A DNA stretch of 32,765 bases from assembly GCA_949288145.1 (NCBI GenBank), contig CASEJD010000119.1, positions 1-32,765 of the forward strand. Direction: 5' to 3'. Positions 1 through 32,765 of the stretch are shown in pieces. The position numbers were made by a program, and so were the translations under genes. Source of the DNA: an uncultured Coriobacteriia bacterium. GTDB taxonomy: Bacteria; Actinomycetota; Coriobacteriia; Coriobacteriales; Eggerthellaceae. The notes under the pieces are model-generated. The model had not been told where the DNA came from, made no database searches, and worked only from the letters and a program-made list of their open reading frames with translations. Positions within the stretch are counted from its first letter, which is position 1; each line of letters opens with the position of its first letter.

Positions 1-1334
1 CCCAGCCGACACGCCGCGAGCGCCGCGTCGAGCGACCCTTCCCTGCCCGCCCCAAGTGGATGCTCTTCCGCGGAGCGCGCCCTGCGCCATGATGCGAACT
101 CCCGCGCGCGCATGACGCCCTCGCGCAGTTCCACTGACCCTACGTTAGCTCCCGACGGGCGCAGTAGCTCTTCGGTCGAGGGGCGGACGACGTCTAGATG
201 GAGATCGATTCGTTCCATGAGTGGCCCCCCAATCCGGTTCTGGTACGCCCGCACCCGCGCCTCCGGACACGTGCATGCCACCTCCGCGTCGCCGAAGTAG
301 CCGCACGGGCACGGATTCGACGCCGCCACGAGCATGAAGCGCGCCGGGAACGCCACGCGGTAGTTCGCGCGCACCAAGCGCACCACGCCGGACTCAAGGG
401 GCTGTCGGATGCCCTGCAGGACCGAGCTGGAGAATTCAGCCAGCTCGTCGAGGAATAAGATGCCGTTGTGCGCGAGCGACGCCTCTCCGGGCTTCGGAGG
501 GTTGCCGCCGCCCACAAGCCCCGCCATGGTGGTGCCATGGTGCGGCGCGCGGAACGGGCGCCGTCCTGCGAGCACGCCGTCCACATCGCCGCCCGCCACC
601 GAGTAGACGAGCGCCGTCTCCAGCCGCTCCTCCTCAGTCAAGGGTGGCAGGATGGACGCCGCGCGCGAGGCAAGCATGGTCTTGCCAGCCCCAGGTGGCC
701 CCATCATGAGCACGCCGAGCTCTCCAGCCGCAGCGATCTGGAACGCGCGCTTCTCGTACTCGTGACCCGAAACGTCAGCGAAATCAGGCGCGTCTCCTTC
801 GGGCGCGATCGCGCGACGCGCGAACAGCCCCAGCTCCCCGCTCTTCAGGTCGCGCAACGTCCGCACAGAGCGCACGTCCACGCCCTCAAGCTGCGTCACG
901 TCTCGACATGCGGGCGAGCACACGACCGTGAGCCCCTCCGAACGAGCGCACACCTCATACGCGAGCAGGCCCTTCACCGGGCGTACGAACCCTTCGAGCG
1001 AGAGCTCGCCCACCATGAGCTTGCCGCGCACCGCCTCGGGCGGTATCTGGCCTGTCGCCGCCAGGATGCCCGCGGCGATGGGAAGGTCGAACCCTGACCC
1101 CGTCTTGCGCAGCGAGCTGGGCGCAAGGTTCACTACGATCTTCTCGGCGGGCATGGAGAACCCGCACCCCTTCACGGCAGCGCGCACGCGCTCGCGCGCC
1201 TCTTGCACCGCCGTGTCGGGCATGCCCACGATGGACATGCCGGGAATGCCGCCAGAGACCGCGACCTCCACCTGGACAGGAACCGCCTTAACGCCGCTGA
1301 TCGCTGCGCTCGCCACGGCGCACTGCATGCGCAT
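1..1334 (-). CDS. comM: ComM/YifB family Mg-chelatase-like AAA+ ATPase, partial
   Basis: This frame runs off the left edge of the window, so about 444 N-terminal residues of a protein of usually about 500 are present. I translated it by hand. An N-terminal Lon-protease-like fold (roughly residues 1-165) begins with MRMQCAVASAAISGV and includes GFDLPIAAGILAA. The ChlI-type AAA+ module follows, with Walker A GPPGAGKTM, Walker B ILFLDELAEF and the family signature APHHGTTMAGLVGGG. A Cys-rich segment, NPCPCGYFGD, precedes the arginine-bearing second half. In Haemophilus and Vibrio, ComM is a hexameric helicase that promotes branch migration of recombination intermediates during transformation. 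Whether the coriobacterial homologue does this is inference. The start lies 6 nt after the yraN stop, so the two genes are probably cotranscribed. A second ATG two codons downstream is an alternative start. Confidence 0.93.
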   Translation of the reverse strand, partial: MRMQCAVASAAISGVKAVPVQVEVAVSGGIPGMSIVGMPDTAVQEARERVRAAVKGCGFSMPAEKIVVNLAPSSLRKTGSGFDLPIAAGILAATGQIPPEAVRGKLMVGELSLEGFVRPVKGLLAYEVCARSEGLTVVCSPACRDVTQLEGVDVRSVRTLRDLKSGELGLFARRAIAPEGDAPDFADVSGHEYEKRAFQIAAAGELGVLMMGPPGAGKTMLASRAASILPPLTEEERLETALVYSVAGGDVDGVLAGRRPFRAPHHGTTMAGLVGGGNPPKPGEASLAHNGILFLDELAEFSSSVLQGIRQPLESGVVRLVRANYRVAFPARFMLVAASNPCPCGYFGDAEVACTCPEARVRAYQNRIGGPLMERIDLHLDVVRPSTEELLRPSGANVGSVELREGVMRAREFASWRRARSAEEHPLGAGREGSLDAALAACRL

Positions 1335-1340
1335 GGCTTC

Positions 1341-2000
1341 TCACCCCACGCCGAACGCGTCGATATGATGCCGTATGTACGCGCGGTTGCGCGGCTTCAT
1401 CGAGAGGATGGACAGCACGTCGAAGCGAACGCGCGCGTCCTCGAAGACATGGTCGCTCAAGTAGTATCCGGCGATGCGCTCGTACCGACGCCGGCGTGCG
1501 GGCGTGACCGCCTCAGCCGGGAACCCATGCTCCACCCCTGAGCGCGTCTTCACCTCGACGAACACCACCGTGCCGTTCTCGTCGCGCGCGATCAGGTCGG
1601 CCTCTCCCGCCGGACAACGCCAATTGTGCTCGACGATCTCATACCCACGGCGCTCCAAGAACAGCGCGGCGGCCAGCTCGCCTTTCGCACCGAGCTCCTT
1701 GTTCCGAACCCCGCGGGGTTTCGGCCTCGCTGACGCCTGGCTTGCCGCGGGCGCGCGATCGCCCTCAGCCGGCATGCAGGCTTGCTCGACGGCGGACGTC
1801 CAGCAAACCGGTTCGAGAAAGGAGTCGGCGCCCTCTCCCGTCAGGTCCACAACGTCCACGTCGAAAGCGTCCTCGCGCTTCGCTTCGTCAAGGCTCGGCC
1901 ACTCGTCCTCGTAGCGCCATTCGTCCGCGTCGTCCAGTCTGACTACGCAGTCGGCATCCTCCAATCCACCGCTCTCGCCCCTCTTGTCGTCGTCGGTCAT
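1341..2000 (-). CDS. yraN: YraN/UPF0102 family putative endonuclease with acidic N-terminal extension
   Basis: The protein has 219 residues, while most YraN proteins have about 120. Residues from about 98 on form the canonical domain: KELGAKGELAAALFLERRGY, then GEADLIARD and VFVEVKTRS. These give the PD-(D/E)xK-like set Glu108, Asp135, Glu149 and Lys151. The first 95 residues are an Asp/Glu-rich, low-complexity extension of unknown role, probably disordered. A GAAAGGAG ribosome binding site lies just upstream of the chosen ATG, which supports the long form. YraN is a widely conserved protein suspected of acting on DNA, but its function is not established. In many bacteria it lies beside rnhB and comM, as here. 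The function assignment is by family only. Confidence 0.9.
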   Translation of the reverse strand: MTDDDKRGESGGLEDADCVVRLDDADEWRYEDEWPSLDEAKREDAFDVDVVDLTGEGADSFLEPVCWTSAVEQACMPAEGDRAPAASQASARPKPRGVRNKELGAKGELAAALFLERRGYEIVEHNWRCPAGEADLIARDENGTVVFVEVKTRSGVEHGFPAEAVTPARRRRYERIAGYYLSDHVFEDARVRFDVLSILSMKPRNRAYIRHHIDAFGVG

Positions 2001-2156
2001 GCCCGTCTCCTTTCGTGCCGAGCGCCCTGTGCGTCCAGGGCGGCCTGTCCATATCCGGGCAGCGTGCGTTGGAAGTTCGTTCGCCCAGCGATCTCATGGC
2101 CAGTCTAGGCGGCGGACCTTGCCGGATTCGCTATCAGAACACGGTCTGAATCACGC

Positions 2157-2240
2157 GAGACCTTGCACGAAAGGGCGCGGAAGACCACAGAATTCCCGCG
2201 AAACCTTGCAGCATCCTGACGAAACCTTGCACGCAAGGTC
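2157..2240. repeat. Intergenic repeat cluster, core TGCAAGGTTT (copy A)
   Basis: Three copies of the heptamer CCTTGCA (TGCAAGG on the other strand) begin at 2161, 2204 and 2225, each inside a CGAAACCTTGCA-like context. The last copy forms the near-palindrome ACCTTGC-AC-GCAAGGT (2224-2239). The middle unit, read on the minus strand, matches a unit near 29420 at 22 of 26 bases. The cluster lies between the divergent yraN and ygbA genes. The rest of the 2001-2404 interval shows no convincing gene. Overlapping open frames there look like chance frames in GC-rich DNA. Confidence 0.6.
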
Positions 2241-2404
2241 AGAGGCCCTTTCAGCGGAGGCGCTGCCATACATGATGCCGATTCTTGGCGCCCGCCCTGG
2301 GGAAAACGCGTGCTTGTCTGAAGGAACCGCGTAGAACACACGACGTCGAGGCGCGTTCGGTTATCATGCCCGAAACGACCATCGAGACCGGAAGGACCGA
2401 ACGC

Positions 2405-2749
2405 ATGCAGGACGCACCGAAGATCGCACGCCGCCGCGAACGCGAGAAGCGCGTCATCTCCCAAATGGTCTGCATCTACTGCGCGGGAAACCACGACGCC
2501 GCCGAGCGGACGGAGGCAGCGCACTGCGGAGAGCCGGTCTGCCCCGCATGCAAGGAAATCGACGACTACGCCGTGCTGCGCACGCAGCGATGCCGGAAGA
2601 TGGGCGTGAAGACCAGCTGCGAGGAGTGCGGCAACCACTGCTACGCGCCGGAGATGCGCGAGCGCATCCGCTCTGTCATGCGCTACGCGGGACCGCGCAT
2701 GATCACGAAGCACCCCATCGCCGCAGTTCGCCACCTGCTCGGGAAGTAA
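2405..2749 (+). CDS. ygbA: YgbA-like protein, nitrous oxide-stimulated promoter family (YgbA_NO)
   Basis: The 114-residue Cys-rich protein resembles E. coli YgbA along its length: KIARRREREKRVISQM at the N terminus, paired cysteines in MVCIYC and VCPACKEIDDYA, then TSCEECGNHCYAPEMRERI and MRYAGPRMITKHPIAAVRHL. The conserved cysteines suggest a metal or Fe-S site. E. coli ygbA is induced by nitric oxide through NsrR. The product's role is not firmly known, so an NO-stress role here is by analogy. I chose the ATG preceded by GGAAGGA over an in-frame ATG at 2366, which lacks a binding site. It lies alone on the plus strand between minus-strand housekeeping genes, which suggests insertion into an otherwise conserved rnhB-yraN-comM block. 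Confidence 0.85.
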   Translation: MQDAPKIARRREREKRVISQMVCIYCAGNHDAAERTEAAHCGEPVCPACKEIDDYAVLRTQRCRKMGVKTSCEECGNHCYAPEMRERIRSVMRYAGPRMITKHPIAAVRHLLGK

Positions 2750-2756
2750 GCGCGAC

Positions 2757-2779
2757 GCCGCTTCGACGGCAGCTGTTTT
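2757..2779 (+). terminator. Possible weak terminator after ygbA
   Basis: A short GCCG/CGGC stem with a six-base loop is followed after a few bases by TTTT in the 39-nt gap between the convergent ygbA and rnhB stops. The stem is short, so this is tentative. Confidence 0.3.
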
Positions 2780-2788
2780 GGCGCGCTC

Positions 2789-3589
2789 CTAGAACAGGCT
2801 CTCCTGAACCTGCGTCCAGGCAGTGCAGAACGTGGCGCGGTGCAACGGGCTGAGCCCGTGCTCTTTAATCGCGGCGATGTGATCGGCGGACGCGTAGCCT
2901 TTGTTCTGGTCGAACCCGTACGCCGGGTACTCCTGTGCCCACGCGGTCATGAGCGCGTCGCGCTCGACCTTCGCCACAATGGACGCCGCAGCGATGGACG
3001 CACACGTGGCGTCGCCCTTCACCACGTTGACCTCGCGCGGGTCCATGTGCAGCGGATTGCCGTCGAGCAGCACCGTGCACACCTGGACACCCTGCGCCTC
3101 GACGTCCGCAACGGCGCGGGCGAACGCCGCGCGCAGGCATCGCGCCATGCCGAGCTCGTCGATCTGGGCAGGCGGCACATGCTCCACAGCCCACGCGAGC
3201 GCCGTCTCCTTGACAACCGCGGCGATCTCCTCGCGGTGCGCGGGCGAGACCTGCTTCGAGTCGTTCAATCCCGCGATGCGCGGCTCCGCCGGAAGCACGA
3301 CCGCCCCAACCGTAAGCGGTCCGGCGACGGGTCCACGGCCCACTTCGTCAAGGCCAACGACCGCCTGCACGCCGCCCCACTGCTCTTCGATCTCGTAGAG
3401 CGACGCGATGCGCTCCTCCTCGGCACGCTCGGCCTCCAATCGACGACGCGCTACCTCAACCGCCTGCCGCACGCCCTTGCGCGGGTCGGCAGCGAGCGCT
3501 CGCTCGAGCGCACGGAACTCCTCTTCGTCGGCCCGAGAGAGACGCGCCTTGATGTCAGCTACCGTGGTGGGAACGCCGGGGGTGCTCAT
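2789..3589 (-). CDS. rnhB: Ribonuclease HII
   Basis: The 266-residue enzyme cleaves the RNA strand of RNA-DNA hybrids and starts removal of single ribonucleotides misincorporated into DNA. The catalytic acidic residues are in view: Asp81 and Glu82 in GLDEVGRGPVAG, Asp176 in VLLDGNPL and Asp193 in VKGDATCASIAAASIVAKV. The GRG loop and the C-terminal GYASADHIAAI are also typical. The first 70 residues form a helical extension like that of Firmicutes-type RNase HII. A longer frame upstream is an overlap artefact. The true ATG overlaps the stop of the preceding TPR gene as ATGA, which implies translational coupling. It ends 39 nt from the convergent ygbA. Confidence 0.95.
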   Translation of the reverse strand: MSTPGVPTTVADIKARLSRADEEEFRALERALAADPRKGVRQAVEVARRRLEAERAEEERIASLYEIEEQWGGVQAVVGLDEVGRGPVAGPLTVGAVVLPAEPRIAGLNDSKQVSPAHREEIAAVVKETALAWAVEHVPPAQIDELGMARCLRAAFARAVADVEAQGVQVCTVLLDGNPLHMDPREVNVVKGDATCASIAAASIVAKVERDALMTAWAQEYPAYGFDQNKGYASADHIAAIKEHGLSPLHRATFCTAWTQVQESLF

Positions 3590-6321
3590 GACAGGATGCT
3601 CCGTTCCGTCCGCGTGAGCGACTCGAGCACCGGGTAGAGCGCGTCGTCGCGCACGGTGCGCAGCGCGCTGGAAAGCAGCGTCGCCGCGAGCGAGAGGCTG
3701 CCGTTGTCCGCCACGATGCGCGCCGCGTCGAGCAAACGCTGCGCGTTTCGCTCGATGCTGGAGAGCGAGAAGCCCGCGCGCTCCACGGCAGCGGCGCTGT
3801 CCTCCAAGCCCAGGTAGCGCTGGCGCGGGCTTTCGCGCAGCAGCTCGTCGAGCTCGCGCACGGCGATCTCGCGCAGCGAGGGATCGTACTTCATGCACTG
3901 CAGGTAGCATGCCGCACCCGTTGCCGGATCGCCGGTACGCCACAGCGCGAAGGCAAGCCAGTACAGCGCCAAGCCCACGTCCGTCGGGTTCCACGCGATG
4001 TCGAACATACGGCGCAGCGCGTCGATCTCAGAGGCGTAGTCGCCCGCCAGGAAGTACGTGCGCGCGATCGCCAGGTAGCCGGCGGCCGTGGTCGGAGCGA
4101 GCTCGATGCACTTGAGCGCGTGCTCGAGCGCGACCTCGTGTTCTTCGAACGAGCCGTGCAACAGCGTCGCGATGCCATGGTGCGCCGCGAACAGCTCGTC
4201 GGGCAGCGGGCGGACCGGACGCGCGTCCTCGTCCTCGAAGGCGAAGAGCGCGCGGGCGGCGTAGCTGTCGAAATAACGCCAACGGACATGGGACGTGTCA
4301 GAGAACGACCCGTCTGCCTCGGCGAGCAGCACGATCTGCTCGAGCGTCTCGCGCGCTGCGGCAGGGTCCTGCTCTGCCTGCGCCGTGGCACGCACGCGCA
4401 GGGCGCGCAGCCCCCACGCGTCGGAGAACAAGTCAGCGAGCGTACGTCGCGGGTCCTCGCCCAGCGTACCCTCGGACACCGCCATCTCGGCCTTCGTGCA
4501 CACGGTGCGAACGGTCAGGTCCTCCGTGCGATCGTGCAGGTCCTTCAGCACGCGCAGCGCGCCGTCGCGTCCTTCGGCCTCGTAAGCGTCCGCCACCTGC
4601 TCGGAAAGCTTCACGCGCTCGCCGCCCTCGGAGATGGACAGGTCCTCCACACGCGCCACGTTGCGCAGCTCGCCAGCGTGGACGGTGACGGGGCGCTCGT
4701 CGATCTCGGGCGAGGCATAACGCTCGGGAGGGCACAGCTCGTCGCCCTCCAGGTCGCGCGCGGCGGCAATGGGAAGCAGGCGGCCGTCGTCGCTTGCGAG
4801 CGTGCGCAGGCCGCACGCGACGAAGACGTCGTCGACCGGCGTGCCGCCTTGCTCGAGCGCGATGAACAGCTCGCGCGAGACGACGCCCGAAACGACGCGC
4901 TCGCGCGCCGGGGTGTCCCGCACGATGTCGATCGACACCGTGTCGACCGCGGGGTCGCAGGCGAAGGCCGCAGCGAGCATCAGGCGCGCGACCGAGCGCG
5001 CGTAACCCGCCTGGTCGGAGAAAAGTTCGCGTTCGGGGCGCTCGACCCACGATTCGGAGCCCGCTTCCCACGCAAGCGGCATCATGTGCTCGCTCACCGG
5101 GCACGTCGCCTCGACGCCCATGGTCCTCGCGTCATGGTTAATGCGCAGGCGGTACGAAAGGCGGTAGGGCATGCGGAAGCGCTCGCACGCATGGCAGAAC
5201 CGCAGGCGCGCGTCCCACTCGCTCTCGGCGGAGGCGCCCTCTCCCTCGAACACGCCGCTCTCGGCGTCCACAACCGGCGCTTGGCGCGTCAGATTGGCGA
5301 GGATGCGGCGCTCGGTGCGCTCGCACTCCTGCTCGGAAGCGGTAGAAAGCGCGCCGCGCGCGGTCAAATCCTCCACCATGAGCCAGAATCGATTCAGCAC
5401 CGACTCAAGGCATAGCAGCGCGCTGCGGCCCGCCGGAGCCACGGCATCCTGGTCAAAGCCCAGGTAGAATGCGTTCGCATACGAGCGGGTGCGCGCCAGC
5501 CGGACGTCGACCGCCCCTGGCACGGCAGGGCTCTGCTCGCCGCCGGGCACCCGGCGCGGCAGCTCGAGCGGATCGAGCTCGTCGAGCTTGAACGCGCGCA
5601 GTTGGCGCACGAGGTAGCGCACAGGCGCGGAAGGGGCCTGGAGCGGGTTCGCCTCGACCGCGTCCTCGGCGGCGCAGATGCGCCGAACCGCCGTGAACAC
5701 GTCGTCGGAGGAAAGCGCCTCGAAGACCTCGCCCGGGCCGAAGGGCGCAAGCGGCATGCCCTGCTCTTCAGGGAACACGCAGGCTGCCAGGTACAGGCGC
5801 GCGAACAGCTCGTCGTAGCCCAGGCCTTGCAGGCCATCCCCCATGCGCACGAGCATGTTCTCGAGCGCATAGCGCTTGCCCTGCTGGCGGAACTCGCCGA
5901 TACGATGCTCGGACCCGTCGTCCTGGAAGACGGTGACGCAGCCGGTCCCGTCGGAGCGGTCTTCGTACACGGACAGCGTGAGCGCCGGAGTGTACGCGGG
6001 CGGCATGCGCAGGGCGTCGAAGGCGCGGAACGCCCTCCCGAACGAGTCGACGTAGCCGAGCACGCGCGCTCGTGAGCCCTCAAGGAACTCCACGACATAG
6101 CACGAGCCCTCCGCGGGCATCTGCACGCCACTCGAAACGTAGCCAAACGAACGCCCTTCCGGCGTGCCTGGCATGGGAGCTACCTGCGCGCGCTTCGCGA
6201 ACGGCGAGATGCGGAACGTCGCATACTCCGACGTTTCCGGATCGCCTTCGTCGATCATGCGCGAAATACCGGACGCGACTGCGCCCGCGATCTCATTGAT
6301 TGCCTCTGCTGGTGTGCTCAT
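3586..6321 (-). CDS. Large TPR-containing protein of unknown function
   Basis: This is a 911-residue soluble protein with no signal peptide or membrane segment. Residues 711-830 form about three tetratricopeptide-like helical repeats, for example YLAIARTYFLAGDYASEIDALRRM and LYWLAFALWRTGDPATGAACY (quoted in parts). The N-terminal two thirds has no domain I recognise. A middle section contains RLRFCHACERFR and a CPVSEHMMPL segment. Its role is unknown, and TPRs suggest protein partners. The start has an AGAGGACGG binding site. Its stop overlaps the rnhB start, so expression of the two is linked. It probably belongs to a conserved coriobacterial family, but I could not test this. Confidence 0.85.
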   Translation of the reverse strand: MSTPAEAINEIAGAVASGISRMIDEGDPETSEYATFRISPFAKRAQVAPMPGTPEGRSFGYVSSGVQMPAEGSCYVVEFLEGSRARVLGYVDSFGRAFRAFDALRMPPAYTPALTLSVYEDRSDGTGCVTVFQDDGSEHRIGEFRQQGKRYALENMLVRMGDGLQGLGYDELFARLYLAACVFPEEQGMPLAPFGPGEVFEALSSDDVFTAVRRICAAEDAVEANPLQAPSAPVRYLVRQLRAFKLDELDPLELPRRVPGGEQSPAVPGAVDVRLARTRSYANAFYLGFDQDAVAPAGRSALLCLESVLNRFWLMVEDLTARGALSTASEQECERTERRILANLTRQAPVVDAESGVFEGEGASAESEWDARLRFCHACERFRMPYRLSYRLRINHDARTMGVEATCPVSEHMMPLAWEAGSESWVERPERELFSDQAGYARSVARLMLAAAFACDPAVDTVSIDIVRDTPARERVVSGVVSRELFIALEQGGTPVDDVFVACGLRTLASDDGRLLPIAAARDLEGDELCPPERYASPEIDERPVTVHAGELRNVARVEDLSISEGGERVKLSEQVADAYEAEGRDGALRVLKDLHDRTEDLTVRTVCTKAEMAVSEGTLGEDPRRTLADLFSDAWGLRALRVRATAQAEQDPAAARETLEQIVLLAEADGSFSDTSHVRWRYFDSYAARALFAFEDEDARPVRPLPDELFAAHHGIATLLHGSFEEHEVALEHALKCIELAPTTAAGYLAIARTYFLAGDYASEIDALRRMFDIAWNPTDVGLALYWLAFALWRTGDPATGAACYLQCMKYDPSLREIAVRELDELLRESPRQRYLGLEDSAAAVERAGFSLSSIERNAQRLLDAARIVADNGSLSLAATLLSSALRTVRDDALYPVLESLTRTERSILS

Positions 6322-6397
6322 GCCCGTCCTCTGTGTTCGGTGTTTCCGGCAATTCTCTCACACATTGACGCGGCGTGCCCGCATTTCGGGGATGGCG

Positions 6398-6403
6398 TAC
6401 AAT
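6398..6403 (+). promoter_or_regulatory. Possible -10 element for trmFO-xerC
   Basis: TACAAT fits a sigma-70 -10 box well and lies 85 nt before the trmFO start, within the 167-nt divergent gap. A TTGACG at 6365-6370 is 27 nt upstream, too far for a standard -35, so the promoter is only tentative. Confidence 0.3.
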
Positions 6404-6488
6404 GTGCGCCGAAATCAAGGCGATCGAAACAGCCCGGTGCGCGCCGTCTCGGAACTTCCTAACGGCGCGGTTGAGAAAGCGAGGGGGC

Positions 6489-7898
6489 ATGGCTCTTTTG
6501 GACGGTGCGCGCGTCGACGTGGTGGGCGGCGGCCTGGCAGGAAGCGAAGCGGCGCTGCAACTTGCAGCGCGCGGTGCGCGCGTGCGCATGGTGGAAATGC
6601 GCCCGGACGTGACGACGCCCGTGCACACAGGAGGCGGGCTCGCGGAGCTCGTGTGCTCCAACTCGCTCAAGAGCACGAAGCCCGACAGCGCTGCCGGCAT
6701 GCTGAAGCACGAGCTCACGGACCTAGGCTCGTTTCTGCTCGAGGCCGCGCGCGCATGCGCCGTGCCCGCAGGAGGAGCGCTCGCGGTCGACCGCGCGGCA
6801 TTCTCCCAGTGGGTGGACGAGCGCGTGGCGGCGGAGCCGAACATCGACGTGGTGCGCGGCGAGGCGACGGGGCTGGCGACAGACGGCAGCCTCATGGTGC
6901 GCGCTGCAAACGCTTCGGAGGCGCACGCGCTCTCCCCCGCTCCTGACGCGGTCATCCTCGCGAGCGGCCCTTTGACCTCGGATTCGCTCGCCGCGTTCCT
7001 GCAGGACGCCTCGGGGACGGAAGGGCTCGCGTTCTACGACGCGGCCGCGCCCATCGTCATGACGGACTCGCTCGACATGGACGTGCTCTTCCGCCAAAGC
7101 CGCTACGAGGACGAGGGCGCGGGCGACTACCTGAACGCCCCCTTCGACAAGGAAGAGTACGAGCGGTTCATCGATGAGCTCTTGGGCGCACGGCGCGTCA
7201 TCGCGAAGAACTTCGAGACGCGCGAGCTGTTCCAAGCATGCCAGCCCATTGAGGAAATCGCGCGCAAAGGCCACGATGCGCCACGGTTCGGCCCGCTCAA
7301 GCCCGTCGGCCTTCGCGACCCGCGCACCGGCCACCGCCCCTGGGCGGCATTGCAGCTGCGCGCCGAGGACGCGCACGGCGCGAGCTACAACCTTGTGGGC
7401 TTCCAGACAAACCTGGCGTTCCCCGAGCAAGAGCGCGTGTTCCGCATGATCCCCGGCTTGGAGCACGCAGAGTTCGCGCGCTTCGGCGTCATGCACCGCA
7501 ACACGTTCGTCGACGCGCCGCGCCTGCTCGACGGCACGTTGCGCCTGCGCGATGACGTCGCGCCCGTGCCCGTCCGCGTGGCGGGCCAGCTGTCCGGCAC
7601 GGAAGGCTACTGCGAAGCCATCGCGTCCGGCCTGCACGCCGCCCTGCACACCGCCGCGGAGCTTGCGGGAATTGACGCGCCCTTGCCGCCGGTCGAGACG
7701 GCGTTCGGTTCGCTCGTGGCGTGGGCGACCGACCCGGCGACGATGGACTACCAGCCCATGCACGTGAACTTCGGCATCATCCCGCCGCTCGAAGAAAAGG
7801 TGCGCAACAAGCGCGATCGCTACGCCGCCTACGCCGCGCGCGGCAAACGGGCGCTCGAAGCGCACGTTGCCACGCTCCGTGAACGAGGGCTGCTGTGA
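6489..7898 (+). CDS. trmFO: Folate/FAD-dependent tRNA (uracil-54-C5) methyltransferase TrmFO
   Basis: The 469-residue flavoenzyme makes ribothymidine at position 54 of the tRNA T loop, using methylenetetrahydrofolate as carbon donor and FADH2 as reductant. The FAD dinucleotide motif VVGGGLAGSEAA is at residues 11-22. The family cysteines are present: Cys56 in LVCSNSLKS and Cys251 in FQACQPIEEIA, matching the two functional cysteines known for the B. subtilis enzyme. GQLSGTEGYCEA lies in the C-terminal half. The ATG was chosen because GAGGGGG lies immediately upstream and the FAD motif then sits at the usual distance. The 38 codons upstream in the same frame look non-coding. The stop overlaps the GTG of the recombinase gene, a common gram-positive arrangement (trmFO-xerC). 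Confidence 0.95.
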   Translation: MALLDGARVDVVGGGLAGSEAALQLAARGARVRMVEMRPDVTTPVHTGGGLAELVCSNSLKSTKPDSAAGMLKHELTDLGSFLLEAARACAVPAGGALAVDRAAFSQWVDERVAAEPNIDVVRGEATGLATDGSLMVRAANASEAHALSPAPDAVILASGPLTSDSLAAFLQDASGTEGLAFYDAAAPIVMTDSLDMDVLFRQSRYEDEGAGDYLNAPFDKEEYERFIDELLGARRVIAKNFETRELFQACQPIEEIARKGHDAPRFGPLKPVGLRDPRTGHRPWAALQLRAEDAHGASYNLVGFQTNLAFPEQERVFRMIPGLEHAEFARFGVMHRNTFVDAPRLLDGTLRLRDDVAPVPVRVAGQLSGTEGYCEAIASGLHAALHTAAELAGIDAPLPPVETAFGSLVAWATDPATMDYQPMHVNFGIIPPLEEKVRNKRDRYAAYAARGKRALEAHVATLRERGLL

Positions 7899-8872
7899 GC
7901 GAAGGGCGCTCTATGGACGACTCCATCCCAGATCGCCAGCCAGACGACGTCGACGAGCGCGTGCTCTCTTTGGTCGACGGGTTCTGCGAGTCGCTGCGCG
8001 TGGAGCGCAATCTCTCCCCGCACACCGTGCGCGCCTACCGAGCGGACCTCATAGACTGCGCGCGCTGGGCGCGCCGCTCCCATGTCGACTTGCTGCACAC
8101 GACGCACCGCGCGCTGCGCGGGTACCTGACCGAGCTCGACCGAGCGCGCTATGCCCGCACGACGGTGAACCGCCGGCTCAGCGCGGTCAAGGCGTGGTAC
8201 CGCTGGATGGAGGAAACCGGCGCGTGCGACGCAACGCCCGCTTCCGTCCTGCAAGGCCCCAAGCAGGGCAGGCGCCTGCCGCGGCGCATCGGCGCGCGCG
8301 ATATGGCGGCCATCTTGCGCGTGCACGGACCGGTCGACGAGACCGGCGCCGTGCGCGATCGCACGCCGGCGGACCTTCGCGACCAAGCGCTCCTGGAGTT
8401 CTGGTACGCTTGCGGTGCGCGCATCTCGGAGTCCTCGAGCCTGCTCGCCCGTGACGTCGACTTCGCGCAAGGCCAGGTGCGCCTGTTCGGAAAGGGCGGG
8501 AAAGAGCGCATCGTGCCGCTCCATCCCCTTGCGCTGGAAAGCATGCGCGCCTACGCCGAAACGGCACGGCCCCGCCTGCTGGGCGGCAAGCAATGCCCGT
8601 ACTTTTTCGTGTCGAACAACGGCAACCAGTACGGCACCGACCCGATGCGCAAGATGTTCAAAGCGACGCTCATCACGGCGGGCGTCGACCCCGGATTCAC
8701 CCCGCACGACGTGCGCCACACCTTCGCGAGCGACGTGCTGGAGGGCGGAGCCGACCTGCGCAGCGTGCAAGAGATGCTTGGTCACGCCAGCCTTTCGACC
8801 ACGCAGATCTACACGCACGTTTCCATCGATCGCTTGGCGGACGTGCATCGCCAAGCGCATCCACGCGGGTAA
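7895..8872 (+). CDS. xerC: Tyrosine recombinase, XerC/XerD type
   Basis: This is a 325-residue site-specific recombinase of the size used for chromosome dimer resolution. The N-terminal SAM-like DNA-binding domain spans about residues 20-115 (FCESLRVERNLSPHTVRAYR). The full catalytic set is visible: Arg176 (GARISE), Lys200 (GKGGKERIV), His271 and Arg274 (HDVRHTFA), His297 (LGHAS) and nucleophile Tyr306 (QIYTHV). The GTG start overlaps the trmFO stop and has GAGGG upstream. An ATG at 7913 with GAAGGG is an equally usable start and would shorten the protein by six residues. The housekeeping setting beside trmFO argues for a Xer function rather than a phage integrase. XerC and XerD cannot be told apart from one gene. 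Confidence 0.92.
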   Translation: MSEGRSMDDSIPDRQPDDVDERVLSLVDGFCESLRVERNLSPHTVRAYRADLIDCARWARRSHVDLLHTTHRALRGYLTELDRARYARTTVNRRLSAVKAWYRWMEETGACDATPASVLQGPKQGRRLPRRIGARDMAAILRVHGPVDETGAVRDRTPADLRDQALLEFWYACGARISESSSLLARDVDFAQGQVRLFGKGGKERIVPLHPLALESMRAYAETARPRLLGGKQCPYFFVSNNGNQYGTDPMRKMFKATLITAGVDPGFTPHDVRHTFASDVLEGGADLRSVQEMLGHASLSTTQIYTHVSIDRLADVHRQAHPRG

Positions 8873-8946
8873 GAAATCGCACCAAGCAAGACCAAGCTGC
8901 AAGCAGTTTTCACCAAGCGTTTGCCCATGCCCGCAGGCCAGACGGC

Positions 8947-9750
8947 TTATGCGCTCTTTGGGCGCCCCCACGCCTCGCACGCATGGAACGACGAGCACGA
9001 CGCCGTGCACGCATGCGCACCAAGCGCCGGAACGTTGCAATGCAGTCTTCCGCACAGAACCGACGGCTCGTCGTCGTATGCGGGAAACTCGACAGGCCCG
9101 ACGATCTCATCCCAATGCTCGACGACGAACAGCGCGATGCGAGGGTCGTACATAACGCCGGCGTTGTGCCGAATCTCCTCGCGGCACGCTTCGCGCGTGA
9201 GCGATTTCTTGTACAGCCGCTTGCCAAGCATGGCGTCAATCGAGTCCGCGATGGTGACGACGCGCGCGCCGAGCGGTATCTCCTCGCCCGCAAGGCCGTC
9301 CGGATACCCGCTCCCATCCCAACGCTCGTGATGATGCAGCACGATATCGGCGACAGACGAAAGCGAGGGGCACCCTCGCAGGATCTCGCACCCGATCCGA
9401 GGATGCTCGTGCAGGATGGCATGCTCGTCGGGCGTCAGGCGCCCTTGCTTCAAAAGTACGGCGTCTCGGATGCCGATCTTGCCGATATCGTGCACATGCG
9501 CTGCCATGTGCACGGTGGCAGTCGTTTCCGAATCCAACCCCATGAGCACGCACGTTCGCTCCGCCATGTCCCCCACGCGCAGCGAGTGCTCTGCAGTGTG
9601 CGGATCGCGTGCTTCGAGCGCCGAGACGATGCTCTGGACAACGTCGTGCCACACGTCCGTCAACCCAGTCGTGGGTACCGCGACATCACACACGCCGCCC
9701 TCTGCGCCTTCGCGCCGCTCATTGTCGTCCACATCGCACCACATCGTCAT
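8947..9750 (-). CDS. HD-GYP domain phosphohydrolase
   Basis: The 267-residue protein is an HD-GYP domain with little else. His55 (HTAEHSLRVG), the HD pair at 87-88 (HVHDIGKIGI) and HHHERWDGSGYPDGLAG (from about 139) are the metal-binding and signature residues. HD-GYP proteins hydrolyse cyclic di-GMP or related cyclic dinucleotides. A Cys-rich, non-conserved tail follows residue 220. There is no receiver or membrane domain, so how it is controlled is unclear. The frame extends 14 codons further upstream, but the chosen ATG lies about 10 nt after an AAGGGAG site. It is convergent with the recombinase gene, and I see no clear terminator in the 74-nt gap. Confidence 0.88.
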   Translation of the reverse strand: MTMWCDVDDNERREGAEGGVCDVAVPTTGLTDVWHDVVQSIVSALEARDPHTAEHSLRVGDMAERTCVLMGLDSETTATVHMAAHVHDIGKIGIRDAVLLKQGRLTPDEHAILHEHPRIGCEILRGCPSLSSVADIVLHHHERWDGSGYPDGLAGEEIPLGARVVTIADSIDAMLGKRLYKKSLTREACREEIRHNAGVMYDPRIALFVVEHWDEIVGPVEFPAYDDEPSVLCGRLHCNVPALGAHACTASCSSFHACEAWGRPKSA

Positions 9751-9823
9751 GCCCAGTCTCACTCCCTTCTTTCCGCACGGCGCCGACGGCACAATCGTGC
9801 CGCTCGTGTTGCGTCGCGTACCG

Positions 9824-9839
9824 ACTTAGTTAACTTAGT
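9824..9839 (+). repeat. Direct heptamer repeat upstream of the DUF3793 promoter
   Basis: ACTTAGT occurs twice, separated by TA (9824-9830 and 9833-9839), in a short AT-rich stretch 12 nt before the -35 box. The placement suggests a regulator site. DUF3793/flavodoxin loci are often thought to be iron-linked, but I cannot match this to a defined Fur or DtxR box. Confidence 0.4.
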
Positions 9840-9851
9840 CGAACTTTCGTA

Positions 9852-9897
9852 TTGACGCAAGCCACCGCGTGCCCTATAACCAACTTCAAGCGAAGTT
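9852..9897 (+). promoter_or_regulatory. Sigma-70-type promoter with adjacent inverted repeat, DUF3793-flavodoxin
   Basis: The -35 box TTGACG (9852-9857) and -10 box TATAAC (9875-9880) are separated by exactly 17 nt, the best promoter match in the window. Immediately downstream, over the expected transcription start, lies the inverted repeat AACTTC-aagc-GAAGTT (9882-9897), well placed for a repressor. The first gene starts at 9932. Confidence 0.65.
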
Positions 9898-9931
9898 ATC
9901 CTTGTCTTACTTGCATAATGAAAGGACATTG

Positions 9932-10531
9932 ATGCTCGACCAGACGACTGCTCGCACGCTTGATCGGAAGATCGTGCGACACTGCGCCCCCACTCTTGTA
10001 GGCGTTAAACCAGCAAGCTTGTTTACGTGTCCTGCCCCCTACTGCGCCATAGCGGAGTGGTTCGAGGCATGCTCGCTCAAGCTCGCACCCCTCGGTGTGT
10101 CAATGGAAGCGCTTTCGCGCCGCAAGCAAGCGACACTTGTGCTTGTCTGCCGCACGAAACTCGTTGAGCGGACGCTCGCTCACGAGCAGACAGCCTGCTA
10201 CCTATCGTCGCTTGGCTACGAGCTGTCGTCGTGCGAAGCGTGCCTTGCATCCTTGCGCGCTCGTTTCGCACGGTCGCAGGGATCGCCATGCGCGGGAAGC
10301 TCGTTCCCGCACGAAATCGGACTTTTGCTCGGTTACCCCTTCGACGACGTCATGGGCTTCATCGATGGAACGCGCCCGTGCGTGGCGTGCGGTCCCTGGA
10401 AAGCGTACGGCAACGCACAGCAGGCGTGCGAGCGGTTCGAGCTATTCCGTTCATGCACCCGTCAGTTAACGGAACGATTCGACGCAGGCGAGGACATCGA
10501 GTCCCTTACAGCGCTCGAGTTTGCAGCATGA
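9932..10531 (+). CDS. DUF3793 family protein
   Basis: The 199-residue protein shows the DUF3793 hallmarks: CAPTLVGVKPASLF near the N terminus, a central Cys/Leu-rich region, and HEIGLLLGYPFDDVMGFI followed by CVACGPWKAYG. Many cysteines are spread along the sequence. The family's biochemical role is unknown, but its members are frequently found beside flavodoxins and iron or haem genes. AAAGGA stands 9 nt before the chosen ATG. An upstream extension of 21 codons in the same frame overlaps the promoter and is rejected. It is followed after 60 nt by flavodoxin, so the two are likely one transcription unit. Confidence 0.85.
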   Translation: MLDQTTARTLDRKIVRHCAPTLVGVKPASLFTCPAPYCAIAEWFEACSLKLAPLGVSMEALSRRKQATLVLVCRTKLVERTLAHEQTACYLSSLGYELSSCEACLASLRARFARSQGSPCAGSSFPHEIGLLLGYPFDDVMGFIDGTRPCVACGPWKAYGNAQQACERFELFRSCTRQLTERFDAGEDIESLTALEFAA

Positions 10532-10591
10532 GACAAGCTTCGACTTCGCAGCCCCAAACGGCATCAAACCCCCGATAGAAAGGACCCAAAC

Positions 10592-11011
10592 ATGACTAAA
10601 GTCGCTGTGGTGTACTGGAGCGGCACCGGAAACACGGAAGCCATGGCAAAGCTCGTTGCCGACGGCGCGCGGAGCGCAGGAGCCCAGGCGGACGTCATCT
10701 ATTGCACCGACTTCGGAGCGGAGCGCTTCCCAGACTACGACGCGTTCGCGCTCGGATGCCCCGCCATGGGCGACGAGGAACTGGAGGACGGAGAGTTCCT
10801 GCCGATGTACGAGGAGGTCGAGCCTCTCTTGGCAGGCGAGAAAGTCGCGCTCTTCGGATCGTACGATTGGAACGATGGAGAGTGGATGGAGCTCTGGGAG
10901 CAGCGCGCCGAAGATGCGGGCATCGACATCGTGGACTCGGTTATCGCGAAGGACTACCCGGACGCTGAGGCAACGGTTGAGTGCAAGCGCCTTGGCGCGC
11001 TTTTGGCTTAG
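10592..11011 (+). CDS. Short-chain flavodoxin
   Basis: The 139-residue protein has the FMN phosphate-binding loop WSGTGNTEAMA at residues 9-19 and the second FMN-contact region with ALGCPAMGDEELE. A third loop, FGSYDWNDGEWME, supplies the aromatic residues that usually flank the isoalloxazine ring. Flavodoxins are one-electron carriers that can replace ferredoxin when iron is short. AGAAAGGA precedes the ATG. It shares the transcription unit with DUF3793, which is consistent with an iron-responsive pair, although that regulation is inferred. Confidence 0.93.
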   Translation: MTKVAVVYWSGTGNTEAMAKLVADGARSAGAQADVIYCTDFGAERFPDYDAFALGCPAMGDEELEDGEFLPMYEEVEPLLAGEKVALFGSYDWNDGEWMELWEQRAEDAGIDIVDSVIAKDYPDAEATVECKRLGALLA

Positions 11012-11025
11012 CGCGAACTTCGAAC

Positions 11026-11075
11026 GCGCGCGCCGTCACTTGGCTCGAACCAGCCAGCCAAGCGACGGTGCGCGC
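11026..11075 (+). terminator. Long hairpin after flavodoxin
   Basis: Twenty-base arms (11026-11045 and 11056-11075) pair with one G-U wobble and one mismatch around a 10-nt loop. No strong T tract follows on either strand (AGCTCTTG on plus). It lies between the convergent flavodoxin gene and the small minus-strand gene at 11091 and could act as a terminator for both or as an RNA 3' stabiliser. Confidence 0.6.
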
Positions 11076-11090
11076 AGCTCTTGAAACTGC

Positions 11091-11231
11091 TTACGCATGC
11101 TTCTTGCCCGTGTAGATGCACGCAACCATGCACGCCAAGCTCGCCCAGGCAAAGAACCGATGCCACTTCACGTCATTCTCCTTCTTCTCGCGCACGTCAT
11201 GCAGGCGACGCCAGCGCGACGCCGTCGGCAT
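11091..11231 (-). CDS. Small membrane protein, 46 residues, unknown function
   Basis: Translating this stretch by hand gives a 46-residue peptide. It has a basic N-terminal half (MPTASRWRRLHDVREKKEND) and one hydrophobic helix, FFAWASLACMVACIY (residues 26-40), ending in the positively charged TGKKHA. The ATG has a GGGAGGT ribosome binding site at about the right distance, which is the main support. Two cysteines lie in or beside the helix. It is divergent from the DUF6110/P1B-ATPase operon, 255 nt away, so a link to metal handling is possible but unproven. I recognise no family. Confidence 0.6.
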   Translation of the reverse strand: MPTASRWRRLHDVREKKENDVKWHRFFAWASLACMVACIYTGKKHA

Positions 11232-11399
11232 TCCGTTGACCTCCCCTCATTGTGCGATATGGCGCCCAATCTTCTGACCTCATGTTTTTCGGCACAAGCG
11301 ATTATTTCGCGTCCAAGCGCGAGGCAATTTCGGCAACCTCGCACGATGCCGCGTTCGAACGGTTGCGACGCGCAGCGAGTGGTGTAAAAGAAGTCCTGC

Positions 11400-11449
11400 G
11401 CTTGCCATTGTGCAAGCACACTGCAACACACCAAGCACAATGCAAGCGT
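11400..11449 (+). promoter_or_regulatory. Large inverted repeat in the leader of the DUF6110-ATPase operon
   Basis: CGCTTGC(C)ATTGTGC and GCACAATGCAAGCG are complementary over 14 bases with one bulged C. They are separated by about 21 nt that contain further CAAGCAC/TGCAA repeats. The element ends 38 nt before the DUF6110 start. It could be an operator or a folded RNA leader. Two copies of the palindrome CGTTCGAACG (11352-11361 and 11447-11456) flank it. I see no other gene in 11232-11486. Confidence 0.45.
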
Positions 11450-11486
11450 TCGAACGCAAAGGACGCTCGCAAGAAAGGACCGCTCT

Positions 11487-11777
11487 ATGAAATCTCGCAC
11501 ACGCAACGGACTGCTCGTCGGCGGAGGATTCCTGCTCGGAACGCTTGGGCTGAAAGCCTTGACGAGCGAGACCGCCAAGAAGTGCTACGTCCAGGGCATC
11601 GCCCAGGGCATGCGCGCCAAGTCCGCCTACGAGACCATGGTTGAGCAGGCGAAAGCCGAGGTCGACGACATGATGGCAGAGGCGACCTACATCAACGCCG
11701 TGGTCGAGGACGAGAAGGCCGAGCGCGCCCAGACCGTCGAGGTCAGCGCCGTGGACGTGGCGGCTGCCCAGAAATAA
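11487..11777 (+). CDS. DUF6110 family protein
   Basis: The 96-residue protein has an N-terminal glycine-rich hydrophobic segment (LLVGGGFLLGTLGLKAL, about residues 9-25), followed by the typical TSETAKKCYVQGIAQGMRAK and a charged helical tail. Members of this family usually sit directly upstream of a P1B-type ATPase, as here, and probably assist it in the membrane. That role is inferred from context. AGAAAGGA lies 8 nt before the ATG. Only 5 nt separate its stop from the ATPase start. Confidence 0.85.
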   Translation: MKSRTRNGLLVGGGFLLGTLGLKALTSETAKKCYVQGIAQGMRAKSAYETMVEQAKAEVDDMMAEATYINAVVEDEKAERAQTVEVSAVDVAAAQK

Positions 11778-11782
11778 GCGCC

Positions 11783-13864
11783 ATGAGACTTCGCATGATA
11801 CGCGAGGTGCCCGGACGGCTGCGGCTGGCGCTTGACGGTAGGGTGCCCGAATCGGACGTGGACGCGCTCGAGCGAGCCGCCATGCAAAGCGCCTACGTGA
11901 GGAAGGCGACAGTCTACCCGCGCATTGGCGAGCTCGCGGTGTCCTACCAGCCTGTCCAGAGCGCCCGGGAGAAGGTGATCGCCCATCTCTGCTCGATCGA
12001 CCAGGAGCAGATCGCCCGCGAGCGGACGGCATGCTCGATTGCGATCGCGCCGCGAACCAACCGCATGCTCATGGACCTGGCAGTGCTCGTGGGAGCGGCC
12101 ATAGCTCGACGCATGCTCCTTCCCAAGCCCCTCGCGCTCGTGGCAGCCCTATGGCGCTTCCGCCATTTCTTGGCCGCTGGCATGCGCTCGCTCGCCAAGG
12201 GGCGCCTGGACGTGCCCGTGCTCGACATGTCTGCGATCGCGCTCTCGTTCGCACGGCGAGACCCGCGCACCGCCAGCCAGACCATGCTCTTGCTCAACGT
12301 GGGAGAAACGTTAGAAGACTACACGCGAGCGCGCTCGGAGAACGAGCTCATCGGTTCCCTACTCGACCTTCCCGAGACCGCGCAGAAGGTCGTAGGGCCA
12401 GAGGAGATCACCGTGCACGCGAGCGAGCTCGAGCCCGGTGACGTCATAGCCGTCCGAACAGGCATGCCCGTGTGCGCAGACGGCGTCGTCATCGAGGGCA
12501 CGGCCATGGTCAACCAGGCCACGCTCACTGGCGAGCCCCTTGCCGTCGAGCGCACGGTCGGTGACGACGTCTTCGCCGGCACCGCGGTGGAGCAGGGCCA
12601 AGCGCTCGTGCGCGTCAAAGCGGGCGCCGAGGGCACCAAGCTCCGGTCCATCGTGAGCCTTGTGGAGGCGTCTGAGGGCATGAAGTCCCAGGCCGAACAG
12701 CGCATGGCGCGTCTGGCGGACAAAGTGGTTCCCTGGAACTTCCTGCTCGCCGGCATCGTCGCGCTCACGACCCGCAGCCTGACGAAAACGGCCTCGACCC
12801 TCATGGTCGACTACTCGTGCGCCCTTAAGCTCACTGGTTCGATCGCCGCTCTCACGGCCATGAGCCAAAGCGCGAAGCTCGGTTTCACGGTGAAAGGCTC
12901 GAAGCACTTCGAGGCGGTCGCTCAGGCAGACACGATTGTCTTCGACAAAACGGGCACCCTTACCGCAGCGACGCCCGAGGTGGCGTGCGTTCTGCCGCTC
13001 GACGGATGGAGCGAGGACGAGGTGCTCCGGCTCTCAGCGTGCCTGGAAGAGCACTTCCCCCACCCCGTCGCACGCGCTGTTGTGAACGCAGCTGCCAATC
13101 GCGGCCTGTGTCATCGCGAGCGCCATGCTGCGGTCGAGTACATCGTCGCGCACGGCATCGCCTCTTCGCTTGACGGCCAGCGCGTCGTCATCGGCTCGGA
13201 GCATTTCGTGGTCGAGGACGAAGGCGTGTCCATTTCCACGCGCGATCAGGCGGCCATTAACGAGGCCATGGAGGGCCTTTCCCCCTTGTACCTGGCTGTC
13301 GACGGCGTCCTTCGCGGCGTCATCGGCGTGCATGACCCCCTGAAAGACGGCGTGGCCGAGGCGATCGCGGACCTGCGGCGCGAGGGCATACGGCGCATTG
13401 TCATGCTCACGGGCGACAACGAGCGCACCGCCTCCCGCACCGCCCGGTTGGCGGGCGTCACGGAATATCGCTCGGAAATGCTGCCGAGCGACAAGCACGA
13501 CTACGTGCGGCAGCTTAAGGCCGAAGGCGCGCGCGTCATCATGGTCGGTGACGGCGTGAACGACTCGCCCGCGCTCTCGCTCGCTGACGTGGGCATCGCC
13601 ATGGGCTCCGGCACCGCCATCGCCAAGGAAGTGGCGGACATCACCATGACGAGCACGAACCTGAACGCGCTCGTGCAATTGCGGCGCCTAAGCTGCGAGC
13701 TCATGGCCAGGATGGACCGCTCCTTCGCGAAGGTGCTCGGGTTCAACTCGCTGCTGCTGGCAGGCGGCATCGCGGGCGTCCTCCAACCGCAGACATCGTC
13801 GTTGCTGCACAACGCCTCGACGATCGCCTTCAGCAGCTCGAATGCGCGGTCGTACCGGGTATAG
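11783..13864 (+). CDS. P1B-type heavy-metal translocating ATPase with non-canonical SC motif
   Basis: This is a 693-residue cation pump. The N-terminal 75 residues form an HMA-like fold without a CxxC metal site. The actuator domain carries LTGEP (TGE loop, about residue 249). The transmembrane metal motif is DYSCALKL at 343-350, where most P1B pumps have CPC or CPH. Phosphorylation site DKTGTLTA is at 388, and HP (SERCA-like locus) is in EEHFPHPVARAV. The hinge is TGDNERTA and GDGVNDSPAL is at 589. The last helices include LLHNASTIAF. The substrate is therefore not the usual Cu, Zn or Cd by motif; Mn or Fe export is one possibility. No clear ribosome binding site precedes the ATG, so translation may depend on coupling with DUF6110. 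Confidence 0.92.
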   Translation: MRLRMIREVPGRLRLALDGRVPESDVDALERAAMQSAYVRKATVYPRIGELAVSYQPVQSAREKVIAHLCSIDQEQIARERTACSIAIAPRTNRMLMDLAVLVGAAIARRMLLPKPLALVAALWRFRHFLAAGMRSLAKGRLDVPVLDMSAIALSFARRDPRTASQTMLLLNVGETLEDYTRARSENELIGSLLDLPETAQKVVGPEEITVHASELEPGDVIAVRTGMPVCADGVVIEGTAMVNQATLTGEPLAVERTVGDDVFAGTAVEQGQALVRVKAGAEGTKLRSIVSLVEASEGMKSQAEQRMARLADKVVPWNFLLAGIVALTTRSLTKTASTLMVDYSCALKLTGSIAALTAMSQSAKLGFTVKGSKHFEAVAQADTIVFDKTGTLTAATPEVACVLPLDGWSEDEVLRLSACLEEHFPHPVARAVVNAAANRGLCHRERHAAVEYIVAHGIASSLDGQRVVIGSEHFVVEDEGVSISTRDQAAINEAMEGLSPLYLAVDGVLRGVIGVHDPLKDGVAEAIADLRREGIRRIVMLTGDNERTASRTARLAGVTEYRSEMLPSDKHDYVRQLKAEGARVIMVGDGVNDSPALSLADVGIAMGSGTAIAKEVADITMTSTNLNALVQLRRLSCELMARMDRSFAKVLGFNSLLLAGGIAGVLQPQTSSLLHNASTIAFSSSNARSYRV

Positions 13865-13903
13865 CGGACGGTCCGCCGCATTTCCTCTAGAGCCGTCCAA
13901 TGA

Positions 13904-13936
13904 GGCTGTGCGCCGACAAGGTGCGCAGCCTTTCTT
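13904..13936 (+). terminator. Intrinsic terminator of the DUF6110-ATPase operon
   Basis: An 11-bp stem (13904-13914 with 13920-13930, two G-U wobbles) closes the loop GACAA and is followed by TTTCTTGCTTTC. It starts 40 nt after the ATPase stop. Confidence 0.85.
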
Positions 13937-13950
13937 GCTTTCGCTCATAA

Positions 13951-13992
13951 AAGTTACCTTAAGTTGCCTTTTCAGAAAAGTTTGATTATGCT
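13951..13992 (+). promoter_or_regulatory. Promoter and tandem operator-like repeat of the AraC-type regulator gene
   Basis: AAGTTaCCTT (13951-13960) is repeated directly as AAGTTgCCTT (13961-13970). The second copy contains the -35 box TTGCCT (13964-13969). A -10 box TATGCT lies 17 nt on (13987-13992). Tandem 10-nt sites overlapping a -35 are typical of AraC-family binding, so autoregulation is plausible. Confidence 0.55.
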
Positions 13993-14029
13993 GACTCTAA
14001 GAGCGGACATCGTTCACAAGGAGGTATGG

Positions 14030-15046
14030 ATGCAGGCCAGCACACGCACCGCCGCACAAGACCCCTCTGCCACCGAAACAGGGCCGAAGAGCGAGTCCCC
14101 GATCGAACGGTTGCTCCGCACGGGCGGATGCGGCCTGCGCAGCGAGCACACCCTGGCCACGAGCACGCGCCCGGGACGCGCTTGGCGCGTCGACCCGAGC
14201 GTCGGAAACGGCGTGCTCTGGCATTTCCCCATCACTGACGATATGGCAGTGACGTGCTGCCGCATCACACTTGCCCGCCGCATGGAGGGAGCGTTCCTGG
14301 CCCCCGAGCACTACTGCGTCGGGCTGTACCGGCATCTCCCCTTGGACGACGGCTCAAGAGGAGCCGCTCGCGAGGTCGTCCTCGGACATGCGTGGAAAGG
14401 CCAGGCGTTCATCACCATGCCCAGCCCCGGCGAAACGCTCGAGGCAACCTGCATCGTGCTCACTGCGCGAGCGCTGCAGGTCATGAGCCTCCGCTGCCAA
14501 TGCGACCCGCTCGTCCTCTCCAACGCCATAGCCTTGCTCGACGGCTCGAAGGAAACCCCCGGCATTCGCGAGGTGTTCGAGGACATCACGTCAGCTCGAC
14601 CTTCACCGATCGTGGCGCGTGCATTCTACGAGAGCAAAGCGACCGAGGCCATGTCGCTCATCGTAGACTGGAGCCTTTCGAGCAAAACGACGTGCACAGC
14701 CCCCATGAAGGCGGCGGACCGCACCGCGCTGAACCGGGCCCGGCGCTACATGGCAGAGAACCTCGACCGCACCGTGTCGACCGAAGAGCTGTGCGCGGTC
14801 GCGTGCATGAGCGCGAGCAAGCTTGCTGGGCTGTTCAAAGAGGCCGAGCACACAACGCCCCAAGAGTACGCCCGCACCCTGCGCATGGAGCGGGCGCGCG
14901 CATTGCTGGCACAGACCGACCTGCCATTGTCCGCAGTGTCCCAGCTCGTCGGCTTCCAACGTCAAGGGAGCTTTTCGGAAGCGTTCAAAGCCCGCTACAA
15001 CGTCACGCCCCGCGAATACCGCGCGCTCGCTCGAGCGAAGTCCTGA
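14030..15046 (+). CDS. AraC family transcriptional regulator
   Basis: This is a 338-residue regulator. The C-terminal 95 residues hold the two helix-turn-helix motifs of the AraC/XylS DNA-binding domain: LDRTVSTEELCAVACMSAS, then LAGLFKEAEHTTPQEYARTLR, LPLSAVSQLVGFQRQGSFSE and AFKARYNVTPREYR. The N-terminal 230 residues probably bind a ligand, but I recognise no specific sensor family. I chose the ATG next to AAGGAGGT. The frame is open 22 codons further up through the promoter, without a binding site. It is convergent with the LuxR-type gene, 8 nt apart. Its target is not apparent; the nearby transport and redox genes have their own promoters. Confidence 0.88.
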   Translation: MQASTRTAAQDPSATETGPKSESPIERLLRTGGCGLRSEHTLATSTRPGRAWRVDPSVGNGVLWHFPITDDMAVTCCRITLARRMEGAFLAPEHYCVGLYRHLPLDDGSRGAAREVVLGHAWKGQAFITMPSPGETLEATCIVLTARALQVMSLRCQCDPLVLSNAIALLDGSKETPGIREVFEDITSARPSPIVARAFYESKATEAMSLIVDWSLSSKTTCTAPMKAADRTALNRARRYMAENLDRTVSTEELCAVACMSASKLAGLFKEAEHTTPQEYARTLRMERARALLAQTDLPLSAVSQLVGFQRQGSFSEAFKARYNVTPREYRALARAKS

Positions 15047-15054
15047 AACGCGCG

Positions 15055-16488
15055 TCAATTCTGCGAAAGACGCTCGGCCGTGCGCTCGCCCAGATCGATG
15101 AGCTCTTGACGGCTATGCACGCCGGCTTTCGTGTAGATGCGACGCAAGTGCGTGTCCACCGTGCTCTTCGAGATAAACAGCTCGCCGGCGATGCGCTCGC
15201 TCGTACGGCCGCGCAACGCGAACGGAAGGATCTCCGCTTCGCGCTTGGAAAGCCCAGCCTCGACCGCGATGGCCTCGCACGCTTCCTCGAAGTAGTCGAC
15301 CGTGCGGGCAATCTCCGAAAGCGACTTGAAATCGCGCTCCGTGAACAGGAACAGGTACGCGAAGAGCGTCGCCAAGCCGGCGAAGCAGACGATCACGTAC
15401 GGCGTGGAGCCTGACGGCACCAAGCCGTTCGAGACGTTCGCAAGCGCCACACCCGCCAGCTCTCCGCAGAACAACGCGAGGAACCCGCGCGCCACGATGC
15501 GCGCCGCGTCTTCCGCCACGATCTTCGAAAACGCAAGGAAGGCCGACGCGAGCACGCAGGTAAGGCCCAGGTAGCCCGCGAGCACGATCGCCTCACCGGG
15601 CACGCCCGTGCCTCCAAGCGAGGGCGCGAACAAAAAGCCCGCCATCATGACGAGGAGCGAAAGCCGGTACGCGCCGTCCAAGCCGCCGCGCGCCTTCGGG
15701 TCGCGCGCGAACAACAGCTGCAGCGCGCCGGCGCTGAAGAGCACGAAGACGATCAGGGAAGCCGGAAACGACGCCATAGAGATGAATCCTGGATTGGAGT
15801 TGTACGCCTCCATGAAGCCCGCCGCCATGCCGTAGCACACGGTGCCCGCCATGACCTTCACGGAGAAGTCAGCGGCCGTAGCGCCCGACACCGCCGCCTC
15901 AGGGCGGGCCTCGGCAGCATCCTCGTCAAAGTCGCGCATGTCGACGATCAGAAGCGCTGCCGAAGCAAGCGGGAGCAGCTTGAGCGCCCACTGCGCTTCG
16001 TCGACCGGGAACAAGAACGTCACCAAGCAGACGGCTGCGCCGATGCCCGCGCCCGCGAACACCTCGAACGCGGCGCGCTCGGTGGTGCCGCGCGCCAAGC
16101 GTCGCGCCCACGTGAGCAGCATGAGCGCCCACGGGACGCCCACCATGATGGACTCGAAGACGAGCTCGTCGGTCTGCAGGCTGCCCATGACGACGGGAAC
16201 GAACGCGCCAGCGACGAGCGCAAGGGCGTAGACGATGATGGAATGGCGCTCGAACAGGACCTCGCGCAGCGCGGGCGCACATCGCCCGAGCACGAGCACC
16301 GCCGCGAACGCGATGACCATTGCCGCGAGCGCGCCAAGCAGCTCCACGCGCTCGACCTGGAAGGACCCAACGGAGAACTCGCGGTTCATCCCCATGTAGA
16401 ACAGCGCGTACAGGTAGCCCTCATGGCACGCGAAGCCCAACGCGCGACGCCACGACGCGCCCGACCTTCGCGCTTTCGCAGTGCCCAT
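15055..16488 (-). CDS. LuxR-type transcriptional regulator with polytopic membrane domain
   Basis: The 477-residue protein has an N-terminal integral-membrane domain with about 12 hydrophobic helices (residues about 40-395), then a linker and a C-terminal LuxR/GerE helix-turn-helix. The HTH (residues about 413-470) reads LSKREAEILPFALRG, then SERIAGELFISKSTVDTHLRR and IYTKAGVHSRQELI. This MFS-like membrane plus LuxR layout is expanded in Eggerthellaceae, where such proteins are thought to sense small molecules at the membrane. Ligand and targets are unknown. The ATG with GGAAGGGG upstream was chosen over an in-frame start 24 codons earlier. Confidence 0.9.
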   Translation of the reverse strand: MGTAKARRSGASWRRALGFACHEGYLYALFYMGMNREFSVGSFQVERVELLGALAAMVIAFAAVLVLGRCAPALREVLFERHSIIVYALALVAGAFVPVVMGSLQTDELVFESIMVGVPWALMLLTWARRLARGTTERAAFEVFAGAGIGAAVCLVTFLFPVDEAQWALKLLPLASAALLIVDMRDFDEDAAEARPEAAVSGATAADFSVKVMAGTVCYGMAAGFMEAYNSNPGFISMASFPASLIVFVLFSAGALQLLFARDPKARGGLDGAYRLSLLVMMAGFLFAPSLGGTGVPGEAIVLAGYLGLTCVLASAFLAFSKIVAEDAARIVARGFLALFCGELAGVALANVSNGLVPSGSTPYVIVCFAGLATLFAYLFLFTERDFKSLSEIARTVDYFEEACEAIAVEAGLSKREAEILPFALRGRTSERIAGELFISKSTVDTHLRRIYTKAGVHSRQELIDLGERTAERLSQN

Positions 16489-16612
16489 GAAGCCCCTTCC
16501 CACGCCACCAAGCGCCCGGAACGAGGAGCGAGCGCTACCGATTTTTGAAACCGAGCACATGATACCAGAGCGCAGGTGGCTGACCGAACGGTGTGGGCAA
16601 TGCTCCAGAATA

Positions 16613-16650
16613 GACGAAACCGCCGGTCAGGAGGCTCCGGCGGTTTCGTC
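16613..16650 (-). terminator. Intrinsic terminator after tatA
   Basis: A perfect 14-bp inverted repeat (16613-16626 and 16637-16650) with a 10-nt loop lies 56 nt after the tatA stop. On the minus strand the stem ends in GGTTTCGTC followed by TATTCT. It may also stop traffic from the other strand. Confidence 0.75.
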
Positions 16651-16705
16651 GAACAGCTGGGCTGTATCCAGCGGGATATGTCGTGCTCGCGATGCGCGAA
16701 AGCTG

Positions 16706-16933
16706 CTACTCGGCAGCCTGGGCCTTCGGGGCCGGCTTCTCCTTCGGAGCCTCCTCGAGCGCCTCGACCTTGGCCTCGTCAGCGTCCTCAGAGGAGCCCA
16801 TGCCCTCGCGCAGGCCCTTGACGGTCTTGCCGAGCGCGCTGCCGAGCTTCGGAAGCTGCTTCGGGCCGAAGATCAGAAGAGCGATGCCCAGGATGACCAG
16901 GAGTTCGGGAAGACCCATACCGAAGATGCGCAT
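16706..16933 (-). CDS. tatA: Sec-independent protein translocase subunit TatA
   Basis: The 75-residue protein has the TatA/E layout. A short N terminus and one membrane helix, LPELLVILGIALLIFG (about residues 8-23), carry the conserved Glu and lead into the FGPKQLPKLG hinge. Then comes an amphipathic helix (SALGKTVKGLREGM) and an acidic, Ala/Pro-rich tail. TatA oligomerises to form the translocation path for folded twin-arginine substrates. GAAAGGA lies before the ATG. No tatC or tatB is nearby, so those must be elsewhere. Confidence 0.95.
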   Translation of the reverse strand: MRIFGMGLPELLVILGIALLIFGPKQLPKLGSALGKTVKGLREGMGSSEDADEAKVEALEEAPKEKPAPKAQAAE

Positions 16934-17056
16934 GACGTTTGTCCTTTCAGTCTGTTTCGTGGGCCGCCCGCATTCCGGCGCCCTGCTTGCGTCGGGGCCT
17001 ATCTAAGCACCGAACCAGGCCCGCCGCCTATCGTGCAGAGTAGTGAAAACGTCCGA

Positions 17057-17079
17057 ATGACACCGCACAACCGTGTCAT
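17057..17079. promoter_or_regulatory. Operator-like inverted repeat between tatA and yfcE
   Basis: ATGACAC (17057-17063) and GTGTCAT (17073-17079) are perfectly complementary around 9 nt, in the divergent tatA/phosphodiesterase gap. The symmetry suits a dimeric repressor. A TATACT -10-like hexamer at 17160-17165 could serve the plus-strand gene. I found no convincing -35 on either strand. Confidence 0.4.
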
Positions 17080-17205
17080 GCAAGTTAAGTATTCTCTCCG
17101 TTTTGCCTGGTGAGGTATGTTTTCCACCGGAAGCCCGCATCCGGGGCGCCCAAGGGCGCTATACTTCCCTGCACGACATCGTTTATGAAAGAAATGAGGA
17201 GAGGC

Positions 17206-17721
17206 ATGAAGCTGCTCATCGCGTCTGACATCCACGGGTCGGCGTTCTGGTGCGAAAAGCTCATGGGAGCGCTGGAGTTCGAGGCCGCGGACAAGCTCAT
17301 CTTGCTGGGCGATCTGCTCTACCACGGCCCACGCAATCCGCTGCCCGAAGGTTACGAGCCCCCTGCGGTTGCGCGCATGCTCAATAGCATGAAGGAACGC
17401 ATCGTCGCCGTGCGCGGCAACTGCGACTCAGAGGTCGACCAGATGGTGATCGAGTTCCCCTGCCTCGCGGACTACGCCATCGTGCTCGACGAGCGAGCCC
17501 GCACGCTCTTCTGCACGCACGGTCACGTGCATACGCCCGACAACCCCCCTGCCTTGCCGGCAGGCTCCGCCTTCCTCTCTGGACACACGCACGTGAAGAC
17601 GAACCGCACGCAGGACGGCATCACGCTCCTCAACCCAGGAAGCGTATCGCTACCAAAAGACGGCAGCCATAGTTACGCGGTCTACGAAGACGGCGAGTTC
17701 ACGCTCAAAGAGCTTGGCTAG
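17206..17721 (+). CDS. yfcE: YfcE/MJ0936-type metallophosphodiesterase
   Basis: The 171-residue calcineurin-like phosphoesterase has all the metal-binding blocks: ASDIHGS (Asp and His), LLGDLLYHG (Asp), VRGNCDSE (Asn), CTHGHVH (His) and LSGHTHVKTN (two His). The SLPK loop near the C terminus is typical of the YfcE family, which cleaves phosphodiesters in vitro and has an uncertain cellular substrate. The frame is open for 32 codons upstream, but GAGGAGAGG immediately before this ATG and the position of the first strand fix the start. Confidence 0.9.
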   Translation: MKLLIASDIHGSAFWCEKLMGALEFEAADKLILLGDLLYHGPRNPLPEGYEPPAVARMLNSMKERIVAVRGNCDSEVDQMVIEFPCLADYAIVLDERARTLFCTHGHVHTPDNPPALPAGSAFLSGHTHVKTNRTQDGITLLNPGSVSLPKDGSHSYAVYEDGEFTLKELG

Positions 17722-17787
17722 CGCGCGCCCGCCAAGCAGAACGACACGCCAAGCATCACACCGCCCGCTTGGTCGAAAGGATGAAAG

Positions 17788-18516
17788 ATGCCAGCAAGCA
17801 GCGAGCGCAAGCACCGCAGCGCGAAAGACGTCACAGCGGCCATCGGGCGCCTGGCGGTTCAGAACCGCCGCACCATCATCGTTGCCGTCTGCGCCATCGT
17901 GTTCGTCACGCTCCTTGAGGACGTGCTCGCGGGCGACCTCATGCGCATCGACCAAGCCGCGTACGCACTGGTGGTCGAAGGGCTGCGCTCCGATTGGCTG
18001 ACGCCCATCATGGAGGCGTTCTCCACGCTCGCCGAGCCGCTCACGCTCGTGGCGCTCTGGCTCATGATCGCCGCCTTCGCTCCCGGACGGCGCCCGGGAG
18101 CATGCTGCGCGCTCAACCTCGTGCTCGTAGTAGCCCTCAACCAAGCGCTCAAGTTCGCGATTCAACGACCCCGCCCTGAGGGATTCGCGCTTGCCGCGGA
18201 GACAGGATTCAGCTTCCCATCCGGTCACTCCATGGCCGCCATGGCGTTCTTCGGACTGCTTGTTTGGATCGTGTGGAGCTACCGACAGGACCGCTTGGTG
18301 CGCTGGTGCAGCGTAGCTGCATTCTCGGCCATCATCGTGATGATCGGGTTGAGCCGTATATATCTTGGGGTGCACTACGCATCAGACGTCATTGGCGGAT
18401 TCTGCGTGTCGTTGGCATGGCTTGCCTTGTACACGCGCTTGGTAGCCCCGATCTTCCTTGGGCCGAAGCCCAACCACGTCGGGCAGGCCGCCGATCGCGC
18501 CCACGCGGCGCGCTAG
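17788..18516 (+). CDS. PAP2 family membrane phosphatase
   Basis: The 242-residue polytopic protein has about five or six membrane helices and the three PAP2 catalytic blocks: KFAIQRPRP (122-130), PSGH (144-147) and SRIYLGVHYASDV (189-201). Such enzymes dephosphorylate lipid phosphates at the outer membrane face, often undecaprenyl pyrophosphate or phosphatidate. The substrate is not decidable here. GAAAGGA precedes the ATG. It lies 66 nt after the phosphodiesterase gene. Its TAG overlaps the LysR gene's TAG on the other strand through the palindrome CTAG. Confidence 0.9.
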   Translation: MPASSERKHRSAKDVTAAIGRLAVQNRRTIIVAVCAIVFVTLLEDVLAGDLMRIDQAAYALVVEGLRSDWLTPIMEAFSTLAEPLTLVALWLMIAAFAPGRRPGACCALNLVLVVALNQALKFAIQRPRPEGFALAAETGFSFPSGHSMAAMAFFGLLVWIVWSYRQDRLVRWCSVAAFSAIIVMIGLSRIYLGVHYASDVIGGFCVSLAWLALYTRLVAPIFLGPKPNHVGQAADRAHAAR

Positions 18517-19406
18517 ATGCGAGAGAGCGCCGTCAGCTCGTCAAAGAATCGCTCGAAACGTTCGGAGAACGCGGAGTCTTTTGCGTGCACGAAGGTGATA
18601 GCGTGCGAAAGCGGTGCGCCCGAGAGCGATATGCGCGCCAGCTCCCCTGCCTGCACCTCTTCCTCGACTGCCGCGTCGTAGAGAAACGACACGCCCACGC
18701 CCGCCGCCACGAACTCTTTGATGATATTGAGGCTGGACACCTCGGTCATGCGAGCGAAGCTCCCCACCGCAAGGTTGCGCTCTGCCAGCGCGTGCTCGAG
18801 CACCGCGCGCGTGCCCGAACCAGGCTCTCGCACGATCAGGTGCTGGTCGAGCATGTCCTCGAGCGCAAGCGCGCGCTTCCCGGCGAGCTCGCTGCCAGGA
18901 GCGCACACGCCCACAAGCTCCAGCGTGCAGAATTCGCGCCAAGCAAGATCGTGCTTGTCGAAGTAGCCCTCGATGAGCGCGCAGTCGATGCGCCCGCAGC
19001 GCAAACCCTCCAGCAGCGCCTCGGTGCCCGCCTGCTCCACGCGCACGTCGCGCTGCGGATGAGCGTGCAGGTATCGAGCGAGCGGCCGCGCGATCAAGTG
19101 CTCGCCCACCGTGAGCGTGACGCCGAACGACAGCCGCTCCTCTCCCGACGCCAGCGCGGCGACGGCATCGCGCGCCAGGCGCTCGTCATGCGCCATGCGC
19201 TCTGCAACGCGCTGCAAGAGCTCTCCCGCCGGCGTGAGGCGCAGGCGTTTCCCTTCTCGAGCGAACAGACGTGCACCGTACGCGCGCTCAAGCCACGCGA
19301 TATGCTGAGAGACGGCAGGCTGCGTGATGGACAGCTCCTCCGCCGTGCGCGTGTAGTTCAGCGTGCGACAGGCGGAGAGAAACGTCTGCGTGCGCGGGTC
19401 GAGCAT
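18513..19406 (-). CDS. LysR family transcriptional regulator
   Basis: The 297-residue protein has an N-terminal winged helix-turn-helix (FLSACRTLNYTRTAEELS, then ITQPAVSQHIAWLERAYG and FAREGKRLRLTPAGELL) and a periplasmic-binding-protein-like effector domain from about residue 90. The ATG with GAGGGGG upstream gives a normal LysR length; the frame is open 22 codons further up. It is divergent from a TDT transporter gene, the classical arrangement in which the regulator controls its neighbour. A palindromic AT-rich site lies between them. The ligand may be the transported anion, which is inference. Confidence 0.92.
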   Translation of the reverse strand: MLDPRTQTFLSACRTLNYTRTAEELSITQPAVSQHIAWLERAYGARLFAREGKRLRLTPAGELLQRVAERMAHDERLARDAVAALASGEERLSFGVTLTVGEHLIARPLARYLHAHPQRDVRVEQAGTEALLEGLRCGRIDCALIEGYFDKHDLAWREFCTLELVGVCAPGSELAGKRALALEDMLDQHLIVREPGSGTRAVLEHALAERNLAVGSFARMTEVSSLNIIKEFVAAGVGVSFLYDAAVEEEVQAGELARISLSGAPLSHAITFVHAKDSAFSERFERFFDELTALSRI

Positions 19407-19523
19407 GATAGCCCCCTCTCTGACAACGCGAGCCGCCCCACATCCCCGCAAGGCGATGGCACGGGCAAACACGCCGACGCCTGTGCTGCGGGCGCTCCTA
19501 AGCCATTACATTTTCTTATCCTG

Positions 19524-19539
19524 TTATCATATATCATAA
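19524..19539. promoter_or_regulatory. Candidate LysR-type operator
   Basis: TTATCATATATCATAA is palindromic at 14 of 16 positions and fits the T-N11-A frame of LysR sites. It is the centre of the only strongly AT-rich patch (19503-19556) in the divergent gap, 67 nt before the transporter start. Confidence 0.5.
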
Positions 19540-19605
19540 GTTCACTTTTTATGCGTCTCGTCGCATACTGAGCGCGTTCACCGTCGTCCTTTTCCGGAGG
19601 TCAGC

Positions 19606-20619
19606 ATGACGTCTCGTATCGCGAACTGTGCGCGAGCGCTGGTCAAAAGCACGCCCATCCCCGCCGCTGGCGTTGCCCTTGGAGTCGCGTCCCTTGGAAA
19701 CCTTCATGCGAACGCCTTCCCGCTCGCCCAGACAGCGTGCGCTGCGACTGCCGCCTTGCTCGTTGCGCTCGTCCTCGCGAAGGTCGCGCTCCACCGCCGC
19801 TCCTTCCAGGACGATATGGACAACCCCGTCATCGCCGGGACGTTCGCTACCCTGTTCATGTGCATCATGCAGCTGGCATCGTTCGCGGCTCCAACATTGG
19901 GGGCGATAGCGTTCGTTCCCTGGGCGGCCGCTATCGCCAGCCATGCGGCGCTCATTGTCTGGTTCACCGCGCGTTTCGTTCGCAAGTTTCAGCTTCGCAA
20001 CGTGTTCACTTCGTGGTTTGTCGCCTACGTGGGCATTATCGTAGGCGCCCTCACGTCTCCCGCGTTCGGGATGGAGGGTCTCGGGCGCATCCTGTTCTTC
20101 TTCGGCTTCGCCTGCTACGTCGCGCTGTTCGGCGTCGTAACGATCCGTCACGTTCGCCATAAGCTGCCTGAGGCGGCGGCGCCCACGTTCTGCATCTACA
20201 CAGCACCCATGAGCCTTTCGCTCGCAGGCTACCTTGCCGTCGCCGAGCAACCGGACACCGCATTCGTGGCGACGCTCGCCGTGCTCGCGCAAGCGCTGTT
20301 CGCCGTGGTGCTCACGCGGCTCCCCCGCCTCATCCGCGCACCGTTCTACCAAAGTCATGCGGCGATGACCTTCCCGTTCGTCATCACGGCGGCGGCGCTC
20401 GCGAAGGCGCTTGCGTGCTTGGACGCTGCCGGATGGCAGCTGCCCGCGTGGCTGGGAACGCTGTCCGCAGTAGAGGCGGCCTTCGCCACCGTCATCGTGT
20501 TCCTCGTCTTCGCGCGGTACGCGTGCCACATCGCGCGCGAAGCCCGCTCCGTGGTCGTCGCGGAGCACGACGCCTCAATCGCTCGGCCATCAATCGCCGC
20601 CCCCGAAATCGCACGCTAG
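19606..20619 (+). CDS. TDT (TehA/SLAC1-like) family transporter
   Basis: This is a 337-residue integral membrane protein with about ten hydrophobic helices. The N-terminal STPIPAAGVALGVASLGN is the TDT/TehA first-helix signature. FPFVITAAALAKAL lies in the second half, as in this family. Members carry C4-dicarboxylates, sulfite, tellurite-resistance-related or other anions as channels or exporters. The substrate here is unknown. GGAGGT precedes the ATG. It is paired divergently with a LysR regulator, suggesting inducible expression. Confidence 0.85.
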   Translation: MTSRIANCARALVKSTPIPAAGVALGVASLGNLHANAFPLAQTACAATAALLVALVLAKVALHRRSFQDDMDNPVIAGTFATLFMCIMQLASFAAPTLGAIAFVPWAAAIASHAALIVWFTARFVRKFQLRNVFTSWFVAYVGIIVGALTSPAFGMEGLGRILFFFGFACYVALFGVVTIRHVRHKLPEAAAPTFCIYTAPMSLSLAGYLAVAEQPDTAFVATLAVLAQALFAVVLTRLPRLIRAPFYQSHAAMTFPFVITAAALAKALACLDAAGWQLPAWLGTLSAVEAAFATVIVFLVFARYACHIAREARSVVVAEHDASIARPSIAAPEIAR

Positions 20620-20762
20620 CTGGGCGAAACCAAGGACGCCCCACAGCGCGGTGCACCAACGCCACGGTAGTGCCCATCCCCGAATTCCGCCAGCGTCAAC
20701 CGACCGTGCAACGCCCGTTTCTGTACCATAACCTCACAAGACCACCGTGCTGAGGAGGCATC

Positions 20763-21719
20763 ATGCTCATTGAGAAGGCCGCGATCGTCGGGAAAGGGGC
20801 ACTTGGGCTCCTCTACGCAGACTGCATCGAGCGCTCCCTGGGCGAGGAAGCCGTCTGCTTCATCATGGACGAGGGCCGTATTGCACGACATGCCGGAGAA
20901 ACGATCACCATCAACGGCACCGAGCGCACGTTTCGCTCGATGACGCCCGCCGAGGCCGGCCGGGCGGACCTCGTGCTGTTCGCGGTGAAATCGCCTGCCC
21001 TTGACGAGGCCATGGAGCTCGCAGCCCCGCTCGTGCGAGACGACACGATCGTGGTCTCCGTCCTGAACGGCGTGACGAGCGAGGAGCGGTTGGCAGCGCG
21101 GTTTGGCTGGGAGCGCATCGTCCCGTGCGTCGCGCAAGGCATGGACGCCATGCGCTTCGGCCCCACCGTCACGTACTCGCGCGCAGGCAACCTGCATATC
21201 GGCCAGTTCCCGCAGACGGATCCTGACGCGCTGGAGGCCGTGCGCATGTTCTTCGAGCGCGCGGGCATTGGAAACGTGGTAGAGGCGGACATCCGCCACC
21301 GCATGTGGGCGAAGTTCATGGGCAACGTCGGGCTCAACCAAGTGTGCGCCGCGTACGGCGTGAACTACGCCGCCCTGCTCGAGAGCGAGCGCGTCCAGAC
21401 GGAGGGCGGCACGGGCCCCGAAACGGAGCCATGGCGCACCTACATCGCCGCCATGCGCGAGGTCGTTGCCGTAGGGCGCGCAGAAGGGGTGGACGTGGGC
21501 GAAGGAGACCTCGCGGACATGGTGGGCGTCCTGCGCTCGCTCGATCCGCAGAACACCCCGTCCATGGGCCAGGACGTCATCAACCACGCCCCCACCGAAG
21601 TCGACGAGTTCTCCGGCGTCATGATGCGCCTCGGAAAAAAACACGGCCTCCCCGTCCCCACCAACGAATGGCTCAACGCCCGCATCAAAGCCATCGAGGC
21701 GGAGTATCTGAAAGACTAG
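20763..21719 (+). CDS. panE: 2-dehydropantoate 2-reductase family protein
   Basis: The 318-residue protein has the ApbA/PanE fold. The NADP-binding loop is VGKGALG (9-15). A proton-transfer lysine lies in HRMWAKFMGNVGLNQ (Lys184) with Asn188 and Asn192 close by. The substrate-binding TEVDEFSG is near residue 278. PanE reduces ketopantoate to pantoate in pantothenate and CoA synthesis, but many paralogues act on other 2-keto acids. No other pantothenate gene is close, so the symbol is by family. GAGGAGG precedes the ATG. A strong terminator follows. Confidence 0.85.
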   Translation: MLIEKAAIVGKGALGLLYADCIERSLGEEAVCFIMDEGRIARHAGETITINGTERTFRSMTPAEAGRADLVLFAVKSPALDEAMELAAPLVRDDTIVVSVLNGVTSEERLAARFGWERIVPCVAQGMDAMRFGPTVTYSRAGNLHIGQFPQTDPDALEAVRMFFERAGIGNVVEADIRHRMWAKFMGNVGLNQVCAAYGVNYAALLESERVQTEGGTGPETEPWRTYIAAMREVVAVGRAEGVDVGEGDLADMVGVLRSLDPQNTPSMGQDVINHAPTEVDEFSGVMMRLGKKHGLPVPTNEWLNARIKAIEAEYLKD

Positions 21720-21752
21720 GCAATCAATCGCGCACGCCGCACCCTCACCGAA

Positions 21753-21787
21753 AAAAAAACCGCCGGCCCGAGGCCGGCGGTTTTTTC
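21753..21787. terminator. Bidirectional intrinsic terminator between panE and the Cache-MscS gene
   Basis: A 10-bp GC-rich stem (21759-21768 with 21772-21781) closes a three-base loop and is flanked by runs of A on the left and T on the right, so a U tract follows on both strands. It serves panE (plus) and the channel gene (minus), whose stop is 2 nt away. Confidence 0.93.
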
Positions 21788-21788
21788 G

Positions 21789-24700
21789 CTATCGGCGGCT
21801 GACGTCCGCCAGGTCGAAGTCGTTGTCGTCGTCGAGGATGGCCTGCGACGCTTCCTTCTGCTCTTCGTTGAAGCGGTCGGCTGCGCGCTGTTCCATGACC
21901 GTCGCCTTTTGGAACACCCTCGGCTCGTGCACGACCACCTGCGGGTACGGAATGTTGATGCCGTTGCGGTCGAAGATGAGCTTCATCTCGCGACGCAGGT
22001 CGCGCTCAAGCGGGCCACGGTCACTCTCGGCGCATTGCGCCACGATGCGGATGACCACGCTATTGTCAGCCAGCGAGACGACGCCACGGTAGAACGGGCC
22101 TTCCTCGATCGCGGTGAGGCGCTCGCGAATGTGCGGGAACTCTTTCTCGAGCAGGTTCTCGACGCGCTCGAGGGATTCGCCGTACTCGATCTGCATGTCG
22201 CAGGAAGCGAACGAGGACTCCTTGGTCATGTTGACGACGTTGCTCACCTCGCTGTTGCGGATGATGATGATGTTTCCGTTGCCGTCGTTAATCTTCGTCG
22301 TGCGAATGCCGATTTCCATGACGGTGCCGCTGCGCGTGCCAACGGCGATGATGTCGCCGACGCGGAACTCGCCCTCGAAGATGATGAACAAGCCGGACAG
22401 GATGTCCGCTACAAGCTCCTTCGCGCCGAAAGAGATGGCGATGGACAGGATGCCGGCAGAGGCGAGCAGCGTCGTCGTGTCGATGCCGATGACCATCAAG
22501 CAGTAGTACACCATACCGATGATGGAAGCATACTTGATGAAGCTGCTCACAAGGCGGCACATCGTCTCGCCGCGCGGGCCGAACACCGTCGCCAGCAGCC
22601 TGAGCAGCTGCTGCACGAGCATCGTGATCGTCAGGACGCAGCATGCAATCATGATGCACGCCGTGATGGCGAACACGTTCAGACCGCGCTCCCATCCGCC
22701 AGCGAGGATGTAGGAGAACACCGATTCGGACGTGAAGACCCGATCTTGGAACAGCATCGCCGCGCACACGACGATGGCGAAAATGCTCAGCAGCACCTTG
22801 ATGACGGTGAGGACGCGCTGCTCGGCGGATTTCTCGTCCCAGTGCATAGAGCGGTACAGCCAGCGGCTTGCGGCGGACTCAGTCTTCTCGGTTCGGCCGT
22901 CCGGCATCTCCACGTCGATCATGCGCGGATCGTCGTCGCTCTCGCCCTCGGCGTCCTTTCGGGCGACGCCGGCGATGGTGCGGCGGCGCTCGAACGTCAC
23001 GAGCAGGAAGATGACAATTTGGCACAGCAAGCCGGAGAACGCCGTCGTCAGCGTCAACGGCACGCGCTCGGTCATGAGTTCGGACTCAGGTTGGGCGACG
23101 TAGATGTAGTAATCGTCCGTCTCGAAGGAGCTCGCGTAGTACCGTTGACCGTCGATGGTCACGAAGTCGCTGAAGCCGTCCTTGAGCTGCGCCTCGGTCA
23201 TACCGCGCGCCGTGGCGTCCTTGCCCGCGAGGTCGCTGTTCGGATAGTAGGCGAACGTGTTGTCCGACTTGTTCACGGCGAAGGCGAATCCGTTCTGCCC
23301 CACCTGGATGCCGTCGAGAACGTTCTCGACGTTGACGGACGCAAGGAGGTTCTCGAGGCGCTCCGAGCGGACGCTGATCTGGACGAAGCCTTCTGCATCG
23401 CCGTCCTGGTTGTGCAGGACGACGCCAATGTACTGGCGCAGCTGGCCGGACACCTCGTCGGGCATGGGGTCCTGGATGTAGTACTCGACGCCCTGCAACA
23501 GCTGGCGGAACGGATAGCTTTGATCAGAGGGATCATCGGAGAGCGTGAAGTTCACGTACGGCGAGTTCGTCTCGGTCATCACGCCCGCGCCGTCGAATAT
23601 GAACAGGTACTGCACGTGCAGCGCGTCGGAAAGCTCTTGTAGCTTCGCCTCGTCGGCGCGCAGTTCCGGATTCGCGTCAAGCGCGTAGCCGGCGACCTGA
23701 GCCTTGCCAAGGTAGCGTTCGTTGTACTGCGCCGTGAGGTCCGATGCCTGCTCGCGCGCGCTCGTAATGGCGCGCTCGATGTCGGCAGCTCGGTCGTTGC
23801 TGCTCACAGACTCGGCGGACAGCGAGAACAACGTCTGCATGTAGAACGTCACGCCGAGCACCGCGAGGAAGCCCACGAACGACAGGACGATTGCCTTGCG
23901 CCCGATGGCCTTGTTGTAGCGCAGCGGGCCGACGTTCGTGTAGTTCTCCGGATTGTAGCCGCGCTTCTCGTCTTCGCGGTTCACGAAAATACCGTAGAGC
24001 GCCACGATCATGGCGACGGAGAAGAAGATGAACAGGATGACGCCGAGCGTCAGGTTGCGCGAGCCGACGAACTCGCTGAACGGGACGACGCCGAGGTAGT
24101 ACGTGCCGTCGACTTCGGCAACGCCGACGAACACGCGCTCGCCGTTGAAGTGCATCCATTTGTAGTTGCCGTCTTCGAGGTCGCCGACCTGAATGCCCGC
24201 GTCGAGCGCGTCAATGCCGACGCACGCCTCGTCCGGGTGGTAGGAAACCGTGTAGTCGCGTCCGGAGATGGCCATGACATAGCCGGTCTGCCCCACGCTC
24301 AGGTGGCGCAGCACGCTCTCGTGGGAGCCCGTGGTGTCGAGCAGCTCCTTGAGCTCGGCAGGGTCCTGTTCAATGACGACCATGGTGTTGTCGTCGATGC
24401 GCGCAGCGTAGTAGCGCATCGTCTGGCCGGACTCGGCGAAATCGACCTCCATGCCCTCGCTCGGCTCGCCCGTTTCGAACACGGAGCGAAGCTGGTTGTA
24501 GCGGGAGTAGGAGAACTCGGCCGGCGTGTCCTGCGCCTTGGCGACGACGTTGCCAGCGCGGTCCACGACAAGGACGTTGTCGACGCTCAGCAGGTCCTTG
24601 TACTCCTGCATCTTCGCGTCCGTAGCCTCGTAGCCCGTGTTGTTGTTCGCCAAGAACGCCACGCTCTCCGCCTTCGACGCGTAAATGTCGTCGTAGGTCT

Positions 24701-24896
24701 GCGTGTTCTGAGCGTTCTCTTCGTCGGCTGCCTGCAGCAGGGCGGGCAGCTCGCTCATCTCGGATTTGATGTCGACCGTGTAGTTCTCGACAGAAATGTC
24801 GTCCTGCAGCGCAGCGACGATGAAGCCCATCGCCACGACGCTTGCGACGACGAACAGCGCGAGCAGGGTCGCTTTTATCTTGAGTTTTCGAGACAT
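21789..24896 (-). CDS. MscS-type channel with two extracytoplasmic Cache-like sensor domains
   Basis: The protein has 1035 residues. TM1 (8-29) is followed by a large outside domain (30-278) with VGQTGYVMAIS and a YHP motif, features of Cache domains. TM2 (281-304), a short basic loop and TM3 (333-356) lead to a second outside domain (357-612) with VGQNGFAFAVN and YYPNSDL, a likely duplication of the first. TM4 (614-635) precedes a charged cytoplasmic linker. Three further helices (695-804) and the MscS pore helix follow, with ASAGILSIAISFGAKE. The beta domain (FRVGDIIAVG, IIIIRNSEVSN) and alpha/beta domain complete a channel to about residue 1000. MscS proteins open under membrane tension; here ligand sensing may modulate gating, which is inference. 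GGGAGGG supports the ATG. A solute-binding lipoprotein gene lies 14 nt upstream. Confidence 0.88.
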   Translation of the reverse strand: MSRKLKIKATLLALFVVASVVAMGFIVAALQDDISVENYTVDIKSEMSELPALLQAADEENAQNTQTYDDIYASKAESVAFLANNNTGYEATDAKMQEYKDLLSVDNVLVVDRAGNVVAKAQDTPAEFSYSRYNQLRSVFETGEPSEGMEVDFAESGQTMRYYAARIDDNTMVVIEQDPAELKELLDTTGSHESVLRHLSVGQTGYVMAISGRDYTVSYHPDEACVGIDALDAGIQVGDLEDGNYKWMHFNGERVFVGVAEVDGTYYLGVVPFSEFVGSRNLTLGVILFIFFSVAMIVALYGIFVNREDEKRGYNPENYTNVGPLRYNKAIGRKAIVLSFVGFLAVLGVTFYMQTLFSLSAESVSSNDRAADIERAITSAREQASDLTAQYNERYLGKAQVAGYALDANPELRADEAKLQELSDALHVQYLFIFDGAGVMTETNSPYVNFTLSDDPSDQSYPFRQLLQGVEYYIQDPMPDEVSGQLRQYIGVVLHNQDGDAEGFVQISVRSERLENLLASVNVENVLDGIQVGQNGFAFAVNKSDNTFAYYPNSDLAGKDATARGMTEAQLKDGFSDFVTIDGQRYYASSFETDDYYIYVAQPESELMTERVPLTLTTAFSGLLCQIVIFLLVTFERRRTIAGVARKDAEGESDDDPRMIDVEMPDGRTEKTESAASRWLYRSMHWDEKSAEQRVLTVIKVLLSIFAIVVCAAMLFQDRVFTSESVFSYILAGGWERGLNVFAITACIMIACCVLTITMLVQQLLRLLATVFGPRGETMCRLVSSFIKYASIIGMVYYCLMVIGIDTTTLLASAGILSIAISFGAKELVADILSGLFIIFEGEFRVGDIIAVGTRSGTVMEIGIRTTKINDGNGNIIIIRNSEVSNVVNMTKESSFASCDMQIEYGESLERVENLLEKEFPHIRERLTAIEEGPFYRGVVSLADNSVVIRIVAQCAESDRGPLERDLRREMKLIFDRNGINIPYPQVVVHEPRVFQKATVMEQRAADRFNEEQKEASQAILDDDNDFDLADVSRR

Positions 24897-24910
24897 GCAG
24901 TCAACCCTCC

Positions 24911-25729
24911 CTAGTTCCACTTGTCCGTGAGCGCGGCGATGGTGCCGTCGTCGATCATGCCTTGGACGGCCTCGGCAACGCGGCCGGAGAGCTCAGAGCC
25001 CTTCTGCGTGGCGATGCCGTACTGCTGCTCGGCGATGTTGTAGTCCAACAGCGTGCGCTCGTCGTTCATGAAGCCCTGGGCGATAGCGCCGTCCATGACG
25101 GCGGCGTCGACGGTTCCCTCTTCCAGCTCCTGCGAAAGCTCAGCGTAGGATGCGATCTTCTTGACGTAGACGCCTTCGTACTGGGTGCCCGCGTCGTCGT
25201 TGGAGATGATGTTGTCGCCGATGATGCCGTCGGCGTTGAGCTTGATGGCAAGAAGCGGACCGGCGTTCGACCCGGACATGATGCCGATCGTCTTGCCGCC
25301 TAACTGCGCCGGATCGGCGATCATCGAGCTGTTCTCCACCATGACGCGCGTGCCGTCCGTGTAGTACGCCGGCGAGAAGTCGAAGTTCTCGAGGCGAGAA
25401 TCGGCAATGGAATAGCACGCCACCAGACAATCGACCTCGCCGTTTAGGAGCCGCTCTTTGCGGTCGTCAGGCGTGACGGTGCTGAACTCGACGTCGGCGT
25501 AGCCCAAACGATTCGCCAGCTCTTCGGCGATGTCGACTTCCAGGCCGTAGTACTTGCCCGTTCTCTCGTTCAGATAACTGAAGTTCATGATGTCGTCGCG
25601 CACGCCGACGCGCAGCGTGCCCTGTCCTGAATCGGACAGCTGTGTCGAGCCGCACCCGACGAGGCACAGCACCATGGCGAGCACGAGCGCCGCCACGACG
25701 ACGAGCGCCGGCTTCCTGCCTTTCCCCAC
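24911..25729 (-). CDS. Amino-acid-type solute-binding lipoprotein
   Basis: The 272-residue protein starts at a GTG with GAGGAGGG five bases before it. An ATG 18 codons upstream lacks a site and would bury the signal peptide. The lipoprotein signal has a basic start (MGKGRKPA), a hydrophobic core and lipobox LVGC with Cys26. The mature part is a family 3 solute-binding fold: LRVGVRDD, YYGLEVDIAEELANRLGY, ACYSIADSRLENFDFSPAYY (with the Arg that usually holds the amino-acid carboxylate) and VDAAVMDGAIA. No permease or ATPase is present. It is in an operon with the Cache-MscS gene, so it may present a ligand to that protein. The ligand is unknown. Confidence 0.9.
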   Translation of the reverse strand: MGKGRKPALVVVAALVLAMVLCLVGCGSTQLSDSGQGTLRVGVRDDIMNFSYLNERTGKYYGLEVDIAEELANRLGYADVEFSTVTPDDRKERLLNGEVDCLVACYSIADSRLENFDFSPAYYTDGTRVMVENSSMIADPAQLGGKTIGIMSGSNAGPLLAIKLNADGIIGDNIISNDDAGTQYEGVYVKKIASYAELSQELEEGTVDAAVMDGAIAQGFMNDERTLLDYNIAEQQYGIATQKGSELSGRVAEAVQGMIDDGTIAALTDKWN

Positions 25730-25872
25730 GAAATCCCTCCTCGATTGTGATTGACGAAATGATTCGCGCACTGGAGAGTGCATACGGATTCAATAATGAC
25801 GCAGGATGGCTGGTTACGATAGTTTCAATAAAAAGATGAACGTTTCACCGTCAAGCAGGCAACGCTATTCTC

Positions 25873-25890
25873 CGTCGGAGCTATCCGACG
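25873..25890. repeat. Small hairpin in the SBP / toxin-antitoxin divergent gap
   Basis: CGTCGGA-gcta-TCCGACG is a perfect 7-bp stem with a tetraloop, about 140 nt from each flanking gene start. It lacks a T tract. The rest of 25730-26011 shows no gene. Confidence 0.35.
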
Positions 25891-26011
25891 CGACCGCCCG
25901 TTCGCCAGCTTCGCTCCCAGCGCGCCTTCGCCGCATTGCCGCACGCCGTAAGCCCGTCTTACTACTGAGCGCGTTCAAGTACCATTATGAAGCGACGCTA
26001 GGAGGCACCAT

Positions 26012-26299
26012 ATGGGCAAAGACGCAGTCCTGCACGTGCGCATCGATTCCGCGGAAAAGGAGTCGGCCGAAGCCATCTACGACAACATTGGCACAAGCCT
26101 GTCCGAGGCCACGCGCATTTTTATCAAGCAGTCCATCAAGGCGAACGGCTTCCCGTTCCGCCCCGTGAGCGACCAACGTAAAGGCGGCATGAGCGCCCAA
26201 GGCGCTCTGCGCATGTACGCGCACCGAGAAATGCGCGAGTCCGAGCGTGAGGCGTGGATTCGTTCTTTGTCCGACAAATACGAGACGTTCAACCGCTAA
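26012..26299 (+). CDS. RelB/DinJ-type antitoxin
   Basis: The 95-residue protein has an N-terminal ribbon-helix-helix: [20 protein letters not shown], then [20 protein letters not shown], ending in the FPFRP typical of RelB/DinJ. The C-terminal half is basic and acidic mixed and presumably wraps the toxin. The ATG has an AGGAGG site. It is followed after 12 nt by a PIN-domain gene. Autoregulation by the pair is expected for this family, but I could not define an operator. Confidence 0.85.
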
Positions 26300-26311
26300 C
26301 TAGGAGGCGGC

Positions 26312-26680
26312 ATGCGCATCCTCATCGACGAGACCGTCATCCTGCGCTACCTGCTGGAAGACGACAAGAAGGGCTTCAAGGAGGCTTCCGCCGCCATCGG
26401 CACCGGCCAGGCGTACACCTACCCCGAGATCATGGCGCGCGTGGCCGTGACACTGCGCGACGTCTACCGCGTGCCGCGCTCACAGATCGGGTACGTGATG
26501 CTCTCGCTCCTTGACGACATCCACGTCCAAGAAGAGGACGTGGTGCGCTACGCATGCCGGCTCTTTGGCTCGAGCATGCTTGACTACGTGGACTGCCTCC
26601 TCGTGGCGCGCAACGCGCTGCACGGCGAGTCCGTCATGACCTTCGACAAGCCGCTCTTGAAGCGAACGTTGTCGCTGTAG
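26312..26680 (+). CDS. PIN domain ribonuclease toxin
   Basis: The 122-residue PIN domain has its acidic residues in place: Asp6 (ILIDETVILRYLLEDD), Glu39 (YPEIMARV), Asp91 or Asp94 (MLDYVDCLLVA) and Asp112 (MTFDKPL). The usual Asn after the first Asp (DTN) is replaced by DET. PIN toxins are Mg-dependent RNases that cut tRNA, rRNA or mRNA. The partner here is RelB/DinJ-like rather than VapB. AGGAGG lies before the ATG. It forms a two-gene operon with the antitoxin. Confidence 0.88.
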   Translation: MRILIDETVILRYLLEDDKKGFKEASAAIGTGQAYTYPEIMARVAVTLRDVYRVPRSQIGYVMLSLLDDIHVQEEDVVRYACRLFGSSMLDYVDCLLVARNALHGESVMTFDKPLLKRTLSL

Positions 26681-27083
26681 CCTGAACCCGCTCGTTCGCC
26701 AATCCCACGCATACTCTGCACGCTGTCATTCCCCAGCGGTCAAGCAGGGAGTACGACCGCGCATCCTGCATGCGCCCATAACGGCGGCACGGACGCCCAT
26801 ATCTTGTGCAAAGTGCGCCGCGCCCACGCCCAACATATTGGGTGCGCATATGTTTTATACCCTTTCCGTGCTGGTCACAAGCTTGTTTTCGGTTTTGGAG
26901 AAGTTTTAGAGACAAGCTGTGAAGCCTGTGGCAGCACAGGGGTTTCCAACCTTTCCCCACAATCGCCCCATACCATGCACGGCACATCGCAAGGCCGCGA
27001 ACGCAACGATCCCAGCAGGAACGTGACCACAGACACACCACGAACGCACCAGAAACCGACACCGCGGCCGGAAAGGATGACCG
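26681..27083. other. Intergenic region upstream of the secreted peptidase gene
   Basis: No gene is convincing in this 403-nt gap. It holds the near-palindrome CCCAA-cata-TTGGG (26829-26842) and a run of predicted stem-loops at 26875-26951, described separately. The stretch 26840-26920 is notably richer in A and T than its surroundings. Confidence 0.5.
26875..26951 (+). promoter_or_regulatory. Putative structured leader of the secreted peptidase mRNA
   Basis: Three stems follow one another. The first is TCACA(A)GCTTGT with ACAAGCTGTGA (26875-26886 and 26912-26922). The second is CCTGTG-gcag-CACAGG (26925-26940). The third is GGTT-tcc-AACC just after. They lie about 130 nt before the start codon. 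I could not match them to a known riboswitch class. Confidence 0.35.
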
Positions 27084-27947
27084 ATGCAGAATCGCGCACG
27101 CGCCCTTGCATGCGCGCTCGGCGTCACGATCGCAGTAGCCGGCTTCGTCCCCACCGCACTCGCGACCTTCCCCGAGGAGGATGCCGGCTCCATCGCCCGG
27201 ACGACCCCGCCTTCGTCGCAATCGTCCTCCGAGCTTTCGTCCGCGCCGAGAGATCATGCCGATTCCTCCAATGCGAACGCAGGCACGCACTCCGTCATGT
27301 CCGCTCTCGAATCGCCGGCGCAATCGCTTGCCGACCTGAGCCTTTCCACCGCCGCCTCCCTGCCCCTGCCAACCGAGCAGACGACGTTGGCGCAGTCGGC
27401 GACCATGCGACTTGACGACGTGGAAGCTCTGAGCATCGCCGCGCAGGAGGAGCAAGCGCGAACCGAGGCGGAGCTCACAGGGAACATGATGCTCTCGTGG
27501 GACCCCGCGCTCATCGCTGCCGTGGGCTCGCAAGCGGCATCCGGCCACGCAAGCTGCTGCCCGGGCTATGCGTGCGCGTACGGCGACGCCATCGTGCAAG
27601 GCATTGCCAACGACCATGCCGCCTACGGCTGTGGCTGTTGCACGTGGCCGAATTGGGGAGGCGGCGACTCGTCATATCGAGACCTTGGCTCAGGGCAGGC
27701 GGTCTTACGCGAAGCGTACGACCAGATAAATGCCGGCTACCCCACCGTCGCGCACGTACGCGCACGCTACGGACAGCATTGGGTGACGCTCGTCGGGTAC
27801 CAGAACGTGGACGACCCCGGAGCGCTCTCGACCGACAACTTCCTGTGCCTCGACCCATGGGACGGCCAGCTTTACACGCTTTCCGACCAATTCGACCTCT
27901 ATGGCGACAACTGCCAACACGTCAGCGACCGTTCGGTCATCGCATAG
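27084..27947 (+). CDS. Secreted papain/C39-like cysteine peptidase
   Basis: The 287-residue protein has a signal peptide (MQNRARALACALGVTIAVAG, cleavage likely after ALA at 27) and a Ser/Thr/Ala-rich linker to about residue 145. A C-terminal catalytic domain follows. The probable catalytic Cys is in HASCCPGYACAYGD (Cys158, 159 or 164), with His232 in RYGQHWVTLVGY and Asp257 in LDPWDGQLY, the Cys-His-Asp order of C39-like peptidases. A further GCGCCTWPNWGGG segment is unusual. No transporter or precursor peptide gene is adjacent, so this is not an obvious bacteriocin processor; cleavage of extracellular or cell-wall peptides is a guess. GAAAGGA lies before the ATG. Confidence 0.8.
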   Translation: MQNRARALACALGVTIAVAGFVPTALATFPEEDAGSIARTTPPSSQSSSELSSAPRDHADSSNANAGTHSVMSALESPAQSLADLSLSTAASLPLPTEQTTLAQSATMRLDDVEALSIAAQEEQARTEAELTGNMMLSWDPALIAAVGSQAASGHASCCPGYACAYGDAIVQGIANDHAAYGCGCCTWPNWGGGDSSYRDLGSGQAVLREAYDQINAGYPTVAHVRARYGQHWVTLVGYQNVDDPGALSTDNFLCLDPWDGQLYTLSDQFDLYGDNCQHVSDRSVIA

Positions 27948-28081
27948 CCCAAGCCGTTCGCACGGGGAATGCTCACAACGCCAGCCCCGTCCATAGCGTA
28001 CACGCGTGAGAGTGCGCTGCATCGAGCTTGCATCGGTATTCGCGATTGCTACCCTGTCTATAGCGCCCATGCTCGCGGACT

Positions 28082-28112
28082 CGCTTTCATGCGTGGGCGC
28101 GCTTTCGTGCGT
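28082..28112. repeat. Short direct repeat
   Basis: CGCTTTCATGCGT (28082-28094) recurs as CGCTTTCGTGCGT (28100-28112), one mismatch in 13, in the gap after the peptidase gene. Confidence 0.5.
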
Positions 28113-28123
28113 AAAATCACGCG

Positions 28124-28184
28124 ACCTGCACACTTCGCGCAATTCTTGCAACAACCGACGCATAACCGCGCGAAGTGTGCAGGT
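28124..28184. repeat. Perfect 17-bp inverted repeat in the 27948-28245 gap
   Basis: ACCTGCACACTTCGCGC (28124-28140) and its exact complement (28168-28184) flank 27 nt. A related half-site, CGCGAAACGTGCAG, follows at 28211-28224, so the element is a small cluster like those at 2157 and 29388 (all share TGCA after CG(A)A-rich runs). No gene is supported in this gap. Small overlapping frames look spurious. Confidence 0.6.
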
Positions 28185-28245
28185 ATTGACTCGCAATCGG
28201 GCGAAGCAACGCGAAACGTGCAGCTGTGAGATGAGCCCCGACCTT

Positions 28246-29289
28246 TCATCTCGCGGCAGAGAACAGGTCCAGATCGAGAAGATCCTTGCGCAACGAGGTA
28301 TTCCGCGAATCCCAATCGAATGCTGGCTTACGAGGATGGAAGCGGAGCTTCGCACGCGCTTGCGCTACGAACTTGTCGAAAAGCGCCTTGTTTTCCACTT
28401 GTTCCTTGGTCAGCACTAATCGCTCTATTCCTTGCTCGGAAAGGGCATTCGCTCGAAGCGAATCATGGTGAATGTCCTGTTGCGAGGAATGGAACCCGAC
28501 GCCGTGGTAGTCAATGAACAGCAATCTCCCCCGGTACTCGAAAACCATGTCACACTCGGCGTACGGCAATACGCCCGCGCAATTCGGCACATTATCGTTC
28601 ATGCTGCCATGAAGCCACGACGGAAGTCCAATCGACACGTTCAACGCTGGTTTTGGAAAACCATACCCGCCATACTTCAACGGCAAACCCAGCAAAAGCG
28701 CCGAAGAGATCTCGCGCGGAGACCGTGCGTTCTCGAAGACGTGGGCCAGCGCGCGATGCGCCTTTCGGCTTCCGCGCATTGCGGACGCCTCCGAAACGAA
28801 CGCGCTCAGCCTCTGGACCATCGCCACGGGAGTCCTGGACGGCAAGCTGTCGCGTCTCACACCGCCAATGACCCCGTTGCCTCCGCGCGGCAGTCGCTCG
28901 CACACCGCGAACCGCCCACAAAGCTGCATGCCGAAACGCACGAGACGAGGAAACGACAGCGCGGTCGCCATTTGAACGAACGTCATCTCGGAAGAGCAGA
29001 CGGCGAACCCTCCGCCCGTTTCAACGATCGCGTGCGAAAAGGTCGACGAGGAGCACACGTGGCATACAACCCTCCGCAGCGACCTTCTGTCCTCTTTCCG
29101 CTGAACGAGAACGTGGAAATCAAGCTCTTCAGAAAAGGGAGGCTCTTGCTGAAGTCGCTCGAAATGACAAGCCGTCGGCGCTTCTATGGCGGATGGTCGC
29201 ATGTTGACGCTCGGCGTCATCACACGCGAAACGCCCGGCGCCCCGTAGACGATCCAATACCGAGCGGCTGATATGTGAGAAAGCGGCGG
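28246..29289 (-). pseudogene. DUF559-like nuclease paralogue, apparently without a start codon
   Basis: The C-terminal region resembles DUF559/Vsr-like nuclease-fold proteins common in Coriobacteriia: YAECDMVFEYRGRLLFIDYHG, then HHDSLRANALSEQGIERLVLTKEQV (in parts). The usual I-E-Y-D core appears as I-D-Y-H, so activity may be lost. The open frame reaches 29289 and encodes LSHISAARYW before the first start codons (GTG 29223, ATG 29220). From memory this matches the family's conserved N terminus (LSH-SA--YW). A TAA at 29290-29292 closes the frame just before it, and there is no ribosome binding site. The start has therefore probably been lost. If translated from 29223 it gives 325 residues. 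The stop lies inside a 7-bp stem (28228-28252). Confidence 0.6.
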
Positions 29290-29387
29290 TTACATGAGCG
29301 CACGATAACGCGTCGGCGCGCGTGCTTTACGCGAGGATGGCCCAATTCCACACGTCCCAGAAATACCGTAGACAGGCCGTCATTTCG

Positions 29388-29484
29388 TGCAAGGTTTTAT
29401 TGGAACTCGGCCGAAACCGTGCAAGGTTTTGCGGGAACCCTGCGGCAATCGTGCGAGATTGTGAGGAGATTGCGGCGGCAATCG
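29388..29484. repeat. Imperfect 32-nt tandem repeat, core TGCAAGGTTTT (copy B)
   Basis: Units begin at 29388, 29420 and 29452, exactly 32 nt apart. The first two agree at 24 of 32 positions and both start TGCAAGGTTTT. The third has TGCGAGATTGT. The second and third units each end near GCGGCAATCG. Unit two matches the repeat near 2204 on the opposite strand. The remaining bases of 29290-29609 show no supported gene. An 85-codon frame at 29322 simply reads through the repeats. Confidence 0.65.
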
Positions 29485-29583
29485 CGGACGATGGGCACCA
29501 ACGTGCGCCGCACGCGCCGTGCGACCACGGCGCTCTGGACGCGGGATCGCACGAATTCGCGCACAGTTGCCTGCGTTGACTGC

Positions 29584-29609
29584 GAGAAAAACCTGGTGCA
29601 GCAAGCACC
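29584..29609 (-). terminator. Intrinsic terminator of the truB-ribF-hydrolase operon
   Basis: On the minus strand GGTGC-ttgct-GCACC, directly after the hydrolase TAA, is followed by AGGTTTTTCTC. The stem is short (5 bp) but the T run is well placed. Confidence 0.5.
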
Positions 29610-30716
29610 TTATACGATGCAGGCGCCGCAATCGCCATGCTCGACAGCATCGATGAACGCGAGCACCGTGCCGAAATAGCACTCAGGATCGCGCCGGGCA
29701 CTTTCGCAGTGGCCTGCCCCGGGCGCGTAGTGCAGCCATTTGAGCGGCGCGGCGCACGCGTCGAACAACGCTCCGGACATCCACGGCGGGACGAAATTGT
29801 CATCAGTCCCGTGGAAAAAGAGCGTTGGAACGCGTGAATGCCGCACGCGCTCGATGGGCGCTGCGAGCGCAAGGTCGTATCCCCCCTGCTCGAGCAACCA
29901 TTCGCGCGCTTCCTTGAAGACGAGCGATCGGAGGCTTCGGAGCGGGATGACAGAGCGAGCAAGGTCGTCGAACATCGCGTAGGCGCTCGTGAACGCGCAG
30001 TCCGCCACGACAGCCTCGACCTGCGCAGGCAGCGAAGGCTCGGCGGCAGCTCCCGCCACGGTCGCTCCGCCCATGGAATGCCCGTGCAGCATGATGCGGA
30101 CGCCCGCTCCGTATCGCTCGACGATGCTTGTTGCCCATACCGCGATGTCAGCCGCGTCGGGGCCGCCCATGCCAGCCCAATCGCCCTCGGACGAGCCGTG
30201 CGCGCGCAAGTCGACCGCGAGCACGTTCCATTCAAGCGCGCTCCAGATGGCAGCGAGCATGTCCACTTCGCCGTGGAATCCTCGCCACCCGTGCACGAGA
30301 ACGACCCAACGATCCGTCGGCTCGGGGGCGAGACGCTCCCACCCTGCAAGCCGGAACCGCCCGTCGGCGCTTTCGACCTCCACACGGCGCGCATGGTCTG
30401 CATCCCACGCTGGGCTCAAGAACGCAAGCGCCGTCTCGGCAGGGACGCCGGAATGAACAGCGGAGCCCACCGCCGTCGCACGACGCGGCACGCCTTGGGG
30501 GATAGGACTCAATAGAGCCTGCACGACCACCGGCGCGACGACGCTGCGACCGCGCTTCGTGCCGACAGCGAGCGCGCCAATCCCCGCGACAACACCCGTT
30601 GCGCCCACGATTGCCCATGCAAGCCGACTTCGCGCCGCACGCGCCGCCGCTCGTTTCGCAGCGGTCGTCAACCGTACGTCCATGCGGGAATTCGACGAAT
30701 CGATGCGATGCGCCAT
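29610..30716 (-). CDS. Membrane-anchored alpha/beta hydrolase
   Basis: The 368-residue protein has a basic N terminus, a membrane helix at about 33-52 and an alpha/beta hydrolase fold. The oxyanion strand is VVLVHGWRGF. The nucleophile is Ser214 in HGHSMGG, with acid Asp305 or Asp306 in HGTDDNFV and His336 in GAGHCES. The C terminus is Cys-rich (GDCGACIV). The substrate cannot be told from the sequence; esterase or peptidase-like activity at the membrane is typical. AGGAGGGG lies before the ATG. It is 25 nt downstream of ribF, probably cotranscribed. Confidence 0.88.
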   Translation of the reverse strand: MAHRIDSSNSRMDVRLTTAAKRAAARAARSRLAWAIVGATGVVAGIGALAVGTKRGRSVVAPVVVQALLSPIPQGVPRRATAVGSAVHSGVPAETALAFLSPAWDADHARRVEVESADGRFRLAGWERLAPEPTDRWVVLVHGWRGFHGEVDMLAAIWSALEWNVLAVDLRAHGSSEGDWAGMGGPDAADIAVWATSIVERYGAGVRIMLHGHSMGGATVAGAAAEPSLPAQVEAVVADCAFTSAYAMFDDLARSVIPLRSLRSLVFKEAREWLLEQGGYDLALAAPIERVRHSRVPTLFFHGTDDNFVPPWMSGALFDACAAPLKWLHYAPGAGHCESARRDPECYFGTVLAFIDAVEHGDCGACIV

Positions 30717-30741
30717 GGGGCCCCTCCTGTCCGAACAGCTC

Positions 30742-31674
30742 CTAGAGCGGCAGGTTCTCCCGCGTCCAGCGAATATTATCGCTCACGGTGGCAACGAGCT
30801 GTTCCACCGTATCGAACTTGATCATAGGCCGCAGGTATTTCACGAAGCTCACGACGATCGATTCGCCGTACAGGTCACCAGAGTAATCGAGCACGTGGAC
30901 CTCGCACGAAGCATCCGTCACGTCGGCGAAGACAGGCGACACCCCCACAGACACCGCAGCACGGTAGCGCACGCCGTCGATGTCGGCATAGCCCGCGTAC
31001 ACGCCCTCGCCGAGCACGCGATACGCGAAGGAGGGCGAAAGGTTCGCGGTGTGGAATCCCATGTCGCCGCCTTCGCCGCGACCGCGGAGCACCGTGCCCC
31101 GCAGCTGGTACGGACGGCCGAGCAGCTTGTTCGCCTCGTCAAGGTCGGCGTCCGCCAGCAACAAGCGAATGCGCGTCGCGCTGATGGGTGCACCGTCCTC
31201 GCTCTTGAGATCGTGCGCGCGTACCTCCGTGCCCGCGACGGCTCCCCACGCGCGCAGGTCCTCCACGCGCCCGAGCGCTCGGGCGCCGAAGCGGAAGTTC
31301 GACCCCACGTGCAGAAACGCCGGCGCATGTCCGTCGAACGTGCGCGCCAGGAACTCCTGCGGGCTCGAGGCGGCGAACTCGCGCGTGAACGGCAGCACCA
31401 CCACGAGATCGACGCCGCTTTCGGCCAACATGGCAAGCCGGTCTTCGTTCGTGAGCAGCTTCTTCAAGCGCTCCGGATGGAACAGTTCGTCCGGGTCGAT
31501 GTCGAACGTGAGCGCGATCGACCGCCCGCCCGACTGACGCGCGGTCTCCTGCGTGCAGCGCAGCAGGAATCGATGCCCTCGGTGCACGCCGTCGAACACG
31601 CCGAACGCGCACGAGGCGCCGTCGAACACCGAGCTGTCGAAATCGGCCGCATCGGTCCTAAGCACTGAGGCCAC
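30742..31674 (-). CDS. ribF: Bifunctional riboflavin kinase / FAD synthetase
   Basis: The 310-residue protein makes FMN and then FAD from riboflavin. The N-terminal adenylyltransferase has FGVFDGVHRGH (24-34), GSNFRFG (124-130) and ISATRIR (164-170). The C-terminal kinase starts at LRGTVLRGRG, and the usual PTAN appears as GFHTANL (206-212), with His in place of Pro while the Thr and Asn are kept. I chose the GTG at 31674, which overlaps the truB stop by 17 nt and gives the normal family length. Longer in-frame starts lie inside truB. The truB-ribF order is common in bacteria. Confidence 0.93.
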   Translation of the reverse strand: MASVLRTDAADFDSSVFDGASCAFGVFDGVHRGHRFLLRCTQETARQSGGRSIALTFDIDPDELFHPERLKKLLTNEDRLAMLAESGVDLVVVLPFTREFAASSPQEFLARTFDGHAPAFLHVGSNFRFGARALGRVEDLRAWGAVAGTEVRAHDLKSEDGAPISATRIRLLLADADLDEANKLLGRPYQLRGTVLRGRGEGGDMGFHTANLSPSFAYRVLGEGVYAGYADIDGVRYRAAVSVGVSPVFADVTDASCEVHVLDYSGDLYGESIVVSFVKYLRPMIKFDTVEQLVATVSDNIRWTRENLPL

Positions 31675-32734
31675 GAGACACCCCCGTCGAGAACACGCAG
31701 GCAGGCTTGAGCATGCCTGCCGCAGCATCGTACGAATACAGCGCCGCCAGCTCATTGTCCTTGATGACCGAGACAACCTCGCCGTCCGTCAAAGGGTCGC
31801 ACGACGGCACGACGCCTGCCGAGCAGGCGCACATCTCAAGCTCCGCAGTGGACTGGCGCACGCGCTCGCACACCTGGACCGCGTCCGCGCGCACCGGGCG
31901 CCCGCATGCGACGTCGTCCGCAAGCGACCCGCGCGCGTACACGAAGCGGAATCCGAGCAGGCGCACCGGGTCGAGCGCCGCCTTCGCGCCCAACTCCTCG
32001 AGCGCGTCAAGGCTCACGCAGTCCTCGACGGAGAGCGCTCCGGACGCAGTGCGGCGCAGCGCGCCCACGTGGGCGCACGTGCCAAGGCGAGCGCCCAAGT
32101 CGCGCGCGATCGAGCGGACGTAGGTGCCCTTCGAGACCGTTACCTCGAGGTCCCAGAACAGAAGCCCGCCCGGAATCTGCTCCTCGGCAGATCCGTCGTC
32201 CGCGGCGTCGACCTCGCGCACAGGAGCCGCGTCCGTCTCGCCCATACGGAGGAAGCGCGCGGCGTAGATCTCCACCTCGCGCGGTTTCAAGTCAAGGATG
32301 TTCCCCTTGCGCGCGGCTGCGTAGGCCTTCTGGCCGTTCACTTTGATAGCGGAGTAGACCGGCGGCAGCTGCTTGATGCGGCCCACGAGCTCGGCAGCGC
32401 GCGCCATCGCGACGTCCTCACGGTACAGCTCGCTGGGAACGGGCGCGGTCTTGCACACGCGCCCTTCAGCGTCGTCGGTCTCGGTGGCCACGCCGAACAC
32501 GACGCGGACCTCGTAGGTCTTGTCGTGCCCGACCAGGTACGCGTCCAGGCGCGCCGCGGGACCGACGCACACGAGCAGCGCGCCGCTCGCCAGCGGGTCG
32601 AGCGTTCCCGTGTGCCCCACGCGACGCTCTCCGAACACGCGGCGCGCGCGGTTCACCACGTCGTGTGAGCTCACGCCGCACGGCTTGTCGACGCCCACTA
32701 CCAGGCTCAGCCCGGAGCTCCCTCGCTTCGCCAT
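31658..32734 (-). CDS. truB: tRNA pseudouridine-55 synthase
   Basis: The 358-residue TruB converts U55 of the tRNA T loop to pseudouridine. Visible motifs are VVGVDKPCGVSSHDVV, GHTGTLDPLASG with catalytic Asp46, KTYEVRVVFG, QLPPVYSAIKVNGQKAYAAAR and SKGTYVRSIARDLG. An acidic insert (about 170-190, EVDAADDGSAEEQ) and a C-terminal PUA-like tail make it longer than the roughly 300-residue average. GGGAGCGG precedes the ATG. This window also contains trmFO, which modifies the neighbouring tRNA position 54. Confidence 0.95.
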   Translation of the reverse strand: MAKRGSSGLSLVVGVDKPCGVSSHDVVNRARRVFGERRVGHTGTLDPLASGALLVCVGPAARLDAYLVGHDKTYEVRVVFGVATETDDAEGRVCKTAPVPSELYREDVAMARAAELVGRIKQLPPVYSAIKVNGQKAYAAARKGNILDLKPREVEIYAARFLRMGETDAAPVREVDAADDGSAEEQIPGGLLFWDLEVTVSKGTYVRSIARDLGARLGTCAHVGALRRTASGALSVEDCVSLDALEELGAKAALDPVRLLGFRFVYARGSLADDVACGRPVRADAVQVCERVRQSTAELEMCACSAGVVPSCDPLTDGEVVSVIKDNELAALYSYDAAAGMLKPACVFSTGVSRGLSA

Positions 32735-32736
32735 GG

Positions 32737-32765
32737 CTACCGCTCCCCCGCTGGTGCGGACAGCG
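32737..32765 (-). CDS. Possible C-terminal end of an upstream gene, partial
   Basis: On the minus strand a frame entering from the right edge reads LSAPAGER and stops at TAG (32739-32737), 2 nt before the truB ATG. Such tight spacing suits an operon. The usual neighbour would be a DHH-family phosphoesterase or rbfA, but eight residues identify nothing. Confidence 0.3.

Follow-up and report, generated by a model that had tools for sequence, protein, structure and literature searches.

The window, a stretch of 32,765 nucleotides from an uncultured Coriobacteriia bacterium, carries on its minus strand a pair of genes. A gene for a family 3 solute-binding lipoprotein (SBP; positions 24911 to 25729, 272 amino acids, GTG start codon) is followed, after a 14-nt gap with a GGAGGG ribosome-binding site (24897 to 24910), by the gene for a 1,035-residue MscS-type channel protein (21789 to 24896) and then by a strong terminator. 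The lipobox read from the translation, LVGC at residues 23 to 26 (25652 to 25663), places the lipid anchor at Cys26, which is invariant in 24 aligned orthologs. The channel protein, assigned from Pfam and PDB profile matches and a predicted model, comprises a first (residues 30 to 282; 24051 to 24809) and a second (residues 360 to 610; 23067 to 23819) extracytoplasmic dCache_1 domain and an MscS channel module (residues 739 to 990; 21927 to 22682), all encoded on the minus strand.

The hairpin at positions 21751 to 21786 has a folding energy of -33.1 kcal/mol on the minus strand (z = -5.2), and z values of about -5 on each strand mark it as a bidirectional intrinsic terminator common to the channel gene and a convergent ketopantoate reductase (ApbA/PanE) gene; a scan for consensus promoters and terminators found no promoter and also missed this terminator. 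A sequence-only reading of this DNA had described a lipoprotein gene 14 nt upstream of the channel gene, a terminator closing the pair, and no adjoining ABC permease or ATPase gene, and each of these descriptions holds at the locus.

Lipoprotein, Cache ectodomain, and pore

The SBP matches Pfam SBP_bac_3 (E = 3e-26), and PEB1A with aspartate is the best fold match of its predicted model (Z = 28.9), with a glutamate-binding SBP also among the top matches and GluR0 cores among the matches at Z = 24.5 to 24.6. Residues R90, R112, Y195, and D213 correspond to Asp/Glu contact positions and are invariant in 79 of 79 sequences; R44 is likewise listed among the invariant ligand residues, and the contact residues have the spacing published for GlnH. 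In GlnH, the side-chain carboxylate of the ligand is contacted by R147, T162, and W232 (PMC6069109). R90 and Y195, present in all 79 sequences, match the Arg and aromatic side-chain carboxylate contacts of PEB1a- and GlnH-type SBPs, the aromatic contact being Tyr in PEB1a where GlnH has W232. The position matching T162 is occupied by Cys, Thr, or Ala (60, 12, and 7 of the 79 sequences), and that Asp/Glu contact is therefore only partly kept. Judged from these residues and the model, the ligand, earlier proposed to be amino-acid-like, can probably be narrowed to an acidic amino acid, Asp or Glu.

In the channel protein, Pfam recognizes MS_channel_2nd (PF00924; E = 4e-16) and MS_channel_1st (PF21088; E = 1e-6), and a PDB profile matches residues 777 to 996 to 3UDC (E = 5e-39). 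The top Foldseek matches of the model are MscS structures, and the pore helix (TM3) and beta domain are both present, the pore region being modeled at low confidence (pLDDT, 35 to 70).

The dCache_1 profile matches residues 366 to 595 of the window protein with an E value of 1e-8, below the Pfam curated cut-off, and matches 21 of 21 relatives when the whole channel protein is used; with each outside domain taken alone, 14 of 19 relatives match in the first and 19 of 19 in the second. Comparison by hhalign shows the two domains to be a tandem duplication (probability, 99.8%; E = 1e-30). Profile searches of each domain against PDB sequences gave chance matches only, and fold comparison was therefore needed: the first domain matches the PacA ectodomain (Z = 12.9), and the second matches Mlp24, PctA, and PscC. 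Models and profiles together give a double Cache fold between two transmembrane helices, with the window protein's own profile scores under the Pfam cut-off, and the earlier proposal that the outside domains are Cache folds is borne out.

The universal amino-acid-sensing Cache domains (dCache_1AA) are marked by YxxxRxWY in their first Cache subdomain and by a D in the second (PMC9901441). YxxxRxWY is absent from 90 of 90 channel proteins. This would be expected were the SBP the ligand receptor, and it is more in keeping with Cache domains that sense the SBP than with ones that have an amino acid as their own ligand. The first Cache domain has five invariant residues (R105, R110, R134, Y135, and Y136 in the numbering of alignment A3). 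This domain may be the SBP docking site, but the argument that SBP-less relatives lack it does not hold: it is shortened in only one SBP-less group and whole in the others.

Conservation and genomic context of the pair

Among 138 genomes of the family, an SBP ortholog is present with 28 of 29 full-length channels, and none of the 28 SBP orthologs occurs without a channel. The same two-gene order recurs across the Coriobacteriia and extends into Lachnospiraceae and Oscillospiraceae: in 78 of 80 named loci from Coriobacteriia and Bacillota, the SBP gene lies 12 to 66 nt upstream of the channel gene (208 further relatives lie outside these named loci). Flanking genes vary between loci, and the arrangement is far beyond chance because it is conserved in dozens of genera. 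No fusion of SBP and channel into one protein was seen among the loci examined, and a search for relatives on plasmids gave no match. Distances of the SBP and of the Cache domains correlate (r = 0.81; partial correlation given the pore, 0.48 to 0.49), a relationship that common descent alone could produce. A LysR gene, considered as a third component, adjoins the pair in up to 20 of the actinobacterial loci and in none of the Bacillota loci, and it is therefore not a constant part of the pair.

Channels that occur without an SBP, which the sequence-only reading had named as evidence against itself, were confined to divergent relatives, at about 34% identity or lower, and one frameshifted close relative. 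Because such divergent Cache-MscS proteins without an adjacent SBP exist, the SBP partners one subfamily, and the channel type can work without one, which counts against our preferred explanation. The original observation holds and is stronger than first described, and its interpretation is supported in part.

Family 3 SBPs mostly serve ABC importers, and the nearest homologs of this SBP examined (about 39% identity) sit in ABC importer operons. The SBP itself is like those of PEB1a-type Asp/Glu importers, but the window gene has no permease or ATPase nearby, and the pair does not include the permease and ATPase genes of an amino-acid ABC importer. An amino-acid ABC permease lies within 3 to 4 kb of the pair in 0 of 80 loci, versus 4 of 4 control SBP loci; had the orthologs mostly lain beside such permeases, the proposed partnership would have failed. 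The one clear amino-acid ABC permease of the window's own genome is in an operon with its own SBP.

Proposed signaling unit and alternatives

We give an even chance to the reading that SBP and channel form one signaling unit, in which the lipoprotein, with Asp or Glu bound, would attach to the Cache ectodomain and bias the MscS-type pore. The gene pair with its exclusive conservation, the ligand signature of the SBP, the two Cache folds, and the MscS module are observed; docking, ligand identity, heptameric state, conductance, and gating direction are inferred. Anchored at the outside of the membrane, the lipoprotein would close around aspartate or glutamate, and its closed form would dock on the tandem Cache ectodomain of the channel, presumably a heptamer. 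The Cache domains would relay the change to the pore via their long helices and the transmembrane pairs and so shift its opening threshold, in either direction. External Asp/Glu would thereby gate or tune a putatively conducting, non-selective efflux pore, which may itself pass glutamate and other small osmolytes.

The pore could instead release acidic amino acids in response to turgor or metabolic overflow; the lipoprotein would then trap them outside, acting as buffer or feedback sensor, while the Cache domains sense something else. Glutamate does leave Corynebacterium glutamicum and Bacillus methanolicus through MscS-type channels (PMC6110860, PMC12541555), and the Asp/Glu signature of the SBP suits such a valve. 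We nevertheless consider it unlikely: a tethered SBP with no transporter, and no permease near, has no obvious route to return its ligand, and two Cache domains would stay unexplained. Alternatively, the Cache domains may bind a small ligand of their own and gate the channel, with the SBP in an accessory role, concentrating or delivering a related solute without docking. The absence of the amino-acid Cache motif from all 90 proteins argues against this, and the fixed place of the SBP gene, 12 to 66 nt away in two phyla, points to a larger role, so that the idea seems improbable even though dCache domains usually bind ligands directly, SBP-less relatives exist, and the first Cache domain has invariant Arg and Tyr residues.

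Co-transcription without physical contact, in which the SBP would serve an ABC importer encoded elsewhere and merely have a promoter in common with an osmotic channel, accords with the usual role of family 3 SBPs and with the operons of the nearest homologs. It is difficult to reconcile with the permease-free surroundings of all 80 loci, with the own-genome permease that already has an SBP, and with SBP orthologs that never occur without the channel in the 138 genomes, and we regard it as quite improbable. The protein is far more sensor than channel, which might suggest a membrane signaling scaffold with an MscS module that has lost conductance. Its best conserved parts, however, are the pore helix and beta domain (mean p-distance, 0.37 for the pore versus 0.50 to 0.51 for the Cache domains), and hydrophobic residues are kept at the positions that a manual alignment equates with the MscS gate (I819 and F823), which makes this reading very improbable indeed.

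Docking of an SBP on a Cache ectodomain, as we prefer, has a precedent in LuxP, which is read by the tandem PAS/Cache ectodomain of LuxQ, although LuxP is a sugar-type SBP and LuxQ is a histidine kinase, whereas the window pairs a family 3 SBP with a channel. As in LuxP-LuxQ and GlnH-GlnX, the SBP is encoded with a non-transporter membrane sensor. In the GlnH-GlnX-PknG system of Mycobacterium and other Actinobacteria, an Asp/Glu-binding family 3 lipoprotein is likewise encoded with such a sensor, and the Asp-binding GlnH acts through the membrane protein GlnX (PMC6069109); GlnH and the window SBP have the same contact residues and spacing, but GlnX, with its predicted four-helix-bundle sensor domains, has a kinase as its target, whereas the window partner has Cache domains and a channel. 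The alpha2delta subunits of animal calcium channels also attach two dCache_1 domains to an ion channel, but as a separate auxiliary subunit with an amino-acid motif and no SBP (PMC9901441). In ionotropic glutamate receptors and GluR0, an SBP fold of the family 3 type controls a membrane pore, as proposed here, but the resemblance is one of working principle only: their SBP domain is fused to a P-loop pore, whereas the window has a separate SBP gene and an MscS-type pore.

MscS channels have known roles as turgor valves and as exporters of glutamate; the known partners of SBPs are transporters or kinases. We know of no Cache domain or SBP gene partner in MscK, MscM, YbiO, YnaI, or the Corynebacterium channel MscCG, which, as MscS superfamily members with added domains, have the C-terminal MscS pore and beta domain in common with the window protein; the window protein, unlike these, devotes half of its length to two dCache domains. 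MscCG is a glutamate exporter whose gating is set by an extracytoplasmic loop (PMC7835871, PMC6110860).

Our search for literature on Cache domains and mechanosensitive channels, whose coverage largely excluded subscription papers, found no relevant description, and the pair looks like an undescribed bacterial channel under external amino-acid control. Tentatively, and with doubt slightly the stronger, we propose a ligand-gated channel class in which an Asp/Glu-loaded lipoprotein opens or closes an MscS-type pore via tandem Cache domains, as an independent bacterial counterpart of glutamate-gated channels common to gut Coriobacteriia and Clostridia. If so, the fixed pair would join the known roles of SBPs and MscS channels by placing a mechanosensitive-type pore under external amino-acid control. 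Glutamate also acts on the host, and the pair would bear on its sensing or release by gut bacteria and would offer a compact system in cultured gut bacteria for asking how an outside ligand gates MscS. Cultured gut bacteria that carry the pair include Gordonibacter pamelaeae, Eggerthella sinensis, Slackia equolifaciens, and Collinsella tanakaei.

Conservation of the pair and its genomic setting

The gene for a family-3 solute-binding lipoprotein (SBP) of 272 residues, with a signal peptide and lipobox (24911 to 25729, minus strand; Pfam, translation), is followed after 14 nt, with a GGAGGG site in the gap, by an open reading frame for a 1,035-residue channel protein (21789 to 24896, minus strand). 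A strong hairpin (21751 to 21786; folding energy z about −5), which has T-tracts on either strand, terminates both this pair and a convergent ketopantoate-reductase gene. No transporter gene adjoins the pair in the window. Divergently upstream of the SBP gene lie genes for a RelB-like antitoxin and then a PIN-domain toxin (26012 to 26680, plus strand), found in the same divergent place in a close relative, and two genes from the pair is a gene for a SLAC1/TehA-type anion channel or exporter (19606 to 20619, plus strand).

Among 138 Eggerthellaceae genomes, 29 carry a full-length channel homolog (at least 31% identity) and 28 an SBP ortholog (37 to 81% identity), with the next SBP homologs falling to about 39% identity. 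All 28 SBP genes are accompanied by the channel, 27 of them directly upstream of it and one split over contig ends; the sole full-length channel lacking an SBP is related at 34% identity. Across 84,980 species a scan turned up 288 relatives, and the 80 that were kept come from Eggerthellaceae, Coriobacteriaceae, Atopobiaceae, Lachnospiraceae, Oscillospiraceae, and others. The SBP gene lies 12 to 66 nt upstream of the channel gene in 78 of these loci, the exceptions being a locus that begins at the end of a contig and another whose channel is frameshifted, and the genes flanking the pair differ between genera.

The gene setting of the pair is not that of an ABC importer. None of the 80 loci has an amino-acid ABC permease within 3 to 4 kb of the pair, compared with four of four control SBP loci, which sit in amino-acid ABC operons. 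The genome itself encodes three SBPs of family 3. A single amino-acid ABC permease there passes the family cut-off, and its operon includes an SBP of its own.

Channel architecture and predicted SBP ligand

By both sequence and fold, the channel protein belongs to MscS and dCache_1, as the sequence-only reading had proposed. Residues 777 to 996 match MscS structures (E 5e-39), in agreement with Pfam MscS models. Hydropathy places transmembrane segments near residues 11–29, 286–304, 335–353, 615–633, 698–716, 743–761, and 787–817 (where a helix pair probably begins in the last of these), which puts the stretches 30–282 and 360–610 on the outside, each flanked by a pair of helices. These two domains are homologous to each other (hhalign E 1e-30); dCache_1 is recognized by sequence in the second in all relatives scanned and in the first in most. 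In an AlphaFold2 model (pLDDT 73 overall, mostly 80 to 93 in the outside domains, 35 to 70 in the pore region), the second resembles the Cache domains of Mlp24, PctA, PscC, and CtaA and the first those of PacA and a sensor kinase, at Z of about 11 to 14, the rmsd being high when entire double domains are compared. The YxxxRxWY motif of amino-acid-binding dCache domains (PMC9901441) occurs in none of 90 channel relatives, and the Cache domains fall outside that group.

The nearest structure to the SBP model (pLDDT 88) is Campylobacter PEB1A with aspartate (Z 28.9), followed by an Enterococcus glutamate-binding SBP (Z 27.9), with glutamine, arginine, and lysine binders trailing at Z 26 and below. 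Mycobacterial GlnH contacts the Asp side chain through Arg147, Thr162, and Trp232, a set that marks Asp/Glu-specific SBPs, and the backbone through Ser164, Arg169, and Asp250 (PMC6069109). The corresponding SBP residues are R90, C105, and Y195, and S107, R112, and D213, with spacings identical to GlnH (15, 2, and 5 residues from R90 to R112; 18 from Y195 to D213), and alignment to PEB1a pairs the same residues. Across 79 SBP sequences, R90, R112, Y195, and D213 are invariant, position 44 is Arg wherever aligned, and position 105 varies among Cys, Thr, and Ala. Two very distant orthologs (loci L173 and L174) have the exact PEB1a set K, R, T, T, R, Y, D. R90 is missing from the genome's two other family-3 SBPs. 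The structure ranking and the largely retained Asp/Glu contacts make an acidic amino acid our best guess for the predicted ligand.

A candidate ligand-gated channel

We propose that the lipoprotein, loaded with Asp or Glu, would dock onto the Cache ectodomain of the channel, and that the docked SBP would shift gating of the MscS pore. The SBP half of this mechanism has a precedent in LuxP-LuxQ, an SBP read by a membrane sensor. GlnH-GlnX provides another (PMC6069109). For the channel half, the precedent is MscCG, in which an extracytoplasmic part sets MscS gating: glutamate is secreted spontaneously once its periplasmic loop has been deleted (PMC7835871). Since glutamate can pass MscS-type channels (PMC6110860, PMC12541555), it is plausible that outside glutamate controls release of glutamate or osmolytes through the channel. 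The genome has a second MscS-like open frame (276 amino acids, 30% identity over the pore part), so the pair's channel need not be a general turgor valve.

In the searched literature we found no paper that describes Cache-MscS proteins or the pairing of an SBP with MscS, and in the main Cache survey ion channels appear only via alpha2delta-type domains (PMC4822843). The pair does not belong to the glutamate receptors; there is a real chance that it is a new kind of ligand-gated channel.

Distribution of the SBP among Cache channels

An SBP of this kind is missing beside divergent Cache-MscS proteins, most of which come from Lachnospiraceae. Cache channels thus extend beyond the pair, and one large subfamily of them has the SBP as its partner. 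SBP presence and absence require four changes on the channel tree (FastTree, long branches). Evolutionary distances of the SBP correlate with those of the Cache domains (r 0.81; 0.48 to 0.49 as a partial correlation after removing the pore), which fits co-evolution and also common descent.

The very divergent channels of L173 and L174 have an SBP partner and their close channel relative at locus L172 has none, which suggests that the SBP has been gained or lost more than once. At L171:2608-8596, a divergent Cache-MscS gene that has no SBP of its own follows, after 150 nt, a hybrid histidine kinase whose sensor domains are family-3 SBPs. The frameshifted, SBP-less channel of a Lachnospiraceae MAG (L137/L183:4827-7773), directly behind metA, possibly reflects decay following partner loss. 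The channel copy of a Lachnospiraceae MAG at locus L116 nests within Coriobacteriia beside that of L103, through either horizontal transfer of the pair or assembly contamination. A LysR regulator adjoins the pair in no Bacillota locus and in up to 20 actinobacterial loci (L068, L074, L080, L083-L091, L102-L110), in some of them divergent and about 450 nt upstream and in Collinsella and Enorma convergent and about 130 to 270 nt downstream.

Follow-up and report, generated by a model that had tools for sequence, protein, structure and literature searches.

The window, the whole stretch of 32,765 nucleotides from an uncultured Coriobacteriia bacterium that was analysed here, carries on its minus strand two adjacent genes that are best explained as a two-gene unit composed of a membrane-anchored, amino-acid-type binding protein and a MscS-family channel bearing two homologous external dCache sensors. 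Judging from sequence, we lean towards a ligand-controlled MscS-type channel that would sense through its dedicated binding protein and its Cache ectodomains, gating by this route being the conjectural part. The features of the locus are as follows.

21789 to 24896, minus strand: whole channel gene P0001 (TM-dCache1-TM, TM-dCache2-TM, extra TM, MscS pore and beta domain), ATG start, 1035 aa.
23922 to 24896, minus strand: unit 1, residues 1-325 (TM, dCache ectodomain at about 30-278, TM), from a predicted model and fold comparison.
22932 to 23921, minus strand: unit 2, residues 326-655 (TM, dCache ectodomain at about 353-612, TM), from a Pfam dCache_1 match below cut-off and the full model.
21927 to 22679, minus strand: MscS core, residues 740-990 (the three final TM helices with the beta domain and C-terminal domain), from PF00924, PF21088 and 3udc.
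24897 to 24910, minus strand: gap of 14 bases between the binding-protein and channel genes, which contains the channel gene's ribosome-binding site, GGAGGG.
24911 to 25729, minus strand: family 3 solute-binding lipoprotein gene P0002, with GTG 25729 as the likelier start; SBP_bac_3 at 4.1e-26.

The pore helix and beta domain place the channel protein in the MscS superfamily by sequence, the core matching PF00924 at 3.7e-16 and PF21088 at 1.3e-6, both above the Pfam cut-offs. The C-terminal alpha/beta domain PF21082 scored 15 bits, the cut-off being 21, and the alignment with the nearest solved sequence, 3udc (E 5.1e-39, residues 777-996), spans this region. Positive charges lie beside the predicted cytoplasmic ends of the TM helices, a pattern consistent with sensors on the outside and a C-terminus in the cytoplasm. 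The AlphaFold model of the full-length monomer is of moderate quality (pLDDT 77, pTM 0.52). When plasmids were searched with the channel protein, 419 records matched and none of the 419 covered 80% of the query; in the five of these matches that were listed, it was the channel part that was covered.

The first-pass annotation had described two similar external domains, each bracketed by helices, within positions 22963-24812, a span that indeed corresponds to roughly residues 29-645. Its paired motifs were found where expected, VGQTGYVMAIS at residues 201-211 and VGQNGFAFAVN at 532-542, followed by the YHP and YYP elements at 219-221 and 550-552 respectively, and the predicted structure bears out the bracketing, with the succession helix, dCache, helix occurring twice. 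In the full AlphaFold model, unit 1 consists of a helix at residues 3-84, a dCache domain to 272 and a helix at 274-312, and unit 2 of a helix at 329-408, a dCache domain to 603 and a helix at 604-634. As modelled, both units have the make-up of a double Cache domain, a long N-terminal helix followed by two PAS-like subdomains. At the level of sequence families, dCache_1 (PF02743) detects unit 2 at 35.4 bits, below its curated cut-off of 45, and unit 1 had no match in the Pfam scan of the channel protein; the orthologue in genome G178 reaches 46.5 bits for the same family and thus exceeds the cut-off. Since the profiles of both units gave no usable match in a PDB sequence search, the dCache units were compared by fold. 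Modelled separately (pLDDT 85, pTM 0.61), unit 1 had its best match in PscC, whose tandem CACHE domain (6mni) aligned with it over 210 residues at Z 15.4 and rmsd 8.9; Mlp24 and PctA, both chemoreceptors for amino acids, matched with Z about 13. The full model matched the ectodomains of DctB, TlpQ and PctA with Z about 12-13.

Self-alignment of the two halves with the Smith-Waterman algorithm (residues 1-330 against 331-660) gave a score of 208, to be compared with a mean of 39, a standard deviation of 6 and a maximum of 71 in 1000 shuffles. This alignment is collinear from the first to the second transmembrane helix, and the ectodomains alone align with each other at 199, the maximum of 2000 shuffles being 74. 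Comparison of unit-1 and unit-2 profiles, built from 30 sequences each, yielded a probability of 99.9 and an E-value of 2.6e-33 over 287 columns at 25% identity, and the match takes in both flanking TM helices. Homology of the two halves across the whole TM-Cache-TM module is thus supported by sequence comparison.

A single internal duplication, as had been proposed for the two modules, is the history that we favour and regard as likely. When 197 class genomes were searched, the unit-1 profile (E<=1e-6) recovered nothing beyond the two units of the channel family, and the unit-2 profile recovered a single other protein in addition to these. Two sets of receptor modules served for comparison with signalling receptors: set R, retrieved by searching with three aligned receptors of the class and drawn from GGDEF proteins and one hybrid histidine kinase, and set Q, five closer modules from Bacillota. 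The generic dCache_1 proteins L048 and L050-L074, of the same family, were rejected as a close comparison for being too distant, since their scores with the profiles of the units did not exceed about 14 bits, and served as a far outgroup only. In a first tree of 69 rows with a distant outgroup, each unit formed one clade and the two clades grouped with each other at 98/93. In a second tree of 63 rows, in which every long row was kept, the receptors formed one clade (99/96) and the channel-linked units branched in no resolved order among themselves. Removal of 16 long or redundant rows from this second tree gave a third, rooted tree of 47 rows, including Bacillota members, in which all 26 channel-linked units group together (86/95), with unit 2 of L230 at their base. 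A fourth, unrooted tree of 40 rows, obtained from the second by omitting the 6 outgroup rows and 17 others, split the channel-linked units from the receptor dCaches at 100/99; unit 2 is not one clade in this tree. The long row of L229 unit 2 was among those removed from the second tree.

We weighed these trees against the rather unlikely alternative that the Cache units have separate origins, unit 2 having come from the TM-dCache-TM module of a GGDEF or histidine-kinase receptor and unit 1 from a more distant Cache protein. This alternative draws on the hhalign scores of unit 2, whose profile scores 242.2 with unit 1 and no lower with receptor dCaches (243.6 for set R, 265.5 for set Q), and on AU tests in which the rooted arrangement uniting unit 2 with all receptors was not rejected (p 0.28 and 0.34). 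The profile of unit 1, however, is nearest to unit 2 by a wide margin (242, against 145 for Q and 151 for R), the unrooted tree keeps the channel-linked units apart from the receptors, and the grouping of unit 2 with set Q alone was rejected (p 0.015 and 0.046). The expectation that the two domains should be each other's nearest relatives is therefore borne out from one side, unit 1 being closest to unit 2 and the trees grouping the units, but not from the other, since unit 2 lies equally near the receptors. Likewise, the proposal of a duplication is strengthened by the module-wide homology and favoured by the trees, but it is tempered by the lack of reciprocity in profile similarity and by the rooted alternative that the AU test leaves standing. 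That remaining alternative, a root on the unit-1 stem, is what a faster unit 1 would explain, and under the favoured duplication unit 1 has most likely changed faster since the event. The further ideas of the first-pass annotation, a duplication before fusion to the channel and units that sense two ligands or work as a tandem clamp, are conjectural.

The channel gene was found in 41 of 296 class genomes, as 38 full-length frames and three interrupted ones (G159, G259 and G279). The tandem Cache-MscS arrangement also occurs in Bacillota, at ten loci (one of them interrupted) in eight of 44 genomes, all with the MscS core, these 44 genomes being an uneven sample picked for holding receptor dCaches. 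Among the matches listed from a search of 299 Bacillota genomes with the full-length profile, all were stand-alone MscS proteins with open frames of 272-411. The order of the units is preserved in Bacillota, as seen in L229, whose first domain scores 125 bits with the unit-1 profile and 43 with the unit-2 profile, the second scoring 23 and 136 respectively. Most other Bacillota members have a second domain that is clearly a unit 2, preceded by a weak or shortened first domain. This shared domain order indicates that the two-sensor architecture either existed before these proteins split or spread by transfer, and the duplication itself most likely predates the split of the Coriobacteriia and Bacillota members. 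In three Bacillota members, L232, L234 and L236, the first sensor is apparently single-Cache-like and shortened and the second is complete. A further Bacillota locus, L231 (G341:C123), has an in-frame TAG in the middle of the tandem Cache-MscS gene (junction 2344/2345), which may reflect a broken gene, an assembly error or read-through.

The gene directly upstream of the channel gene encodes a protein of solute-binding family 3 according to its match with PF00497 (91.8 bits against a cut-off of 26.4, 4.1e-26). Its start is probably the GTG at 25729 behind a GGAGGG, which gives a normal lipoprotein signal peptide; the ORF finder had chosen the ATG at 25783, and P0002 is numbered from that ATG. 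In this numbering the lipobox cysteine is Cys44, conserved in 37 of 38 binding proteins, and Arg130 and Asp231 are present in all 38. The latter two align with residues of the solved amino-acid binders 4zv1 and 2v25, in which we take their counterparts to be amino-acid site residues.

Several observations tie this gene to the channel. It lies directly upstream of the channel gene in 36 of the 38 intact Coriobacteriia loci, with an intergenic gap of 8-62 nt in all 36 adjacent pairs, and the three interrupted channel loci have it as well. Strong orthologues of the binding protein (at least 163 bits) were detected in 39 of 292 class genomes and 38 of these 39 adjoin a channel gene; the next best match has 129 bits, and matches from there down behave as would be expected of paralogues. 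The remaining strong orthologue is a truncated copy in G224 (L274, G224:C8:1-12000, positions 5686-6414); the 12 kb read around it contain no channel gene, and it is apparently a remnant left after loss of the gene pair. In a comparison of nine neighbourhoods, no genes but the pair itself recurred in most of them; the other common frames were antisense to the pair, overlapped it or were present in two loci. Across 34 loci (L024 and L038 excluded), binding-protein distances correlated with those of both ectodomains (r 0.71 and 0.74) and less closely with those of the pore core (r 0.57); the partial correlation given the pore was 0.58 for each ectodomain, a value that none of 2000 permutations equalled. 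These correlations fit a functional pair, are compatible with docking or with shared inheritance and single out neither unit. Pairing of the channel with a dedicated binding protein is thus well supported by the comparative sequence data. The two divergent intact Coriobacteriia members, L037 and L039, have no binding-protein neighbour, and their upstream frames (336 and 727 aa) had no Pfam match. No binding-protein homologue was seen in the Bacillota loci read, so that, together with L037 and L039, these members indicate that the binding protein is not indispensable to the architecture. No shared substitute partner appeared among ten flanking genes from L037, L039, L229, L230, L232, L233, L234 and L238; the flanking genes of the partner-less loci encode an acetyltransferase, a redoxin or a peptidase, or have no Pfam match.

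The Cache units themselves lack the YxxxRxWY motif, which the accessible part of one study gives as that of amino-acid-binding dCache domains (dCache_1AA; PMC9901441). Among the 38 intact Coriobacteriia members it was found in none of the unit-1 and none of the unit-2 sequences, although unit 1 keeps an aromatic-xxx-Arg pattern (Phe128 in 36 of 38, with a Tyr in one more, and Arg132 in 36 of 38). Because the motif is absent from both units, direct binding of amino acids at the classical site is unlikely. By analogy, its absence would fit recognition through a binding protein, as in LuxP-LuxQ, and is also compatible with other ligands.

The position of the channel gene, almost always directly behind the binding-protein gene, suggests control by an external nutrient rather than by membrane tension alone. 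In the mechanism that we propose, the binding protein would capture a small ligand, probably resembling an amino acid, on the outer side of the membrane and, once loaded, might dock on a ring of Cache domains, of which there would be up to 14 if the channel is a heptamer. By moving, the stalk helices of the Cache domains could then pull on the TM bundle and shift the MscS gate, the ligand, perhaps together with tension, opening or closing the pore. The wider proposal of a class of ligand-gated channels, in which a lipoprotein delivers an amino-acid-like signal to a double Cache ring gating an MscS pore and of which the Bacillota members form a partner-free branch, is put forward tentatively, as a possibility somewhat short of probable.

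Two other functions were considered for the pair. The protein could be an ordinary mechanosensitive valve whose ectodomains anchor, cap or tune tension gating, the binding protein being a neighbour with a transport job of its own. Many MscS proteins, for example MscK and YbiO, have large N-terminal extensions without known ligand gating; both are among the sequence or fold matches of the channel protein, and the lack of a partner in two intact members from the class and in those Bacillota loci that were read is in keeping with such a valve. We nevertheless consider it unlikely, given that nearly all strong binding-protein orthologues adjoin the channel gene in varied surroundings and that no ABC transporter gene was present among the window genes scanned. 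Alternatively, binding protein and channel might form an efflux or uptake route for amino acids, with the substrate collected or released at a Cache-regulated pore. MscCG exports glutamate, the binding protein has ligand residues of the amino-acid type, and the nearest solved pore, 3udc (with 3t9n, which we take to be Thermoanaerobacter MscS), has been reported to be anion-selective. MscS pores, however, are broad and passive, and we find this route slightly more doubtful still than the ordinary valve. Ligand control of the pore through the binding protein and the Cache units keeps our preference.

Parts of this arrangement have known counterparts. The channel shares its pore and beta domain with the MscS of 3udc and 3t9n; beyond these it has an N-terminal extension of about 690 residues that carries the two external dCache units, and its TM helices number five more in total. 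With dCache_1 receptors (histidine kinases, GGDEF proteins and the chemoreceptors PscC, Mlp24 and PctA) it has in common the TM-dCache-TM sensor (fold Z 12-15) but differs from them in its ion-channel output, in having two units in series and in lacking the amino-acid motif in both. LuxQ, which works with the binding protein LuxP, likewise combines a solute-binding protein with a Cache-clan ectodomain, but LuxQ is a kinase, in contrast to the channel of this locus, whose binding protein belongs to amino-acid family 3. The LuxQ-periplasm family, assigned to the Cache clan in the available part of a survey (PMC4822843), was not among the Pfam matches of the channel protein up to E 1, a result that is compatible with a relationship all the same. 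The alpha2delta subunits of animal calcium channels, as far as described in the accessible part of PMC9901441, likewise bring two dCache_1 domains into a channel complex, but they are separate lipid-anchored subunits with a VWA domain and no MscS pore, and their first dCache carries YxxxRxWY, unlike either unit here. Ligand control of an MscS pore, as proposed here, has a parallel in bCNG. These are cyclic-nucleotide-gated MscS proteins whose sensor is cytosolic and C-terminal, and a sensor domain of this type had no Pfam match in the channel protein.

No description of a Cache-MscS architecture was found in the literature searched, which included few subscription papers, and the ion-channel outputs listed in the portion of the 2016 Cache survey available to us are calcium-channel subunits (PMC4822843). 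If correct, a Cache sensor inside a pore protein that works with a dedicated binding protein would constitute a bacterial receptor-channel whose gating is directly testable, an osmotic valve turned in Coriobacteriia into a channel gated by a nutrient or host metabolite. It would also provide a defined case of sensor duplication within a channel, and it offers a starting point for understanding the response of gut Coriobacteriia to amino acids. Elsewhere in the window, an open frame of 911 residues on the minus strand (3589-6321) has only a sub-threshold TPR match, and a P-type ATPase gene on the plus strand (11783-13861) is followed on the same strand by a gene for an AraC-type regulator (13964-15043).
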